Below, one piece after another: positions 1 through 64,000 of a DNA stretch of 64,000 nucleotides. Both the position numbers and the translations under genes were made by a program. The stretch spans positions 2,151,001 to 2,215,000 of the forward strand of contig NZ_CP004372.1 of the NCBI RefSeq assembly GCF_000590925.1, read 5' to 3'. Each line of letters opens with the position of its first letter. Position 1 is the first letter of the stretch. Under the pieces are notes generated by a model. That model saw only the letters and a program-made list of their open reading frames with translations, ran no database searches and was not told the origin of the DNA. Source of the stretch: Roseibacterium elongatum DSM 19469 (GTDB taxonomy: Bacteria; Pseudomonadota; Alphaproteobacteria; Rhodobacterales; Rhodobacteraceae).

Positions 1-693
1 GAGGAACTGGCGCAGTTTTCGCCCGAGGATCGCGTCGGTATCCTGAGCCTGATGGATCACACGCCGGGGCAGCGCCAATTCGCCGATATCGACCAGTACC
101 GCACCTACATGAAGGGCAAGCATGGCCTGAGCGAAGAGGTGTTCATGGACCATGTGGCGACCCGCAAGGCCCTCGGCGATCGGGTGCGCGACGCGCATGA
201 GGCCGCGGCTGTGGAGGCCGCACAGCGCCTGGGCGCGGTGCTGGCCAGCCATGACGACACCACGTTGAGCCATGTCGTGCGCTCGGCCGGGCACGGGATT
301 GCACTGGCCGAGTTCCCCACCACCAAGGAGGCGGCGCGCGCCTGCCATCAGCACAAGATCAAGGTCATGATGGGGGCGCCCAACCTGATCCGGGGCGGGT
401 CGCATTCGGGCAATGTGGCGGCGCGGGACCTGGCCGAGGCCGACCTTCTGGATATCCTGTCGTCGGATTATGTGCCCGCGGCGCTGCTCTATGCGGCGGT
501 GAAGCTGGGCGAGATCTGGGACGACATGGCGCAGGCCATGGCCACGGTTTCGGCCGCGCCGGCGCAGGCCACGGGGCTGATGGATCGCGGGCGGTTGGCC
601 GAAGGGATGCGCGCCGACGTGATCCGCTTCGCCACCGTCAAGGGCGTGCCGGCCCTGCGCGGTGTGTGGTCGGCGGGCACGCGCGTGGCGTGA
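1..693 (+). CDS. phnM: PhnM, C-P lyase pathway triphosphate diphosphatase (5' end outside window)
   Basis: The gene is open from base 1 in the same frame as the first internal ATG at 52, so this is the C-terminal part of a larger protein. It resembles PhnM of the amidohydrolase superfamily, which removes diphosphate from alpha-D-ribose 1-methylphosphonate 5-triphosphate before C-P bond cleavage. Visible family motifs are MDHTPGQRQF, the metal-site SHDDTT, the SGNVAARDL stretch and SSDYVP near the end. All are shared with the second, complete PhnM at 1609-2760. It is convergent with the TIM-barrel gene at 764 and is probably the end of an upstream phn operon that is not in this window. Confidence 0.9.
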   Translation, partial: EELAQFSPEDRVGILSLMDHTPGQRQFADIDQYRTYMKGKHGLSEEVFMDHVATRKALGDRVRDAHEAAAVEAAQRLGAVLASHDDTTLSHVVRSAGHGIALAEFPTTKEAARACHQHKIKVMMGAPNLIRGGSHSGNVAARDLAEADLLDILSSDYVPAALLYAAVKLGEIWDDMAQAMATVSAAPAQATGLMDRGRLAEGMRADVIRFATVKGVPALRGVWSAGTRVA

Positions 694-700
694 GGGGGCA

Positions 701-733
701 GCGCCTCGGCGGGCCTTGAACCCGCCTCGGCGC
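701..733. terminator. Hairpin between convergent genes, likely bidirectional terminator
   Basis: GCGCC (701-705) pairs with GGCGC (729-733) and GGCGGG (708-713) pairs with CCCGCC (721-726), with a TC/TC internal loop and a 7-base loop. It lies eight bases after the phnM stop and before the end of the opposing gene. No clear T-tract follows, so termination is inferred from structure and position. Confidence 0.5.
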
Positions 734-763
734 TTGGGCGCGGGGCGGCGCGCGGCGGTGCCC

Positions 764-1597
764 TCAGCGGGCAAGGCCCTGACCCGAAAGGTAGTCCATG
801 GCAACGGGAATGTCGGCGGCCTCGCGCAGTTCCAGCACAAGGTGCGGGCGCTGCGGCAGGGCGGCGATGGCGGCGAAGACCGCGTGCCAGTTCACCGTTC
901 CGCGCCCCGGTGCCCAATGGCGGTCGGCGAACCCATCGGCATCCTGCAGATGCACATGGGCCAGCAGCGGGCCGGCATCGGCGATGAAGTAATCCACCGG
1001 TGGTGCGCCCGTCGCGCCGTGGGCGTAGTGCGCGTGGCCGGTGTCGATCGAGAGTTTCACCGCGTCCGACCCGAAACTGCTGGCCAGATCGCGGCGAAAG
1101 CGCGGGTCGATATCCTCGATGTTTTCGATGACCAGCGTGATGCCCTCGGCCTCGGCCAGCGCGACGGCCTCGCGCAGGATGGCGTGGACCGCGTCGATCT
1201 TGCGCTCGGCGGCGGCGGGCGTGGCCCCGATACGCGGGTTGTTTCCGAAATTGAACCAATCCCACGTGGAATAGGGGGAATGGATCACCATCTGTGACGC
1301 CCCGAGCGCGGCGGCAGCGCGCACCCCGCTGACGTAGCGCCGGGCGACGATGGGCGCGATCTCGGGGTCTGCGGTGTCGAGGGCCAGATCGTAGAACGGC
1401 CCGTGGATGCCCAACCGCCCCTCGAACCCGTCGAGATGGGTGCGGGCGGCGGCCACGCGCCCCGGCCAGTCGCCCAGCAGAACCTCGGGCAGCAGAAAGT
1501 CCTGCAGTTCGAGATCGCGCTGATCGGCGATCAGCCAATCACGGAAGCGGGGCAGGTCGGCCACCATCAGCGCGGCCCCGATCTTGAGCGGTGTCAT
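764..1597 (-). CDS. Sugar phosphate isomerase/epimerase-like TIM-barrel protein
   Basis: A 277-residue protein of the xylose isomerase-like / AP endonuclease 2 superfamily. Metal-site signatures are visible in order: HSPYST, VIENIED (Glu ligand), SIDTGHAHY, HVHLQD and a terminal VLELRE glutamate. The family includes sugar epimerases, isomerases and nucleases; length and motifs suit a small-sugar isomerase or epimerase rather than a DNA repair enzyme. It starts 11 bases after the second phnM stops, so the two are probably co-transcribed. That suggests a role on a ribose-phosphate or phosphonate-derived sugar intermediate, but the substrate cannot be read from the sequence. Confidence 0.75.
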   Translation of the reverse strand: MTPLKIGAALMVADLPRFRDWLIADQRDLELQDFLLPEVLLGDWPGRVAAARTHLDGFEGRLGIHGPFYDLALDTADPEIAPIVARRYVSGVRAAAALGASQMVIHSPYSTWDWFNFGNNPRIGATPAAAERKIDAVHAILREAVALAEAEGITLVIENIEDIDPRFRRDLASSFGSDAVKLSIDTGHAHYAHGATGAPPVDYFIADAGPLLAHVHLQDADGFADRHWAPGRGTVNWHAVFAAIAALPQRPHLVLELREAADIPVAMDYLSGQGLAR

Positions 1598-1608
1598 GGT
1601 CGATCCCC

Positions 1609-2760
1609 TCAGAAAACCTGCCGGCCGGCGCGCCAGACCGCCTGAACGACCGGCTGACCATCTTGCAGCCGCACAGCGACCAGATCGGCGCGCAGCCCGT
1701 CGGCGATGGCCCCGCGATCCTTCAGACCGGTCAGTTGGGCCGGGGCGCGCGTGACCAGCGCGATGGCGGCGGGCAGATCCTGCGGCAGGGCGGAATCGGC
1801 GGCGATGGCAAAGGCCGCATCCAGCGGCGAGCGCGGGATATAGTCGGAGGCCAGCGCATCCACGAGGCCATGGGCCAGCAACTCGGCCACAGCGACATTG
1901 CCCGATTGCGAGCCACCGCGCAGGTAGTTCGGCGCACCGGCGACGATGGACAGGTCCGCTTGGCGCGCGCGGCGGGCGGCGGCCAGCGTGGTGGGAAACT
2001 CGGAGATATGGACGCCCTCGGAGACGGCCTGATCGACATGACCCTCGGTCCGGTCGTCATGGCTCATCAGGGGCAGGGCGTTGGCCTGGGCGGCGGCGAT
2101 GACATGGGCGCGCACCTCGGGTCCGCAGCTGCGCGAGCGCGCGAACAGGTCCTCCATCATGGCGCGGCCTGTCACCTCGTCGACCTCCATCTCGTGGATC
2201 ATGTGGTTGAACCATTTTTCCACATCCGGGCTTTGGCGGTCGCCGGGCGTGTGATCCATAACCGAGACCAGCCGCGCCACGGGCAGGACGATGATGGCGT
2301 CGGTCAGGGCCATGGTGGTGGGGTCCGAGATCTCGCAGCGCATGTGCAGCAGGTGGTCGGCGCGGAACAGGCCGCGATCCTGCCCGTGGATCAGGGCGGC
2401 GACCAGCGGCCCGAGAATCTCGCGCCGTTCGGGGCGTTTCATCGAGGCGCCGACGGACAGGCTGTCGAAGACGGTGGTGGTGCCGCCGGAAACCACCACG
2501 CCGTCATGGGCCATGAGCGCGGGCAGGAAGGACCAGATCACACCGACCCGAGGGTGGGTGTGACGTTCGACGTGATCGGTGTGCAGATCGACAATACCCG
2601 GGATCAGGAAGGCCCCGCCGAGGTCGCGGTCGCCAGCGGCCCGGGTCAGCCCGGCGATGCGCCCCGCCTCGATGGCGAGACCGCCCTCGACGATGCCGTC
2701 GGGCGTGACGATACGGGCATTGGACAGTGTCAGCAGGGCAGGGTCGGCCTGATCGAACAT
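1609..2760 (-). CDS. phnM: Second PhnM-type amidohydrolase (alpha-D-ribose 1-methylphosphonate 5-triphosphate diphosphatase)
   Basis: A complete 383-residue amidohydrolase. The N-terminal metal motif HTDHVERHTHPR, MDHTPGDRQ, SHDDRT, the SGNVAVAEL stretch and SDYIP are typical of PhnM and parallel the partial copy at 1-693. In the C-P lyase pathway PhnM converts the triphosphate to the 5-phosphate substrate of PhnJ. It is first in a two-gene minus-strand unit with the TIM-barrel gene and is divergent from phnD. A good Pho-box-like repeat lies 68 bases upstream of its start. Two phnM copies this close suggest either separate regulation or a divergent substrate for this one. Confidence 0.85.
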   Translation of the reverse strand: MFDQADPALLTLSNARIVTPDGIVEGGLAIEAGRIAGLTRAAGDRDLGGAFLIPGIVDLHTDHVERHTHPRVGVIWSFLPALMAHDGVVVSGGTTTVFDSLSVGASMKRPERREILGPLVAALIHGQDRGLFRADHLLHMRCEISDPTTMALTDAIIVLPVARLVSVMDHTPGDRQSPDVEKWFNHMIHEMEVDEVTGRAMMEDLFARSRSCGPEVRAHVIAAAQANALPLMSHDDRTEGHVDQAVSEGVHISEFPTTLAAARRARQADLSIVAGAPNYLRGGSQSGNVAVAELLAHGLVDALASDYIPRSPLDAAFAIAADSALPQDLPAAIALVTRAPAQLTGLKDRGAIADGLRADLVAVRLQDGQPVVQAVWRAGRQVF

Positions 2761-2827
2761 CGCATGTCTCCTTGCGGCAGGGATGCCCCGACAAAGGCGC
2801 GGTTTGTAACGGGTACATGCCAGCGGG

Positions 2828-2845
2828 ATGATCTTTTGGTGACAG
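2828..2845 (-). promoter_or_regulatory. Candidate Pho box upstream of phnM
   Basis: On the minus strand it reads CTGTCACCAAAAGATCAT: two 7-base half-sites (CTGTCAC, AGATCAT) separated by 4 bases, giving the 11-base period of PhoB sites (consensus CTGTCAT-N4-CTGTCAT). The first half matches 6 of 7, the second 4 of 7. It sits 68 bases upstream of the phnM start, a normal promoter distance. Confidence 0.5.
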
Positions 2846-3057
2846 GGCGCCGGTGCGGTCTGAAGGATGCCGAAGGGTTATCGGGCGATTCCGACACTTC
2901 AGGTTGAGTGGCCCGCCCCGCGATCCACGCCTGGGGTGCTAAACTCAACAAATTCTGGGGTTGTCGATGCGGCGATCCGGCGTGTGATGGCCACCCTGTC
3001 ACTGGGCGATCGGCGAAAGCGCCGGGCGGATCAACGGCTTGGCCTGTGGTTACAGAG

Positions 3058-3086
3058 CTTTCACATGGATTTTGCCGAGCGGTCAC
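3058..3086 (+). promoter_or_regulatory. Weak candidate Pho box upstream of phnD
   Basis: CTTTCAC (3058-3064) and CGGTCAC (3080-3086) each match the PhoB half-site at 5 of 7 positions and lie 22 bases apart, two 11-base periods. The intervening half-site is poor. Position and phosphonate context favour PhoB control, but the match alone is weak. Confidence 0.3.
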
Positions 3087-3188
3087 AAAACATCCCTAGC
3101 ACCCCGAGGCGACGGGGTGGGCTGCGACGGTCGCGGTGATGCCCCGCACCGGATCATTTCACCGGAACTAGCCATAGGGACCAAACCC

Positions 3189-4118
3189 ATGATGAAACCG
3201 ACGATTGCCGCGCTCGCCCTGGGCGCGACGGCCCTGACCTCCACCGCCGCACTGGCCCAGGACGCCGACTGGCGCGACGAGGTGCCGGTGTTCCGCATCG
3301 GCCTGCTGGGCGGCGAGAACGAAGCCGACCGCCTGCGCGACCACGCCTGCCAGGAAGCCTACCTGGAAGAACGTCTTGGCGTTGACGTCGAACTGTTCCC
3401 CGCATCGGATTACGCGGGCGTGTTGCAGGGCCTGCTGGCCGGCCAGCTGGAATTCGCGGGCCTCGGCTCGTCCGGCTATGCCGGCATCTACCTGCAGGAC
3501 AAGGATGCGGTCGAGCCGCTTTACACCACCATGCAGATCGACGGCTCGCTGGGCTATTACTCGGTCATGTACACCCGTGCCGACAGCGGCATCGAGACGC
3601 TCGAGGACATGGAAGGCCGCAGCCTTGCCTTTGCCGACCCGAACTCGACCTCGGGCTACCTTGTGCCCTCCTATGAACTGGCCGAGCAACTGGGCGGCCC
3701 GCTGGAAGGGTATTTCGGCGAAACCGGGTTTGGCGGCGGCCACGAGCAGGCCGTTGTGGCGGTGCTGAACGGTCAGTACGATGCCGGCGTGACCTGGACC
3801 TCGGGTGTGGGCGACATCAACCAAGGCTATTCGCGTGGCAACCTGCGTTCGATGGTGGATCGTGACATGCTGGACATGTCGGAAATCCAGATCATCTGGC
3901 AGTCGAACCTGATCACCAACGGCCCGCGCGTGATCCGCTCGGACCTGCCGCAGGACCTCAAGGACCTGGTGATGGGCGCCATGATGCAGCTGCAGGTCGA
4001 GGATCGGGCCTGCTTCGACGCGATCAACGATGGCGAGGCGATGGGCTACTGGCCGATCAACCACGCCTTCTACGAGCCGATCATCAACATGCGTCGCGAA
4101 CTGGAAGGTCAGCGCTGA
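3189..4118 (+). CDS. phnD: Phosphonate ABC transporter, periplasmic binding protein PhnD
   Basis: A 309-residue solute-binding protein of the phosphate/phosphite/phosphonate family. The chosen ATG at 3189 gives a clear Sec signal peptide with a cleavage site near TAALAQD; an upstream in-frame start would only add an unlikely leader. Visible family segments include RIGLLGGENEADRL and FADPNSTSGYLVPSYEL. It delivers phosphonates to the PhnC/PhnE importer encoded just downstream. The 96-base gap to phnC holds a strong hairpin, consistent with excess binding protein over transporter. Confidence 0.93.
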   Translation: MMKPTIAALALGATALTSTAALAQDADWRDEVPVFRIGLLGGENEADRLRDHACQEAYLEERLGVDVELFPASDYAGVLQGLLAGQLEFAGLGSSGYAGIYLQDKDAVEPLYTTMQIDGSLGYYSVMYTRADSGIETLEDMEGRSLAFADPNSTSGYLVPSYELAEQLGGPLEGYFGETGFGGGHEQAVVAVLNGQYDAGVTWTSGVGDINQGYSRGNLRSMVDRDMLDMSEIQIIWQSNLITNGPRVIRSDLPQDLKDLVMGAMMQLQVEDRACFDAINDGEAMGYWPINHAFYEPIINMRRELEGQR

Positions 4119-4138
4119 GCGCCGACCGGACCGAACGG

Positions 4139-4166
4139 GGGGCCGGTGCCTGTGCGTACCGGCCCC
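4139..4166 (+). terminator. Intercistronic hairpin between phnD and phnC
   Basis: GGGGCCGGT (4139-4147) and ACCGGCCCC (4158-4166) form a 9-bp perfect stem with a 10-base loop, followed only by TTGG. The position between binding-protein and ATPase genes suggests partial termination or 3'-end stabilisation of the phnD message. Confidence 0.5.
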
Positions 4167-4214
4167 TTGGCCATGGCTATTGGCCCGCATCAAGGCGCGA
4201 AAAGGGGACGCACC

Positions 4215-5021
4215 ATGCTCAAGCTTGAAAAACTGACCCGCAGGTTCGGCGACACCATCGCCGTCGGGAACGCCAACCTCGAAATCCCGGACGGGCAGAT
4301 GGTCGGCATCATCGGCCGCTCGGGCGCGGGCAAATCGACCCTTCTGCGCCTGCTGAACCGCCTGATCGACCCCTCCGAGGGGCAGATCCTGTTCGGCGAC
4401 ACCGATATTGCCCAGCTCTCGGGCAAGGAGCTGCGGGCTTGGCGCTCGGATTGCGCGATGATCTTTCAGCAGTTCAACCTGGTGGGGCGTCTGGATGTCA
4501 TCACCAACGTGTTGACCGGCCGTCTGCACACCATCCCCACCTGGCGCTCGATGGCGCAGGTCTTCACCCCGCGCGAACGCGCCTTTGCGATCCAGGCGCT
4601 CGATCGCCTCGGAATGGCGCATACGGCGCTGCAAAAGGCCGAAACGCTGTCGGGCGGCCAGCAGCAGCGCGTCGCCATCGCCCGCGCTCTGGCGCAAGAG
4701 CCCAAGATCCTGCTGGCCGACGAGCCCATCGCCTCGCTCGACCCGATGAATGCCAAGATCGTCATGGACGCCCTGCGCGACATCAACACCCAGGATGGCA
4801 TCACCGTCATCTGCAACCTGCACACGCTGGATACCGCGCGGCAGTATTGCGACCGTATCATCGGCATGCAGGACGGCCGTATCGTCTTTGACGGCACGCC
4901 CGATCTGCTGACCACCGGCATGGCGCGCGAGATCTACGGCGCCGAGGCGAATGAAGCCTTCAACGAGGCCGCGACCTCGACCGCAATCCCGGCCGCAGCG
5001 CGCGTGCGAGAACTGGCCTGA
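4215..5021 (+). CDS. phnC: Phosphonate ABC transporter ATPase PhnC
   Basis: A 268-residue ABC ATPase. Walker A is GRSGAGKS at residues 34-41, the Q-loop FQQFN near 85, the signature LSGGQQQR at 145-152, Walker B ILLADE at 165-170, and a late histidine in CNLHTL. PhnC powers uptake of phosphonates through the PhnE dimer with PhnD. The start at 4215 gives the normal family N-terminus. phnE follows after 11 bases, so the genes are one operon. Confidence 0.93.
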
Positions 5022-5032
5022 CGGAGCATCCC

Positions 5033-5974
5033 ATGTCTGACATCAGCATGATGGGCGGCTCGGCCGGTGCAACGGGCGACGCCCCGCACGACGCCGTGCA
5101 TGCCTTTGAACGCCATCGCGCCGAATTGCGCGCCTCGAAACGGGTGTGGAACATCGTCCTGCTGGTCGGCTTCGCCCTATGCCTCGGGCTGTCGGTCTAT
5201 ATCAGCCAGTTTTACCCCGACCGGCTGGCCAATGGCGTGCCGCGCATCTTCGAATATTTCGGAACCATCATTCCCGATCTGCAATGGGATCTCCTGTTCG
5301 AGGGGCGCACCGAGGACGGCCGCGCCGTGCCCGGCTCGCTGATCTACTGGTACACGGATTTCTGGGACTACATGGGCCTGATCTTCGAGACGGTCCTGAT
5401 GGCGATCACGGCAACGCTCCTGGGCACCTTCTTTGCCTTCATCCTCAGCTTTTCGGCCTCGGCCAATTTCGCGCCGTCGCGTTGGGCCTATTGGATCTCG
5501 CGCCGCGTCTTCGAGATCTGCCGCGGCATTCCCGAGATCCTGCTGGCGCTGGTCTTCGTGTTCATGATCGGCATCGGCCCCCTGGCCGGCGTGCTGGCCA
5601 TTGCCATCCACAGCACCGGCGCCCTGGGCAAGCTGTTCGCGGAGGTCAACGAGAACGCCTCGTCCCGCCCGGTCGAGGGCATCACCGCAGTCGGCGGGAC
5701 CTGGGCCGAAAAGATCGCCTACGGGGTCGTGCCGCAGGTCGCGCCCAATTTCTTCAGCTACGCCATGCTGCGCTTCGAGATCAACGTGCGCGCCTCGTCG
5801 ATCATCGGCTTCGTGGGCGCGGGCGGCATCGGGCAGGAGTTGAACCGCGTCATCTCGTTCTACTCGGATGACCGGGTGCTGGCGGTTCTGATCCTCGTGA
5901 TCGCGACGGTGACCATCATCGACCTGATTTCCGAGCGGGTGCGCCACGGCTTCATCGGGCGGGAGAATTTCTGA
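5033..5974 (+). CDS. phnE: Phosphonate ABC transporter permease PhnE (first copy)
   Basis: A 313-residue inner-membrane permease with a cytoplasmic N-terminus, a first membrane segment near residues 37-55, a roughly 60-residue periplasmic segment and then a multi-helix permease core. The ATPase-contact loop (EAA-type) is visible as VEGITAVGGTWAEK. Its stop overlaps the start of the second phnE by one base. Paired, unequal PhnE subunits are common in alphaproteobacterial phosphonate importers. Confidence 0.92.
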   Translation: MSDISMMGGSAGATGDAPHDAVHAFERHRAELRASKRVWNIVLLVGFALCLGLSVYISQFYPDRLANGVPRIFEYFGTIIPDLQWDLLFEGRTEDGRAVPGSLIYWYTDFWDYMGLIFETVLMAITATLLGTFFAFILSFSASANFAPSRWAYWISRRVFEICRGIPEILLALVFVFMIGIGPLAGVLAIAIHSTGALGKLFAEVNENASSRPVEGITAVGGTWAEKIAYGVVPQVAPNFFSYAMLRFEINVRASSIIGFVGAGGIGQELNRVISFYSDDRVLAVLILVIATVTIIDLISERVRHGFIGRENF

Positions 5975-6831
5975 TGATCATCGCTTCGCTGTCCATAATG
6001 GACGACGCACAGATCGACAGCATCCGCGCGGCACATCCCGGCGCCTTCGGCGGGGTCGGGCAAACGGTGCGTCGCTGGACGCCGTGGATCATCGCCCTGG
6101 TCTACGTGATCGGGTCTCTGTGGTATTTCGAGATCTGGAAACTGGCCGACGCGTCCCAGCGGGTCTGGGACCTGCTGCGCAATTTCGTGGTGTGGCGCGA
6201 CATGGCCGATTGGCAATACGCCAACATCTACAAGGGCATTGCGCAGACGCTGGCGATGGCGTTCCTGGGCACGCTTCTGGGCACCATCGGGGCGCTGTTC
6301 GTGGGGTTTCTCGCCGCAAGGAACGTGGTGCGCATCGCGCTGGTCCGCCATCTCGTGCGCCGATTTCTCGATATCCTGCGCGGTGTGGATCAACTGGTCT
6401 GGGGGCTTGTCTTCGTGCGGGCGGTCGGCCTTGGCCCGCTGGCCGGTGTGCTGGCAATCTTCGTGTCGGATCTGGGCACCTTGTCCAAGCTCTATTCCGA
6501 GGCGATCGAGAATATCGACCGCAAGCAGGTCGAGGGCATCCGCTCGACCGGGGCGGGGCCGCTGGCGGTCATCCGATATGGTTATATCCCGCAAGTTCTG
6601 CCGGTCTTCATCTCGCAATCGCTGTATTTCCTCGAGTCCAACACCCGTTCGGCCACCATTCTGGGCATCGTGGGCGCGGGCGGTATCGGCATGATCATCA
6701 TCGAACGCTTCCGCGCCTCGCTCTATGATCAGGTGGCCTTCGTGGTGTTGAATGTGCTGGTGTTGATCTTTGCCATCGACTGGCTGTCGAAACGCATTCG
6801 CCTTTGGGTGATCGGCGTACGCCACGATTGA
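5974..6831 (+). CDS. phnE: Phosphonate ABC transporter permease PhnE (second copy)
   Basis: A 285-residue permease and paralogue of the preceding gene. The EAA-type loop reads [18 protein letters not shown] and is followed by the conserved IVGAGGIGM segment. The start overlaps the upstream stop (TGATGA), implying translational coupling; an alternative ATG at 5998 is possible. It should form the heterodimeric membrane channel with the first PhnE. Confidence 0.92.
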
Positions 6832-6842
6832 AGGATGACGCC

Positions 6843-7460
6843 ATGAGCAAGAAGACACTCGGGGTGGCACCGACGCTCCACCCCGAGGCCGAGCTGGGCG
6901 CGGACGTGACGCTTGGCCGCTACACCGAGGTTGGTCGCTTCACGAAAATGGCCGCCTGCGAGATGGGCGACTATTCCTACATCTGCGAGTTCGGCCACGT
7001 CATCTGGTCGACCATCGGCAAATGGACGAACATCGCCAACATGGTTCGGCTGAACCCGGGTAACCATCCGACATGGCGCGCGTGCCAGCATCACGCGCTG
7101 TATCGCGCCGAGCAATACGGGTTCGGCGAGGACGAGGCCGAGTTCTTCGAATGGCGCAAGGATCACTGGGTCACCGTCGGTCATGACGTGTGGATTGCGC
7201 ATAACGTCACGGTTCTGGCGGGCGTCACCATCGGCACCGGGGCCGTGGTGGGGGCCGGGGCCGTGGTGACGAGGGATGTCGACCCCTACATGATCGTCGG
7301 GGGCGTCCCCGCCAAGCCGCTCAAGCGGCGGTTTTCGCCCGCACAGGCCGATGCGCTGATGGAGATCGCCTGGTGGGACTGGTCGCATGATGTCTTCGGG
7401 GCCGCGCTGCCCGATTTCCGCGCGCTGTCCATCGACGCTTTCATCGAGAAATACCGCTAG
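6843..7460 (+). CDS. Phosphonate-associated hexapeptide-repeat acyltransferase
   Basis: A 205-residue left-handed beta-helix protein. Hexapeptide repeats run from near the start ([20 protein letters not shown]) and again around [19 protein letters not shown], ending in the typical [12 protein letters not shown]. It matches the xenobiotic/chloramphenicol-type acetyltransferases found in phosphonate operons. By family it uses acetyl-CoA; in this context it may acetylate aminophosphonates or a related intermediate. It is 11 bases after phnE and ends the operon. Confidence 0.8.
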
Positions 7461-7532
7461 CCGCCCGCGCGTCTTGCCAGCCCGCCCGATCCCGCGCTAG
7501 GCCGTTGCACGTGCGGACAAGGCGGGGTGGGC

Positions 7533-8738
7533 ATGGCCGACAAGTATGATGTTGTGATCGTTGGCGGGGCCGTCATCGGCTCGGCGGTGGCGAGTTACCT
7601 GACCTCGGACCCCGATTTCGGGGGGCGCGTTCTGGTCGTCGAGCGTGACCCAAGCTATGCCTTCGCCTCGACCGGCCTGTCGGCCTCGGGCATCCGCACC
7701 CAGTTCTCGCACGAGATCAATGTCAGGATCAGCCAGTATGGCCTTCAGGTGATCCGCGACTTCGCGGCGATCGCGGCAACCGATGCCCCCGGCCCGGATC
7801 TGCATTTTCACGAGGGCGGGTACCTGACGCTGGCCAATAGCGAAACGGCCGCGCGCATCCTGCGCGAGAACCACGCCGTGCAGTCGGCCTGCGGCGCCGA
7901 TGTCGTGCTGTGGGATCAAGACGAGCTGTCCCGTGCCTTTCCTCACCTCAATGTCGCGGACATCCATCTGGCGGCCTATGGCCGGTCGGGCGAAGGGTGG
8001 TTCGACAATACCGGCCTGATGCAGGGGTTTCGCGCCAAGGCCCGGGCCCAAGGGGCCGCGTATATCAACGACGAGGTCGTGGACCTTGTGACCGCACAGG
8101 GCCGCGTCACCGAGGTCATCCTCACGTCAGGGCGACATGTGTCCGCCGGAACCGTGGTCAACGCCTCCGGTGCACGAGCGGCCCAGGTGGCGCGCATGGC
8201 GGGCCTTGAGCTGCCGGTCGAGCCGCGCAAACGCACGGTGTTCGTTTTTGACTGCGCCCGGACACCACAAGGCACCGCCACGGTCAATGGCGGCCGCCTG
8301 CCGCTGATGATCGACCCCAGCGGCGTCTATTGTCGCCCCGAGGGGCGCTATTTCCTGACCGGGGCGCCGCCGCTGGAGGACCCCGCCGTCGACTGGGACG
8401 ATTTTGACCCGCGTCACGAGGAATTCGAAGAGATCATCTGGCCCGCGCTCGCCGAACGGTCCCCGGCCTTCGAGGCGATCAAGCCGATCCGTCATTGGGC
8501 CGGGCATTACGATTACAACACGCTCGATCACAACCTCATCGTCGGACGGCACCCGGAATGCCCCAATTTCATCTGTGCCAACGGCTTTTCCGGCCACGGT
8601 CTGCAACAGGCCCCGGCCACGGGCCGCGCCGTGGCCGAGTTGATCGTGCATGGCGGCTATCGCAGCCTCGACCTCGGTGCCTTCGGGGTCGAACGCATCC
8701 TTGAAAACCGCCCGCTGCTAGAAAAGGTCGTGATCTAG
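7533..8738 (+). CDS. FAD-dependent oxidoreductase (DAO family)
   Basis: A 401-residue flavoprotein of the D-amino acid oxidase/glycine oxidase superfamily. The N-terminal dinucleotide-binding motif appears as DVVIVGGAVIGSAVA, and the C-terminal FAD region as CANGFSGHGLQQAPATGRAV. ATG at 7533 is preferred over a GTG six bases upstream. It most resembles sarcosine-, dimethylglycine- or FOXRED1-like oxidases; the amine substrate is not evident. The phn operon ends 72 bases upstream and a linked function is not demonstrated. Confidence 0.75.
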   Translation: MADKYDVVIVGGAVIGSAVASYLTSDPDFGGRVLVVERDPSYAFASTGLSASGIRTQFSHEINVRISQYGLQVIRDFAAIAATDAPGPDLHFHEGGYLTLANSETAARILRENHAVQSACGADVVLWDQDELSRAFPHLNVADIHLAAYGRSGEGWFDNTGLMQGFRAKARAQGAAYINDEVVDLVTAQGRVTEVILTSGRHVSAGTVVNASGARAAQVARMAGLELPVEPRKRTVFVFDCARTPQGTATVNGGRLPLMIDPSGVYCRPEGRYFLTGAPPLEDPAVDWDDFDPRHEEFEEIIWPALAERSPAFEAIKPIRHWAGHYDYNTLDHNLIVGRHPECPNFICANGFSGHGLQQAPATGRAVAELIVHGGYRSLDLGAFGVERILENRPLLEKVVI

Positions 8739-8741
8739 CCC

Positions 8742-9668
8742 TCACGCTCCGGTCAGCAGCCGCTCGATCTCGGGGCGGGTCGGCATCGCCCGTGCCGTGC
8801 CGTGGCGGGTGACCGACAGCGCCGCCGTGGCGGTGGCAAAGCGCATCGCCTCCTCGGGGCCGCGCCCCTCGGCCAGCGCGGTGGCCAGCCCGCCGTTGAA
8901 GGCATCCCCCGCGCCAGTCGTGTCGACCACCGGCCCGGCGTCCATGGGCCGGGTGTGGAATTCACGGGCGTGATCCACCCACAGCGCACCCTTTTCCCCC
9001 AGTGTCAGGATCGCGGCCTTGGCCACACCACGGTCCAGCAACGCCCGCGCCGCGGCCTCGGCACTGGCGAGATCGGTGACCTCGAGGCCGGTCAGCCCCT
9101 CGGCCTCGGTCTCGTTGGGGGTGACGTAATCGCACAAGCCCAACAGCGCGTCCGGCACGTCGGCTGCCGGGGCGGGGTTGAGAATGGTGATCGCGCCCCC
9201 CGTGCGCCCCGTGCGCAGCATCGCCTCGGCCGCGTCCAGGGGTTGTTCCAGCTGGGTCATCACCACCTTGGCGCCCCGGATCAGATCGGCCCGTGCGACG
9301 ACGTCGGCCGCCGAGATCTCGCCCCCGACGCCGGGGCTGATGATGATGGCATTCTGGCCCGTCGCCTCGTCGACAAAGACGAAGGCCGCGCCGGTGAACC
9401 CCTCGGGATCGACCGTGGCCAGCGATGTGACCCCGGCCTCGGCCCAGATCTCGCGCGCCATCGCGCCGAAATCGTCGTCGCCCAACCGCGTGAGATAGCC
9501 GACCGTCCCGCCCGCCCGTGCCGCGGCGACCGCCTGGTTCGAGCCTTTGCCCCCCGGCCCCAGCGCAAAGCCCGACCCGATCAGCGTCTCGCCCATGCGC
9601 GGCAGGCGCGCGGCGCGGTAGGCGGTATCGGCGACGAACACGCCGAGGATCACGATGTCATGGCTCAT
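8742..9668 (-). CDS. rbsK: Ribokinase (PfkB family)
   Basis: A 308-residue sugar kinase. The N-terminal glycine-rich substrate segment GPGGKGSNQAVAAARAGG and the C-terminal PfkB signature DTTGAGDAFNGGLA, with its catalytic aspartate, are both present. It phosphorylates ribose at O5. The start at 9668 gives the usual PfkB N-terminus; the upstream open frame is longer but lacks homology. It is convergent with the FAD oxidoreductase, only three bases apart, and divergent from the FAH-family gene. It could recycle ribose but stands alone without a transporter. Confidence 0.85.
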   Translation of the reverse strand: MSHDIVILGVFVADTAYRAARLPRMGETLIGSGFALGPGGKGSNQAVAAARAGGTVGYLTRLGDDDFGAMAREIWAEAGVTSLATVDPEGFTGAAFVFVDEATGQNAIIISPGVGGEISAADVVARADLIRGAKVVMTQLEQPLDAAEAMLRTGRTGGAITILNPAPAADVPDALLGLCDYVTPNETEAEGLTGLEVTDLASAEAAARALLDRGVAKAAILTLGEKGALWVDHAREFHTRPMDAGPVVDTTGAGDAFNGGLATALAEGRGPEEAMRFATATAALSVTRHGTARAMPTRPEIERLLTGA

Positions 9669-9805
9669 GGGCGGCCTCTCGAAACCAGGGTGCGCGCAGA
9701 CTGGCCCAGCCACGCGGCAGCGTCCATGCCCGAGTTCCGTCTTGAACCCGAGGTCACGCTTGGGCACACCCGTGCGGGAGAACTGCAACCAGGGAAGGGC
9801 GAGAC

Positions 9806-10654
9806 ATGAAACTGCTGCGCTATGGCGAGGCCGGCGCCGAGAAGCCGGGGCTTTTGGATGCGGCGGGGCAGATCCGCGACCTCTCTGCCCATTCGACCGA
9901 TATCGCGGGCGCGGTGCTGACGCCCGAGGGGTTGGCTCGTCTGGCAGCCCTCGACCCCGACAGCCTGCCCCGGGTGGAGGGAACACCGCGCCTGGGGCCC
10001 TGCGTCGGGGCCATCGGCAAGATGGTGTGCGTCGGCCTGAACTATGCCGATCACGCCGCCGAGGCGGGCATGGCGATCCCGCCCGAGCCGATCCTGTTTT
10101 TCAAGGCGACCAGCGCAATCTGCGGGCCGAATGACGATATCCGCATCCCGCGCGGTGCGCAAAAGACCGATTGGGAGGTCGAGCTGGGCATCGTGATCGG
10201 CAAGCCCGCGTCCTATGTCGACGAGGCCCGCGCAATGGAGCATGTCGCGGGCTATTGCGTGGTGAACGACGTGTCCGAGCGGGAGTTCCAGATCGAACGC
10301 GCGGGCCAGTGGGTCAAAGGCAAATCGGCCGATACCTTTGGCCCCACAGGTCCCTGGATGGTCACCGCCGACGAGATCGCCGATCCGCAGGCGCTGGCGA
10401 TGTGGCTTGAGGTGGACGGCCACCGCTATCAGGACGGATCGACCGCGACGATGGTCTACGGGGTGCGCCACCTCGTCAGCTATATCAGCCGGTTCATGAG
10501 CCTTCAGCCCGGCGACATCATCTCGACCGGGACGCCGCCGGGCGTCGGCATGGGGCAGACGCCGCCGGTGTTCCTGCGCGCCGGCCAGCAGATCGCCTGC
10601 GGCGTCGAGGGCCTGGGCACCCAGCGTCAGAGCACCATCGCCTGGGACGCCTGA
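9806..10654 (+). CDS. Fumarylacetoacetate hydrolase-family protein
   Basis: A 282-residue FAH-superfamily protein. The divalent-metal site is visible: the DWEVELG glutamates, VNDVSERE, and the KSADTFGPTGPW loop, plus the family end STGTPPGVGMG. Members hydrolyse or isomerise acylpyruvates, 2-hydroxyhepta-2,4-dienedioate or ureidoglycolate. The length fits the YcgM/acylpyruvase or ureidoglycolate lyase groups. Neighbours do not point to an aromatic pathway, so the substrate is open. Confidence 0.82.
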   Translation: MKLLRYGEAGAEKPGLLDAAGQIRDLSAHSTDIAGAVLTPEGLARLAALDPDSLPRVEGTPRLGPCVGAIGKMVCVGLNYADHAAEAGMAIPPEPILFFKATSAICGPNDDIRIPRGAQKTDWEVELGIVIGKPASYVDEARAMEHVAGYCVVNDVSEREFQIERAGQWVKGKSADTFGPTGPWMVTADEIADPQALAMWLEVDGHRYQDGSTATMVYGVRHLVSYISRFMSLQPGDIISTGTPPGVGMGQTPPVFLRAGQQIACGVEGLGTQRQSTIAWDA

Positions 10655-10686
10655 GGTCACCGGGCGGCGGCGGGGGCGGGGGCGGC

Positions 10687-12825
10687 ATGGCGGAACCAGC
10701 AGAGCGCGCAAAGATCGGCGGGGTCGCGGGCCTGATGCTCCGCGTCCTGTCGCGGCCGCTCTGGCGGGGGCTGCTGACCCTGTCGCTGATCCTGTCGGTG
10801 TTGATGTCGCTTTGGGCCGTGCGGGGCCTGTCGGCAAGTTCCGATCTTGTGCGTGCCCTGGCCGGCCCGTCCGAGGCTTATGCACGCTACGACCGGTTCG
10901 CTCAGGCGTTTTCGATTGGCGAGGCCGACGAGGTTCTGCTGGTCCGGTCCGACATCCTGGGCAGCGACGCGGGTCTTGGCGCGTTGGAAGACCTCGTGCT
11001 CGACCTGCAGTTCCTGTCGGGCGTGTCTCAGGTGGTCAGCCTTTTCACCGTGCCCGCCGCCGACGGCACGGCGGGCTTCATGGGCAGCCCCGCGGCCCTG
11101 GCCATGCCGCCCGAGCAGCGCTTGGCGGCCCTTGTCGATCAGGCGGCCTATGCCGACCGGCTGGTCGCGCCCGAGATCGGCGCGACCCTCATCCATCTGA
11201 TTGCCCAGCGGGGGACCGATCGGGGTGCAATAGCGGCCGATCTTGTGCCTCTGTTGGGGGCCGTTCCCCCGCTGGATATCCAGATCGTCGGTCAGGCCGA
11301 GATCGACCGCACCGTGACGAGTGCGCTGTTGCGCGATCAGGTCGTGGTCACGCCGCTGGCCATCCTGTTTTGCGTGCTGGCGACGATGCTGGCACTGCGG
11401 TCGTGGCGGGCGGCCGTGGCCTGCGCGGTGCCGCCCCTGATGGGCACCTTGTGGTTTCTCGGGCTGCTGTCGGCGACGGCCACGCCGCTCGACCCGTTCC
11501 TGTCGGTGATCCCCACCATCCTGATCGTGCTGGGCTTTGCCGATTGCATGCATCTGCACTATGCCATCCAGCGTCACGCGGCCGCTACGGGGGCGTCGGA
11601 CGGGGCCCTTGGCCCGGCCCTGCGCGAAACCCTGCCTGCGGCGGCGATGACCAGTGCGACATCGGCCATGGCCTTTGTCGCATTCGCGGTGATTGGGACC
11701 GATGCCCTGACCGCCTTTGCCGTCTGGGGGCCGTTGGGCATGGTGCTGGTCTTTCTGGCCTTTCTGCTGGCCTTTCCCGTGATCCACCGCGCGTTGGGGG
11801 TCGAGCGTGCCCCCCGGCGCGATGCCTTCGGCCCGGCTGTGCAGGCGGCGCAGGGCTGGCTGGATCGACCCAAACGCACGACCGTGATGGCCGGGTGTGC
11901 GGCCTTGGCGCTGCTGCCCTTTCTGGGGGCGGCCGATCCGCGATTTGGCCTTGATGAACATGTCGAGGCCGACAGCACGCTGGGGCGCGGCCTGCACCTG
12001 ATGGCCGATGCGGGCCTCGGAAATGCCAGTCTGTATCTCGTCGTGCAGGATGCCGATGGCACCCCCGGCCTGTCCGCGCCGGATGAAGACCGCCTCGCCC
12101 GGGCCGCCGCGGTCATCTATGACGGACCCGACACGCGGTCCTTTGCGACCCTGTTGGCGGATCGGGACAGCCCGTTCGTCGCCGCGGACGGACTGTCCTA
12201 TGCCCTGCCGGTGCTGTTGCCCCTGCCGCTCGAGGGCGCGCCACTGGATGCCGAGGTGGCCCCTCTGGCGGCCGCCCTTGCCGAGGCCGGCCTGGGCGAT
12301 GTGACGCAGATCGCGGGCTACTCGTTGCTCACCGCCGAACTGGTGCCGCAGATCATCGCCGACATGCGGCTGGCCTTCTACCTCGCGCTCGGTGCGGTGG
12401 TGGTGTTGGTCTCGGTACACCTGCGGTCCATGGTGCTGGGCCTGATCGGCGCGCTATCCAGTGCGTTGCCCATCGTCGCGGTCGAGGCCGCCATGGTGCT
12501 CAGCGGGACGGGCCTGACGCTGACCGGGGCGATCGCGATGACGATGGCCTTCGGGATCGCGGTCGACGACACGATCCATTATCTCAACCGGCTGCGCCTT
12601 GCGCGCGGCGATGTGCCTGCGCGTCTGCATCACGCGCTGGCCAGTGCCGGGCGGCCGATGATCGGAACGACCGTGCTGCTCTTGGCCGGGCTGGGCGCCA
12701 CGCTGTTCAGCGCGGTGCCCAGCCTGCCGATGTTCGGGCTGTTGGTGGGGTTGGCGCTGGTCGTGGCGCTGATCGTCGATGTGCTGTTCCTTCCGGCGTT
12801 TCTGCGGCTTATCCTCAAACAATGA
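10687..12825 (+). CDS. RND/MMPL-family exporter
   Basis: A 712-residue integral membrane protein with duplicated architecture: a first membrane segment near residues 27-50, a periplasmic domain, a membrane cluster around 215-370, another segment near 395, a second periplasmic domain, and a C-terminal cluster from about 560. The motif GIAVDDTIHYLNRL in the second half is typical of MMPL/Patched-like RND proteins, which move lipids or hydrophobic molecules. No membrane-fusion protein or outer-membrane channel is adjacent. A small secreted protein gene overlaps its stop codon. ATG at 10735 is an alternative start because no clear ribosome-binding site precedes 10687. Confidence 0.8.
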   Translation: MAEPAERAKIGGVAGLMLRVLSRPLWRGLLTLSLILSVLMSLWAVRGLSASSDLVRALAGPSEAYARYDRFAQAFSIGEADEVLLVRSDILGSDAGLGALEDLVLDLQFLSGVSQVVSLFTVPAADGTAGFMGSPAALAMPPEQRLAALVDQAAYADRLVAPEIGATLIHLIAQRGTDRGAIAADLVPLLGAVPPLDIQIVGQAEIDRTVTSALLRDQVVVTPLAILFCVLATMLALRSWRAAVACAVPPLMGTLWFLGLLSATATPLDPFLSVIPTILIVLGFADCMHLHYAIQRHAAATGASDGALGPALRETLPAAAMTSATSAMAFVAFAVIGTDALTAFAVWGPLGMVLVFLAFLLAFPVIHRALGVERAPRRDAFGPAVQAAQGWLDRPKRTTVMAGCAALALLPFLGAADPRFGLDEHVEADSTLGRGLHLMADAGLGNASLYLVVQDADGTPGLSAPDEDRLARAAAVIYDGPDTRSFATLLADRDSPFVAADGLSYALPVLLPLPLEGAPLDAEVAPLAAALAEAGLGDVTQIAGYSLLTAELVPQIIADMRLAFYLALGAVVVLVSVHLRSMVLGLIGALSSALPIVAVEAAMVLSGTGLTLTGAIAMTMAFGIAVDDTIHYLNRLRLARGDVPARLHHALASAGRPMIGTTVLLLAGLGATLFSAVPSLPMFGLLVGLALVVALIVDVLFLPAFLRLILKQ

Positions 12826-13278
12826 CCCGCCTTGCCCCAATCCTTGTCGCCCTGCTGCTGGCCATGCCGGCGGCCGCCGACCCGTTCCCCGACTGCGGGG
12901 GACTGGCAGGGCGAGGGGCGCATCATCCGCGAGGATGGGGCCTCGGCCCGGTTGCGCTGCCGCCTCAGTGGCACGACACCCGATTCGCAAAGCTGGCACG
13001 CCGAGATCACCTGCGCCTCGGTCGAGGGGCGCTTTGACGGGACGTGGGCGTTGCGCCAGACGGGCGCGCGGGTCAGCGGCACCGGGCATCTGCGCAGCGA
13101 CACGCCCGAGGATTTCACGATCACCGGCCGCGTCACGCCGGACTATACCGTGTTCGATGTGGGCGACCGCGTCCGCGTTCAGGTGAACATCGCCCCAGAC
13201 GGATTCGAGATGCGCTTTGCCGAGATCGGGGCCGCCAGCAACGCGCCGGGGGGTGGGATCGTCCGCTTTTCGCGCTAA
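12822..13278 (+). CDS. Small secreted protein, hypothetical (frameshifted in this sequence)
   Basis: The reading frame starts at ATG 12822 inside the exporter stop (ATGA overlap) and encodes a clear signal peptide, MTRLAPILVALLLAMPAAADP. After the GGGGG run at 12897-12901 the plausible continuation (DWQGEGRIIREDG to IVRFSR) is in another frame. Removing one G joins them into about 151 residues. The mature part is rich in beta-strand-like segments (RLRCRLSG, GRFDGTWALRQTG, VRVQVNIAPDGFEMRF), like small lipid-binding or lipocalin-type domains. I do not recognise the family. Coupling to the exporter suggests a periplasmic partner. Confidence 0.65.
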
Positions 13279-13287
13279 CGGCCGGGC

Positions 13288-14343
13288 CTAGTGTTGCGCT
13301 GCGAAGCCGACGATCAACTGGCGCAGGCCCAGCCAGGCCCCCGCCCAGATCGCTGCCGCCGTCAGCGGCGCCGTATAGCCCAGCACCGAAAAGCCCGATA
13401 GCCCCTGTCCGACCGAGCATCCCGCCGCCAGAACCGCGCCCACGCCCATCAGGCCTGCCCCGGCCAGTTGCCGTTTGAGTTGGCGGGGGTCGTCGCACGC
13501 CTCCCAATGCAGGCCGAAGCGGATCACGCTGCCGATGCCGCCACCGATGATGACGCCGACAACCGATGCGATCCCGAATTTCGGATCGAGCCCGCTGGAG
13601 AACATCGCGTAGTGGATCGTGTCGCCGACCGGCGCCGTAAAGGCGTGCGACACCACGGGCCAAGCCCCGAACCCGGTATTCGCCACCCACCAGGTGCCGA
13701 AAAACCCCGAGGTCACGGTCAGGCCCACCAGTCCGCCCCAGAACAGGTGCGAGGCCCGCCGCTCGGTCGGCAGAAACCGGATCGCGGCCAGGATCATCAC
13801 GACGCCCAGGGCCATGCCGATCAGCGAGGCATCGATGCCCGTGATCCGCTCGGCGGCATGGGCCAGACCCTGCGGACGGTCCGGCGAAAAGGTGACGGGG
13901 AAGAGGCGGATGCGCAGCGCCGCCAGCAGGCCCGAGATCGTGACCATGGCGGTGACGCCCATCGCCAGGACGATCACCAGCGAGCGCAGATCGCCCCCGC
14001 CGATCCGGGCCAGGTGGCCAAAGCCGCAATTTCCCGCCTGCGCCATGCCGTAGCCGAACATCAGCCCGCCCAGGACCGCGCCCAGGACCGGGAAGGCATT
14101 GGTGATGTAGAAGGATTGGCTGATCTCCATCAATCCGGCGGCATCGAGGGCGAAATTCGCCGCAAGGGCCGTGCCGAGGGCCATGACCCATAGCCACAGA
14201 CGGCTGAGATCGTTGCCATAATGGGCATCCTCGATCATGGCGAGCGTGCAGAACCGTCCCAGCCGCGCCGCAAGTCCCAGGACGATCCCGCCGACCAGAC
14301 CGATCAGCAGGATGGCCCCGGTTTCCCCGAGAATGTCGAGCAT
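13288..14343 (-). CDS. soxT: YeeE/YedE-family thiosulfate/sulfur transporter (SoxT-like)
   Basis: A 351-residue membrane protein with two Sulf_transp repeats. Conserved cysteines are visible in RFCTLAMIED, GNCGFGHLAR and GCSVGQG, the positions that handle thiosulfate in YeeE. It lies beside soxR and soxS on the minus strand, where Paracoccus and related sox clusters carry soxT. It likely imports thiosulfate or a sulfane-sulfur compound, or passes a sulfur signal to SoxR. The gene symbol rests on family plus position. Confidence 0.75.
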   Translation of the reverse strand: MLDILGETGAILLIGLVGGIVLGLAARLGRFCTLAMIEDAHYGNDLSRLWLWVMALGTALAANFALDAAGLMEISQSFYITNAFPVLGAVLGGLMFGYGMAQAGNCGFGHLARIGGGDLRSLVIVLAMGVTAMVTISGLLAALRIRLFPVTFSPDRPQGLAHAAERITGIDASLIGMALGVVMILAAIRFLPTERRASHLFWGGLVGLTVTSGFFGTWWVANTGFGAWPVVSHAFTAPVGDTIHYAMFSSGLDPKFGIASVVGVIIGGGIGSVIRFGLHWEACDDPRQLKRQLAGAGLMGVGAVLAAGCSVGQGLSGFSVLGYTAPLTAAAIWAGAWLGLRQLIVGFAAQH

Positions 14344-14406
14344 GTTCCCTCCCTGCGTGGCTGAACGCCCGGTCGGCTGCGGGCTCCTCTCCCGCAGGGC
14401 CGGCGT

Positions 14407-14709
14407 CTAGCTGCTGAACAACTCGTAAACCTGTTCGATGATCCGGCGGGCCCGATCATCTGTCAAACTGTAAAAGATCTGCTTGCCCTCGCGTCGGGCC
14501 GTGACCAGCCCCTCGAGGCGCAACCGGGCCAGTTGTTGGCTGATCGCGGCCTGCCGCGAGGACAGCAACTGTTCGATCTCGGTGACCGATTTCTCGCCAT
14601 CGGCCAGGGCGCACAGGATCATCAGACGCCCTTCGTGGCTGATCGCCTTGAGGAAATCCGACGCCTCCTGCGCGTGGTCGCGCAACAGACGCCATGTCGC
14701 GTCATCCAT
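14407..14709 (-). CDS. soxR: SoxR, ArsR-family repressor of sox genes
   Basis: A 100-residue winged-helix protein of the ArsR/SmtB family. The helix-turn-helix covers SVTEIEQLLSSRQAAISQQL and the wing VTARREGKQIFYSL. The start at 14709 has a good ribosome site (AGGTGAGG). In sulfur oxidisers SoxR represses sox promoters and responds to thiosulfate or persulfide. Only one cysteine is visible (C33, in the ILCAL segment); related persulfide sensors such as SqrR and BigR use two, so the sensing chemistry may differ. It lies between soxS and the SoxT-like gene, as expected. Confidence 0.85.
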   Translation of the reverse strand: MDDATWRLLRDHAQEASDFLKAISHEGRLMILCALADGEKSVTEIEQLLSSRQAAISQQLARLRLEGLVTARREGKQIFYSLTDDRARRIIEQVYELFSS

Positions 14710-14884
14710 AGCCTCACCTGCACGGGGCAAGATCGTCGGCCGGTTGAGCGGCCTGTGCGCACGCGCCCCGGTCTCGCGGGCCTCGGCCTCGCGGGCCTCG
14801 TCGGCGGGCGCTGTCCCGACGAGATGCGCGATATCGCTGAACCTTGATGCCGTACGTGCCAAATGTCTTTTCCGCCCTGTCGCG

Positions 14885-15307
14885 TCAGTTGGTGACAGGG
14901 TCCGCCCCCGTTTCCAGATCTACCCCGGTTTCCACGATCATACGCTCAAGAAGTCCCCAAAAGAAGTCCTCACCTGGATATCCTTCGATCCGGCCGATTT
15001 CCGTGCCCTCGGAGACCAGGATGAATGTCGGCGTGTAAACGGCGCGGCGCGTGATCGCGAGGTCGTCCGGCATCGGCTGAGACAGCTGCACCTGGCGCAA
15101 GGGGGCGGCCCGCCCCTCGGGTGTCTGTGCGTAGGCGTCGCCGACTTCTTCGTGCCATTGCTCGCAATAGAAGCATCCGGCCTGCTCGATCATCACAAGT
15201 TCCAGATCGGCCTGGGGCGGGGAGGGGGGCGAGCGCCAGGGCGGCGACCACCATCGCGTGTCGGCAACGGCGCCAGAATCGCGTTTTGGTTGACGCGTCG
15301 CTGTCAT
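14885..15307 (-). CDS. soxS: SoxS, periplasmic thioredoxin (two compensating indels)
   Basis: The mature part is a thioredoxin-fold protein with redox motif CFYC in VMIEQAGCFYCEQWHEE and the cis-proline segment YTPTFI. SoxS keeps the SoxY thiol reduced. The N-terminal 30 codons in the annotated frame are not a signal peptide, but the next frame encodes RFWRRCRHAMVVAALALAPL. Adding one base at the T4 run 15284-15287 and dropping one at the G4 run 15214-15217 (plus-strand coordinates) restores a proper leader ending LPAQA. The errors cancel, leaving the frame open throughout. It is divergent from soxV and upstream of soxR. Confidence 0.8.
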   Translation of the reverse strand: MTATRQPKRDSGAVADTRWWSPPWRSPPSPPQADLELVMIEQAGCFYCEQWHEEVGDAYAQTPEGRAAPLRQVQLSQPMPDDLAITRRAVYTPTFILVSEGTEIGRIEGYPGEDFFWGLLERMIVETGVDLETGADPVTN

Positions 15308-15351
15308 CGTTTCTAATCTGAATTGTTGAATATGAAACAAAAGGGGCGGTC
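15308..15351. promoter_or_regulatory. soxS-soxV divergent promoter/operator region
   Basis: This 44-base AT-rich gap separates the divergent soxS and soxV starts. Work on a related sox cluster (Pseudaminobacter) places SoxR sites in the S-V and W-X gaps. Here TGAATA occurs at 15327-15332, and its complement TATTCA recurs in the W-X gap at 16740-16745; GTTTC/GAAAC arms lie at 15309-15313 and 15334-15338. The operator assignment is an inference. Confidence 0.35.
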
Positions 15352-16092
15352 ATGTTCGATGTCACCATCTGGGGGGCGTTTGGGGCAGGCCTCCTGTCGT
15401 TTCTGTCACCCTGCATCCTGCCAATGGTGCCGTTCTACCTGAGTTACCTTGCCGGCGTAAGCGTGAATCAGGTCGCAGCGGGCGAAGGCGCGACACCCGC
15501 CGTGCGCGCGCGGGCGATCGTGGCGGCGACGATCTTTGCCGCCGGCATCATGACGGTCTTTGTCGGGCTTGGAGCCTCGGCCTCGGTGTTCGGGCAGATG
15601 CTACGCGACTGGTTCGACATTCTGCGCTGGATCGCGGCGGCGTTGATCATCGTGATGGGGCTGCATTTCCTCGGCGTTTTCAAGATCGGGTTTCTCAATC
15701 GGCAATGGCGCGCCGAGACCGGCAGCGTCAGCAACCTCAGCCTCGGCGGCGCGTATCTGATCGGTCTGGCCTTTGCCTTTGGCTGGACGCCCTGCGTGGG
15801 GCCGGTGCTGGCGGCGATCCTGTTCACCGCCGCCGGCACCGAGACGGCGGGGCAGGGGGCCATCCTGCTGACGGCCTACGGGCTTGGCATGACATTGCCG
15901 TTCATCGGCGCGGCGGCCTTTGTCGGGCCGTTCATGCGCCTGATGGGCCGGTTCCGGCGCCATCTGGGCGCAGTGGAAAAGACGATGGGCGCGCTGCTGG
16001 TCGTCTTCGGCGTGCTGATCGCCACCAATGCCCTGAATTACATCGGGCAATGGATGATCGAGTCGTTCGAGGTGTTCCGCCAGATGGGCTGA
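15352..16092 (+). CDS. soxV: SoxV, CcdA-type thiol-electron membrane transporter
   Basis: A 246-residue membrane protein of the CcdA/DsbD family with about six membrane segments. The paired redox cysteines are C21 in LSPCILPMVPFY and C148 in GWTPCVGPVLAA. SoxV passes cytoplasmic thioredoxin electrons across the inner membrane to the periplasmic thioredoxins SoxS and SoxW. It is the first gene of the plus-strand sox series, with soxW 30 bases downstream. Confidence 0.92.
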   Translation: MFDVTIWGAFGAGLLSFLSPCILPMVPFYLSYLAGVSVNQVAAGEGATPAVRARAIVAATIFAAGIMTVFVGLGASASVFGQMLRDWFDILRWIAAALIIVMGLHFLGVFKIGFLNRQWRAETGSVSNLSLGGAYLIGLAFAFGWTPCVGPVLAAILFTAAGTETAGQGAILLTAYGLGMTLPFIGAAAFVGPFMRLMGRFRRHLGAVEKTMGALLVVFGVLIATNALNYIGQWMIESFEVFRQMG

Positions 16093-16122
16093 CGGGCACA
16101 CGCAAAAAGGGAGGAGTTCGGA

Positions 16123-16713
16123 ATGCTGAGAACCGTCATGGCGGCTGCGCTTGTTGCCATCGCGCCATCCATTGCCGCCGCGCAGGCCCTGACCGGCGAT
16201 GGCCTGCACGAGGCCGACTGGCTGCACGAGACATTTCGCGACCTGCGCGAGGACCTGGGCGATGCCACGGCCGAGGGCAAACGTTTCGCGGTGATCATCG
16301 AACAGCGCGGCTGTATCTACTGCACACGCATGCACGAGGAGGTCTTCGTCGTCCCCGAGATCGAAGAGATGCTGTCAGACGACTTCTTTTTCGTGCGCAT
16401 CAACATGCACGGTGCGACAGAGGTAACGGATTTCGACGGCGAGGTGATGACCGAAAGCGATATCGCCCGCCGGTGGCGCAACATGTTCACGCCGACGATT
16501 CTGTTTTTCGAATCGGATGTGCCGCCGGGCGAATCGGGGGCAGAGGCCGCCGTGGTGACCATGCCGGGCGCATTCGGGGCGCCGACCATGTACGACCTGC
16601 TGCAATGGGTGCTGGACGAAGGGTATGACGGCGACGAGGATTTTCAGCGCTATCACGCGAGAATGTTTAACGAACGGGCCGCCGCCGGCCTGCGCATCGG
16701 GGGCACGGAGTGA
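16123..16713 (+). CDS. soxW: SoxW, periplasmic thioredoxin
   Basis: A 196-residue protein with a cleavable leader ending near AAAQA and a thioredoxin fold. The redox motif is CIYC (C64 and C67) in EQRGCIYCTRMHEE, and the cis-proline segment is FTPTILFFE. SoxW receives electrons from SoxV. A ribosome-binding GGAGG precedes the start. A 114-base promoter-containing gap separates it from soxX. Confidence 0.9.
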   Translation: MLRTVMAAALVAIAPSIAAAQALTGDGLHEADWLHETFRDLREDLGDATAEGKRFAVIIEQRGCIYCTRMHEEVFVVPEIEEMLSDDFFFVRINMHGATEVTDFDGEVMTESDIARRWRNMFTPTILFFESDVPPGESGAEAAVVTMPGAFGAPTMYDLLQWVLDEGYDGDEDFQRYHARMFNERAAAGLRIGGTE

Positions 16714-16827
16714 GCTTCGGGTGATTCTCGCGCAGGTTGTATTCACAAAGCGAAATGTGTTGTTGCAATCACGGCGTTAGTTCGTCTACGGTCGTATGCA
16801 AGGCGGAACTCGCCTAGGGAGGACAAA
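16714..16827. promoter_or_regulatory. soxW-soxX intergenic promoter/operator region
   Basis: A 114-base gap, the largest within the plus-strand sox genes, and the place where related clusters have the second SoxR-controlled promoter. It contains TATTCA (16740-16745) followed by CACA-N8-TGTG at 16744-16759. An AGGGAGG ribosome site at 16817-16823 precedes the TTG start of soxX. Confidence 0.35.
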
Positions 16828-17304
16828 TTGACGCGCAAACTGCTTTTGGCGGCCGCTCTGGGCGTGGCCGCAACGGCGCTTCATGCCGATGTGATCGCAC
16901 CGGATGATGTCGCTGCAAACGAATATGGCGAGGTTGAGGTTTCTCTGACCGGCGTACCGGGGGATCCGGTCCGCGGCGAAGAGGTGATGACCAACCGGGG
17001 CTTGGGCAACTGCATTGCCTGCCACCAGGTGACCGCGCTGGACGATTATCCGTTTCATGGAGAGGTGGGGCCGACGCTGGATGGTGCGGCCGATCGCTGG
17101 ACCGAGGCCGCCCTGCGCGGCATGCTCGTGAATGCCGACAACATCTTTCCGGACTCGGTGATGCCCTCGTTCTATCGGGTCAGCGGCTTTGTCCGGCCCG
17201 GCAACGGCTACACGGGGCGCGCGGCCGAGGGGCCGTTGTCGCCGATCCTCGAGCCGCAGCAGATCGAGGACGTGATCGCCTATCTGATGACGCTCACCGA
17301 ATAA
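16828..17304 (+). CDS. soxX: SoxX, c-type cytochrome subunit of SoxXA
   Basis: A 158-residue monohaem cytochrome with a leader ending near ALHA and the haem motif CIACH at residues 62-66; a distal methionine is plausible in DSVMPSF. With SoxA it joins thiosulfate oxidatively to the SoxY cysteine. The start codon is TTG, preceded by AGGGAGGAC at good spacing; no ATG fits the leader. Confidence 0.92.
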   Translation: MTRKLLLAAALGVAATALHADVIAPDDVAANEYGEVEVSLTGVPGDPVRGEEVMTNRGLGNCIACHQVTALDDYPFHGEVGPTLDGAADRWTEAALRGMLVNADNIFPDSVMPSFYRVSGFVRPGNGYTGRAAEGPLSPILEPQQIEDVIAYLMTLTE

Positions 17305-17333
17305 GGTCGGGCCGAGAAAGGAGTACTGAGAGA

Positions 17334-17756
17334 ATGGAAATGAACCGCAGGCAATTCGTGGGCACCGGCGTTGGCGCCGCAGCCGCGATCACGCTGTTGC
17401 CCGGCATGGCAAGCGCCGCGCTGGTCGACGACGCCATCAACGCCTTTACCGGCGGCGCCGAGGCGGGCAGCGACGGGATCACCCTGATCGCGCCCGAGAT
17501 CGCCGAGAACGGCAATACCGTCCCGATCGAGGTCGATGCCCCCGGCGCCGAGGCGATCATCGTGCTGGCCGCCGGCAACCCGAACCCCGGCGTGGCCACG
17601 TTCAACTTCGGCCCGGCCTCGGGCGCGCAGGCGGCCTCGACCCGGATCCGTCTGGCCGGCGAGCAGGACGTGATCGCGATCGCCCGCATGCCCGACGGCA
17701 CGTTCCGTCGCGCCCAGCAGGAAGTGAAAGTCACCATCGGCGGCTGCGGCGGCTGA
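17334..17756 (+). CDS. soxY: SoxY, sulfur-carrier protein
   Basis: A 140-residue protein with a twin-arginine leader (NRRQFVG, then a hydrophobic run to MASAA) and the invariant C-terminal GGCGG, whose C138 carries the substrate on a flexible arm. It is exported folded with SoxZ, which follows 24 bases downstream. It is the central carrier visited by SoxXA, SoxB and SoxCD. Confidence 0.95.
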   Translation: MEMNRRQFVGTGVGAAAAITLLPGMASAALVDDAINAFTGGAEAGSDGITLIAPEIAENGNTVPIEVDAPGAEAIIVLAAGNPNPGVATFNFGPASGAQAASTRIRLAGEQDVIAIARMPDGTFRRAQQEVKVTIGGCGG

Positions 17757-17780
17757 GGTCAGGCATAAGGAACACGAGAA

Positions 17781-18110
17781 ATGGCAGACAATGTTACCCC
17801 CCGTGTGCGTGTCCCGCGTGAGGCTTCGGCCGGCGACGTGGTGTCGATCCGCACCCTGATCAGCCACCCGATGGAAAGCGGTCAGCGCCGTGATGGCGAC
17901 GGCAACGTCATTCCGCGCTCGATCATCAATCGCTTCACCTGCGATTTCAACGGCGAGAACGTGATCGACGTCACGATGGAGCCGTCGATCTCGACCAACC
18001 CGTATTTCCAGTTTTCGGCGGTCGTGAACGAGACGGGCACCTTCAACTTCACCTGGTATGACGACGACGGGTCCGTCTACGAGGAAACCGCCGACATCAC
18101 GGTCGCCTGA
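17781..18110 (+). CDS. soxZ: SoxZ, partner of the sulfur carrier
   Basis: A 109-residue immunoglobulin-like beta protein without its own leader, the usual SoxZ length. Recognisable segments are PRVRVPREASAGDVVSIRTL and the C-terminal TGTFNFTWYDDDG. It forms the SoxYZ heterodimer and is co-exported with SoxY through the Tat system. Confidence 0.95.
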   Translation: MADNVTPRVRVPREASAGDVVSIRTLISHPMESGQRRDGDGNVIPRSIINRFTCDFNGENVIDVTMEPSISTNPYFQFSAVVNETGTFNFTWYDDDGSVYEETADITVA

Positions 18111-18146
18111 TACGCGCCGGTCATCGCAGGGAGGAGGCGAACGACC

Positions 18147-19010
18147 ATGAAAACCATGAAGAAAGCACTCGCGCTCGGCAGCGTGGCAGCCATGGCCCTT
18201 GCGGCCTCGGCGGTGACGCTGTCGGCGGACGAGGACGCGGATCTGACCGTGAACGGCGAGATCGAGATGATCGTGCGCACGAATGCACCCGATCACCTCG
18301 ATGGACATCTCGACATGATCTACTCGGGCTGGACCTTCCGGTCGAACGAGACCCAGGCCATGCAGATGGACGATTTCGACAACCCGGCCATGCTGTTCGT
18401 CGAGCAGGGCGAGGCGTTGTTCAACACGGCGATGGGGCCCGATGGCGCCAGCTGTGCGGGATGCCATGAAAACGCCGAAAGCCTGTCGGACGTGCGCGCC
18501 GTCTATCCCCAGTGGGATGAGGAGCGTGGCGAGGTCCAGACGCTGACCATGCAGATCAACGAATGCGTGACCGAACGGATGAACGCCGAGCCCCTGGGCT
18601 GGTCCAGCCGCGACATGGTCAATCTCGAGGCGCTGATCTCCTCGGTCGGTCGGGGTCAGGTGGTCAATGTCGCCATCGACGGTCCGGCACGCGAAACCTG
18701 GGAACGGGGCCGCGAGATCTACTATACCGAGTACGGTATTCTCGAAATGAGCTGTGCCAGCTGCCATGAGGTAAATTATGGCAACTACATCCGCGCAGAC
18801 CATCTGAGCCAGGGTCAGATCAACGGCTTTCCGACCTATCGCCTGAAGAACGCCCGCCTGAACTCGACGCATTCGCGCTTCCGCGGCTGCATCCGGGATA
18901 CCCGTGCGCATACCTTTGCCGAGGGCAGCCCCGAGTTCATCGCGCTCGAGCTGTATGTCGCCTCGCGCGGCAACGGCCTGACGGTCGAAGGCCCTTCGGT
19001 CCGCAACTAA
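18147..19010 (+). CDS. soxA: SoxA, dihaem cytochrome catalytic subunit of SoxXA
   Basis: A 287-residue secreted cytochrome. Two haem motifs are visible: CAGCH at 103-107 and CASCH at 203-207. The active-site cysteine that ligates the catalytic haem and becomes persulfidated is most likely C248 in RFRGCIRD. The leader ends near LSADED. It oxidatively conjugates thiosulfate to SoxY. A strong hairpin follows the stop codon. Confidence 0.94.
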   Translation: MKTMKKALALGSVAAMALAASAVTLSADEDADLTVNGEIEMIVRTNAPDHLDGHLDMIYSGWTFRSNETQAMQMDDFDNPAMLFVEQGEALFNTAMGPDGASCAGCHENAESLSDVRAVYPQWDEERGEVQTLTMQINECVTERMNAEPLGWSSRDMVNLEALISSVGRGQVVNVAIDGPARETWERGREIYYTEYGILEMSCASCHEVNYGNYIRADHLSQGQINGFPTYRLKNARLNSTHSRFRGCIRDTRAHTFAEGSPEFIALELYVASRGNGLTVEGPSVRN

Positions 19011-19020
19011 CCCGCCACAA

Positions 19021-19054
19021 AAGGCCCGCCGCGGAGACATCCGGGGCGGGCCTT
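19021..19054 (+). terminator. Hairpin between soxA and soxB
   Basis: AAGGCCCGCC (19021-19030) pairs perfectly with GGCGGGCCTT (19045-19054) around a 14-base loop. No U-tract follows (GCGCCCAAAAA). It may be a leaky terminator or mRNA stabiliser separating the abundant XYZA part from soxBCDEF. Confidence 0.55.
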
Positions 19055-19100
19055 GCGCCCAAAAACATTCAAAAACCTGAATAAAACCAGAGGGTGAATC

Positions 19101-20798
19101 ATGATCTCCCGCCGCCACTTTCTCCAGGCCGCGCTCGCCACCTCGGCGCTCTACGGTGCATCGGGCTTCGGCAACTGGGCCCGCCTGGCCGCGCAACAGC
19201 AACTGACGCAGGATGACCTGATCGGCGGCGGTGGCACGGGCAATGTCACCCTGATCCACATCACCGACATTCACGCCCAGACCCAGCCGATCTATTTCCG
19301 CGAGCCCGAGTTCAACCTCGGTGTCGGCGAGATGACCGGCCTTGCGCCGCATATCGTGGGCGCCGATTTCCGCGCCGCCTACGGGATCGAGCAGGGCAGC
19401 GCGATGGATTACGCGCTGACCTTCAGCGATTTCACCTCGCTCGCGCGGACCTACGGCCGCATGGGCGGGCTGGATCGCATCGCCACGGTCATCAACGCTA
19501 TCCGCGCCGACCGCCCCGAGGCGCTGCTGCTGGACGGGGGCGACACGTGGCAGGGCTCGCTGCCCGCGCTGCGGACGCAGGGCCAGGACATGGTCGATCT
19601 GTTCAACGCGCTGAACGTCGACGCCATGACCTCGCATTGGGAATTCACCCTCGGCGCCGATCGCGTGAACGAAATCGTCGAGGGCGGCAACCTCGTCCCG
19701 GCCTTCCTGGGCCAGAACATCTTTGACGCGATGTGGGATGAACCCGTCTACGAGGATTACCGCATCTACGAACGGGGCGGCACATCCGTTGCCGTGATCG
19801 GGCAGGCCTTTCCCTACATGCCGATCGCCAACCCCTCGTGGATGTTCCCCGATCTCAGCTTCGGCCTGCGCCGTCAGCGCATGGCCGAGGTTGTGCAACA
19901 GGTCCGCGGCGAGGGCGCCGAGGTCGTTGTCCTTCTCTCCCACAACGGCTTTGACACCGACCGCAAGATCGCCGCGGACGTCCCCGGCATCGACGTGATC
20001 CTGACGGGTCACACGCATGACGCGCTGCCCGAACCGGTGCAGGTCGGCAATACCTTCCTGATCGCGTCGGGCAGCCACGGCAAATTCGTCAGCCGCGTCG
20101 ATCTGGACGTTCAGGACGGTGCGATGCGCGGCATCGAGCATCGCCTGATCCCGGTTTTCTCGGATGTGATCGCGCCGGATCCCGAGATGTCGGCGCTGGT
20201 GGCCGAAACGCGCGCGCCCTTCGAGGCCGAGATGTCCGAGGTGATCGGCCAGGCGGGCTCGCTGCTGTATCGGCGCGGCAATTTCAACGGCACCTGGGAC
20301 GACGTGATCTGCAACGCGCTGATTTCGCAGCGGGATGCACAGATCGCGCTCAGCCCCGGCTTCCGCTGGGGGGCCAGTGTCATTCCGGGCCAGGACATCA
20401 CCCGCGAGGATATCTTCAACGCCACCGCGATGAGCTATCCAGAGGCCTACCGCAACGAGATGACCGGCGAGTTCCTCAAGATCGTGCTCGAGGATGTGGC
20501 CGACAACATCTTCAACCCCGACCCCTACTACCAGCAGGGCGGCGACATGGTGCGTGTCGGCGGCATGGGCTACCGGATCGACCCGCTGGCCGAACAGGGC
20601 AACCGCATCACCAACATGACCCTGCTCGAAACCGGCGAGCCGATCGACCCCGCCGAAACCTACGTCGTTGCCGGCTGGGCAAGCGTGAACGAAGGCACCG
20701 AGGGGCCGGCGATCTGGGATGTGGTGGAAAGCCATATCCGCGAGGTCGGTACCGTGAACATAGACCCCAACAACACCGTGGACGTGGTGTCGGGCTGA
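19101..20798 (+). CDS. soxB: SoxB, thiosulfohydrolase
   Basis: A 565-residue 5'-nucleotidase-family enzyme with a Tat leader (SRRHFLQ). The dimanganese-site motifs are D56 and H58 in HITDIHAQ, LLLDGGDTWQG, LLSHNGFD and the GHTHDALPEP pair. SoxB hydrolyses the terminal sulfone of SoxY-bound thiosulfate, releasing sulfate. The domain order is metallophosphatase then the C-terminal nucleotidase domain. Confidence 0.95.
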   Translation: MISRRHFLQAALATSALYGASGFGNWARLAAQQQLTQDDLIGGGGTGNVTLIHITDIHAQTQPIYFREPEFNLGVGEMTGLAPHIVGADFRAAYGIEQGSAMDYALTFSDFTSLARTYGRMGGLDRIATVINAIRADRPEALLLDGGDTWQGSLPALRTQGQDMVDLFNALNVDAMTSHWEFTLGADRVNEIVEGGNLVPAFLGQNIFDAMWDEPVYEDYRIYERGGTSVAVIGQAFPYMPIANPSWMFPDLSFGLRRQRMAEVVQQVRGEGAEVVVLLSHNGFDTDRKIAADVPGIDVILTGHTHDALPEPVQVGNTFLIASGSHGKFVSRVDLDVQDGAMRGIEHRLIPVFSDVIAPDPEMSALVAETRAPFEAEMSEVIGQAGSLLYRRGNFNGTWDDVICNALISQRDAQIALSPGFRWGASVIPGQDITREDIFNATAMSYPEAYRNEMTGEFLKIVLEDVADNIFNPDPYYQQGGDMVRVGGMGYRIDPLAEQGNRITNMTLLETGEPIDPAETYVVAGWASVNEGTEGPAIWDVVESHIREVGTVNIDPNNTVDVVSG

Positions 20799-20830
20799 CC
20801 GCCCCGACCGCCCATCGAAAAGGAGTCGTC

Positions 20831-22105
20831 ATGTCCGACAAGAAATCCTTCTCTCCGTCGCGCCGCACTTTCCTGACCGCTTCGGCGGCGGCAGGCGGCG
20901 CATTGGCCAGCGGCCAACTGGTGCACGCCCAGGCCGCAACGCCCGATCCGCTGATCACCGAGGCCCAGCCTTGGCGCCAGTATCTCGGCGCCGGTGTCGA
21001 TGCGGCCCCCTATGGCATGCCCTCGCCCTATGAAAGCGAGGTGGTGCGCCGCACGGTGCCATGGCTGACTGCCGATCTGGTCAGTTCGATCAACTTCACG
21101 CCGCTGCACGAGCTGGACGGGATCATCACCCCCAACGGCATCTGCTTCGAGCGTCACCACGGCGGCGCGGCCGAGATCGACCCCGCCGATCACCGTCTGA
21201 TGATCAACGGTCTGGTGGACACGCCGATGGTCTTCACGATGGAAGACATCATGCGCTTCCCGCGGGAGAACCACGTCTACTTCCTGGAATGCGCGGCCAA
21301 TACCGGCATGGAATGGGCGGGCGCGCAGCTCAACGGCTGCCAGTTCACCCATGGCATGATCCATAACGTGGAATATACCGGCGTGCCGCTGCGCCTGCTG
21401 CTGGAAGAGGCCGGGGTGCAGACGAATGGCCGCTGGCTGCTGGCCGAGGGGGCGGATGCCGCGGGCATGACCCGTTCGATCCCGATGGAAAAGGCGCTGG
21501 ACGACTGCCTTGTGGCCTTCAAGATGAACGGCGAGGCGCTGCGCGTCGAACAGGGTTATCCGCTGCGCCTGGTCGTGCCTGGCTGGGAAGGCAACATGTG
21601 GATCAAGTGGCTGCGCCGTCTCGAAGTGGGCGACGAGCCCTGGCACCACCGCGAGGAAACCTCGAAATACACCGACCTGCTGGAGGATGGCGACGCGCGC
21701 CGCTTCACCTGGGTGATGGATGCCAAGTCGGTCATCACCAACCCCAGCCCGCAGGCCCCGATCCTGCATGGCCCCGGGCCGACCGTTCTGACCGGCATCG
21801 CGTGGTCGGGCCGCGGCACCATTCCGCGCGTCGACGTCACGCTGGATGGGGGGCGCAATTGGCACCAGGCGCGCATGTCGGGCCCGTCGCTCGATAAGTC
21901 GATGCACCGGTTCTACTACGAGTTCGACTGGGACGGCTCGCCGCTGTTGCTGCAATCGCGGGCCATCGATTCCACCGGCTACGTGCAGCCGACCAAGGAA
22001 CAGCTGCGCGAGTTCCGGGGCGAGAACTCGATCTACCACAATAACGGGATCCAGACCTGGTTCGTGAACGAAAATGGCGAGGCCGAAAATGTCGAGGTCG
22101 GTTGA
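20831..22105 (+). CDS. soxC: SoxC, molybdenum subunit of sulfane dehydrogenase
   Basis: A 424-residue member of the sulfite oxidase family with a Tat leader (PSRRTFLTASAAAGG). The molybdenum-binding cysteine is C154 in YFLECAANTGMEW, and a C-terminal Mo-co dimerisation domain follows. With SoxD it oxidises the SoxY-bound sulfane sulfur by six electrons. Its presence predicts complete oxidation of thiosulfate to sulfate without sulfur globules. soxD begins one base after its stop. Confidence 0.95.
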   Translation: MSDKKSFSPSRRTFLTASAAAGGALASGQLVHAQAATPDPLITEAQPWRQYLGAGVDAAPYGMPSPYESEVVRRTVPWLTADLVSSINFTPLHELDGIITPNGICFERHHGGAAEIDPADHRLMINGLVDTPMVFTMEDIMRFPRENHVYFLECAANTGMEWAGAQLNGCQFTHGMIHNVEYTGVPLRLLLEEAGVQTNGRWLLAEGADAAGMTRSIPMEKALDDCLVAFKMNGEALRVEQGYPLRLVVPGWEGNMWIKWLRRLEVGDEPWHHREETSKYTDLLEDGDARRFTWVMDAKSVITNPSPQAPILHGPGPTVLTGIAWSGRGTIPRVDVTLDGGRNWHQARMSGPSLDKSMHRFYYEFDWDGSPLLLQSRAIDSTGYVQPTKEQLREFRGENSIYHNNGIQTWFVNENGEAENVEVG

Positions 22106-22106
22106 T

Positions 22107-23147
22107 ATGTTGAAAACACTCACGCTGGGGGCCGCCCTGCTGGCCGGGACCGCCACGATCGCCGTGGCCCAGGACAGCGCCGCCTCGCGCGAGGGGGGCT
22201 TTGGCCTCGGGCGTGCGGCGCTGCCCGAAGAGGTCGCGGCCTGGGATTGGGACGTGCGCCCCGATGGCACGGGCCTGCCGGTGGGCGAGGGCGATGTCTG
22301 GACTGGCGAGGAGTTGTTCGTCGATTACTGCTCGGCCTGTCATGGCGATTTCGGCGAGGCGGTCGGCCGCTGGCCGGTTCTGGCGGGCGGGCAGGGCACC
22401 CTGACCCACGAGGACCCGACCAAGACGATCGGGTCCTATTGGCCCTATCTCTCGACCGTGGTCGACTATGTCTATCGCGCCATGCCCTACGGCCAGGCCG
22501 AGTCGCTGACCCCGGACGAGACATACGCCATCGTCGCCTATCTGCTGAACCTCAACAATGTCGTGGACGACGATTTCGTGCTGTCGAACGAGACGTTCCA
22601 CGATGTCGAGATGCCCAATGCGGGCGGGTTCTTCATGGATGACCGCGACGAGACCGAGGTGGCGGCCTGGACGCGCGAGCCCTGCATGACCGACTGCACC
22701 GACGGGGCCGTCGAGATCACCATGCGGGCCACCGTGCTGGACGTGACCCCCGACGAAGAGGGCGACGACACCGCGGCGGCCGAGCCGGTGGTCGAAGAAA
22801 ACCCCGTCGAGACCGGACCCAGCCCCGAGCTGATCGCCGCCGGCGCCGGGATCTGGCGTCAGTGCCAGGCCTGTCACGAGGTGGGCGAAGGGGCCCGCAA
22901 CCGCGTCGGCCCGGCCCTGAACGGGATCGTCGGCGCCGATGCCGGCGCGCGCGAGGGGTTCCGGTATTCGCCCGCCTTCCGCGAGGCGGCCGAGGACGGC
23001 CTGGTCTGGACCGAGGAAAACCTGATCGCCTATCTGCACGATCCGCGCAGCTTCATGCCGCGCAGCCGGATGGTGTTCAACGGGATCGAGGCCGATGAGG
23101 ATATCCGCGCGGTTCTGGCCTACATCATGTCGGAAACGCCGCAGTAA
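22107..23147 (+). CDS. soxD: SoxD, dihaem cytochrome subunit of sulfane dehydrogenase
   Basis: A 346-residue secreted cytochrome with a leader ending near AVAQ and two haem motifs, CSACH at 75-79 and CQACH at 253-257. An acidic linker (around 212-240) separates the domains. It takes electrons from SoxC to the respiratory chain. The start at 22107 follows the soxC stop by one base, so translation is probably coupled. Confidence 0.92.
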   Translation: MLKTLTLGAALLAGTATIAVAQDSAASREGGFGLGRAALPEEVAAWDWDVRPDGTGLPVGEGDVWTGEELFVDYCSACHGDFGEAVGRWPVLAGGQGTLTHEDPTKTIGSYWPYLSTVVDYVYRAMPYGQAESLTPDETYAIVAYLLNLNNVVDDDFVLSNETFHDVEMPNAGGFFMDDRDETEVAAWTREPCMTDCTDGAVEITMRATVLDVTPDEEGDDTAAAEPVVEENPVETGPSPELIAAGAGIWRQCQACHEVGEGARNRVGPALNGIVGADAGAREGFRYSPAFREAAEDGLVWTEENLIAYLHDPRSFMPRSRMVFNGIEADEDIRAVLAYIMSETPQ

Positions 23148-23151
23148 TCCG

Positions 23152-23847
23152 ATGGGCGCACGCGTTCTGACAGCGATCGTTCTGCTGACGGCCGGCATGG
23201 GGTCCCCCGCGCTGGCCGAAGGTGACCCCGAGCGGGGGCGGGAACTCTACCGCCCCTGCGCGGCGTGCCACATGATCGGAGATGGCGCGATCAACCGGAT
23301 CGGGCCGCATCTCAACGGCATCGTCGGGCGTCCGGCCGGCGTGGCCATGGATTACCGCTATTCCGAGGCCCTGATCGACGCCGCGTCCGAGGGGCTGGTC
23401 TGGACGGCGGCCGAACTGGACCGGTTCCTTGCCGAGCCCAACGATTACATCGCCGGCCTGCGGATGGTCTTTCGCGGCATCCACAACGAACAGGATCGCG
23501 ACGACCTGATTGCCTATCTCAGGGCCGAGGGGGGCACCCCCGACCCGGTCTTTGCCAATGCCACCGCCGTGCTGCTGGCCCCCAGCGACGAGGTGCTGGG
23601 CATCCTGCGGATCCAGGGCGACGCCTATTACGGCGAATACCTGTCGGCGGAATGCACGGCCTGCCACCGGCCCGAGGGCGGAGACGACATCCCGTCGATC
23701 GCGGGGCTGGCGCCGCTCGATTTCATCGACGGACTTGTTGCGTATCGCTCCGGAGAACGCGATCATCAGGTCATGCAGACGATCACGGCGCGACTCGGCG
23801 ATGAGGAGATCGCCGCGCTGGCTGCTTACTTCGAAGCCGCCAACTGA
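23152..23847 (+). CDS. soxE: SoxE, dihaem c-type cytochrome
   Basis: A 231-residue secreted cytochrome with a leader ending at ALAEG and haem motifs CAACH (36-40) and CTACH (168-172). The first half resembles the SoxD C-terminal domain. In Paracoccus-type clusters SoxE pairs with the flavoprotein SoxF as a sulfide dehydrogenase-like complex. It starts four bases after soxD. Confidence 0.85.
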   Translation: MGARVLTAIVLLTAGMGSPALAEGDPERGRELYRPCAACHMIGDGAINRIGPHLNGIVGRPAGVAMDYRYSEALIDAASEGLVWTAAELDRFLAEPNDYIAGLRMVFRGIHNEQDRDDLIAYLRAEGGTPDPVFANATAVLLAPSDEVLGILRIQGDAYYGEYLSAECTACHRPEGGDDIPSIAGLAPLDFIDGLVAYRSGERDHQVMQTITARLGDEEIAALAAYFEAAN

Positions 23848-23934
23848 GAGCGGACGCATACCCGGCCGAGGAGGGACGGGTTCACGCAACGCCCCGGCGG
23901 TGCAACCCGGCCGGGGAAGTGGGAGGAAGACACC

Positions 23935-25196
23935 ATGACCATCAACAGACGTGCTTTTCTGGGCACGACGGCCGCCCTGGCCGCGACGCTGAGTGCGCCG
24001 ATGATTGCGCGCGCGCAGACCGCGCCGCGTGTCGTCGTCGTGGGCGGCGGGGCCGGTGGGGCCACGGCCGCGCGCTACGTCGCCAGCGGGTCGCGCGGGG
24101 CCATCGACGTCACCCTGGTCGAGCCGACACGCGCCTATTACACCTGCTTCTTCTCGAACCTCTACCTCGGCGGCTTCCGCGAGTTCGACAGCCTCGGGCA
24201 TACCTATGGTGGCCTTGCGGCGGGCGGGATCAACGTGGTCCATGACTGGGCCACCGGCGTCGATCGCGAGGCGCAGACCGTCACGCTGGCCGGTGGCGAC
24301 GTGCTGCCCTACGACCGGCTGGTGCTGAGCCCCGGCATCGATTTCGTCGAGGACAGCGTGCCGGGTTGGTCGACGGCGGCGCAGAACGTCATGCCCCATG
24401 CCTACAAGGGCGGCAGCCAGACCGAGCTTTTGAAAAACCAGATCATGAACATGCGCGAAGGCGGCGTCTTTGCCATGGTCGCGCCGCCCAACCCCTATCG
24501 TTGCCCGCCGGGTCCGTATGAGCGGATCTCGATGGTGGCGCATCTGCTGTCCGAGATGAACCCGACCGCGACGATCCTGGTCGCCGACCCCAAGGAGAAC
24601 TTTCAAAACAGGGTCTGTTCGAGGACGGGTGGGAACGCCATTACCCCGGCATGATCCAGCGCATCGGCCCGGATTTCGGCGGCGGCAACGTCACCGTGGA
24701 CCCGGCGGCCATGACGATCAATATCGACGGCCAGGTCGAGCAGGTCGATGTCTGCAACGTCATCCCGGCGCAAAGGGCGGGGGGCATCGTATTCGCCGCC
24801 GGCATTAACGAGGGCAACTGGGCCCCCGTTTCGGCCTATGACCTGTCCAGCCGGATCGATCCGAACATCCACGTTCTGGGCGATGCGGCCGCGCAGGGCG
24901 CGATGCCCAAATCGGGCTTCTCGGCCAACAGCCAGGCCAAGGTGGCGGCAAACGCTATCGTGGCGGCGCTGACGGACGGGCGGGCCTTCCCGCCGCGCTT
25001 CGCCAATACCTGCTGGTCGCTGATCGCGACCGATGACGGGGTCAAGGTCGGCGCGACCTATGAGGCGACCGATGATGGCATTGCCAGCGTCGACAGCTTC
25101 ATCAGCCAGGTCGACGAGACGCCCGAGACCCGCGCCGAAACCTACCGCGAAAGCCTCGGCTGGTACGACGCGATCGTCGAGGACATGTTCACCTGA
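23935..25196 (+). CDS. soxF: SoxF, flavocytochrome c-type sulfide dehydrogenase flavoprotein (frameshifted)
   Basis: A Tat-exported FAD protein (NRRAFLGTTAALAATLS) with dinucleotide motif GGGAGG at residues 37-42. Redox cysteines are likely C190 in PYRCPPGPYER and one in NTCWSLIA. The frame breaks at TTT 24601-24603: adding one T restores KENFSKQGLFEDGWERHYPG, as in the family, and yields about 420 residues in total. As written the first part stops at 24654. SoxF with SoxE oxidises sulfide and speeds thiosulfate oxidation. The break is probably a homopolymer error, although true inactivation cannot be excluded. Confidence 0.85.
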
Positions 25197-25266
25197 TCCC
25201 CCTTTCATCGGCCGGGCGGTGGCGGAAACACCGCCGCCCGGTCCCCCAACCCATGGGACGGCACCT

Positions 25267-25707
25267 ATGAAGAAGGCACTGGCATTCTGCGCGGCGATGA
25301 TGGCCACCGCGACGGCAGCTTCGGCACAGCACGCGATCACCTTTCCCTTCGATGGCAGTTTCGAAGACGCGACCTTTGCGGTCGAGAATGCGATCATCAA
25401 TCGCGGCCTTGTCATCGACTACACCAGCCATGTCGGCGAGATGCTGAACCGCACCGCCGAGGATGTGGGCGCGGGCGATGCCGAGCCGATATTCGACAAT
25501 GCCGATATCTACCTTTTCTGCTCGGCGGCGATGTCGCGCCGGGTGATGGAAGCCGACCCGATGAATATCGTGCACTGCCCCTATTCGATCTTCGTGATGG
25601 AGATGGACGGGCAGGTCCTGCTGGGCCACCGCGACTACCCGGACGGCCCCATGCAAGAGGTCGAGGCCGTGCTTGACGCCATCATCCTCGAGGCGCGCGG
25701 ACAGTGA
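25267..25707 (+). CDS. Secreted DUF302-family protein
   Basis: A 146-residue protein with a signal peptide ending near ASAQH. The body resembles DUF302 (the fold found in TT1751-like proteins): [21 protein letters not shown], a central IYLFCSA and [12 protein letters not shown]. Two cysteines are present in the mature part. It follows soxF by 70 bases on the same strand and overlaps hemA by a few bases if GTG is used there. A periplasmic role in sulfur handling is suggested only by position. Confidence 0.65.
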
Positions 25708-26939
25708 CGGAGGGAATGGATTACGACGGATTTTTTAGCGCCGAACTGGAGGCCCTGAAAGACGAGGGGAATTATCGCTGGTTCGCCGAGCTTGAACGCA
25801 AACGCGGGGCTTTTCCGCGCGCCGTCAATCGGCATGAGGGCGGCACGCGCGATATCACCGTGTGGTGTTCGAACGACTACCTGGGGATGGGGCAGCACCC
25901 CGACGTGCTTGCCGCAATGCATGATGCGCTGGACGCCACCGGCGCGGGCGCGGGCGGGACGCGCAACATCTCGGGCACGACCCATGCCCATGTCGCGCTT
26001 GAGGCCGAACTGGCCGATCTGCATGGCAAGGAGGCCGCGCTACTGTTCACCTCGGGCTATGTCTCGAACTGGGCGGCGCTGGGGACCTTGGCGGCGCGCC
26101 TGCCGGGCTGCGTCGTGCTGTCGGATGCGGGCAACCATGCCTCGATGATCGAGGGCATCCGCCATTCCCGCGCGCAAAAGCTGATCTGGAAGCATAACGA
26201 TCTGGTGGATCTCGAGGCCAAGCTGGCCGCGCTGCCCGCCGATTGCCCCAAGATCGTCGCCTTCGAATCCGTCTATTCCATGGAGGGCGATATCGCGCCC
26301 ATCGAGGCGATTTGCGATATCGCCGATCGTTTTGGGGCGATGACCTATCTCGACGAGGTCCATGCCGTGGGTCTTTACGGCCCGCGCGGCGGCGGCATCG
26401 CCGAGCGCGAGGGGCTGATGGACCGCCTGACCGTGATCGAAGGCACGCTTGGCAAGGCGTTCGGCGTGATGGGCGGCTATATCGCCGGCTCGGCCGCGCT
26501 GGTCGATTTCGTGCGCAGCTTTGCCAGTGGGTTCATTTTCACCACAGCGCTGCCGCCAGCCGTGGCCGCCGGGGCCTGTGCCGCGGTGCGTCATCTCAAG
26601 CAAAGCGAGCGCGAACGTGCGCAGCATCAGGCGCGCGTAGCCGACGTGCGCGCGCGGCTGGATGCCTTGGGCATCCCGCATCTGGACAATGACAGCCACA
26701 TCATCCCCGTCATGGTCGGGGATCCCGTGAAATGCCGTTTCATCTCGGACCGGTTGATGGCCGATCACGGCATCTATCTCCAGCCGATCAACTACCCCAC
26801 GGTGCCCAAGGGCACCGAGCGTCTGCGCATCACGCCCTCGCCCGTGCATGGCCCGGCGGAGGTGGACCGTCTCGTCGACGCGCTTGGCGATCTTTGGGCG
26901 CAATGCCAGCTTGCGCGCCGTCCGGTCGCGGCCCAGTGA
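25704..26939 (+). CDS. hemA: 5-aminolevulinate synthase
   Basis: A 411-residue PLP enzyme of the alpha-oxoamine synthase family that makes 5-aminolevulinate from glycine and succinyl-CoA. Visible motifs are [14 protein letters not shown], the PLP-binding [13 protein letters not shown] and the Schiff-base lysine K251 in [14 protein letters not shown] at 25704 overlaps the upstream stop; ATG at 25716 is an alternative, closely preceded by GGAGGG. Proximity to the haem-rich sox cluster may be functional. Confidence 0.93.
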
Positions 26940-26963
26940 GGCCGGGCCGGTGATCTGCGCACC

Positions 26964-27003
26964 TTGAGCCAAATCAACGCACGCGCCGGTCGGATGGTAT
27001 AAG
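26964..27003 (+). promoter_or_regulatory. FNR/FnrL-type site and -10 element upstream of YeeE gene
   Basis: TTGAGCCAAATCAA at 26964-26977 matches the FNR consensus TTGAT-N4-ATCAA at 9 of 10 positions. TATAAG at 26998-27003 is a good -10. A start near 27011 would place the site centre about 41 bases upstream, the class II activation position. This predicts oxygen-limited induction of the following gene. Confidence 0.6.
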
Positions 27004-27029
27004 ACACGCTCCAATCTGGAGACGCGCTG

Positions 27030-28091
27030 ATGTTGGAAAACCTGCTGATCACATGGGGCGAACCGCTGGTGCTGGGTGGTGCCGGGGCGCTGACAGGTCT
27101 GCTTTTCGGCTGGGCCGCGCAACGCTCGCGGTTTTGCCTGCGGGCGGCCACGGTCGAGGTGGCCGAGGGGCAGGCGGGCTCGAAACTGGCCATCTGGCTG
27201 ATCGTGTTCGCCACCGCCGTGATGCTGACGCAACTGGCCATCGCGACCGGCATTCTGGACGTGCGCGATGCCCGCCAACTGGCCGCGACCGGCAGCCTGT
27301 CGGGCGCCATTGTCGGCGGGCTGATGTTCGGGATCGGCATGGTGCTTGCGCGCGGCTGTGCCAGCCGTTTGCTGGTCTTGTCGGCGACGGGCAACCTGCG
27401 GGCGCTGGTCACCGGGTTGGTCGTGACCCTTGTGGCGCAGGCCAGCTATACCGGCGTGCTTGCGCCGTTGCGTGAACAGATCTCGCAAATGTGGCTGGTC
27501 GGCGGCAGCGCCCGCGACCTTGGCCCGGTGCTGGGGCTGGCGCATGGACAGGTGGCGGCGGTGGCCGGTCTTGGGCTGCTCGGGGCCGTGGTTCTGGCCT
27601 GGCGGCGTGCGGTCAGCCTGGGTGTCATGATCGCGGCGTTTTTCGTGGGCGCCGCCGTGACGCTGGGCTGGGTGGCGACCTATGCCATCGCCTCCAATTC
27701 CTTCGAGATCGTGCCGGTCCTGTCGGTGACCTTCACGGGCCCGGCCACCGATACGCTGATGGCCCTGGTCACGGAACGCTCGGTCGTGCTCAGCTTCGGG
27801 ATCGGCCTTGTGCCGGGCGTTTTCGTTGGCTCGGGCACGTCGGCCCTGCTGGCCCGCGAGTGGAAGCTGGAACGCTTCGGCCCCGACACGCCGATGGAGC
27901 GCTACCTGATCGGGGCGACCCTGATGGGGTTCGGGGCCATGCTGGCCGGGGGCTGCGCCGTGGGCGCGGGTGTCTCGGGGGGCGCGGTCCTGTCACTGAC
28001 GGCCTGGACGGCGGTGTTCTGCATGTGGCTGGGGGCCATCGCGACGACGCGCATGCTGAACCGCGCCGGGCCAGCCCCCGCCACGGCCTGA
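27030..28091 (+). CDS. YeeE/YedE-family sulfur transporter (second copy)
   Basis: A 353-residue polytopic membrane protein with the same three cysteine motifs as the SoxT-like gene at 13288: RFCLRAATVE, ARGCASRLLV and GGCAVGAGV. It probably imports thiosulfate or another sulfane-sulfur compound. It sits downstream of hemA behind its own FNR-type promoter. Its end lies 42 bases from the end of the convergent regulator gene. Confidence 0.78.
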   Translation: MLENLLITWGEPLVLGGAGALTGLLFGWAAQRSRFCLRAATVEVAEGQAGSKLAIWLIVFATAVMLTQLAIATGILDVRDARQLAATGSLSGAIVGGLMFGIGMVLARGCASRLLVLSATGNLRALVTGLVVTLVAQASYTGVLAPLREQISQMWLVGGSARDLGPVLGLAHGQVAAVAGLGLLGAVVLAWRRAVSLGVMIAAFFVGAAVTLGWVATYAIASNSFEIVPVLSVTFTGPATDTLMALVTERSVVLSFGIGLVPGVFVGSGTSALLAREWKLERFGPDTPMERYLIGATLMGFGAMLAGGCAVGAGVSGGAVLSLTAWTAVFCMWLGAIATTRMLNRAGPAPATA

Positions 28092-28132
28092 ACGCGGGCG
28101 ATCCCGGCCACCCCGGCCGCTGCCGCCGGTCT

Positions 28133-29538
28133 CTAGCTGGCATACCGGGTCGCGCCGCGCCGTTTTTCGTCGACCGGTTCCGAAGGACCACCGCGTTATG
28201 GGCGCGCTGGTCGCAATTCACCCGCGGGCAGATACGGCAGTTGATGCCGATCGGCGTCGGATGCGTGTGACTGGCGCGCAGATCCTCGCCATAGCCGATC
28301 TGGTCCAGATGTTCGGTCGCGCAGCCCATGGCGACGGCGAGGCGCACATCCTGGTTGTGGCGCGTTACGCTGGGGCGGTCGACCGTGCGCGAAAAGACGA
28401 AAAACTGGCTGGCATCGGGCATCTCGACGAATTGCGGCACGATGCGCCCCGGTGTCCGGAACGAGGTGTGCACGTCCAGCCGGGGGCAGGCGCCGCCATA
28501 TTCGGCCAGATGGAAATCGGTCGCGTTGAAGCGCTTGGTGACATTTCCGGCCTTGTCCACACGCAGGAAGAAGAACGGCACGCCCTGCGCGCCCGAGCGC
28601 TGCAGCGTGGTCGCGCGGTGGCAGGCCTGTTCGAAACTGACCCCGAAGCGCGTGGCCAGATGGTCGAAATCGTATTTACAGCTCAGCGCCTCGGACAGGT
28701 ATGGGCCATAGGGCATCAGCACGGCCGCGGCGAAATAGTTGGACAGTTCGACCCGACAGCGCGCCAGGCCATGCGCATCGTCGATACCCGATTGCGCCAG
28801 GATCGTGTCCAGCATCCCTTTGTGTTCGATCAGACCTGCCACATGGACTAGTTGGAATACCCGGTTGGGATGGTCCAGCGCCTCGGACAGCAGCACCTCG
28901 CGCCGGTCTTCGTCGTATTCGCGCAAGGAATCGGGCATGTCGTTGACGGTGACCAGCCGCACGCGCAGGCCCAGCCTGTCCATCAGACGTGCCTTGAGGG
29001 CGGCGTAGATATCGTCCGGCTCGACGCGGCGACCGTCCCAGAAGGTTTCCGCCGCCTGTTCCAGCGCCTCGAAATAGTTGTGATGGCGCCGGAAAAAGTT
29101 GTGGACCGCCGCCTCGGGCGAGGTGGTCAGCATCTGCGCCGCATCGCCCGAGCCGCCCGCGACACTGGCCAGTTGGTCGGTCGCGGCCAGATAGGCGCGG
29201 TGCAGCTTCAGGAACGAGGCCACCAGATCCGGCGCGTGGATCTGTGCGGCCCGCATCTGTGTAAGGTCGGGTCGATTGGCCTCGAAGAAACTGTCCTGCA
29301 AGGCGGCGCGCAGATCGGCCAGAACGGCGGTGTCGTCGTCTTCCGCGATCTCGCGCCAGTCGACCCCATAGACATCGAACAGTTTCAGCAGCACCGGCAC
29401 CGAGACGCTGCGTTCGTTCTTTTCCAGCAGGTTAACGTAGGAGGTCGAGATGCCAAGCGCCTTGGCCATCTGGGCCTGTGTCTGATCGTGGTCCAGCCGC
29501 AGGCGGCGCAGACGGGGGCCGATGAAGGTTTTCAGCAT
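28133..29538 (-). CDS. XRE-family short-chain-acyl-type transcriptional regulator (frameshifted near C-terminus)
   Basis: An N-terminal XRE helix-turn-helix (RLRRLRLDHDQTQAQMAKALG then TSYVNLLEKNER) is followed by an ImmA/IrrE-like domain and the ScfR/RamB C-terminal domain with PTPIGINCRICPRVNC. In the written frame translation continues past the family end antisense into the YeeE gene. One missing base near 28177-28182 restores PVDEKRRGATRY plus a stop at 28133, giving about 468 residues, the family norm. Such regulators sense acyl-CoA status and control glyoxylate, propionate or ethylmalonyl-CoA genes. It is divergent from the aminotransferase/malyl-CoA cluster it likely controls. Confidence 0.8.
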
Positions 29539-29565
29539 GCCTTTGTATCCAGAAAATTTCACAAG

Positions 29566-29603
29566 TTTACAGATTTTATAGCATGTAAATTCTCGCATTT
29601 ACA
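29566..29603. promoter_or_regulatory. Operator-like TTTACA/TGTAAA repeats in divergent promoter
   Basis: TTTACA (29566-29571), TGTAAA (29584-29589) and TTTACA (29598-29603) form alternating half-sites. The last two make the perfect palindrome TGTAAATTCTCGCATTTACA. They sit 28 to 65 bases upstream of the regulator start and about 80 to 120 bases upstream of the aminotransferase gene. The probable ligand is the adjacent XRE regulator. Confidence 0.6.
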
Positions 29604-29684
29604 GCAGGACCCGGAAAGATTTCACTCGCGCCCGCAAATTGGGCAAACGTGGGTGCAAGCCACAGGCGAAAAAGGACTCAGCCC

Positions 29685-30887
29685 ATGAAAACCGGTCAGA
29701 CCCATCTCTTCATTCCCGGCCCCACCAATGTGCCGGATGACGTGCGCCGCGCGATGAATATCGGCCAGCAGGACATGCGCGCGTCGGATTTCGGGGATCT
29801 GACCATCGGTCTGTTCGAGGATCTCAAGCAGGTTTTTCGCACCCGCACCGGCGAGGTGTTCCTGCTGCCGGGGTCCGGCACCGGCGCGTGGGAAGCAGCA
29901 ATCACCAACACGCTGAACCCTGGCGACAAGGTCCTGATGGCCCGCTACGGCCAGTTTTCCGACCTGTGGGTGCAGATGGCGCAGCGCCTTGGCCTCGAGG
30001 TCGAGGTGATCGACGTGGCCTGGGGCGCAGGCGTGCCGGTGGCCGAGTTCGAGCGTCGCCTCGGCGCCGACACGCGCGACGAGATCAAGGCGGTGTTCGT
30101 CACCCATAACGAAACCGCGACCGGCGTCGTGTCGGATGTGGCGGCCGTGCGCCGGGCGCTCGATGCGTCCTTCCACGATGCGCTGCTCTTCGTGGATGGC
30201 GTCAGCTCCATCGGGTCGATCGATTTCCGCATGGATGACTGGGGCGTCGACCTTGCCGTGACCGGCAGCCAGAAGGGGCTGATGTGCCCCGCCGGTCTGG
30301 GTATTCTGGCGGTCAGCGCCAAGGCGGCCGTCGCGGCAAAGACCTCGACCATGCGCCGCGCCTTTTTCGAGTTCGAGGATATGCGCGCCATGAACGCGGG
30401 GGGCTATTTCCCCTACACGCCGCCCACCATGTTGCTGCATGGCCTGCGGGCCGCGCTCGACCGGATCTTCGCCGAGGGGTTGGACGAGGTCATCGCACGC
30501 CACGCCCGCCTGGCCGAGGGCATCCGCCGGGGCATCCATGCCTGGGGTCTCGACCTCGTGGCCGAGCACCCGTCGCTCTATTCGAACACCGTCTCGACAA
30601 TCCGCACCCCCGACGGGGTCGATGCGCGCGAGGTGATCCGGATCGCCTATGACGAGATGAACACCAGTTTCGGCTCGGGCCTCGGGCGTCTGGCGGGCAA
30701 GGCGTTCCGCATCGGGCATCTGGGTGACCTGAACGAGGGGATGTGCCTGACGGCCCTGTCCATCGCCGAGATGGCGCTGGTGCGCGCAGGCGCGCAAATC
30801 CCGATGGGCGCCGGCGTGGCCGAGGCGCAGAGGCATTTCACAGGGGTGGCGACGGCGCAACCCAGGCTGCGCATCGCGGCCGAGTAA
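29685..30887 (+). CDS. sgaA: Serine-glyoxylate aminotransferase
   Basis: A 400-residue class V aminotransferase that makes hydroxypyruvate and glycine from serine and glyoxylate, a core serine-cycle reaction. The N-terminus HLFIPGPTNVPDDV and the PLP lysine K197 in TGSQKGLMCPAGLG are typical. It is first in a six-gene run (aminotransferase, malyl-CoA lyase, two malate-CoA ligase subunits, hydratase, CoA-transferase) and is preceded by the TTTACA repeats. Confidence 0.9.
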   Translation: MKTGQTHLFIPGPTNVPDDVRRAMNIGQQDMRASDFGDLTIGLFEDLKQVFRTRTGEVFLLPGSGTGAWEAAITNTLNPGDKVLMARYGQFSDLWVQMAQRLGLEVEVIDVAWGAGVPVAEFERRLGADTRDEIKAVFVTHNETATGVVSDVAAVRRALDASFHDALLFVDGVSSIGSIDFRMDDWGVDLAVTGSQKGLMCPAGLGILAVSAKAAVAAKTSTMRRAFFEFEDMRAMNAGGYFPYTPPTMLLHGLRAALDRIFAEGLDEVIARHARLAEGIRRGIHAWGLDLVAEHPSLYSNTVSTIRTPDGVDAREVIRIAYDEMNTSFGSGLGRLAGKAFRIGHLGDLNEGMCLTALSIAEMALVRAGAQIPMGAGVAEAQRHFTGVATAQPRLRIAAE

Positions 30888-30911
30888 CAGACTGTAAAAA
30901 GGAAGAAACCC

Positions 30912-31853
30912 GTGTCTCACACGCTTCACCCGCTGCGGCGGCAACGGCTGCATCGTTCCGAACTGGCCGTGCCGGCCTCGAACCCCGCGATGGTCGAAAA
31001 GGCAGCCGAAAGCGCCGCCGATGTCGTGTTTCTCGACCTCGAAGACGCCGTCGCGCCCCCCGAGAAGGAACAGGCGCGCAAGAACGCCGTGCAACTGCTC
31101 AACGACATCGACTGGAACGCCAAGGGCAAGACGGTCAGCGTGCGCATCAACGGGCTCGATACCCACTACATGTATCGCGATGTGGTCGACATCATGGAGC
31201 AGGCCGGCGACCGGCTGGACACGATCCTGGTGCCCAAGGTGGGCGTGCCCGCCGACCTGTATATGGTCGAGGCCATGGTCAACCAGATCGAGCAGGCCCG
31301 CGGACAGGAAAAGCGCGTCGGCCTCGAGGCGTTGATCGAAACCGCGCTTGGCATGGCCAATGTCGAGGCCATCGCGCAATTCGGCGGGCGGCTGGAATGC
31401 CTGCATTTCGGGGTGGCTGATTATGCGGCGTCGATGCGGGCGCGAACGGTCAATATCGGCGGGCTGAACCCGGATTATCCGGGCGATCAGTGGCACGCCT
31501 CGATCACGCGGATGGTGATCGCGTGCCGTGCCTACGGGCTTCGCGCCGTCGATGGCCCGTTCGGCGATTTCAGCGATCCCGAGGGCTACAAGGACGGCGC
31601 GCGCCGCGCCGCCGCGCTGGGCTGCGAGGGCAAATGGGCGATCCACCCCAGCCAGATCGAACTGGCCAACGAGGTCTTCAGCCCGCCCGAGGCCGAGGTG
31701 ACGCGCGCCGAGCGCATCATCGAAGAACTCAAGAAAGCCGAGGCCGAGGGGCGTGGCGCTGCCAGCCTCGACGGCAAGATGATCGACGCGGCCAGCGAGA
31801 AGATGGCCCAGAACGTGATCGACGTGGCCCGCGCCATCGCGGCCAAGTCTTAA
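30912..31853 (+). CDS. mcl1: L-malyl-CoA / beta-methylmalyl-CoA lyase
   Basis: A 313-residue CitE-like TIM-barrel enzyme. Key segments are VPASNPAMVEKAA, VFLDLEDAVAPPEK (acidic Mg ligand), LEALIETALGMANVE, HFGVADYAAS and KWAIHPSQIE. It cleaves malyl-CoA to acetyl-CoA and glyoxylate, and in Rhodobacter-type enzymes also makes or cleaves beta-methylmalyl-CoA (propionyl-CoA plus glyoxylate). The start codon is GTG at 30912. It lies between the aminotransferase and malate-CoA ligase genes, the usual serine-cycle linkage. Confidence 0.9.
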   Translation: MSHTLHPLRRQRLHRSELAVPASNPAMVEKAAESAADVVFLDLEDAVAPPEKEQARKNAVQLLNDIDWNAKGKTVSVRINGLDTHYMYRDVVDIMEQAGDRLDTILVPKVGVPADLYMVEAMVNQIEQARGQEKRVGLEALIETALGMANVEAIAQFGGRLECLHFGVADYAASMRARTVNIGGLNPDYPGDQWHASITRMVIACRAYGLRAVDGPFGDFSDPEGYKDGARRAAALGCEGKWAIHPSQIELANEVFSPPEAEVTRAERIIEELKKAEAEGRGAASLDGKMIDAASEKMAQNVIDVARAIAAKS

Positions 31854-31904
31854 CCTAGCGGCGGCGCGCGCCCGATGCGCGCGCCCGGATCGGAGGGAAA
31901 GAAG

Positions 31905-33083
31905 ATGGATATTCACGAATACCAGGCCAAGGAAATCCTTGCGGGGTTCGGGGTTCCCGTCCCGCGTGGCGGTCTTGCCTATTCGCCCGAACAGGCGGCC
32001 TATCAGGCCCGGCAACTGGGCGGCGACGCCTGGGTGGTCAAGGCGCAAATCCATTCGGGCGGCCGTGGCGAGGCCGGCGGCGTCAAGGTCTGCCGCTCCG
32101 AGGCCGAGATCCGCGACTATGCGCAATCCCTGCTGGGCACGCAGTTGGTGACCAAGCAGACCGGCGCGGGCGGCAAGGGGGTCTATCGCCTCTGGGTCGA
32201 GGAAGCGACCGACATCGCACAGGAGATCTACCTGGGCTTCGTGCTCGATCGGAAAACCGAACGGATCATGATCGTGGCCTCGGGCCATGGCGGCATGGCG
32301 ATCGAGGAATTGGCCGAAAGCGACCCCGACAGCCTGGTGCGCATGGTGATCGATCCGGCCACCGGCCTGGTCGAATACCAGACACGGGAACTGGCGTTCA
32401 AGCTGGGGCTCAAGGGCAAGCAGATCGGCCAGATGGTGACCATGCTGCGCGCCTGCTACCGCGCCTATCGCGATCTCGACGCCATGATGGTCGAGGTCAA
32501 CCCGCTGGCCATTACCGGCACCGGCGATCTGGTGGCGCTGGATGCGAAGATGAGCTTCGACACCAATGCGCTTTACCGCCGCCCGCAGGTCGAGGCGCTG
32601 CGCGATACCAGCCAAGAGGACGCGCGCGAGGCGATGGCCGCCGATAACGGCCTGGCCTATGTCGGCCTCGATGGCGACATCGGCTGCATCATCAACGGCG
32701 CCGGTCTGGCCATGGCGACGATGGACATGATCAAGCTGGCCGGCGGCGAACCTGCAAATTTCCTCGATATCGGCGGCGGGGCCAGCCCGGAACGCGTCGT
32801 GACGGCGTTTCGCACGGTTCTGACCGATCCCAAGGTCGAGGTGATCCTCGTCAACATCTTCGCCGGCATCAATCGTTGCGACTGGATCGCGAAAGGGGTC
32901 GTTCAGGCCTACGAGGAGGTCGGCCTGACCATTCCCGTCGTGGTGCGCCTGTCGGGCACCAATGTCGAAGAGGGGCGGCGCATCATCGAGACCTCGGGCT
33001 TGCCACTGATCTCGGCCGAGACACTGGCCGGCGCGGCCGAGGCCGCCGTGGCCGCCCGCCCGCATCCCGTTGCCGCCGAATAA
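31905..33083 (+). CDS. mtkA: Malate-CoA ligase, beta subunit (malate thiokinase)
   Basis: A 392-residue ATP-grasp subunit of the succinyl-CoA synthetase family. Recognisable parts are MDIHEYQAKEIL at the N-terminus, KAQIHSGGRGEAGGVKV (nucleotide loop), MVEVNPLAITG, and the C-terminal DIGGGA and VNIFAGINRCD. Pairing with malyl-CoA lyase identifies malate rather than succinate as the likely acid. The reaction is malate + CoA + ATP to malyl-CoA. Confidence 0.87.
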   Translation: MDIHEYQAKEILAGFGVPVPRGGLAYSPEQAAYQARQLGGDAWVVKAQIHSGGRGEAGGVKVCRSEAEIRDYAQSLLGTQLVTKQTGAGGKGVYRLWVEEATDIAQEIYLGFVLDRKTERIMIVASGHGGMAIEELAESDPDSLVRMVIDPATGLVEYQTRELAFKLGLKGKQIGQMVTMLRACYRAYRDLDAMMVEVNPLAITGTGDLVALDAKMSFDTNALYRRPQVEALRDTSQEDAREAMAADNGLAYVGLDGDIGCIINGAGLAMATMDMIKLAGGEPANFLDIGGGASPERVVTAFRTVLTDPKVEVILVNIFAGINRCDWIAKGVVQAYEEVGLTIPVVVRLSGTNVEEGRRIIETSGLPLISAETLAGAAEAAVAARPHPVAAE

Positions 33084-33095
33084 GGAGACAGAACC

Positions 33096-33992
33096 ATGGC
33101 TATTCTGATCACCGAGACCACGAAAGTCCTCGTGCAGGGGATGACCGGCCGCATCGGCCAGTTCCACACCCAGGAAATGATCGACGAGGGCACGAATGTC
33201 GTGGCCGGCGTCACCCCCGGCAAGGGCGGCACCACCGCGCTTGGCCGGCCCCAGTTCGACACCGTGCGCGAGGCGGTCGAGGCCACCGGGGCCGAGGCGT
33301 CGTTGTTGTTCGTGCCGCCGCCCTTTGCCGCCGACGCCATGATGGAGGCCGCCGATGCGGGCATCAAGACCTGCGTCTGCGTCACCGACGGTCTGCCCGC
33401 GCAGGACATGATGAAGGTCAAGCGCTTTCTCCGCCGCTACCCGCGCGAAAAGAAGATGCGCCTGATCGGGCCCAACTGCGCCGGCATCATCAGCCCCGGC
33501 AAGGGGTTCATGGGGATCATGCCGCCGCATATCTACAAGCCCGGCCGCGTGGGTATCGTGGGCCGCTCGGGCACCCTGGGCTACGAGGCCGCCAGCCAGA
33601 TGTCGGCGCTCGGCATCGGTATTTCGTCCTCCATCGGGATCGGCGGCGACCCGATCAACGGCTCGTCCTTCCGCGACATTCTCGAATTGTTCGAGGCCGA
33701 CCCCGAGACCGACGCCGTGATGATGATCGGCGAGATCGGCGGCCCGCAAGAGGCCGAGGCCGCGCAATTCGTCCGCGAGCACATGACCAAGCCGGTCGTG
33801 GCCTATGTCGCGGGCCTGTCCGCCCCCAAGGGCCGCAAGATGGGTCACGCGGGGGCCATCATCTCGGCCTTTGGCGAAAGTGCGCAGGAAAAGGTCGAGA
33901 TCCTGCAGGAGGCCGGCATTACCGTTGCGCCCAACCCCTCGGTCATGGGTGAGACCGTGGCACGTGTTCTTGGTGTAAAGGCGGCCGCATGA
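33096..33992 (+). CDS. mtkB: Malate-CoA ligase, alpha subunit
   Basis: A 298-residue CoA-binding subunit. The N-terminal QGMTGRIGQFHTQEM motif, GPNCAGIISPG and the phosphohistidine H251 in GHAGAIIS match SucD-type proteins. It starts 12 bases after the beta subunit. Its stop overlaps the next gene by four bases, tying the hydratase-like gene to the same transcript. Confidence 0.87.
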   Translation: MAILITETTKVLVQGMTGRIGQFHTQEMIDEGTNVVAGVTPGKGGTTALGRPQFDTVREAVEATGAEASLLFVPPPFAADAMMEAADAGIKTCVCVTDGLPAQDMMKVKRFLRRYPREKKMRLIGPNCAGIISPGKGFMGIMPPHIYKPGRVGIVGRSGTLGYEAASQMSALGIGISSSIGIGGDPINGSSFRDILELFEADPETDAVMMIGEIGGPQEAEAAQFVREHMTKPVVAYVAGLSAPKGRKMGHAGAIISAFGESAQEKVEILQEAGITVAPNPSVMGETVARVLGVKAAA

Positions 33993-34867
33993 GCCGCGTG
34001 GAGACATTTCCCATGGTCGCAATGCGCGAGGCCGAGGAGTGGGTCGGCCGGACCGAAGAACGCTGGGGCTGTCTGACGCCGGAACTGGCCGGCATGATGA
34101 GCGCCGCCGTCTCGCACCCGCTGTCGCTGCGGCGGGATGTGCGGCGTGGCTGCCTGATGCCTCGGCTGTGGCACTGGGCGGCCTTTCCGGAATTCGTGCC
34201 GCTCAGCCAACTGGCCGAGGACGGGCATCCGAAACTGGGCGATTTCCTGCCGCCGCTGGCCTTCAAGCGGCGGATGTGGGCGGCGGGCAAGCTGTCGTTC
34301 TCCGGTTCGCTGCGCATCGGCGAACGCCTGCGGCGCATCTCGACCATCAAGTCGGTGACCCCCAAGACGGGGGGCACCGGCGATATGGTCTTTGTCACGG
34401 TGACCCATCAGATCGAGGGCGAGACGGGCTGCTTCGTCGAGGAAGAGCAGGATATCGTCTACCTGCACATCCCCGACGAGTTCAAAGCGCCAAAACGCAT
34501 TCCCGAACTGGAAACGCCCGATTTCGACGAGACCGTGCCAATCAACGAAGCACGGCTTTTCCGTTTCTCGGCGGCCACCTACAATGCGCATCGCATCCAT
34601 TACGACCTGCCCTATGCGCGCGAGGTCGAGAAGTATCCGGCCCTTGTCACACACGGGCCGATGCAGGCTATCATGCTGATGGAGACGGCCAAGCGTCATG
34701 TGGGAGAACCGCCAAGGCGCTTTCGCTTTCGTGGCGTGCATCCGATGTTCCACAGCCATGATCTGCGGCTTCAGGGGCGCCTCGCGCCAGGTGGGAAATC
34801 GATGGATCTGGGAACGGCAGCGCCCGAGGGCTACCTCGGCATGCAAGCAACGGCGGAGTGGGACTGA
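33989..34867 (+). CDS. Mesaconyl-C4-CoA hydratase-like protein (HTD2/MaoC hotdog family)
   Basis: A 292-residue double-hotdog protein resembling the HTD2 group, to which mesaconyl-C4-CoA hydratase of Chloroflexus belongs. Typical parts are the N-terminal WAAFPEFVPLSQLAEDGHP and the active-site region RFSAATYNAHRIHYD, with the catalytic Asn/His cluster and THGPMQAIMLME after it. In the 3-hydroxypropionate bi-cycle this enzyme turns mesaconyl-C4-CoA into citramalyl-CoA. Itaconyl-CoA or another unsaturated acyl-CoA is an alternative substrate. It overlaps mtkB and the following CoA-transferase. Confidence 0.75.
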   Translation: MSRVETFPMVAMREAEEWVGRTEERWGCLTPELAGMMSAAVSHPLSLRRDVRRGCLMPRLWHWAAFPEFVPLSQLAEDGHPKLGDFLPPLAFKRRMWAAGKLSFSGSLRIGERLRRISTIKSVTPKTGGTGDMVFVTVTHQIEGETGCFVEEEQDIVYLHIPDEFKAPKRIPELETPDFDETVPINEARLFRFSAATYNAHRIHYDLPYAREVEKYPALVTHGPMQAIMLMETAKRHVGEPPRRFRFRGVHPMFHSHDLRLQGRLAPGGKSMDLGTAAPEGYLGMQATAEWD

Positions 34868-36105
34868 TGGGAATTCTCGATGGTATGCGCGTGGTCGAAG
34901 GTTCGGCCTTTGTCGCTGTTCCGCTGGCGGGTATGACGCTGGCGCAGATGGGGGCGGATGTGATCCGTTTCGACCGGTTGCAGGGGGGCCTCGATGCGGG
35001 CCGTTGGCCTGTGACCCGCGACGGCCAAAGCCTGTTCTGGGCCGGCCTGAACAAGGGCAAACGGTCTATCGCGATCGACATGAAACACCCGCGCGGGCGC
35101 GAGATCATCACCGAGATCATCACCGCGCCAGGCGAGGATGCCGGCCTGTTCATCACCAACCTGCGCGTGCGCGGCTGGATGGACCACGAAACCCTGTCGG
35201 CCCGCCGCCCCGACCTGTGCATGGTCACGCTGATGGGTGACCGCCACGGGCGTCCGGCGGTCGATTATACCGTCAACCCGGCCATCGGTTTTCCCGAGGC
35301 GACCGGCCCCGAAGGCTCGACCGAGCCGGTGGCCCATGCCCTGCCGGCCTGGGACTGCATTGCCGGCAACATGGTGGTCAGCGCACTGCTGGCGGCCGAA
35401 CGCAAGCGCCTGCGCACGGGGCAGGGCAGTGCCGTGGACCTGTCGCTCAAGGATGTGGCGGCCGCCATGCTGGGGCATCTGGGCATCATCGGCGAGGTCG
35501 AGGTGAACGGCGTGTCGCGGCCCAAATCGGGCAATGCGCTTTACGGCGCCTACGGGCAGGATTTCCTCTGCGCCGATGGCGAGCGCGTGATGGTGATCGG
35601 GCTGACCGACCGGCAATGGCGCGGCCTGCTGAACGTGACGGGCACGACCGAAGACATGGCCGCCCTGGAAACGCGCCTTGGGGAAAGCCTGCGCGACGAA
35701 GGCGCGCGGTTCCGCCATCGCCACGCCATCACCGAGGTGCTGCGCCCGTGGTTCGCCGCCCGCAGGCTGGCCGATTTCGCTGCGCATTTCGACGAGGCCG
35801 GGGTGACGTGGTCGATCTTTCGCGACTTTGCTCGCGCCGTGGCCGAGGACCCGGATCTGTCGCTGGACAACCCGATGTTCAGCCGGATCGAGCAGCCGGG
35901 CATCGGCACCTTCAAGGTGCCGGGCACGCCGTTCTCCTTTTCCTCGGAACCACGCGAGGCGCCGCGTGCGGCGCCGGCCCTCGGCGCGCATACCGAGGCG
36001 ATCCTGGGCGACGTGGCGCGCTTGCCCGATAGCGAGATCGCCGCGCTGTTCGATCAGGGGATCGTGCAACAGGCCCCGGCCAGCGAGGTGCAGCTGGCCT
36101 GTTGA
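34867..36105 (+). CDS. CaiB/BaiF (class III) CoA-transferase, mesaconyl-CoA C1-C4 transferase-like
   Basis: A 412-residue class III CoA-transferase. The N-terminus GMRVVEGSAFVAVPLAGMTLAQMGADVI is standard for the family; D163 in PAWDCIAGN is the plausible catalytic aspartate. The sequence feel is that of 2-methylfumaryl-CoA isomerase (mesaconyl-CoA C1-C4 CoA transferase). Pairing with an HTD2-type hydratase and malyl-CoA lyase supports this. Succinyl-CoA:malate or itaconate CoA-transferase remain alternatives. Its ATG shares one base with the upstream TGA. Confidence 0.72.
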   Translation: MGILDGMRVVEGSAFVAVPLAGMTLAQMGADVIRFDRLQGGLDAGRWPVTRDGQSLFWAGLNKGKRSIAIDMKHPRGREIITEIITAPGEDAGLFITNLRVRGWMDHETLSARRPDLCMVTLMGDRHGRPAVDYTVNPAIGFPEATGPEGSTEPVAHALPAWDCIAGNMVVSALLAAERKRLRTGQGSAVDLSLKDVAAAMLGHLGIIGEVEVNGVSRPKSGNALYGAYGQDFLCADGERVMVIGLTDRQWRGLLNVTGTTEDMAALETRLGESLRDEGARFRHRHAITEVLRPWFAARRLADFAAHFDEAGVTWSIFRDFARAVAEDPDLSLDNPMFSRIEQPGIGTFKVPGTPFSFSSEPREAPRAAPALGAHTEAILGDVARLPDSEIAALFDQGIVQQAPASEVQLAC

Positions 36106-36117
36106 TCCGGCAAAGGG

Positions 36118-36225
36118 TTGCGCCGTGCCTGCGCACGTCGCCCGGGCAAGCGCGGCAAGGGGCATCGAGCCCCTTGCCGCGCTCTCGCGCGTGCCGCGCG
36201 CAGGCATGTTTTCAGGATAAGGATG
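36118..36225. repeat. Dispersed intergenic hairpin repeat, copy 1
   Basis: About 108 bases shared with 51913-52022. The core is a perfect 15-bp stem (36149-36163 with 36169-36183) around loop ATCGA. Flanks TTGCGCCG and CGTCGCCCGGGC on the left and TTTTCAGGATAA on the right are conserved. Both copies lie just downstream of gene ends. The two stems differ by paired substitutions that preserve pairing. Confidence 0.8.
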
Positions 36226-36228
36226 GGG

Positions 36229-37143
36229 TCAGGTCCGGGCGCTCAGCCGGCCCTCTTGCCGGGCGATCAGCGCCTCGACCTCGGCAATCGTGGCGTCGCT
36301 GAGGGCGGGGGCCGGTTTGCGCACGGTGGGATGCGCGATGGCCCCACGTCTGGCCAGCGTGTATTTGCGGATGGCAAGGCCAAGGCCCGGCTGGCTTTCG
36401 TAGCGGACGAGCGGCAGGTAGATGTCGAAGAGATCGCGCGCGGCCTCGACCTCGCCCGCGCCTGTCAGGCGCACGATCTCGGCCATCATTTCGGGATAGG
36501 CAAAGCCCGTCATCGCCCCGTCCGCGCCGCGCAGCATTTCCTCGGGCAGGAATTGTGCCCCGTTGCCGCACAGGATCGAGACGCGCCGCGCGCCCTCGGC
36601 CTCGGCCCGGCGCAGGGCGGAGATCTTTTCGAGGCCCGGCCAATCCTCGTGTTTCAGCATCACGCAGCTGGGGTTCTCGGCGAAGATCTGCAGGCAGACC
36701 TTGGGCGACATCTGCACCCCCGTCACCAGCGGGAAATCCTGTAAAACCCAAGGGGTTTTTCCCAGCGTTTCCGAAACGTTGCGGAAATAGCCGGTGATCT
36801 GGTCATCGGTGCGCAGGGCCGCGGGCGGGGCGACCATGACGCCGGCGGCGCCGGCCTCCATCGCGGTGTCGGCCAGCGCCCTGATGGCGGCGAGGCCGGG
36901 GGCCGAGACGCCGACGACGATGGGCACCGAGGCCCGGGCGATGACGCGGCGCACAACGGTGACGGATTCCTCGGCGGACAGTTTGCCGGCCTCGCCCATC
37001 ATGCCCAGGATCGTCAGGCCGGTGGCCCCCTTGTCCTCGTAAAAGGCGACCATGCTGTCGATGCTGGCCTCATCGAGGGCCCCATCGGGCAGAAAGGGGG
37101 TGACGGCGATGGTAAAGACGCCCTTGGCGGTTTCATCCAGCAT
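36229..37143 (-). CDS. Dihydrodipicolinate synthase-family aldolase
   Basis: A 304-residue class I aldolase TIM-barrel. The Schiff-base lysine is K164 in VMLKHEDWPG, and GMMGEAGKLS replaces the usual GTTGE loop. The conserved YNxP tyrosine segment is VLQDFPL here, so true dihydrodipicolinate synthase is unlikely. The family cleaves or condenses 2-keto acids. It is last in a minus-strand operon with a hydantoinase, a VOC protein and a racemase, overlapping the racemase gene by 11 bases. Confidence 0.8.
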   Translation of the reverse strand: MLDETAKGVFTIAVTPFLPDGALDEASIDSMVAFYEDKGATGLTILGMMGEAGKLSAEESVTVVRRVIARASVPIVVGVSAPGLAAIRALADTAMEAGAAGVMVAPPAALRTDDQITGYFRNVSETLGKTPWVLQDFPLVTGVQMSPKVCLQIFAENPSCVMLKHEDWPGLEKISALRRAEAEGARRVSILCGNGAQFLPEEMLRGADGAMTGFAYPEMMAEIVRLTGAGEVEAARDLFDIYLPLVRYESQPGLGLAIRKYTLARRGAIAHPTVRKPAPALSDATIAEVEALIARQEGRLSART

Positions 37144-37816
37144 GTTCGACTCCGACGCTGTGGGATTGGGTGAGCGCGATGCGCCCGATGGCCATGGCCG
37201 CAGCGGCCTGACAGGGGTCGACGACCGGCAGGCCGAGCGCCCGTTCCAGGGGATCGCGGAACCGCGCCATGCCGGCGCAGCCCAGGATCAGCACATCGGC
37301 GCCGTCAGTGTCGCGCAGCGTTGCCCCGACCTCGGTCATGCGCGCCAGGGTGGCTGCCTCGTTGGCGAGATCGGCCACCGCGAGCCCGAGCGCGCGGTCA
37401 CCGGCCAGCCGATCGCGGACGCCCATCGCCCCGAAGGCCCGCAGATGCCGCGGGATCGAGGCGGGCAAAATGGCAATCACGCCGAACCGGTGTCCGAGGG
37501 TCAGCGCCGTCATGACCGCGCTTTCCTGGATGCCGAGCACCGGTTTGGCGGTGCGGTCGCGCAGGGCATGCAGGCCAGGATCGCCGAAACAGGCGATGAC
37601 GAAGGCTGCCGCGTCGGCCTCAAGCGTGGCGGCGAGGCGCAGCATGTGGGGGATCGTCTCGTCGGCCTGCGCCTGGGATTCGATGCCGGGCGGCCCCTCG
37701 GGCAGGGTGCGGCACGCGATCTCGACGCCCAATCCGTGCAATGGGGTGAGGGCGGCGGCGATCCCGTCCGTGACCTTTTGCGAGGAGTTGGGGTTGATGA
37801 CGTAAAGCCGGCTCAT
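37133..37816 (-). CDS. Aspartate/hydantoin racemase family protein
   Basis: A 227-residue Asp/Glu racemase-superfamily protein. The two catalytic cysteines are C76 in FVIACFGDPGL and C180 in LGCAGMARF. The N-terminus LYVINPNSSQKVTDGI is typical of hydantoin racemases. It should interconvert enantiomers of a 5-substituted hydantoin or a related cyclic amide for the hydantoinase encoded upstream. It overlaps both neighbours. Confidence 0.85.
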   Translation of the reverse strand: MSRLYVINPNSSQKVTDGIAAALTPLHGLGVEIACRTLPEGPPGIESQAQADETIPHMLRLAATLEADAAAFVIACFGDPGLHALRDRTAKPVLGIQESAVMTALTLGHRFGVIAILPASIPRHLRAFGAMGVRDRLAGDRALGLAVADLANEAATLARMTEVGATLRDTDGADVLILGCAGMARFRDPLERALGLPVVDPCQAAAAMAIGRIALTQSHSVGVEHAG

Positions 37817-38211
37817 GCGCCCGCCCGCGTGGCCTGCTGGATTTCGACCTGGTAGCCCTCGGGGTCGTCGAAGACGAAGGCGCGAATGCCGATCGCGTCA
37901 TTGACGAACATTTGCGACAGGTTTTCAACGCCTTGCGCCTCGATATAGGTGTACCACGCATCCACATCCGGCACCCGGACGCAGAGCTGCACAGGCCGCG
38001 TTTCGGCCCATTTGTGCATGCCATGCGCCTCGTCCACCAGGCCCACATGGGCGCCGTCGCAGATGCGCATGATCTTGGCCAGCCCGCCCTGGTCGATCAC
38101 CAGGGGAAACCCCATCACGTCGCGGTAGAACGCCTCGGCCCGGGGCAGGTCGCGGTAGTAAAGAAAGGTGATGGCCAACTGGTTTGGGGCCTCGGGGCGT
38201 GTGGTGGTCAT
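37813..38211 (-). CDS. VOC-superfamily (glyoxalase/dioxygenase-like) protein
   Basis: A 132-residue protein with the paired beta-alpha-beta-beta-beta modules of the vicinal oxygen chelate fold: ITFLYYRDLPRAEAFYRDVMG at the start and GIRAFVFDDPEGYQVEIQQ at the end. Substrate is unknown. ATGA-type overlaps with both neighbours show it is a regular member of the hydantoin operon. Confidence 0.8.
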   Translation of the reverse strand: MTTTRPEAPNQLAITFLYYRDLPRAEAFYRDVMGFPLVIDQGGLAKIMRICDGAHVGLVDEAHGMHKWAETRPVQLCVRVPDVDAWYTYIEAQGVENLSQMFVNDAIGIRAFVFDDPEGYQVEIQQATRAGA

Positions 38212-39626
38212 GTCGGAACTCCGGTGATGGCGGTGGGGTGGGTGCCGATGCGCGGTCGTGCGATCCAGTCGCCGGTTCCCGGTTGGCCCAGATAGGTGCC
38301 GTCCTGCATGATCGTGCGCCCGCGCAGGATGGTGCGCACCGGCCAGCCCCGCACGGTCGTGCCCTCGGCCGGGTTGTAGCCCACATTGTCATGCAGATCG
38401 TTCGCGCCATAGGTGACCTCGCGCGTCGGGTCCCACAGCACCAGATCGGCGTCCATGCCCGGGGCTATGTCACCCTTGCGGTCAAGGCCGTAGAGCCGCG
38501 CGGGCAGGGTGGCGGTCAGCGCCACGAACGACTCGGGGCCGAGGCGTCTGCGGCTGACCATTGCCTCGAACATCAGCGGTTGGCGCAACTCCAGACCCGG
38601 CATCCCGTTGGCGATGGCGGGGAAGGGGGCGTCCGGCCCCGCGGACAGCTTGCCCGTGTCATCGAAGCGATAGGGTGCGTGGTCCGAGGACACGACCTGC
38701 AGGTCTCCGAGCGCCAGCGCCTGCCAAAGGGCGGCCTGATCGCGGGCGGTCCGTTGCGGCGGCGAGCACATCCATTTCGCCCCCTCGATCCCCGGTTTGT
38801 CGAGGATATCCTCGGTCTGGAACAGGTAATGGGGGCAGGTTTCGGCCCAGACCGGTGCGCCACGGGCACGGGCCGCGCGGATTTCGGCGGCGGCCTCTTG
38901 CGTCGAGACGTGAAAGATCATGACCGGGGCCTGTGCCAATTCGGCCAGGCGGCACATGCGCGCCACGGCCTCGATCTCGGCCGCGCGGGGGCGCGAGGCC
39001 GCGTGGTCGATCGGGCGCGTGCGTCCCTTGGCCAGCAGGCGGGTGCGTGTCTCGGCGATGATCGCATCGTTTTCGGCATGGATGCAGGTCAGCGCGCCGG
39101 CCGTGCGTGCGATACGCAGGACGCGCAGGATCTCGGCATCGCCCAGCCCGATATTGTAGGTGGTGAACACCTTGATCGAGCGATGCCCGGCGGCGATCAG
39201 GCTGTGCAGATCGGCCTCGAGATCGGGGGCCGCAGAGTCGGCGACGATCAGGTGAAAGGCGTGATCGATGGCCGCCCCGCGCGTGGCCCGTGCGGCATAG
39301 TCGGCCACCGCCTCGGACAGACGCTGCCCCTTGCCCTGCGCGGCGAAGGAAATGACGCTGGTCGTGCCCCCCATCGCGGCGGATCGGGTGGCGGTTTCGA
39401 ACGTGTCGGCATTCATCAGGCCCATGCCCGACATCTGCTCGATATGGCAATGCGGGTCGACGCCGCCGGGGGTCACCATCAATCCGGTCGCGTCGATCGT
39501 TTCGGTCGCCATGCCCAGCCCGTGGCCGATGGCGGTGATGCGCCCGGCCGACACGGCGATATCGGCGGTAAATTGGCCGTCGGCGGTGATAACGCGACCG
39601 CCGCGGATCATCAGGTCATGGCTCAT
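38208..39626 (-). CDS. Dihydropyrimidinase/hydantoinase
   Basis: A 472-residue cyclic amidohydrolase. Metal ligands are H59 and H61 in DPHCHIEQ, the carbamylated lysine K152 in SIKVFTTYN, H183 in CIHAEND, and the DHAPYRF aspartate. It opens the ring of hydantoins or dihydropyrimidines to N-carbamoyl amino acids. The start at 39626 gives the normal N-terminus. It is the first gene of the four-gene operon; no N-carbamoylase is present in the window. Confidence 0.87.
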   Translation of the reverse strand: MSHDLMIRGGRVITADGQFTADIAVSAGRITAIGHGLGMATETIDATGLMVTPGGVDPHCHIEQMSGMGLMNADTFETATRSAAMGGTTSVISFAAQGKGQRLSEAVADYAARATRGAAIDHAFHLIVADSAAPDLEADLHSLIAAGHRSIKVFTTYNIGLGDAEILRVLRIARTAGALTCIHAENDAIIAETRTRLLAKGRTRPIDHAASRPRAAEIEAVARMCRLAELAQAPVMIFHVSTQEAAAEIRAARARGAPVWAETCPHYLFQTEDILDKPGIEGAKWMCSPPQRTARDQAALWQALALGDLQVVSSDHAPYRFDDTGKLSAGPDAPFPAIANGMPGLELRQPLMFEAMVSRRRLGPESFVALTATLPARLYGLDRKGDIAPGMDADLVLWDPTREVTYGANDLHDNVGYNPAEGTTVRGWPVRTILRGRTIMQDGTYLGQPGTGDWIARPRIGTHPTAITGVPT

Positions 39627-39803
39627 CCGGCACCCTGCACGCTGCGCTGGCGCGAGCATGGGGCAGGGGGCCGCGATGGGCAAGACCAAGCGGCGTGCAC
39701 ACCGGGTGCCGCTGCATGCCCATGGATGTCGTACCTTGTAGATTCACCGCCTTGATCGACATAAAAAGGGGTCAAGGACGGGTCAGCCTGATTCAAAGCC
39801 CAC

Positions 39804-39823
39804 CTATCCACAAGTTATCCACA
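39804..39823 (+). promoter_or_regulatory. Tandem DnaA boxes
   Basis: CTATCCACA (39804-39812) and TTATCCACA (39815-39823) are in the same orientation, 11 bases apart start to start. The second is a perfect DnaA box, the first has one mismatch. They lie in the 206-base gap between the hydantoinase start and the phosphohexomutase stop. Confidence 0.5.
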
Positions 39824-39832
39824 TGCTATGAT

Positions 39833-41212
39833 TCAGCTTTGGATCAGGTCCTGCATTTCCGCCAGTTTTGTCTGAACGAGGGCAGGGTCGCCCTTGGACT
39901 CGATGTTCAGGCGCAGCAGGGGTTCGGTGTTCGACGCCCGCAGATTGAAACGCCAATCGCCGAAGCTCAGGCTCAGGCCGTCGGTTTCGTCACGGTCTTT
40001 CGCAGCGGCGCCGTAGGCAGTATCGATTTTCGCGATCATGGCCTTCGCGTCATCGACGCGAAAGTTCCGCTCGCCCGACGACGGGTAAGAGCAGCGCAGT
40101 TCGGCCACGAGGTCTTTCAGGCTTTCGCCACGGCGGCTGACCAGTTCGGCGACCAGCAGCCACGGGATCATGCCGCTGTCGCAGGCCATGAAATCGCGGA
40201 AATAGTGATGCGCCGACATCTCGCCGCCGTAAACGGCGCCGGTGTCGCGCATGACCTGCTTGATGTTGGAATGGCCGCATTGCGACTGGATGGCTTCGCC
40301 GCCCATTCGGGCGACGATGTCCTGCGTGGCCCAGATGATGCGCGGGTCGTGGATGATCTTGGCCCCCGACTCCTTGGCGAGGAACGCCTCGGCCAACAGG
40401 GCGACCACATATTCGCCGGGAATGAAGCCGCCCTCGTGGTCGAAGAAGAAGCAGCGATCGAAATCGCCGTCCCAGGCCACGCCCATATCGGCACCCTCGG
40501 CCACCACGGCATCCGCAGTCACCGGCTGGTTTTCGTCCAGAAGTGGGTTGGGGATGCCGTTTGGAAAGGACCCGTCGGGATCGTGATGCATGCGCACGAA
40601 TTGCAGCGGCGCGCCAGCGGCCGCCAACCCGTCGGCGAGGGCGTCAAAGCTGGGGCCTGCAGCGCCGTTTCCGGCATTCACAAGGATTTTCAGCGGCTTG
40701 AGCGCGTCGATCTCGACGAACTCCAGCAGCTTTTCGACATAGGCGTCGCGCGTGCCGGACGCGTCCACAACCGTGCCGCCGTCGATTTCGGGGGCGAATT
40801 CGCCCGTTTCGGCCAAGGCCTGAATCTCCGCCATCCCCTCGGCCTTGCCGATCGGGGCCGAGCCTGCGCGCACCATCTTCATGCCGTTGTAATCCATCGG
40901 GTTGTGCGAGGCGGTCACGCAGATCCCGCCATCGGCCCCCAGATGGGTGACGGCGAAATACGTCTCTTCGGTGCCCGACAGGCCAAGGTCCAGCACCTCG
41001 ACGCCGCAGGCCATCAGCCCCCGCGCCACGGCCTGCCCAAGGCTGTCCGAGGTCGGGCGCACATCGCGGCCCAGAACGACACGTTTCGCCCCCAGCACCT
41101 GGGCAAAGGCGCGCCCGATGCGATAGGCGATATCCTCGTTCAACTCGTCGCCGAGACGTCCGCGGATGTCATAAGCCTTGAAACAGGTCAGCGTCAGCGC
41201 GTCGAATGCCAT
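39833..41212 (-). CDS. Phosphomannomutase/phosphoglucomutase
   Basis: A 459-residue alpha-D-phosphohexomutase. The N-terminal FKAYDIRG, the phosphoserine loop VTASHNPMDYNGMK, the metal loop WDGDFDRCFFFD, the sugar-binding GGEMSAHHYF and the phosphate-binding RASNTEPLLRLN are all present. It interconverts mannose or glucose 6- and 1-phosphates for envelope polysaccharides. The start at 41212 gives the family N-terminus. Confidence 0.92.
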   Translation of the reverse strand: MAFDALTLTCFKAYDIRGRLGDELNEDIAYRIGRAFAQVLGAKRVVLGRDVRPTSDSLGQAVARGLMACGVEVLDLGLSGTEETYFAVTHLGADGGICVTASHNPMDYNGMKMVRAGSAPIGKAEGMAEIQALAETGEFAPEIDGGTVVDASGTRDAYVEKLLEFVEIDALKPLKILVNAGNGAAGPSFDALADGLAAAGAPLQFVRMHHDPDGSFPNGIPNPLLDENQPVTADAVVAEGADMGVAWDGDFDRCFFFDHEGGFIPGEYVVALLAEAFLAKESGAKIIHDPRIIWATQDIVARMGGEAIQSQCGHSNIKQVMRDTGAVYGGEMSAHHYFRDFMACDSGMIPWLLVAELVSRRGESLKDLVAELRCSYPSSGERNFRVDDAKAMIAKIDTAYGAAAKDRDETDGLSLSFGDWRFNLRASNTEPLLRLNIESKGDPALVQTKLAEMQDLIQS

Positions 41213-41346
41213 AGGGGCGGGTCCTTCCATGGTGGGCAAGCGTCAGGGGCGGTATACCCAACGCCTTGCCCACAAACCACCCGCAGCCCTTGGTCCGGCG
41301 ACGATTTACGCTAGGCTCTGGATGCGAGGCAACACGGGGGCTGCCG

Positions 41347-42054
41347 ATGCTGGTCGTCACGCAGGACACGATACGAAATGCGGGGGTATTGGAAACACGC
41401 TCGCTTCCGAAAAAGTTCTTTGGCCGCGTGGCGTTGATCCCCCGACAGGCGCGCCCGGGGCTGTGGGCGCGCCTGCTGGTGGAAATGCAGCTGCTGCGCT
41501 ATCTCGCGGCGCTCATTCCCTTTGTCTTTCTGGCCTTTTCGTCGTCACGCATGGCGCTGCCGGTGACGCAGGCCCCTTTGGCGATGGTGCTGCTGATCGG
41601 GTTCGTCGAGATGAAGGTGCTGCGCCTGTCGGACAAGGGGCGCGCGCGCCTGATGTCCGAGGACGAGGCCGCGCGCCGCCTCGATACCCTGGCCTTTCGC
41701 GCCAAGGCGGTACTGCGCAAGATCGCGGCCTATCGCGATGTCGCCGAGGGCGAACTGGCCCTGGTCATCGAGCAATCCGAATTGGCGCGCGTGACCCCGC
41801 TGACGCTGGTGTCGATCCAGTCGGCCCGGCCCCAGCCCCATGTGCTCGACCTCGGCCCCGAGGAACGCGAGTTGATCGAGACCGAACTGTTCGGGCCTGA
41901 TCTGACAGAGAAAATGGTGCATCACGCCAACCTGCGCGACGGGCAGATGATCCGCGAGGTGCGGATCGAGGCACGCGGCATTTCGGCCCATACCCGCCTG
42001 GCCGCCTGGATGGAAAAGCGGGCCATGGCACAGACCGAGACGGCGGAGATTTGA
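41347..42054 (+). CDS. Hypothetical membrane protein, MoxR-linked
   Basis: A 235-residue protein of unrecognised family with about two membrane segments around residues 48-85 (LLRYLAALIPFVFLAFSSS and APLAMVLLIGFVEM), followed by a long charged cytoplasmic domain. The start at 41347 is the best fit, though longer starts exist. It ends three bases before the MoxR-type ATPase gene, so the two are probably one operon. Confidence 0.6.
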   Translation: MLVVTQDTIRNAGVLETRSLPKKFFGRVALIPRQARPGLWARLLVEMQLLRYLAALIPFVFLAFSSSRMALPVTQAPLAMVLLIGFVEMKVLRLSDKGRARLMSEDEAARRLDTLAFRAKAVLRKIAAYRDVAEGELALVIEQSELARVTPLTLVSIQSARPQPHVLDLGPEERELIETELFGPDLTEKMVHHANLRDGQMIREVRIEARGISAHTRLAAWMEKRAMAQTETAEI

Positions 42055-42057
42055 GGC

Positions 42058-43164
42058 ATGACAGTGAATGCAAACGCGGTGTCGGCGGGCGAGGCGTTGC
42101 GCGTGTTGGGGGCGGCCTGGGCTGTGCAAGCAAGGGGCGATCTGACCAGCAGCTGGATGCTGCATGGCCGCCCCGGCGTCGGTAAGACCGAGATCGTTCA
42201 AACCCTGGCGCGACAGGTCGGCGCCGATCTGCATGACCTGCGCCTGACCACGATCGAACCCCAGGACCTGCGGGGCCTGCCCTTTTACGATCATGCGGCC
42301 GGGCGCACCGTCTGGTACCGCCCCGAGGATCTGCCCGATGATCCCGCGCGTCCGGCGATCCTGTTCCTCGACGAGTTGACCGCCGCCGCGCCGACATTGC
42401 AGCCCACCGTGTACGGCTTGCTGCAGGAGCGTCGGGTCGGGCGCCATCGTCTGCCCGACAGCGTCTTCATCGTCGCTGCCGGCAACATGGTCGAGGACGG
42501 GGCCATCGCCTATGACATGGGCACCGCCCTGTCGGACCGGCTGATCCACATGATCGTGCAGGCCGACGCCGAGGATTGGCTCAAGACCTATGCCGCCGCG
42601 GCGGGCATCCACCCCGCTGTCGCGGCCTTTCTGCGCGCCCGTCCCGACCTGTTCGAGACGACCGAGGATGCGTTGCGGCGCGGTCAGACCATCGCCTGCA
42701 CCCCCCGCAGTTGGGCGCGCGTCAGCCGGATCATGCAGGCGGTGCCCGACCGGCAGACCCGGCAGGTCATGGTTGCGGGCACCGTGGGCGAGGCGGCGGC
42801 GGCCGAGTTCGCCCTAATCGCCGACGAGATCGAAGCCTCGGTCCATGTGGCCGAGATGTTGGAGACCCCGCGCGCCAAGCGGGCGGAGCTTTATCCTCAA
42901 ACGCTGCACGGGCTGACAGCCCTGATTTACGGATTGATCGGCGCGGCGAACGCGCAAAACATGCCCGCCGCCATCGAGATCCTGGCCGATATGCGTGGGC
43001 TGGGCGACCCGGCGCAGCGCGCGCTGCCCTTGTCGGAACTGGCCAGTTTCGGGTTCGAGTTGCTGATCTCCAAGGCGATGGAACACGACTGGCACGAGGC
43101 GTTCGCGACCTCGGAGGCCTATGCCGAGTATGCCCGCGCGCGCGAAGCGGCGGGCCTGCCATGA
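42058..43164 (+). CDS. MoxR-type AAA+ ATPase
   Basis: A 368-residue AAA+ protein. Walker A is GRPGVGKT at 37-44, Walker B ILFLDE at 101-106, and a sensor segment follows in VFIVAAGN. MoxR proteins remodel or load metal into partners, usually with a VWA-domain protein, and one follows immediately with an ATGA overlap. The C-terminal lid region extends beyond residue 250. The client is unknown. Confidence 0.85.
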   Translation: MTVNANAVSAGEALRVLGAAWAVQARGDLTSSWMLHGRPGVGKTEIVQTLARQVGADLHDLRLTTIEPQDLRGLPFYDHAAGRTVWYRPEDLPDDPARPAILFLDELTAAAPTLQPTVYGLLQERRVGRHRLPDSVFIVAAGNMVEDGAIAYDMGTALSDRLIHMIVQADAEDWLKTYAAAAGIHPAVAAFLRARPDLFETTEDALRRGQTIACTPRSWARVSRIMQAVPDRQTRQVMVAGTVGEAAAAEFALIADEIEASVHVAEMLETPRAKRAELYPQTLHGLTALIYGLIGAANAQNMPAAIEILADMRGLGDPAQRALPLSELASFGFELLISKAMEHDWHEAFATSEAYAEYARAREAAGLP

Positions 43165-44387
43165 CCGCCCATGCCACCCGCGCGGCCACAGCCCTCGCCC
43201 ACCTGGGCGAGGTCGATCCCGCGCTGGCGGTTCTGTCGCTGTGGTGCCGACACAGGGACGCCTCGGGCGCGACGCGCACACAGGGCGACACCATCCTCTA
43301 CGGTCCCGGGTTCGACAGCCTGCCGCTGGCACAGGCGGTCGGTCTGGCCGCGCACCATATTCTGCACGTCGCGCTGCGCCATTCCGACCGGCAGGCGGCG
43401 CTGGCCGAACGACTTGGCGCGCGGTTCGACGGATCGCTCTTTGGTCTCGCCGCCGACGGGATCATCAACGAAACCCTGCTGCTGGCCGGTCATGCCCTGC
43501 CACGCCCCGCCGTGACCCTGACCGATCTGCTGGAAGAGATCGGGGAGCCGGCCCGTTCGCCCATTGCCGCCTTGGCCGATTGGGATGCCGACCGGCTGGC
43601 CATGTACCTGCACAGCGACCCGAAACGCGCTGAAAATGCGCGGGAACTTGGCGTGACACGCGGCTTTGCCCAGGATGTCGAGCTGGGCGAACCCGACCCC
43701 GAGGGAGAGCGCCAGAAAACCGCCGATTGGCGCAACCAGTTGCTGCGCGCGATGGAGGCAGGGCGCAAGGCCGGCACCGGCATCGGGCGGCTGGGGGCGG
43801 TGCTGGCCGATATGTCGCCGCCCGCCGTCTCGTGGGAGATGCAGTTGCGCGGCCTCCTGTCCCGCGCCCTGATCCATCGCCCACATCTCAGCCATCGCCG
43901 CCCCGCCGCGCGCTGGATCGCCATGACCGCGCAGGCGCAGGCCGCGCATACGCCCGACCCGGCGTATCAGCCGGGCATGGCGCGGCTCGACACCCGCCCG
44001 CGTGTCGTGATCGGGTTGGACACGTCCAGTTCCATCGACCCGCTGACTCTGTCGCTATTCCTGTCCGAGGCCGAGGGGATCACCCGCCGCAGCGGGGCCG
44101 AGGCGCACCTGCTGGCCTTCGACGAAGAGGTATTCGAGGCCCACCGCCTGGACGTCGGATCGTGGCGCGACCTGCATCACCTGCCGCTGCGCACCGGCGG
44201 CGGCACGGATTTCGCCCCGGTTCTCGCACAGGCCGCGCGGCTTCAGCCGTCGATCTCCGTGATGCTGACCGATCTCGATGCGCCCTTTGGCCCGATGCCG
44301 GGGTTTCCGGTGCTCTGGGCCGTGCCCGGATCCGCGCCGCTGGACGATCCGCCCTTTGGTCGCGTGCTGCGGATCGGGGCAGGTTGA
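43161..44387 (+). CDS. VWA-like/DUF2201 metallopeptidase-like protein
   Basis: A 408-residue protein with an N-terminal DUF2201-type domain and a C-terminal VWA-like domain. The VWA metal site is D287-x-S289-x-S291 in VIGLDTSSSID, with TGGGTDFAPVL as second loop. The N-terminal zinc-peptidase-like motif reads AHHILHVALRH (near 64-74); the usual catalytic glutamate of HExxH is histidine, so proteolytic activity is doubtful. It is the classical partner type for MoxR ATPases and overlaps that gene. Confidence 0.8.
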   Translation: MTAHATRAATALAHLGEVDPALAVLSLWCRHRDASGATRTQGDTILYGPGFDSLPLAQAVGLAAHHILHVALRHSDRQAALAERLGARFDGSLFGLAADGIINETLLLAGHALPRPAVTLTDLLEEIGEPARSPIAALADWDADRLAMYLHSDPKRAENARELGVTRGFAQDVELGEPDPEGERQKTADWRNQLLRAMEAGRKAGTGIGRLGAVLADMSPPAVSWEMQLRGLLSRALIHRPHLSHRRPAARWIAMTAQAQAAHTPDPAYQPGMARLDTRPRVVIGLDTSSSIDPLTLSLFLSEAEGITRRSGAEAHLLAFDEEVFEAHRLDVGSWRDLHHLPLRTGGGTDFAPVLAQAARLQPSISVMLTDLDAPFGPMPGFPVLWAVPGSAPLDDPPFGRVLRIGAG

Positions 44388-44391
44388 GGGC

Positions 44392-46074
44392 CTATTGCGC
44401 GGCGGTCGGCAATGGGGCCTGGCGTTGCGCATGTTCCCAATCCGGGGCGATCCACGGGCCGCGATTGTCGCGGGGCAGGGGATCGCGGCCAAGGATATGG
44501 TCGGCGGCCTTTTCGCCCACCATGATCGACGGCGCGTTGGTGTTGCCATTGGTGACCTGCGGAAAGATCGAGCTGTCGGCCAGCCGCAGCCCCTCGACCC
44601 CGATCACGCGATTTTCCGGGTCGACCACCGCGTCTGGGTCGTCGCGCCGCCCCATCCGGCAGGTGCCGCAGGGGTGATAGGCGCTTTCGGCATGATCGCG
44701 GATCACGTCGTCAAGGGCCTCGTCGCTGGCCACATCCGCGCCGGGCAGCAATTCGTCGCCCGCAAAGGCCTGCATGGCCGGTTGCTGGAAGATCTCGCGC
44801 GTCAGCCGGATCGCCTTGCGGAAATCGCGCCAATCGTCCTCGTGGCTCATGTAATTGAACAGGATCGACGGTACGGCCGCCGGGTCAGACGACGTCAGCG
44901 CCACGCGCCCGCGGCTTTTCGAGCGCATCGGCCCGACATGGGCCTGAAATCCGTGGCCCGCCGCACTGACCGAGCCGTCATAGCGCACGGCAATAGGCAG
45001 GAAATGGAACTGGATATCGGGATACTCGACCCCGGCGCGCGAGCGGATGAAGCCGCAGGCCTCGAACTGGTTCGACGCGCCAAGGCCGGAGCGCGTGAGC
45101 ACCCATTGCGTGCCCACCAGCGCCTTGCCCCAAAGGCTCCAATACGGGGCGAGGGACACGGGCTGCCTTGCGGCATACTGGATGTAGAGTTCCAGATGAT
45201 CCTGCAGGTTCTGGCCCACGCCCGCGCGGTCGGCCACCACCGGCACGCCATGCTCCACCAGATGGTGCGCCGGCCCGATGCCCGACAGCATCAACAGCTT
45301 GGGCGAGTTGATTGCGCCGGCTGTCAGCACGACCTCGGCATTCGCGCGGATCAACTGGGCCTCGGCCCCGCCCCGCCTGATCCAGACCCCCGTCGCGCGG
45401 CCGTCCTCGATATGGATTCGTTCGACCAAACCCCTGACAAGGGTGCAATTCTCGCGTTTCAGGGCCGGTTTCAGATAGGCATCCGCGGCGGACCAGCGTT
45501 GCCCCTTCCAGATCGTCATTTCGAAGGCGCCGAACCCCTCTTGCCGGTGGCCGTTATAATCCTCGGTCCGGCCATAGCCCGCTTGCGATCCGGCCTCGAT
45601 GAAGGCCTCGAACAGCGGGTTGTCGCGCCGCCCGCGCGTGATGTGCAAGGGGCCGTCGTCGCCGCGCCAGGTGCCGCAGCCATCGTCGCCGTGCCAGTTT
45701 TCCATGCGCCGGAAATAGGGCAGCACATCGGCATAGGACCATCCCTGCGCGCCCATCTCGGCCCAGGCGTCATAGTCGCGGGCGTGCCCACGCACATAGA
45801 TCATCCCGTTGATCGAGGACGACCCGCCGATCACCTTGCCGCGCGGGCAGGCCATGCGGCGGCCGGCCATATGCGGCTCGGGCTCGGTCTGGTAGCCCCA
45901 ATCATAGCGGGCCATGTTCATCGGGTAGGACAGGGCCGCGGGCATCTTGATGAAGGGCCCCGCATCGGTGCCGCCATGTTCCAGAACGATGACCTGTTTG
46001 CCCGCCTCGGCCAGGCGATAGGCGATGGCGCACCCGGCAGAGCCTGCGCCCACGACAATGTAATCGGCTTGCAT
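44392..46074 (-). CDS. betA: Choline dehydrogenase
   Basis: A 560-residue GMC oxidoreductase. The FAD motif [15 protein letters not shown] is at the N-terminus, followed by [19 protein letters not shown]; the second GMC signature [16 protein letters not shown] and the C-terminal catalytic [12 protein letters not shown] and [14 protein letters not shown] are present. It oxidises choline to betaine aldehyde at the membrane. It is third in the betI-betB-betA minus-strand operon and overlaps the betB stop. Confidence 0.93.
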
Positions 46075-47528
46075 CAGAACGGCGCCTCCACCGCGCTCAG
46101 GCCCACATAGACGGATTTCGGCTGGCTATAGGCCTCGATCGCGGCGCGGGCGTTTTCGCGTCCGATGCCGCTGGCCTTGACCCCGCCGAACGGCATCTCG
46201 ATGGGCGTGAGGTTGTACTGGTTGATCCAGCAGGTGCCGGCCTGAAGGGCGCGGACCATGCGGTGCGCGCGGGCAAGGTCGCGGGTGAAGACGCCCGCTG
46301 CCAGCCCGAATTCCGTGTCATTGGCGCGGCGCGTCACCTCGTCTTCGGTGTCGAAATCGAGCACCGACATGACCGGGCCAAAGATTTCCTCGCGCGCGAT
46401 GGCCATGTCATCGGTGACATCTGCGAAGACCGTGGGCTGGATGAAATAGCCGGGGCCGTCGATGGCCGCCCCGCCCGTGACCAGACGCGCGCCGTCGTCC
46501 AGCCCCTTGGCGATGTAGGACAACACGATGGCGCGCTGCGCCTCGCTGATCATGGGGCCAAGATGCGTGGCCTCGTCCATCGGGTCGCCGATCACGGCGG
46601 CCTCGGTCCGTTCGGCCAGCCGCGTCAGAAACGCGTCCTTGAGGCCCGACTGCACGAAGACCCGCGTGCCGTTGGAACAGATCTGCCCGGTCGAGTAGAA
46701 ATTGGCGTTGATCGCGGCGGACACTGCATCCTCGATCTCCGCATCGTCGAAGATGATCAGGGGCGACTTGCCGCCCAGTTCCATTGTCACATGCTTCAAA
46801 TCGCGCGCGGCGGCCTCGTAGACCTTGCGGCCCGTGGGCACCGACCCGGTGAGCGAGACCTTGGCCACACGCGGGTCATCGACCAGTGCTGCGCCCGTCT
46901 CGCCTGCGCCCTGCACCACGTTGAACACGCCCGGCGGTGCGCCCGCTTCGAGCAGGATTTCCGCCAGTTTCAGTGCCGTCAGCGGCGTTTCCTCCGAGGG
47001 TTTGAACACCATCGTGTTGCCACAGGCCAGCGCCGGGGCGGCCTTCCAGCAGGCGATCTGGATCGGGTAGTTCCATGCCCCGATCCCGGCACAAACCCCC
47101 AGAGGTTCGCGAATCGTGTAGGCGAAATCGGCACCCAGCTGCACGGTCTCGCCCGTGATCGTTGCCGCCATGCCGCCGAAATACTCCAGGCAATCCGCGC
47201 CGCTGGCGGCATCGGCCACCAGCGTTTCCGACAGGGGTTTGCCGGTATCGAGCGTTTCCAACGCGCTGAGGTCCCGGTTGCGTTCGCGGATGATCTGGGC
47301 CGCACGGGTCAGGATGCGCCCACGCTCAGCCCCGGTCATGGCCGACCAGCCGGGCAGGGCGGCCTCGGCGGCGCGTACGGCCTCGGCCACCATGTCGGGC
47401 CGTGCGGCATAAACGCGGCCCAGGGTTTCGCCGGTCGCCGGGTAGGTCAGGGCGATCTCGGCGCCGCCCTCATCCTCGACATAGGCGCCGTTGATGAAAT
47501 GGCTGGCCTTGGGTTGCATGCCCTTCAT
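46074..47528 (-). CDS. betB: Betaine aldehyde dehydrogenase
   Basis: A 484-residue aldehyde dehydrogenase. The NAD site is FTLTGSVP-like ([13 protein letters not shown]), the glutamate is in [11 protein letters not shown] and the nucleophilic cysteine in [13 protein letters not shown]. It makes glycine betaine from betaine aldehyde. ATG at 47528 has an AAAGGGA ribosome site and overlaps the betI stop; an internal ATG lies nine bases further on. Confidence 0.93.
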
Positions 47529-48123
47529 CGCTTGTCCCTTTCTTTCAGGTCACTGGCCAGCGCCGCCAACACCTGATCTGCCGCCGCGTGCCCATCGGTG
47601 TTGCCGGTATCGAGTGCTGCGTGCAGATACAGGCCGTCGATCAGCCCCGCGATCCGGTCGGCCACCTCGGGCGCGCGCGGGCCGACGCGTGGGCGCAACT
47701 CATGGATCAGGTTCGAGCGCAGCCGCCGCTGATACACGGTCAACAGCCGCCGCGCCCCCGCGTCGGTCAGGGCCAGCACGTAGAAATTCAGCCAGGCCGC
47801 AACGACCTCGTGGCGAAAGTTCGAAGGTCCGAAACTGGCGCGGATCAGCGCCTCGAGCCGGTCCTCGGGGCGTTTGGCGGCCACCAGCGCGCCGCGGATC
47901 TCGGCCCCGTAGACCGTCAGGATCGCGCGCATGGCGGCCAGAAACTCTGGTCCTTGCCCTTGAAGTAGTGAAAGGCCAGCGCCGGCGAGACACCCGCGCG
48001 CCTGGCAATCTGGCCCACGGTCACGTTGAGCGAGCCGCGCGCACCGATTTCATGAATCGCCGCCTCGACCAGTTCGCCGCGACGGATCGCTTCCATTCCG
48101 AGTTTGGGCATTCGGACCACCAT
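47525..48123 (-). CDS. betI: BetI, TetR-family choline-responsive repressor (frameshifted)
   Basis: The N-terminal frame encodes the BetI-like [18 protein letters not shown] and the helix-turn-helix [21 protein letters not shown]. After GKDQ the frame is lost at about 47945-47950; adding one base gives [16 protein letters not shown] and continues to the proper C-terminus ending LKERDKR, 199 residues in all. BetI represses bet genes until choline binds. An ideal palindromic operator lies 28 bases upstream. The start could also be 48111. Confidence 0.85.
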
Positions 48124-48151
48124 CTGCTTGCAATCCTCGATCTAAGACGTT

Positions 48152-48171
48152 TTGATTGACTCATCAATCAA
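48152..48171. promoter_or_regulatory. BetI operator palindrome
   Basis: TTGATTGA (48152-48159), a 4-base spacer CTCA and TCAATCAA (48164-48171) form a perfect 8-bp inverted repeat in the divergent betI/choX promoter. Its placement between a TetR-type betI and choX makes it the likely BetI-binding site for both directions. Confidence 0.7.
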
Positions 48172-48267
48172 TAAAAATCCGGACGTGCCGCTTGCACCAA
48201 TGACAGCTGGGTGGTCAACTCCGCGCCGGAGAGACGACATGAAAAACAACACAAGGGAGTGTTCCGA

Positions 48268-49197
48268 ATGATCCGCCTGACCACCGCCACCGCCATTGCC
48301 GCGTTGGCCGCGGCCCCCGCCATGGCCGATTGCGACAGCGTCACCTTCTCGGATGTCGGCTGGACCGATATCACCGCCACCACGGCGGCCACCACCGTGG
48401 TGCTCGAGGCGCTGGGTTACGAGACCGAAACCCTCGTCCTGTCGGTGCCGGTGACCTACACCTCGCTGGCCGAAGGCGATGTGGACATTTTCCTTGGCAA
48501 CTGGATGCCCACGATGGAGGCCGACATCGCCCCCTACCGCGAGGCCGGCACCGTCGACACCGTGCGCGCCAACCTTGAGGGCGCGAAATACACGCTGGCC
48601 ACCAATGCCGCCGGCGCGGCGCTGGGGATCGCCGATTTCGCCGATATCGCCGCCGCGGTCGAAGAGCTGGACGCCGAGATCTATGGCATCGAACCCGGCA
48701 ATGACGGCAACCGCCTGATCATGGACATGATCGCGGACAACGCCTTTGGTCTGGGCGATGCCGACTTCGAGGTGGTCGAAAGCAGCGAACAGGGGATGCT
48801 GGCGCAAGTTGCCCGCGCGACCGACCGGGACGAGCCGATCGTCTTTCTCGGGTGGGAACCGCACCCGATGAACGCCAATTTCGAGATGACCTATCTGACC
48901 GGCGGCGACGACTGGTTCGGACCGGATCTGGGTGGTGCGACCGTCTTTACCAACACCCGCGCGGGCCTGGTCGACGAATGCCCGAACCTTGGCGCCTTCC
49001 TGAACAACCTGCAATTCACGCTGGCCATGGAAAACGAGATCATGGGCGCGATCCTGAACGATGGCGAGGATCCCGTCGATGCCGCCAGCGCCTGGATGAG
49101 CGCAAATCCCGACCTCGTCATGGGGTGGCTGGATGGCGTGACCACCATCGACGGCGGCGATGCCGAAGCAGCCGTGGGTGAGGCGCTCGGGCTCTGA
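48268..49197 (+). CDS. choX: Choline/betaine ABC transporter, periplasmic binding protein
   Basis: A 309-residue secreted binding protein of the ProX/OpuAC family. The leader runs to PAMADC, and ligand-box segments such as DVDIFLGNWMP and PIVFLGWEPHPMN provide aromatic residues for quaternary-ammonium binding. It feeds the ChoWV importer encoded downstream. The start at 48268 has a GGGAG ribosome site. It is divergent from betI. A minus-strand glutathione transferase gene separates it from choW. Confidence 0.9.
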   Translation: MIRLTTATAIAALAAAPAMADCDSVTFSDVGWTDITATTAATTVVLEALGYETETLVLSVPVTYTSLAEGDVDIFLGNWMPTMEADIAPYREAGTVDTVRANLEGAKYTLATNAAGAALGIADFADIAAAVEELDAEIYGIEPGNDGNRLIMDMIADNAFGLGDADFEVVESSEQGMLAQVARATDRDEPIVFLGWEPHPMNANFEMTYLTGGDDWFGPDLGGATVFTNTRAGLVDECPNLGAFLNNLQFTLAMENEIMGAILNDGEDPVDAASAWMSANPDLVMGWLDGVTTIDGGDAEAAVGEALGL

Positions 49198-49223
49198 TCC
49201 CAGGGACGGTCAGGGCGGGGGCC

Positions 49224-49868
49224 TTACGCGGACCCGCCCATGCCGACCTCTTCCATCAAGGCGTCGTCCAGCTCGGCCGCACGTTTCGCGGCCGGGCGGT
49301 CCAGGATGCGGGCGACATACTCGGCAAAACCGGGGCGCTCGGGCAGGGTTCCGAATTGCAGCCCCCAGGCGATCTGGCTACCGAGATAGACATCAACCGC
49401 CGAGAAGGCTTCGCCAAGGATATGTGTACGACCGTCTTCCAGCAGATGCTCGAGTGTGGCCGCCACCGCCGTCAGGCTGCCCCAGCCGACGCGCCGGTAA
49501 ACCTGCGGATCGTCGGTCGAAACCTCCAGCGACGCGACGCTGACCGCCGGATCGACGGCGCCGGCGCCGAAGAACAGCCACCGGTAGTAGGCCCCGCGTT
49601 CGGGCGTGCCGGGCGGCGGGGCCAGCCCGGCCTGCGGCGCAAGATCGGCCATATGGGCGCAGATCGCCGCCGCCTCGGTCACGACCATGCCGCGGTCGAC
49701 CAGCGTGGGCACCTTGCCCATCGCGTTGATCGCGCGATAGGCGGGCGATTTCATCTCGTCGCCATATTGCACGACCTTGACCGTGTAGGGCAGTCCGGCC
49801 TCTTCCATCATCCAGCGGGCGATGCGACCGCGCGACATCGGGTGGGTGTAAAGCGTCAGATCGGTCAT
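49224..49868 (-). CDS. Glutathione S-transferase-family protein
   Basis: A 214-residue GST. The N-terminal thioredoxin domain has LYTHPMSRGRIARWMMEEAGL and the glutathione-binding GKVPTLVDRGMVVTEAAAIC with the conserved cis-proline and acidic residue. The C-terminal helical domain follows from about residue 90. The substrate is unknown. It lies on the opposite strand between choX and choW, interrupting an otherwise colinear transporter operon. Confidence 0.85.
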   Translation of the reverse strand: MTDLTLYTHPMSRGRIARWMMEEAGLPYTVKVVQYGDEMKSPAYRAINAMGKVPTLVDRGMVVTEAAAICAHMADLAPQAGLAPPPGTPERGAYYRWLFFGAGAVDPAVSVASLEVSTDDPQVYRRVGWGSLTAVAATLEHLLEDGRTHILGEAFSAVDVYLGSQIAWGLQFGTLPERPGFAEYVARILDRPAAKRAAELDDALMEEVGMGGSA

Positions 49869-49945
49869 GGTCTTACCTTTGGCAGGGAGCGTGCCCAGCC
49901 TGCGCCCGGCGCCCGAGTCGCCTCAAGACAAAAGGATACCGTCCG

Positions 49946-50902
49946 ATGCTGAGCTGGCTGACGGAATGTGAAACGCCCGAGGACACCGCCGGTCTGGGCC
50001 CGTTGGGGTATCTGACCGAGTGCAAGATCCGGATCGGCGACGCGGCCGAGGCCGGGTTCGATTGGCTGCAGGCCAACGGGGCCTCGGTGTTCGACTGGAT
50101 ATCGGACATGCTGGAGGTGCTGATCGAGGCGATCCTGACCCTGTTGCAGGAACCGCCGAATACCGGCTGGATCCGCGATGTCGGCCGTGGCGAAGAGGTT
50201 TATCTTTACGCCCCCGAGGCGCACGCGATCCTGATCATCGCGCTGCTGACGGGGCTGGCCTGGTGGCTGCACCGCAGCTGGAAGGTGCCGGCGCTGGTGG
50301 CCGCCGGGTTCCTGTTCATCGTGAACCAGGGCTATTGGGAGGAGACGACCGAAAGCCTGACGCTGGTCGTTTCAGCCTGCGTGGTCTGCATGGGGCTGGG
50401 CGTGCCCATCGGCATCGCCGCCGCCCATCGCCCGCGTCTTTATGCGGCCATGCGGCCCGTGCTCGACCTGATGCAGACGCTGCCCACCTTCGTCTACCTC
50501 ATTCCGGCCATCGTCTTTTTCGGCATCGGCATGGTGCCGGGCCTGATCGCCACGGTGATCTTCGTGCTGCCCGCCCCGATCCGCCTGACGCATCTGGGTA
50601 TCGCCTCGACCCCGCAATCGCTGATCGAGGCCGGACAGGCCTTTGGCGCGACGCCGCGGCAGCTGCTGTGGAAGGTGGAATTGCCCTTTGCCCTGCCGCA
50701 GATCATGACGGGGTTGAACCAGACCATCATGCTGTCGCTGTCGATGGTGGTGATCGCCGCGCTGGTGGGCGCAGACGGGTTGGGCGTGCCGGTGGTGCGC
50801 GCGCTGAACCGCGTCGATACCGGGCTTGGGTTCGAGTCGGGCTTCATCATCGTGGTGGTGGCCATCATTCTGGATCGTCTGTTGAGGGTGCGCACGAAAT
50901 GA
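49946..50902 (+). CDS. choW: Choline/betaine ABC transporter permease
   Basis: A 318-residue inner-membrane permease of the ProW type. A soluble N-terminal portion (about 85 residues) precedes the membrane core; the ATPase-contact loop is SLIEAGQAFGATPRQLLWKVELP. It forms the pore for choline uptake with ChoX and ChoV. Its stop overlaps the choV start. Confidence 0.9.
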   Translation: MLSWLTECETPEDTAGLGPLGYLTECKIRIGDAAEAGFDWLQANGASVFDWISDMLEVLIEAILTLLQEPPNTGWIRDVGRGEEVYLYAPEAHAILIIALLTGLAWWLHRSWKVPALVAAGFLFIVNQGYWEETTESLTLVVSACVVCMGLGVPIGIAAAHRPRLYAAMRPVLDLMQTLPTFVYLIPAIVFFGIGMVPGLIATVIFVLPAPIRLTHLGIASTPQSLIEAGQAFGATPRQLLWKVELPFALPQIMTGLNQTIMLSLSMVVIAALVGADGLGVPVVRALNRVDTGLGFESGFIIVVVAIILDRLLRVRTK

Positions 50903-51908
50903 CCGCTGTCCGGTTCAACGAGGTCTGCATCATGTTCGGGCCCCATCCCGCGCCATCCCTGAGCATGGCCGATGCCGGCCAGAGCCGGGCCGAGATCCAG
51001 GCGGAAACCGGCCATGTGCTGGGGGTGCACGATTGCTCGCTCGACGTGGCCGAGGGCGAGATCCTGGTGCTGATGGGCCTGTCGGGGTCGGGCAAATCCA
51101 CGCTGCTGAGGGCGGTGAACGGGTTGAACCCGGTGGCGCGCGGATCGGTCGAGATCGCGGCCGGGGGCACGATGGTCAACGTGACCGAGGCCAAGGGCGC
51201 GGCGCTGCGCCGTTTGCGTCAGAACACGGTGGCGATGGTGTTCCAGCAATTCGGATTGCTGCCCTGGCGCAGCGTGCGCGAAAATGTGGGTCTGGGGCTG
51301 GAGCTTGCGGGTCTGCCGGCCAGTGCGCGGGCCGAGGCGGTGGACCGGCAACTCAGCCTCGTGGGCCTGTCCGACTGGGCCGAGCGCAAGGTGGGCGAAT
51401 TGTCGGGCGGCATGCAGCAGCGCGTGGGGCTGGCGCGCGCCTTTGCCACGGACGCGCCGATCCTGTTGATGGACGAGCCGTTCTCGGCCCTCGATCCGCT
51501 GATCCGCACGAAATTGCAGGACGAGATGCTGGACCTGCAGCGCGATCTGAAACGCACGATCATCTTCGTCAGCCACGATCTGGATGAGGCGTTCAAGATC
51601 GGCAATCGCATCGCGATCCTGGAGGGCGGGCGCATCGTGCAGGTGGGCACCCCGCGCGAGATCTTCTCGGCCCCGGCCAGCGATTACGTGGCCGAGTTCG
51701 TCGCCAACATGAACCCGCTTGGCGTGCTGACGGCCGCGACGTGATGGAGGCCGGGCCAGGCGCCGGGCCGCGTGTGGGCGCCGAAACGCCCGTGCGCGAC
51801 CTGATGGATCGGCTGGCAGCAGGCGAGGCGGTCCTGACCGTGGCCGAGGGCGACAGGCCGATCGGGCGTGTCACGCCGCAAAGCATCGTGGCGCGGCTGT
51901 CGAGCTGA
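50899..51908 (+). CDS. choV: Choline/betaine ABC transporter ATPase (frameshifted near C-terminus)
   Basis: An ABC ATPase with Walker A GLSGSGKS, Q-loop FQQFGLLPW, signature LSGGMQQR and Walker B ILLMDEP. In the written frame it stops at 51744 after GVLTAAT. One missing C in the GGCC run near 51733-51736 would give VLTARDVMEAG and carry on through TPVRDLMDRLAAGEAVLTV to the stop at 51908. That restores the CBS-like regulatory tail of this family, about 336 residues. Without the correction the tail would be a separate 54-residue frame. Confidence 0.87.
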
Positions 51909-51912
51909 GGGA

Positions 51913-52022
51913 TTGCGCCGCGCTGTCGCGCGTCGCCCGGGCGGAGCGCGCAAAGGGGCATCGAGCCCCTTTGCGCGCTTTGGGGCGCTGCGCGCCTTTG
52001 CATATTTTCAGGATAAAGATCG
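51913..52022. repeat. Dispersed intergenic hairpin repeat, copy 2
   Basis: Second copy of the element at 36118-36225. The 15-bp stem is 51945-51959 with 51965-51979, loop ATCGA. The right flank ends TTTTCAGGATAAAGAT. It starts five bases after the choV stop. The rest of the 159-base gap to the next gene end holds nothing recognisable. Confidence 0.8.
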
Positions 52023-52067
52023 GGTAAAGGCCGCGCCGGTTTCCTGGCGCGGCGCGCGTGGGGTAGG

Positions 52068-53141
52068 TCAGGCGGTTTGCAGGGTCTCGATCAGCCGGCC
52101 CAGGTGATGATCGCTATCGCCAAGCTGGTGGTCGATCATCACCAGCCGCTTGGCATAGTGGCTGACCGGATACTCCCATGTCATGGCGATGCCGCCATGC
52201 ATCTGGATCGCCTCTTCGGCCAGCTTGCGCGCGACGCGCCCGACGAGGTGCTTGGCCTGTGCAACCCGTTTCGCCTGTACCGGGGTGCCCATGGCACTGG
52301 CCGCGAGGATGACGATCGAGCGGGCCTGTTCGATGTCGATGGTCAGGTCGACGGCGCGATGCTGCAGGGCCTGAAAAGTGCCGATGGGCTGGCCGAACTG
52401 TTTGCGCGTCCCGAGATAGTCGATCAGCGCCGCGCTCGTCGCCTCCATCGCCCCTAGCGCCTCGGCCGAGAGCGCCAGCGCGCCCCAGTCCAGCGCGTCG
52501 GACAGTGCGGCCTGGGCGGCGGGCAGGATCGGCGTGGCGGGCGTGTCCTCCAGCAGCACCTCCGCGGCGGGGCCGCCGTCGATCATGGCATAGGGGTGCA
52601 GGTCGGCCTCGGCTGCCGCCAGGTCGAACAGTGCGATTTGCCCGTTGGCGCGCGCCGCGACAAGCAGCCGGTCGGCCACGCCGCCGCCGTAAACGACGCT
52701 CTTGCGCCCTGTCAAACGCCATCCGTCGCCTGTGCGGTCTGCGCGACAGGCGATGCCGTCCAGATCATAGGGCGCGTCCAACTCGCCAATGGCCACGGCG
52801 TAGCGGGTTTCGCCCGAGAGAAGCGCCGTCAGCGGCGTGCCCGTCGCCGACAGCAGCCGTGCCGCCATGACCGCGCCGAGGACAGGCTCGGGGCAGAGCG
52901 CGCGGCCGATCTCCTCGAAGATCACGGCGATGTCGAATCCGCTGCCCCCCATGCCGCCCCGATCCTCGCCCACCAGCGCATGGAAGAGGCCGAGGTCAGC
53001 CATTCCGGCCCATTTCTCCGGGTCGTGAAAGGGGGCCTGGTAGGCGACGCGCAGCCGGTGGTCCCATCCGTATTGCTCGGACAGGTAGCGCCGCAGCGTC
53101 TCGGCCAGCATGCGGCGGTCATCGCTCATCTCGAAATTCAT
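52068..53141 (-). CDS. Acyl-CoA dehydrogenase-family protein (short form)
   Basis: A 357-residue flavoprotein of the acyl-CoA dehydrogenase family. The C-terminal half holds the FAD/CoA helices (YLGTRKQFGQPIGTFQALQHR and EAIQMHGGIAMTWEYP). The middle beta domain is divergent. Such short partners often form alpha2beta2 complexes with the full-length enzyme encoded next to them, as in steroid or branched-chain acyl-CoA dehydrogenation. It overlaps the upstream gene by four bases. Confidence 0.85.
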   Translation of the reverse strand: MNFEMSDDRRMLAETLRRYLSEQYGWDHRLRVAYQAPFHDPEKWAGMADLGLFHALVGEDRGGMGGSGFDIAVIFEEIGRALCPEPVLGAVMAARLLSATGTPLTALLSGETRYAVAIGELDAPYDLDGIACRADRTGDGWRLTGRKSVVYGGGVADRLLVAARANGQIALFDLAAAEADLHPYAMIDGGPAAEVLLEDTPATPILPAAQAALSDALDWGALALSAEALGAMEATSAALIDYLGTRKQFGQPIGTFQALQHRAVDLTIDIEQARSIVILAASAMGTPVQAKRVAQAKHLVGRVARKLAEEAIQMHGGIAMTWEYPVSHYAKRLVMIDHQLGDSDHHLGRLIETLQTA

Positions 53142-54325
53142 CGCGCCATCATCCCCTTGGCCAGAATGTTGCGCTGGATCTCGTTCGAGCCGCCATAGAT
53201 CGAGATCTTGCGGTTGTTGAAATAGCTGGCCGCGTCATGGGCGTGCCCCTCGGGGGCGATGGACAGGTTGCCGTCCAGATCCTCGGACGGGAAAGGGGCC
53301 GCCGCCGGCCCGAGCGCGCGGCGGGCGAGATCGTTGATGGCCTGCCGGATCTCGGTGCCCTTGATCTTGAGCATCGAGGGTTCGGCGCCCAGCCGTCCGC
53401 CCTGGGCCGCGCGGGCCAGCATGCGCAGGTTGGTGATCTTCATCGCGTCCAGTTCGGCCTCGATCCGAGCCAGGCGGGCAGCAAACAGCGTGTTCTGGAT
53501 CAGGGGCCGGCCATTGCGCGTGATCTGGCGCGCCAGTGACTTGACCTGCTCGAGGGCCTGCACCGAAAACCCGACCCCGGCGATGTTCGTTCGTTCGTGG
53601 CCGAGCAGGAACTTGGCGATCGTCCAGCCCTCGTTTTCCGCGCCGACAAGGTTGGCGACCGGCACGCGCACATCGGTGAAGAACACTTCGTTCACCTCGT
53701 ACCCGCCCTCGATCAGGCGGATGGGCCGCATTTCGATGCCGGGGCTGTCCAGATCGACGAGGACGAAACTGATCCCTTCCTGCGGCTTGCCGTCGACCTT
53801 CGTGCGCACGAGACAGAAGATGCGATTGGCGTATTGGCCCAGCGTCGTCCACGTCTTTTGCCCGTTGATCACATAGTGGTCGCCATCACGGTCGGCGCGG
53901 GTTTTCAGGCTGGCCAGATCGCTGCCAGCACCGGGTTCAGAATAGCCCTGGCACCACCAATCGGTGCCATCCAGGATGCGGGGAAGCAGATCGGCCTGCT
54001 GTTCGGGCGTGCCGAATTGCATCAGAACAGGACCCAGCATTTTCACGCCGAAAGGCACGATGCGCGGGGCACCGGCAAGGCAGCATTCTTCTTCGAAAAC
54101 ATGCTGCTCGATCGGACCCCAGCCCTCACCGCCGAACGCCTTGGGCCAGCTGCCCGCCAGCCAGCCGCGTGCATTCAGGATCGCGTGCCAGCGTTCCATG
54201 TCGTCTTTGCTCACCTCGCGGCGCGCGGTCACCTTGGCGGCGATGTCGCGTGGCAGGTGTTCGGCCAGAAAATCGCGCAGATCTGCCTGAAAAGCCCGCT
54301 CCTGCGGGGAATAGTCGAGATCCAT
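53138..54325 (-). CDS. Acyl-CoA dehydrogenase
   Basis: A 395-residue acyl-CoA dehydrogenase. FAD-site segments are WWCQGYSEPGAGSDLASL and TWTTLGQYANRIFCLVR; the C-terminus SIYGGSNEIQRNILAKGMM is family-typical. The start at 54325 gives the usual N-terminus DYSPQERAFQADLRDFL. It is paired with the short homologue downstream. The acyl substrate is not evident; these pairs commonly act on branched or steroid-side-chain acyl-CoAs. Confidence 0.9.
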   Translation of the reverse strand: MDLDYSPQERAFQADLRDFLAEHLPRDIAAKVTARREVSKDDMERWHAILNARGWLAGSWPKAFGGEGWGPIEQHVFEEECCLAGAPRIVPFGVKMLGPVLMQFGTPEQQADLLPRILDGTDWWCQGYSEPGAGSDLASLKTRADRDGDHYVINGQKTWTTLGQYANRIFCLVRTKVDGKPQEGISFVLVDLDSPGIEMRPIRLIEGGYEVNEVFFTDVRVPVANLVGAENEGWTIAKFLLGHERTNIAGVGFSVQALEQVKSLARQITRNGRPLIQNTLFAARLARIEAELDAMKITNLRMLARAAQGGRLGAEPSMLKIKGTEIRQAINDLARRALGPAAAPFPSEDLDGNLSIAPEGHAHDAASYFNNRKISIYGGSNEIQRNILAKGMMAR

Positions 54326-54429
54326 GGTGTCTTCTCCCCCTTTGGTGCCCTCCTGCACCGCCTTGGGGAAAAGACTAACACGCGCGCCGCGCCGGGCCAG
54401 TCCGACGCGACGTCGCCGCGCGCGCAGCG

Positions 54430-55644
54430 TCAGAAAAACGCCTGCAACCCGGTTTGCGCGCGCCCCAGGATCAGGGCGTGGACGTCATGAGTGCCCTCGT
54501 AGGTATTCACCGTCTCGAGGTTCTGGGCGTGGCGCATGACGTGGTATTCCGCCATGATCCCGTTGCCGCCATGCATGTCGCGGGCTTGGCGTGCGATCTC
54601 CAACGCCTTGCCGCAATTGTTGCGCTTGATCAGGCTGATGACCTCGGGCGCGCAGGTGCCGTCATCCATCATGCGACCGGCACGCAACGCGGCTTGCAGG
54701 CCCAGGGCGATCTCGGTCTGCATGTCGGCCAGCTTTTTCTGGAACAGCTGCGTCTGCGCCAGCGGGCGGTTGAACTGCGTGCGGTCCAGCCCGTATTGCC
54801 GTGCGCGGTGCCAGCAATCCTCGGCCGCGCCCATCACGCCCCAGGCGATGCCGTAGCGGGCACGGTTGAGGCAGCCGAACGGCCCCTTGAGGCCCTCGAC
54901 ATGGGGCAAAAGCGCATCTTCGCCGACCTCGACCGCGTCCATCACGATCTCGCCCGTCACACTGGCCCGCAGCGACAGCTTGCCGCCGATCTTGGGCGCG
55001 CTCAGACCCGTCATGCCCTTTTCAAGCACAAAGCCACGGATCTTGCCGCCATGCGCCTCGGATTTGGCCCAGACGACGAAGACATCGGCGATGGGTGCGT
55101 TCGAGATCCACATCTTGGCGCCGGACAGGACGTAGCCGCCATCGACCTTTTTGGCGGTCGTCTTCATCCCCGCCGGGTCGCTGCCGGCCTCGGGTTCGGT
55201 CAGGCCGAAACAGCCGATCAACTCCCCCTTGGCAAGGCCGGGGAGGTATTTCTGTTTCTGCTCTTCGGTGCCATAGGCGTTGATCGGGTACATAACCAGC
55301 GAGGATTGCACCGACATCATCGAGCGATAGCCGGAATCGATGCGCTCGATCTCGCGCGCGACGAGGCCATAGGTGACGTAGCCCGCGCCAAGACCCCCGT
55401 ATGCCTCGGGGATGGTGACGCCCAAGAGGCCCATCTCACCCATCTCGGCGAACACCTCGGGGGTGACGGTCTCGTTCAGGTAGGCGTCGGTCACGCGCGC
55501 CAGCAACTTGTCCTGCGCATAGGCGCGGGCGCTGTCGGCGATCATGCGTTCCTCTTCCGACAACTGGCTGGTCAGGTGAAACGGGTCGGCCCAGTCGAAG
55601 GGCGCAAGCGAGGGGCCGGTATGGCGCGTCTGTCCGTCAGGCAT
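54430..55644 (-). CDS. gcdH: Glutaryl-CoA dehydrogenase
   Basis: A 404-residue acyl-CoA dehydrogenase closely matching the glutaryl-CoA type: [20 protein letters not shown] at the start, [37 protein letters not shown], and the catalytic glutamate in [17 protein letters not shown]. It oxidises and decarboxylates glutaryl-CoA to crotonyl-CoA in lysine, tryptophan and glutarate breakdown. The start at 55644 is supported by homology; the longer open frame upstream is not coding. It is divergent from the next acyl-CoA dehydrogenase. Confidence 0.92.
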
Positions 55645-55681
55645 GTCTGTCTCCTCAAATCTTGCGCGCAACTCATCCCAT

Positions 55682-55698
55682 TTGCACTGTTTGTGCAA
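55682..55698. promoter_or_regulatory. Inverted repeat in gcdH divergent promoter
   Basis: TTGCAC (55682-55687) and GTGCAA (55693-55698) form a perfect 6-bp palindrome with a 5-base spacer, 38 bases upstream of gcdH and 76 upstream of the divergent gene. It resembles an operator, but no regulator gene is adjacent. Confidence 0.4.
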
Positions 55699-55773
55699 GC
55701 CTCTCAGCTTGCGAGGGCCGGATGCGCCGTCTAGCGTCAGCCCAACAAGGGAGATTTTTGGGGAGGAGGGGCC

Positions 55774-57021
55774 ATGGAACCCGCAATGGACCTTGGCCAG
55801 ACGGCGCGCGTGCGCCCGCTGGTCGAACAGGTGCGCCAGATGGTCCGCGAGGAGATCGCGCCGCTGGATGCCGAATATCACGCCGAGGTGGGCCGCCACC
55901 CGTCGGGCGACCGGTTCGCGATGACCGAGCGGCAATTGGAGATCCTGGCGTCGCTCAAGGACAAGGCCAAGGCGCGAGGGCTGTGGAACTTCTGGTTGAC
56001 TGACAGCGACAAGGGCTATGGCCTCAGCACGGTCGAATACGCCTATCTGGCCGAAGAGATGGGCGCGGTGACCATCGCACCCGAGATCTTCAATTGCAAC
56101 GCGCCCGATACCGGCAATATGGAGGTGCTCGAACGCTACGGCACCCAGGCCCAGAAAGATCGCTGGCTGCCGGGGCTGATGGAGGGGCGGACACGGTCCG
56201 CCTACCTGATGACGGAACCTGACGTGGCCTCCTCGGATGCCGTCCAGATTTCGCTAAAATGCGAAAGAGACGGTGAAGACTACGTCCTAAATGGTGAGAA
56301 ATACTGGGCAACCGGTGCGGGTGACCCGCGATGTTCGCTCTATATCGTGATGACGCGCAGCGATCCGGACGCGCCGAAACACAGCCGCCACACCATGCTG
56401 TTCGTACCCGCCGATACACCGGGCATCGAGGTGCTGCGCCCCATGCAGGTTTTCGGCCATGACGACGCGCCGCACGGGCATATGCATATCCGCTTCACCG
56501 ATGTGCGCGTGCCGCTGGATGCGGTCGTTCTGGGCGAGGGGCGCGGCTTCGAGGTGGCGCAGGGCCGGCTGGGGCCGGGGCGCATTCACCATTGCATGCG
56601 CGCCATCGGTCGGGCCGAGTATGCCCTTGAATTGGCATGCAAAAGGGCGCTGGGGCGCGAGGCCTTCGGCAAGCCGCTGGCCGACCTGGGCGCGAATTAT
56701 GACATCATCGCCAATGCCCGGATCGAGATCGAGATGACCCGTCTGCTCTGTCTCAAGGCCGCGTGGATGATGGATCATGCCGGTGTGCGGGCTGCGCAGC
56801 CATGGATTTCCAAGATCAAGGTGCAGGCCCCCCTGATGGCCTTGAAGGTGGTGGACGAGGCGATGCAGATCTTCGGCGCCACCGGCATCAGCCAGGACAC
56901 GCCGCTGGCTGGCATCTGGACGGATCTGCGCACGCTGCGTTTTGCCGATGGGCCCGACGCCGTTCACCGCAGGCAGGTCGCGCGCGCCGAATTGCGCAAA
57001 TACACCAACGCCGCCCCATGA
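55774..57021 (+). CDS. Acyl-CoA dehydrogenase (ACAD10/11-like)
   Basis: A 415-residue acyl-CoA dehydrogenase. Recognisable parts are [17 protein letters not shown], the [20 protein letters not shown] segment, [21 protein letters not shown] and the C-terminal [18 protein letters not shown]. Similarity to the dehydrogenase domain of animal ACAD10/11 is supported by the next gene, an APH-type kinase domain fused in those proteins. ATG at 55786 is an alternative start. Its stop overlaps the kinase-like gene by four bases. Confidence 0.88.
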
Positions 57022-58034
57022 GCGATCTGGATCTGTCGGCGATCGGGGCGTGGATGGCCACCCATGCCCCCGACCTGCCGCCCCCTGTGGCCGCGACCAA
57101 GTTCGCAGGCGGGCAGTCGAACCCCACCTTTCTGCTGCGGCCTGCGGTTGGAGCGGCCTATGTGTTGCGCCGCAAGCCGCCGGGGCCATTGCTGAAATCG
57201 GCCCATGCGGTCGAGCGCGAATATCGCGTGCAGCGCGCGCTGGCCGGCAGCGGCGTGCCTGTCGCGCGGATGCACGCCCTGTGCGAGGACGAGCGCGTGA
57301 TCGGCTCGGCCTTCTACCTGATGGGCCATGTCGCCGGGCGCAGCTTTGATGACCCCCGGCTGCCCGAGATCCCGCGCACCGAGCGGGACGGGTACATCAT
57401 GGAGATGGTGCGCGTTCTGGCGGCGATCCATCGTGTCGATCTGGAGGCGACGGGCCTGACTGATTTCGGCCCGCAGGGCAACTATTTCCGGCGTCAGATC
57501 GACCGGTGGAGCAAACAGTATCGCGCCACTGAAACCGACGCGATCCCGGCGATGGATCGGTTGATGGCCGCACTGGACAGGGATTGCCCCGCCGATGACG
57601 GGCGCGTGACCCTGGTGCATGGCGATTACCGCCTCGACAACTTGATCTTTGATGCGCAAAGCCCTGATATCGTGTCTGTTCTCGACTGGGAGCTCTCTAC
57701 GCTAGGCCATCCGTTCGCCGACCTCGCCGCCCTCATCATGCAATGGCAGATGCCGCCGGGGGCCCAGGGGCGCGGCCTGGCGGGTGTCGACCGCGAGGCA
57801 CAAGGCCTGCCATCGGACGCGGCCGTTGTGGCGGCCTATTGCGCGCGGATGGGGCTCGACGAGATCCAGGATTTCGGATTCTACGTCGCGTTCTGCTTTT
57901 TCCGCATGGGGGCGATCCTGCAGGGCGTGAAGAAACGGGCGCTCGATGGCAACGCGTCGAATCCCGAACGCGGGCTGGACCTCGGTGCCTTGGTGCCGGT
58001 CTACGCTGCCGCGGGCGAGGAGGCTTTGCGATGA
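57018..58034 (+). CDS. Aminoglycoside phosphotransferase-family (APH) protein
   Basis: A 338-residue kinase-fold protein. The nucleotide loop FAGGQSNPTFLL, the VAK-like YVLRRKPPG, the catalytic VHGDYRLDNLIF and the metal-binding VLDWELSTLGHPFADLA are visible. Tight linkage with an acyl-CoA dehydrogenase mirrors the ACAD10/11 fusion, where the pair phosphorylates and removes the hydroxyl of 4-hydroxyacyl-CoAs. An antibiotic-resistance role is unlikely here. Confidence 0.85.
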   Translation: MSDLDLSAIGAWMATHAPDLPPPVAATKFAGGQSNPTFLLRPAVGAAYVLRRKPPGPLLKSAHAVEREYRVQRALAGSGVPVARMHALCEDERVIGSAFYLMGHVAGRSFDDPRLPEIPRTERDGYIMEMVRVLAAIHRVDLEATGLTDFGPQGNYFRRQIDRWSKQYRATETDAIPAMDRLMAALDRDCPADDGRVTLVHGDYRLDNLIFDAQSPDIVSVLDWELSTLGHPFADLAALIMQWQMPPGAQGRGLAGVDREAQGLPSDAAVVAAYCARMGLDEIQDFGFYVAFCFFRMGAILQGVKKRALDGNASNPERGLDLGALVPVYAAAGEEALR

Positions 58035-58477
58035 CCGATTTGCGGCCTGACCTGCAAGAGCCCGCCTATGCCCTGCAGGCGCATTTGGGGTTCGATCTGA
58101 CCGGGTGGCGGCAGGATTGGGCGCGGGTCGAAATGCCCTTGGGCGCGCATCTGATGAACCGTCAGGGATTGCCCCATGGGGGCGTCCACGCCACCTTGCT
58201 GGATACCGCGATGGGTTATGCGGGGTGTTACACCGGCGACCCTGCGGTTCGGCAAATGGCGCTGACGCTTTCCCTGACCGTGAATTTCCTGGCGCGCCCG
58301 GCCGGTCAGCACCTGATCGCCGAGGGCCAACGCACCGGCGGGGGCAGATCGACCTATTTCGCCGAAGGTCACCTGCGCGACGAAACGGGCGTCGTGCTGG
58401 CCAGGACCAGCGGTGTGTTTCGTTATCGCCCTGTGCAGGACGGGCCATTACAGAGCCCTGTGGATAACTCTGCGTGA
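58031..58477 (+). CDS. PaaI-family hotdog thioesterase
   Basis: A 148-residue single-hotdog thioesterase. The active-site segment is NRQGLPHGGVHATLLDTAMGY, followed by SLTVNFLARPAGQHLIAEG. It should hydrolyse an acyl-CoA. It overlaps the APH gene by four bases, giving a three-gene unit: dehydrogenase, kinase-like protein, thioesterase. A DnaA-box word TGTGGATAA occurs in its 3' end at 58459-58467, probably by chance. Confidence 0.85.
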   Translation: MTDLRPDLQEPAYALQAHLGFDLTGWRQDWARVEMPLGAHLMNRQGLPHGGVHATLLDTAMGYAGCYTGDPAVRQMALTLSLTVNFLARPAGQHLIAEGQRTGGGRSTYFAEGHLRDETGVVLARTSGVFRYRPVQDGPLQSPVDNSA

Positions 58478-58600
58478 CAGTCGTGTCGACCCTGCGGCGC
58501 TTTTGAAAAACCCATATGCTTGACGGCCTGTGGGGTCGCAATCGGCGTTTCTCCGCAAGCGGGCTTGTCTTTTTCGAACGTCACCGTGGCAACCCTGTCT

Positions 58601-59833
58601 TTATCGCATCAGGTGTGACACCAAACCCGGTATCTGCTCCTTGAAGCGGAAGAACCCGTGTGTCGCATGCGGCCAGGCGGCGGCATCCCACGGGCGCAGG
58701 ACCTGCACGACCGTGCCGCCCAGATCCGCCATCGCCCGGTCAATCTGTTTCAGCGCGGACGCGGCCGGCCCGACCGGCGCGTAAGCCGTGACAAGCTGCT
58801 CGATCCCGGTCTCTGCCACCCAGGCCGTGATCTCGTCGGCGGTGGCGTCCGCCGGTCCGCGGCTGCCCAGCTTGTCCGCCCATCGCGCGCGCGCATCCTC
58901 GATCGCACCGCGCGTGAAGGCGGTGACGGGGGCGGCGGCCCCGCGGGGCGAGCGGGCCTCGACCGAACACAGCGTGGCGTGGGCCACGGGCTCGGCCACG
59001 CCCTTTAGGCGCTCCAGGACGAAACCAGGCGACAGATCGTCCTCGGTCAGCAGCACGGCCGTGCGCCGCCCCGGCTGCGGGTCGCTGCCCCTGGGCGCGG
59101 GCCGGCGTTCGGGCGCGGGTGGCCCTGAGAGGGGCGCAGCCTCCTGAACCAGGCGCTCCAGCCCCGCGTCGATCGGCCGGTCGCCGGTGTATTTCCGAAT
59201 GTTCGAGGGCCGCGCCAGGTAATGTTTCCCCCGTGTCTGCAGCCCGGCGACCCATCGCCAGCCAAGCGTGTTCGAGGCCGGGTCCCCATCGATCAGATGA
59301 CGCAGGAAATGGTCCGCTCCGATCTCCCATGGCAAGCGCAAGGTAAAGATCCAGATCGACGCGGCCCACATGCGCGCGTGATTGTGAAGATAGCCGGTCC
59401 CGGCCAATTCCCGCATCCAGCCGTCAAAGGCCGCGATCCCGGTTTCTCCGGCTTCGGCCTCGGCGACGCGCTGATGCAGCGCCGGGTCCCGCGCCATCGC
59501 ATCCAGCGCCGCCGACAGGCCGCTTCGATAGTCTGACCAGACGGCCGGCCGCATTTCCAGCCAGCCCTTCCAGTAGGTGCGCCACAAGGCCTCTCGGATG
59601 AACTTTTCCGCCGAAGCCAATGAAAAACGGCCCAAAACGGCTTGGGCGACTTCCTCTTCGGTCAGCAGCCGATGGCGGATATAGGGAGACAGACGCGAAA
59701 CATGCGGGTGGCCATGATCGGGCAAATCGTGGTTGCGCATGGCCGCATAATCGCGACCGGCCTGCGGCAAAAAGGATTTCAGGCGGCCAAGTGCGGCCGC
59801 ACGGGTCGGGGGAAATGTCTGCTGCTCTGTCAT
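58601..59833 (-). CDS. Photolyase/cryptochrome-like FAD-binding protein with unusual domain order
   Basis: A 410-residue protein whose N-terminal 225 residues match the FAD-binding domain of photolyases: HVSRLSPYIRHRLLTEEE, EKFIREALWRTYWKGWLE, TGYLHNHARMWAASIWIF and NTLGWRWVAGLQTRGKHY. The usual N-terminal alpha/beta domain is absent at the start. Instead residues 250-410 (from RRTAVLLTEDDLSPGF) look like an alpha/beta domain placed after the FAD domain. A repair or blue-light sensor role is possible; activity cannot be told from sequence. Confidence 0.75.
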   Translation of the reverse strand: MTEQQTFPPTRAAALGRLKSFLPQAGRDYAAMRNHDLPDHGHPHVSRLSPYIRHRLLTEEEVAQAVLGRFSLASAEKFIREALWRTYWKGWLEMRPAVWSDYRSGLSAALDAMARDPALHQRVAEAEAGETGIAAFDGWMRELAGTGYLHNHARMWAASIWIFTLRLPWEIGADHFLRHLIDGDPASNTLGWRWVAGLQTRGKHYLARPSNIRKYTGDRPIDAGLERLVQEAAPLSGPPAPERRPAPRGSDPQPGRRTAVLLTEDDLSPGFVLERLKGVAEPVAHATLCSVEARSPRGAAAPVTAFTRGAIEDARARWADKLGSRGPADATADEITAWVAETGIEQLVTAYAPVGPAASALKQIDRAMADLGGTVVQVLRPWDAAAWPHATHGFFRFKEQIPGLVSHLMR

Positions 59834-59885
59834 GGCGGCGTCATTTAGGGCGCGTGCCGCGCCCGACCATGAGACGTCGCGCGCC

Positions 59886-59913
59886 CTTGCAGCCCCCCCG
59901 ATGCCCCCCTAAG
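59886..59913 (+). promoter_or_regulatory. Candidate heat-shock (sigma-32) promoter of clpP
   Basis: CTTGCAG (59886-59892) and CCCCTAAG (59906-59913) with a 13-base spacer resemble the sigma-32 elements CTTGAAA and CCCCATNT. They lie 40 bases upstream of clpP, a known heat-shock gene. Cytosine runs in the area make chance matches possible. Confidence 0.4.
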
Positions 59914-59953
59914 ACTCTGTCGAAAGCAACGCGCATCAGGTGAGGCAGGCGTT

Positions 59954-60577
59954 ATGAAAGATCCCCACGAGTTTTACATGAATACCCTCGTTCCCATGGT
60001 CGTCGAGCAGACCAGCCGGGGCGAGCGGGCCTACGACATTTTCTCGCGTCTGCTGAAAGAGCGCATCATCTTCGTTTCGGGTCCGGTGCATGACGGCATG
60101 TCCAGCCTGATCGTGGCGCAGCTGCTGCATCTCGAGGCAGAAAACCCGTCGAAAGAAATCTCGATGTACATCAATTCGCCCGGCGGCGTGGTGACCAGCG
60201 GGCTGTCGATCTACGACACGATGCAATATATCAAGCCCAAGGTGTCGACCTTGGTCATCGGGCAGGCGGCGTCGATGGGGTCCTTGCTGCTGACGGCGGG
60301 GGAAAAAGGCATGCGCTTTTCCCTGCCAAACAGCCGCATCATGGTGCACCAGCCCTCGGGCGGCTATCAGGGGCAGGCGACGGATATCATGATCCACGCC
60401 CAGGAGACGCAGAAACTTAAAGATCGCCTTAACCAGATCTATGTTAAGCACACGGGCCAGGATTTCGAGACCGTGGTCGATGCGCTCGAGCGGGACAACT
60501 TCATGGATCCCGAGCAGGCCAAGGAATGGGGCTTGATCGACGAGATCGTGGAAAGCCGCGCGGGCGCGGAGGGGTAA
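59954..60577 (+). CDS. clpP: ATP-dependent Clp protease proteolytic subunit
   Basis: A 207-residue serine peptidase. The catalytic triad is S107 in GQAASMGS, H132 in IMVHQPSGG and D181 in ERDNFMDP. It forms the tetradecameric barrel that degrades proteins fed by ClpX or ClpA. A GAGG ribosome site precedes ATG 59954. clpX follows after 156 bases with no gene between. Confidence 0.96.
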
Positions 60578-60733
60578 GCGCCCCTGCCAGGGCCGAGGCG
60601 AAAATGACACGGTTTCGCGCCCTGGGAATTTGAGATTGTGAAGGCGCCGGGGCTGTTTTAGTCTTTCTAAGGTCCGGCCCGGCGCCGGAAAAACGGGGCA
60701 AACGCCCCCCGACGACCCGTCTAGGGAGACGAC

Positions 60734-61999
60734 ATGGCAAGTTCATCCGGCAGCGACTCGAAAAACACGCTCTATTGTTCGTTCTGCGGCAAGAGCCAGC
60801 ACGAGGTGCGCAAACTCATCGCCGGACCCACGGTGTTCATCTGCGACGAATGCGTCGAGCTGTGCATGGACATCATCCGCGAAGAGACCAAAAGCAGCGG
60901 CCTCAAGGCCACGGACGGCGTTCCCAGCCCGCAGGAGATCTGCGACGTGCTGGACGATTACGTCATCGGCCAGGCTCACGCCAAACGCGTGCTCTCGGTC
61001 GCGGTGCACAATCACTACAAACGCCTCAACCACGCGGGCAAATCGGATATCGAGCTGAACAAGTCGAATATCCTGCTGATCGGTCCCACGGGCTGCGGCA
61101 AGACGCTGCTGGCCCAGACGCTGGCCCGCATCCTCGATGTGCCCTTCACCATGGCCGATGCCACCACCCTGACCGAAGCCGGTTATGTCGGGGAGGATGT
61201 CGAGAACATCATCCTCAAACTGTTGCAGGCCAGTGAGTACAATGTCGACCGGGCGCAACGCGGCATCGTCTATATCGACGAGGTCGACAAGATCACGCGC
61301 AAGTCCGACAACCCCTCGATCACCCGCGACGTGTCGGGCGAGGGCGTGCAGCAGGCGCTCTTGAAGATCATGGAAGGCACGGTCGCCAGCGTGCCCCCTC
61401 AGGGCGGGCGCAAGCATCCGCAGCAGGAGTTCCTGCAGGTGGACACGACGAACATTCTGTTCATCTGCGGCGGTGCCTTTGCCGGTCTGGAAAAGATCAT
61501 CGCGCAGCGCGGAAAGGGGTCGGCCATCGGCTTCGGCGCCGACGTCAAGGACAATGACAGCCGCGGCATCGGCGAGGTATTTACCGAGCTCGAACCCGAG
61601 GACCTGTTGAAATTCGGTCTTATCCCCGAATTCGTCGGCCGCCTGCCGGTGATCGCGACGCTGACGGACCTCGACGCCGAGGCGCTGGTCCAGATCCTGA
61701 CCGAGCCAAAGAACGCCTTGGTCAAGCAATACCAACGGTTGTTCGAGCTTGAGGATGTGGCGCTGAAATTCACCGATGATGCATTGGTGGCCATCGCCAA
61801 ACGGGCGATTGCGCGCAAGACCGGGGCCCGTGGCCTGCGCTCGATCATGGAAGATATCCTGCTGGATACCATGTTCGAACTGCCCAGTGCCGAGGGCGTC
61901 GAAGAGATCGTGGTGAACGAAGAGGCGGTCACGTCGGATGCGCAGCCGCTGATGATCTACGCCGAGCGGAAAAAGGGCGAGCCGGCCACCGCCGGCTGA
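60734..61999 (+). CDS. clpX: ATP-dependent Clp protease ATPase subunit ClpX
   Basis: A 421-residue AAA+ unfoldase. The zinc-binding domain has C15, C18, C37 and C40; Walker A is GPTGCGKT at 117-124, followed by VYIDEVDKI (Walker B), the RKH pore loop GGRKHPQQ and the ClpP-docking IGF loop in [10 protein letters not shown]. It unfolds tagged proteins for ClpP. A terminator follows 47 bases after its stop. Confidence 0.97.
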
Positions 62000-62045
62000 G
62001 CGGGCCGCGCTGGCGGCCGCAGGGCCAGATTGATGGATGTGATGC

Positions 62046-62071
62046 GGCGTCGTCCCTTACAGGACGGCGCC
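62046..62071 (+). terminator. Rho-independent terminator of clpX
   Basis: GGCGTCGTCC (62046-62055) pairs with GGACGGCGCC (62062-62071) in a 10-bp stem with one G-T pair and a 6-base loop, followed by T-rich GTTGTCGTTTT. It lies in the 123-base gap between clpX and the convergent glycosyltransferase-like gene. Confidence 0.7.
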
Positions 62072-62122
62072 GTTGTCGTTTTCCGATCTCTTTGAGTCCA
62101 ATCCTAGGGTGGGCGGCGCGGA

Positions 62123-63157
62123 TCACCGCAACCAGAGTTTTTCGCGTTTGAGGGTGTTGCGCAGGGCCTGTTCCCGGCGCGGCAGGTTCGCCTGATCGAA
62201 AAGCGCCCGCGCCTTGGCGCCTTTCCCCTGATAAATCATGCGTTTCATCGGGTCGTAACCCTTGAGCACCTTTTTGACGCGGTTCGGCGCCGTCACGGTC
62301 TCCAGAATGTCGATCACCCGCTGATCTTCGCGCGCATAGAGCAGCGGCAGCAGCCGGTAGTGACAACTGGTCTGTCCGTCCAGCCATCCCTCTTTCAGCG
62401 CGTCACGTCCCCCGCCGAGGCTGTGAATCACGAGGGGCAGAGCCACCTGATCCAGCCACGGATCGAGGGACTGGCAAACCAGTTCTGCCGGCGGGTCGTC
62501 GCGGATCGCCAGGGCATAGTCCAGAAACCGTGCGCCGAATTCGTGCGGGCAGCGGTAGTAGAAGAACCCGGCGTTGAAATAGAGATACCGCCGCCAGTAC
62601 TCATCGGGCTGCGACAGGTCCAGCGATGTTTCGAAGTCGAGACCGAACTTGTCGTACAGCGATTTCCACGTCTCGGTGTAGCCGGGGCCATAAAGTTCGA
62701 TCTGGGGCCATGTCCCCTCGACCCGACGACTGGCCGAGGGGCGGTCGAAATCGAAGGGCACCCGCGTCACATCGTCGAGGATCAGCGTATCACTGTCGAA
62801 AAAGACGAAGGGCTCGCCTTTGGGCAGCGCCGACAACAGTTCGATCTTGTTGCCATAGGGATATCGCTCGCCGAAATGGCGCGCCTCGAACGGGATGATC
62901 GACGCGCCGCACGCCTCGAGCAGGCCACGCACCCCGTCGTCGGACATGCGCGGTGATCGCGACCATGCGTCACTATCGTTGGGTTCCGCCACCAAAAGCT
63001 TGCCGGGAAAATCGGGGTTCGCCGCCCGAAAGGACACGGCGAACAGGGCCGCTTCGTATTGGAGCCGGCCCGATTGCCCAACGATGACCACGTTGAAAGG
63101 GTGCGTCCGGGGGGGCGCGGGGGACCCTTTTTGGGCAGGCTCCGGCATGCGGGACAT
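62123..63157 (-). CDS. Putative glycosyltransferase-like protein of unknown function
   Basis: A 344-residue cytosolic protein with a nucleotide-sugar-transferase-like layout: FNVVIVGQSGRLQYEAALFA near the N-terminus, a DxD-type motif in FVFFDSDTLILDD, and YFNAGFFYYRCPHEFG typical of the acceptor half. I do not recognise the exact family. The start at 63157 has a GGAGG site. Its neighbour is a sugar-phosphate transferase gene, pointing to exopolysaccharide or surface glycan synthesis. Confidence 0.6.
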   Translation of the reverse strand: MSRMPEPAQKGSPAPPRTHPFNVVIVGQSGRLQYEAALFAVSFRAANPDFPGKLLVAEPNDSDAWSRSPRMSDDGVRGLLEACGASIIPFEARHFGERYPYGNKIELLSALPKGEPFVFFDSDTLILDDVTRVPFDFDRPSASRRVEGTWPQIELYGPGYTETWKSLYDKFGLDFETSLDLSQPDEYWRRYLYFNAGFFYYRCPHEFGARFLDYALAIRDDPPAELVCQSLDPWLDQVALPLVIHSLGGGRDALKEGWLDGQTSCHYRLLPLLYAREDQRVIDILETVTAPNRVKKVLKGYDPMKRMIYQGKGAKARALFDQANLPRREQALRNTLKREKLWLR

Positions 63158-63236
63158 GGCTGCTCGACCTCCGCCGCGTTCTTGTTCGTATTGGCCCCGG
63201 TATAACGTCAAGGCCGACGCGTGGCCACGGGCTTGA

Positions 63237-63905
63237 TTACTCGCCGCGCATGTCGATGACGGCTCGGATGGTCTGCCACAGGATCCACGTGTCGAGCCGC
63301 AGACCCGCACTGCGGATATAATCCATGTCGGCCGCGGTTTTCAGGCGCGTCGCCTCGAGGCCCTGAGCATACCCGACTTCGATCTGGGCAAGGCCGCTGA
63401 TGCCCGGACGCACGGCGTGGCGGGCACGATACTCGGGAATGGCGCGGATGTAGCGATGGGCATGGATGAAATAATCGGGGCGCGGGCCGATCAGGCTCAT
63501 CTCGCCGCGATAGACATTCAGGATCTGCGGCAGTTCGTCAAAGCGGGACCGCCTGAGAAAGCCACCGATCTTCGTGATGCGATCCACTTCGAGCGGGGCG
63601 TTCAGCGGGCGGCAGCGGGCCGTGCCTGGCGCGGCTTGCCGCATGGTGCGGAACTTGTAGGCCCAGAACGGGCGGCAATTGCGCCCCATCCGTATTTGCC
63701 GAAAGAAGAGGGGGCCCGGGTTGAAAATCGGGTTCAGGATCAGCAGCGCCAGACCCACAACAACCATCGCCGGTAAAAGAACGATTGTCGAAAAGACCAG
63801 ATCGAAGGCCCGTTTGGAGATGCGGAACACGGCATCGGATGTCCGCGCGCGCAAGGTTCTGCTGCGCGACTCGGTGAAACCACTGACATCAGGTACCAGC
63901 GTCAC
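63237..63905 (-). CDS. Undecaprenyl-phosphate sugar phosphotransferase (exopolysaccharide initiating transferase)
   Basis: A 222-residue bacterial sugar transferase. One membrane segment (about residues 34-58, after KRAFDLVFSTIVLLPA) precedes the catalytic region GPLFFRQIRMGRN, WAYKFRTM, RRSRFDELPQILNV and MSLIGPRPDYF. It moves a hexose-1-phosphate to undecaprenyl phosphate to start polysaccharide synthesis. It is a short form lacking the N-terminal multi-membrane domain. The final 95 bases of the window upstream hold no recognisable feature. Confidence 0.9.
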   Translation of the reverse strand: MTLVPDVSGFTESRSRTLRARTSDAVFRISKRAFDLVFSTIVLLPAMVVVGLALLILNPIFNPGPLFFRQIRMGRNCRPFWAYKFRTMRQAAPGTARCRPLNAPLEVDRITKIGGFLRRSRFDELPQILNVYRGEMSLIGPRPDYFIHAHRYIRAIPEYRARHAVRPGISGLAQIEVGYAQGLEATRLKTAADMDYIRSAGLRLDTWILWQTIRAVIDMRGE

Positions 63906-64000
63906 GCGACACCTCCAAAATCCCCCGGTTTTCCGTCGCTCGGTGGCAGCCTGCGTCGGTCAGCCGCTTGTTCTGCATGGCATCCTAGACGGATTGCCGT

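Follow-up and report, generated by a model that had tools for sequence, protein, structure and literature searches.

An sgaA-mcl-mtkAB-meh-mct operon in Roseibacterium elongatum and related Rhodobacteraceae, and a likely drain of mesaconyl-CoA to pyruvate

The second cycle of the 3-hydroxypropionate bi-cycle is known in Chloroflexus, and is partially present in Accumulibacter and Kentron. Mesaconyl-C1-CoA is an intermediate of the ethylmalonyl-CoA pathway of Rhodobacter and Methylobacterium, and would be the link between that pathway and the operon described here, which lies in a 64-kb stretch of the R. elongatum genome (hereafter, the window). We found no account of an sgaA-mcl-mtkAB-meh-mct operon in the titles and abstract openings that searches of an open-licence library returned. 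The operon is a new variant built from known pathways, and we think it fairly probable that its products handle CoA esters as a unit within central carbon metabolism, resembling the second half of the bi-cycle wired to the ethylmalonyl-CoA pathway.

Layout and gene identities

The six genes occupy positions 29685-36105 of the window on the same strand, overlapping or separated by gaps of at most 51 bases. This agrees with an earlier sequence-only reading of the locus, which had described a one-strand run with overlaps and short gaps; open reading frames with their start and stop codons were found where it had placed them. Identities were assigned by homology. The first gene, sgaA (29685..30887, plus strand), encodes a class-V aminotransferase (PF00266) that is predicted to act as a serine- or aspartate-glyoxylate aminotransferase, scoring 563.8 bits against the BhcA model, short of its cut-off of 650, and 398.9 bits against a serine-glyoxylate aminotransferase from the PDB. 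It is followed by mcl (30912..31853, plus strand, GTG start), encoding an HpcH/HpaI lyase of the Methylobacterium extorquens malyl-CoA lyase type that is also a candidate citramalyl-CoA lyase. Mcl is 66% identical to the M. extorquens enzyme, 51% to that of Rhodobacter sphaeroides and 40% to that of Chloroflexus aurantiacus, so that the tri-functional Chloroflexus enzyme is a more distant relative than the lyases that serve the serine cycle and the ethylmalonyl-CoA pathway, and it retains R76, A167 and D299 (R. sphaeroides numbering). The genes mtkA (31905..33083, plus strand) and mtkB (33096..33992, plus strand) encode the putative beta and alpha subunits of malate-CoA ligase. MtkA scores 673.9 bits against NF010647 (malate-CoA ligase beta), above the cut-off of 604, while MtkB passes succinate-CoA ligase alpha models only (428.1 bits to NF004230, cut-off 336) and is named mtkB because its partner gene is mtkA. 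A sucCD-like pair, separate from mtkAB, is found at L087:13587-15667.

The remaining genes are meh (33989..34867, plus strand), whose start overlaps the end of mtkB by 4 bases and which encodes a putative mesaconyl-C4-CoA hydratase of the FAS1/HTD2 type (PF13452), and mct (34858..36105, plus strand), which starts at GTG 34858 or ATG 34867, ends at 36105 and encodes an Mct-like CoA-transferase of family III. Divergent from the operon is a gene for an ScfR/RamB-like transcriptional regulator (28183..29598, minus strand), with an open frame extending to 27790 and a likely start at 29538. Its product passes the cut-off of 24 for PF09856 (ScfRs) with 185.5 bits, and reaches 355.4 bits for NF038139 (RamB), short of the cut-off of 700. 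A promoter scan gave one promoter-like site against 1.4 in shuffled sequence, and a terminator scan gave eight terminator-like sites against 4.9 in shuffles (sd 2.3).

CoA-transferase, hydratase and partner enzymes

The sequence-only reading had suggested that the last gene may encode a mesaconyl-CoA CoA-transferase, and our comparisons support an enzyme of the Mct kind. The predicted protein scores 512 bits against Roseiflexus Mct and 501 against Chloroflexus Mct, with the next family at 110, and is 56% identical to C. aurantiacus Mct. Its best model is TIGR04253 (2-methylfumaryl-CoA isomerase), matched with 520.5 bits, under the cut-off of 725. None of the 394 Rhodobacteraceae genomes searched reaches that cut-off, and it is because the cut-off is missed here and throughout the family that we use the label "Mct-like." D165, L43, R47 and R104 of the C. 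aurantiacus enzyme are retained, and Asp165 and Leu43 are invariant across a 10-sequence alignment that includes the operon protein. Among the CoA-cork residues R104 is kept, with changes at three others (I74M, R75K, F101L). Leu43 is described as a hallmark of intramolecular CoA-transferases (PMC9813914, excerpt). In a plasmid collection, 23 records carried relatives of Mct, each with less than 60% identity.

The hydratase is less clearly placed. It is 40-42% identical to Chloroflexi Meh (42% to the Roseiflexus homologue) and 39% identical to the itaconyl-CoA hydratase (Ich) of Pseudomonas aeruginosa, and it scores 166 bits against itaconyl-CoA hydratase 8khg. A tree of 68 rows leaves Meh and Ich unseparated, as do the identities; the Ich row belongs to a starred group of 17 rows, which is not the group of the operon hydratase. 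For this tree and that of Mct, loci with a stop in the tblastn match or with query coverage below 60% were excluded. Itaconyl-CoA hydratase also hydrates mesaconyl-C4-CoA (PMC12290011, excerpt).

These hydratase identities, together with the succinate-CoA ligase alpha models matched by MtkB, are what favor reading the locus as a catabolic operon for C5-dicarboxylates (itaconate, mesaconate, citramalate), in which the ligase would activate the free acid, the hydratase would be an itaconyl-CoA hydratase and the lyase would act last. We consider this unlikely. A free-acid pathway needs no intramolecular transferase, yet the Leu43 hallmark is present (PMC9813914, excerpt), MtkA is above the malate-CoA ligase cut-off, and SgaA and the RamB-like regulator would be left without a role.

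A drain from mesaconyl-CoA to pyruvate, which we regard as likely, would draw on partners encoded elsewhere in the R. elongatum genome. The sequence-only reading held that the window contains no gene for a mesaconyl-C1-CoA hydratase, and this is the case: the genome has four MaoC-domain matches, none of them inside the 64-kb window, and the Mch match lies at G000:C1:1664699-1665748. It had suggested a genome search for ccr, mch and a citramalyl-CoA lyase; ccr, mch and a second Mcl were located outside the operon. The ccr gene (1650502-1651674) scores 607.7 bits against the crotonyl-CoA carboxylase/reductase model (cut-off 378.55), about 2 kb from it lies a gene for a second B12 mutase, which is Ecm-like and whose structure matches name methylmalonyl-CoA mutases only, and the second Mcl is of the Rhodobacter type (Mcl1). 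R. elongatum therefore encodes Mct, Meh, Mcl and Mch together, with Mct under the TIGR04253 cut-off and Meh putative. An SmtAB pair is absent: the three family III CoA-transferases of the genome (at 841723, at 2135920 and in the operon) do not adjoin one another.

Distribution across Rhodobacteraceae

Mct was found in 67 of the 394 Rhodobacteraceae genomes, and in 16 of the 394 mtkB lies within 5 kb of mct in one operon, a linkage taken from coordinates in the 37 genomes with both matches and hidden wherever draft contigs split. All six genes follow the R. elongatum order in 14 of these 16 genomes, and a homologue of the divergent regulator accompanies 15 of the 16 loci; the operon of genome G144 is without meh. 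The gene set proposed as an operon is thus a recurrent one, and its arrangement exceeds chance. Neighborhoods were read at 40 Mct loci, with 16 regions including repeats and 18 loci in the final table. The operon state requires three changes on the Mct tree and three on the Meh tree.

MtkB of at least 500 bits, a line chosen after the scores were known, occurs together with Mct in 30 genomes against 7.7 expected (Fisher test, 8e-16, relatedness ignored). For MtkB relatives scoring 450-500 bits there was no association with Mct (7/48 genomes, p = 0.84). Without regard to ccr, Mch is missing from 12/67 genomes with Mct and 30/327 others (one-sided p = 0.034); among complete genomes the same comparison gives 6/56 with Mct vs 25/291 (p = 0.38). 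The ccr gene, present in 360/394 genomes, is useless as a discriminator by itself. When the test was conditioned on ccr, a step taken after the unconditioned test, Mct was found in 10/19 genomes with ccr but without Mch vs 55/341 with both. A direct drain of mesaconyl-CoA predicts such an enrichment of Mct in genomes that have ccr and lack Mch. C5-acid catabolism is also disfavored by these two associations of Mct, with the MtkB clade of the operon and, among genomes that have ccr, with the absence of Mch. Genome sets for the MtkB/Mct, Mch and ccr tests (67, 45 + 48 = 93, 42 and 34) agree in size with the table totals, with negative genomes taken from the gaps among positives. Five near-complete genomes have Mct without a convincing Mch, and only in G274 does an intact meh adjoin mct.

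Three of the encoded enzymes, SgaA, Mcl and MtkAB, belong to the serine cycle, and the sequence-only reading had made that cycle part of its frame. The locus could accordingly be the true serine-cycle operon of a C1 metabolizer with meh and mct added as accessories; Mcl is closest to that of M. extorquens, and R. elongatum encodes PEP carboxylase. It is, however, the sole holder among the operon genomes, since the enzyme is absent from 15 of the 16 (14 at least 99% complete, one 95%), and the operon contains no C1 genes. Among 30 chosen genomes PEP carboxylase was positive in four, one of these being a partial match with a stop. With this serine-cycle marker lacking in all operon genomes but one, the name "serine cycle" describes the locus poorly, and we hold this interpretation to be improbable. 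What is supported of the hybrid pathway originally suggested is the Mct-kind transferase, the partner genes elsewhere in the genome (ccr, the Ecm-like mutase gene, mch and the Rhodobacter-type mcl), the recurrence of the operon and the enrichment of Mct in genomes with ccr and without Mch; the serine-cycle part finds no such support.

Proposed pathway and comparison with known systems

In the proposed module, MtkAB would activate malate in an ATP-dependent manner, Mcl would cleave malyl-CoA to acetyl-CoA and glyoxylate, and SgaA could convert glyoxylate to glycine. Mesaconyl-C1-CoA may be supplied by the ethylmalonyl-CoA pathway (Ccr, Ecm) as well as from glyoxylate and propionyl-CoA via Mcl and Mch. 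Mct would then shift the CoA from C1 to C4 within mesaconate, Meh would add water to mesaconyl-C4-CoA to give (S)-citramalyl-CoA, and a lyase, most probably the operon Mcl, would split this into acetyl-CoA and pyruvate. Control is probably exerted by the RamB-like protein as a sensor of the module's CoA esters; the RamB of Paracoccus denitrificans responds to ethylmalonyl-CoA pathway CoA esters (PMC10370305, excerpt). By these steps the module would do the work of the second half of the bi-cycle, MtkAB replacing SmtAB. A comparable cluster in Competibacteraceae carries a neighboring pair of family III CoA-transferases where SmtAB would stand, and at Contendobacter locus L147 the SmtAB-like pair precedes meh-mcl-mct; because of this cluster, the second half of the bi-cycle plus the ethylmalonyl-CoA pathway is the closest frame. 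Several findings weigh against this reading: the missed TIGR04253 cut-off and the three altered CoA-cork residues, a hydratase that sequence does not set apart from Ich, an Mcl less similar to the Chloroflexus enzyme than to other lyases, no excess of Mch absence among complete Mct genomes unless ccr is taken into account, the G144 operon without meh, and the single clean case of G274.

The reactions of Mcl and the CoA-transferase are reversible, and a citramalate cycle is under discussion for purple bacteria (PMC8307300, excerpt). The module might then run backward, from acetyl-CoA and pyruvate through citramalyl-CoA and mesaconyl-CoA to glyoxylate and propionyl-CoA, regenerating glyoxylate. 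We find this highly improbable: when pyruvate was in 200-fold excess, Mcl of R. sphaeroides gave a citramalyl-CoA:acetyl-CoA ratio of only about 1:2.5 (PMC3832036, excerpt), the forward module from acetyl-CoA to pyruvate is put at -39 ± 9 in a passage that gives no unit (PMC10521678, excerpt), and Mct genomes without Mch would be unable to complete the reverse route.

A bolder version of the forward drain, which we offer tentatively and with somewhat more doubt than belief, is that marine Rhodobacteraceae naturally make pyruvate from acetyl-CoA and CO2 by a route that tolerates oxygen, and that this route has replaced the Mch/Mcl1/Mcl2 branch in some lineages, most clearly in G274. Mesaconyl-C1-CoA, supplied by the upper ethylmalonyl-CoA pathway, would be converted by Mct, Meh and the Mcl of the operon to pyruvate and recycled acetyl-CoA. 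If true, this would be a natural counterpart of the artificial design in PMC10521678 (excerpt). If running, the route would give photoheterotrophic marine bacteria a further means of acetate assimilation, direct to pyruvate, fix one CO2 per pyruvate via oxygen-insensitive reactions, and call for changes to flux models in which glyoxylate and propionyl-CoA are the sole outputs of the ethylmalonyl-CoA pathway. The operon is also a source of marine Mct- and Meh-like enzymes and of naturally co-located genes for CO2-fixation designs. Furthermore, because similar modules seem to carry two different malate-activating enzymes, it becomes testable how the second half of the bi-cycle arose.

With the second cycle of the bi-cycle, R. 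elongatum shares an Mct-like transferase, a putative Meh, malyl-CoA lyase and Mch (here outside the operon), along with the predicted activation of malate to malyl-CoA and the predicted products acetyl-CoA and pyruvate. It differs in having the MtkAB ligase rather than the SmtAB transferase, an Mcl resembling that of M. extorquens, a ccr gene, and a transferase that is 56% identical and under the TIGR04253 cut-off. With the ethylmalonyl-CoA pathway it has in common ccr, an Ecm-like mutase, mch and a Rhodobacter-type Mcl1, while Mct and Meh would provide a second exit for mesaconyl-CoA, to citramalyl-CoA and pyruvate. SgaA, MtkAB and Mcl (66% to M. extorquens) are shared with the Methylobacterium serine cycle, in contrast to which the operon holds Meh and Mct and 15 of the 16 operon genomes are without PEP carboxylase. 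Degradation of itaconate and methylsuccinate (Ict, Ich, Ccl; Pseudomonas, Cupriavidus) likewise involves an HTD2-type hydratase able to use mesaconyl-C4-CoA and a CitE-type lyase yielding acetyl-CoA and pyruvate, but it employs an intermolecular CoA-transferase and a free acid, whereas the operon transferase bears the intramolecular hallmark. Finally, the reductive citramalyl/ethylmalonyl-CoA pathway, designed in silico, has the identical reaction order from acetyl-CoA and bicarbonate to pyruvate (PMC10521678, excerpt); unlike that paper design, the operon's genes co-occur in nature, where they may support such a route.

Operon layout and protein identities

The operon at window 29685..36105 (+ strand) was taken, in the sequence-only reading, to fuse serine-cycle genes with a branch from mesaconyl-CoA to pyruvate. 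Open reading frames and family profile searches confirmed the coordinates and order of its six genes, sgaA, mcl, mtkA, mtkB, meh and mct, and the branch is the most likely function suggested by sequence, while the serine cycle is a misleading frame. Intergenic gaps are 24 (sgaA-mcl), 51 (mcl-mtkA) and 12 bases (mtkA-mtkB), with overlaps from there on. In the proposed scheme, malate, CoA and ATP would yield malyl-CoA and then acetyl-CoA and glyoxylate, and mesaconyl-C1-CoA would pass through mesaconyl-C4-CoA and (S)-citramalyl-CoA to acetyl-CoA and pyruvate. SgaA is an aminotransferase of the serine- or aspartate-glyoxylate type, and MtkA scores above the malate-CoA ligase profile cut-off.

The CoA-transferase matched the solved Mct chains of Roseiflexus (512 bits) and Chloroflexus (501 bits) far better than the next family (110 bits). 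Aligned with Chloroflexus Mct (56% identity), it retains Asp165, Leu43, Arg47 and Arg104, with Met, Lys and Leu at Ile74, Arg75 and Phe101, respectively. Leu or Ile at position 43 is described as conserved across all intramolecular CoA-transferases of the Mct kind (PMC9813914). The operon Mct reaches 520.5 bits against TIGR04253, below the cut-off of 725. Since this cut-off is reached in none of the 394 sampled Rhodobacteraceae genomes, despite matches at E <=1e-80 in 67, NCBIfam annotation by this model will overlook alphaproteobacterial Mct-like enzymes. An HTD2-type enzyme, the hydratase is 39% identical to P. aeruginosa itaconyl-CoA hydratase and 42% to the Roseiflexus homologue, and neither tree nor identity sets it apart from the P. 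aeruginosa enzyme. The comparison with Chloroflexus by phylogeny and active site, proposed earlier, thus upheld the Mct-like nature of the transferase but did not separate the hydratase from itaconyl-CoA hydratase. The latter is reported to double as mesaconyl-C4-CoA hydratase (PMC12290011), so the product here would be the same under either label. Mcl is 66% identical to M. extorquens Mcl, 51% to that of R. sphaeroides and 40% to that of C. aurantiacus, and retains Arg76, Ala167 and Asp299 (R. sphaeroides numbers). R. sphaeroides Mcl is reported to form citramalyl-CoA in vitro given a high pyruvate excess (PMC3832036); citramalyl-CoA activity within the Mcl family is therefore already known.

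A ScfR/RamB-like regulator gene (28183..29598, - strand) lies divergent from the operon, with candidate starts ~90 to 150 bases from the sgaA start. Among the ethylmalonyl-CoA pathway CoA esters to which P. denitrificans RamB is reported to respond, beta-methylmalyl-CoA has the strongest effect and mesaconyl-CoA a weaker one (PMC10370305); by its likeness to RamB the regulator would fit the proposed module. Its open frame (27790-29598, - strand) continues beyond about residue 472, where homologue similarity stops, and takes in a co-oriented tRNA-Leu gene (28040-28120, - strand).

Possible sources of mesaconyl-C1-CoA in R. elongatum

Genome searches covered the single contig (3,555,109 bases, the window being 2151001-2215000) of R. 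elongatum DSM 19469, a member of the Roseobacter group reported to contain bacteriochlorophyll a (PMC4149021). Both possible sources of mesaconyl-C1-CoA seem to be encoded: one is the ethylmalonyl-CoA pathway, the other starts from glyoxylate and propionyl-CoA and uses Mcl and Mch. Ccr is found at 1650502-1651674 (607.7 bits), and beside it a second B12-dependent mutase (1653978-1655063), which we take from its place to be Ecm; its solved-structure matches are methylmalonyl-CoA mutases only. Mch had been expected outside the window and lies at 1664699-1665748, matching a solved beta-methylmalyl-CoA dehydratase at 422.5 bits and below every NCBIfam cut-off, so the suggested genome search recovered both ccr and mch. 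Adjoining mch is a CitE-like gene, presumably Mcl2-like. A Rhodobacter-type Mcl1 around 1438345-1439061 is 85% identical to R. sphaeroides Mcl, and PEP carboxylase is also encoded. The genome holds three family III CoA-transferases, no two adjacent, and hence lacks an SmtAB pair.

Recurrence across Rhodobacteraceae

Mct occurs in 67 of the 394 genomes (E <=1e-80) and MtkB, at >=500 bits, in 45; 30 genomes have both, where 7.7 would be expected (Fisher 8e-16, relatedness ignored). MtkB relatives of 450-500 bits showed no link with Mct (7/48, p = 0.84). In 16 genomes mtkB lies <=5 kb from mct. The complete six-gene order is conserved in 14 of them; the exceptions are G144, without meh and regulator, and G369, without a nearby sgaA. 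The regulator is divergent in 15. Three changes of operon state are needed on each of two trees, one of Mct (58 rows, 16 of them operon rows) and one of Meh (55 rows, of which 15 are operon rows). This suggests that mcl-mtkAB may have acquired meh-mct on more than one occasion, gain and loss being indistinguishable. Loci L235/L236/L237/L240 stand apart from the main group on both trees; L238 is outside it for Mct and within it for Meh, where the non-operon row L048 also falls. Outside the operon, meh-mct is a free-standing pair in the family: of 40 Mct loci read, 37 have an adjacent Meh-like match (partial in two). Five such loci (L041, L043, L047, L049, L059) have a malic-enzyme-like gene nearby, three of them with a propionate-CoA-ligase-like gene alongside (both matches below curated cut-offs), and these neighbours suggest a propionate-related role for the pair.

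Across the sample, ccr is present in 360/394 genomes and Mch in 352/394. Mct was found in 11/20 genomes with ccr and no Mch match, versus 54/340 with both (one-sided Fisher 1.3e-4). In a recheck applied to Mct-positive genomes only, excluding G198, which carries a truncated Mch, gave 10/19 vs 55/341 (p = 5e-4), and also scoring a doubtful Mch end fragment in G068 as positive gave 9/18 vs 56/342 (p = 0.0015). Among genomes >=90% complete the figures are 6/13 and 50/309 (p = 0.014); in complete genomes without conditioning on ccr, the link between Mch absence and Mct was not significant (p = 0.38). The cleanest case, G274, has ccr, a second mutase, sgaA-mcl-mtkA-mtkB and intact meh-mct. It has no convincing Mch (top match 30.6 bits), and its CitE-like proteins include neither Mcl1 nor Mcl2. 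G030, G083 and G360 share this loss; G030 and G083 lack meh beside mct, and meh of G360 is disrupted, either as a pseudogene or through assembly error. In that gene (L040 8600-9300) the N-terminal part lies in one frame and the C-terminal part in another, the middle being absent. G164 has neither Mch nor a meh next to mct but retains an Mcl1, and G224 has meh-mct with weak MaoC similarity (75 bits). The enrichment, with few genomes behind it, is a hint as to the route of carbon entry.

Related clusters and known systems

In a named scan beyond the family (best 80 of 537 confirmed relatives), Chloroflexi, Accumulibacter, Gemmatimonadetes and some Betaproteobacteria show a Chloroflexus-type mct-mcl-mch cluster, and Competibacteraceae and Rhodoplanes a meh-mcl-mct cluster. 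Behind the former, loci from Rubrivivax, Gemmatimonadetes and Methylibium (L138, L141, L142) contain weak matches to an acyl-CoA ligase and, about 2.5 kb further on, to Ccr, an architecture that might be that of propionyl-CoA synthase. Mcl of the meh-mcl-mct clusters (L147, L148, L155, L173, L177) forms a separate clade with Gly at Ala167 of R. sphaeroides Mcl, a residue reported as 100% conserved in two Mcl clusters (PMC3832036); the clade is perhaps a citramalyl-CoA-adapted lyase. The 3-hydroxypropionate bi-cycle has already been reported outside Chloroflexota (PMC9802188), and partial versions are described in heterotrophic proteobacteria, namely Kentron (PMC6593406).

In Contendobacter (L147), two adjacent family III CoA-transferases precede meh-mcl-mct at the position of an SmtAB pair, a place taken in Rhodoplanes (L173) by a biotin carboxylase gene; we call the pair SmtAB-like by family, pairing and position, and no NCBIfam model names Smt. 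The R. elongatum operon has MtkAB instead, and so looks, from gene content, like a version of this module in which malate is activated by malate-CoA ligase. Combined with the ethylmalonyl-CoA pathway, its net reaction would be acetyl-CoA + bicarbonate + 2 NADPH + quinone -> pyruvate + quinol. The identical sum is drawn in PMC10521678, with a value of -39 +/- 9 (unit not quoted here); that module is a design, whereas in R. elongatum the same sum is predicted from the genes.
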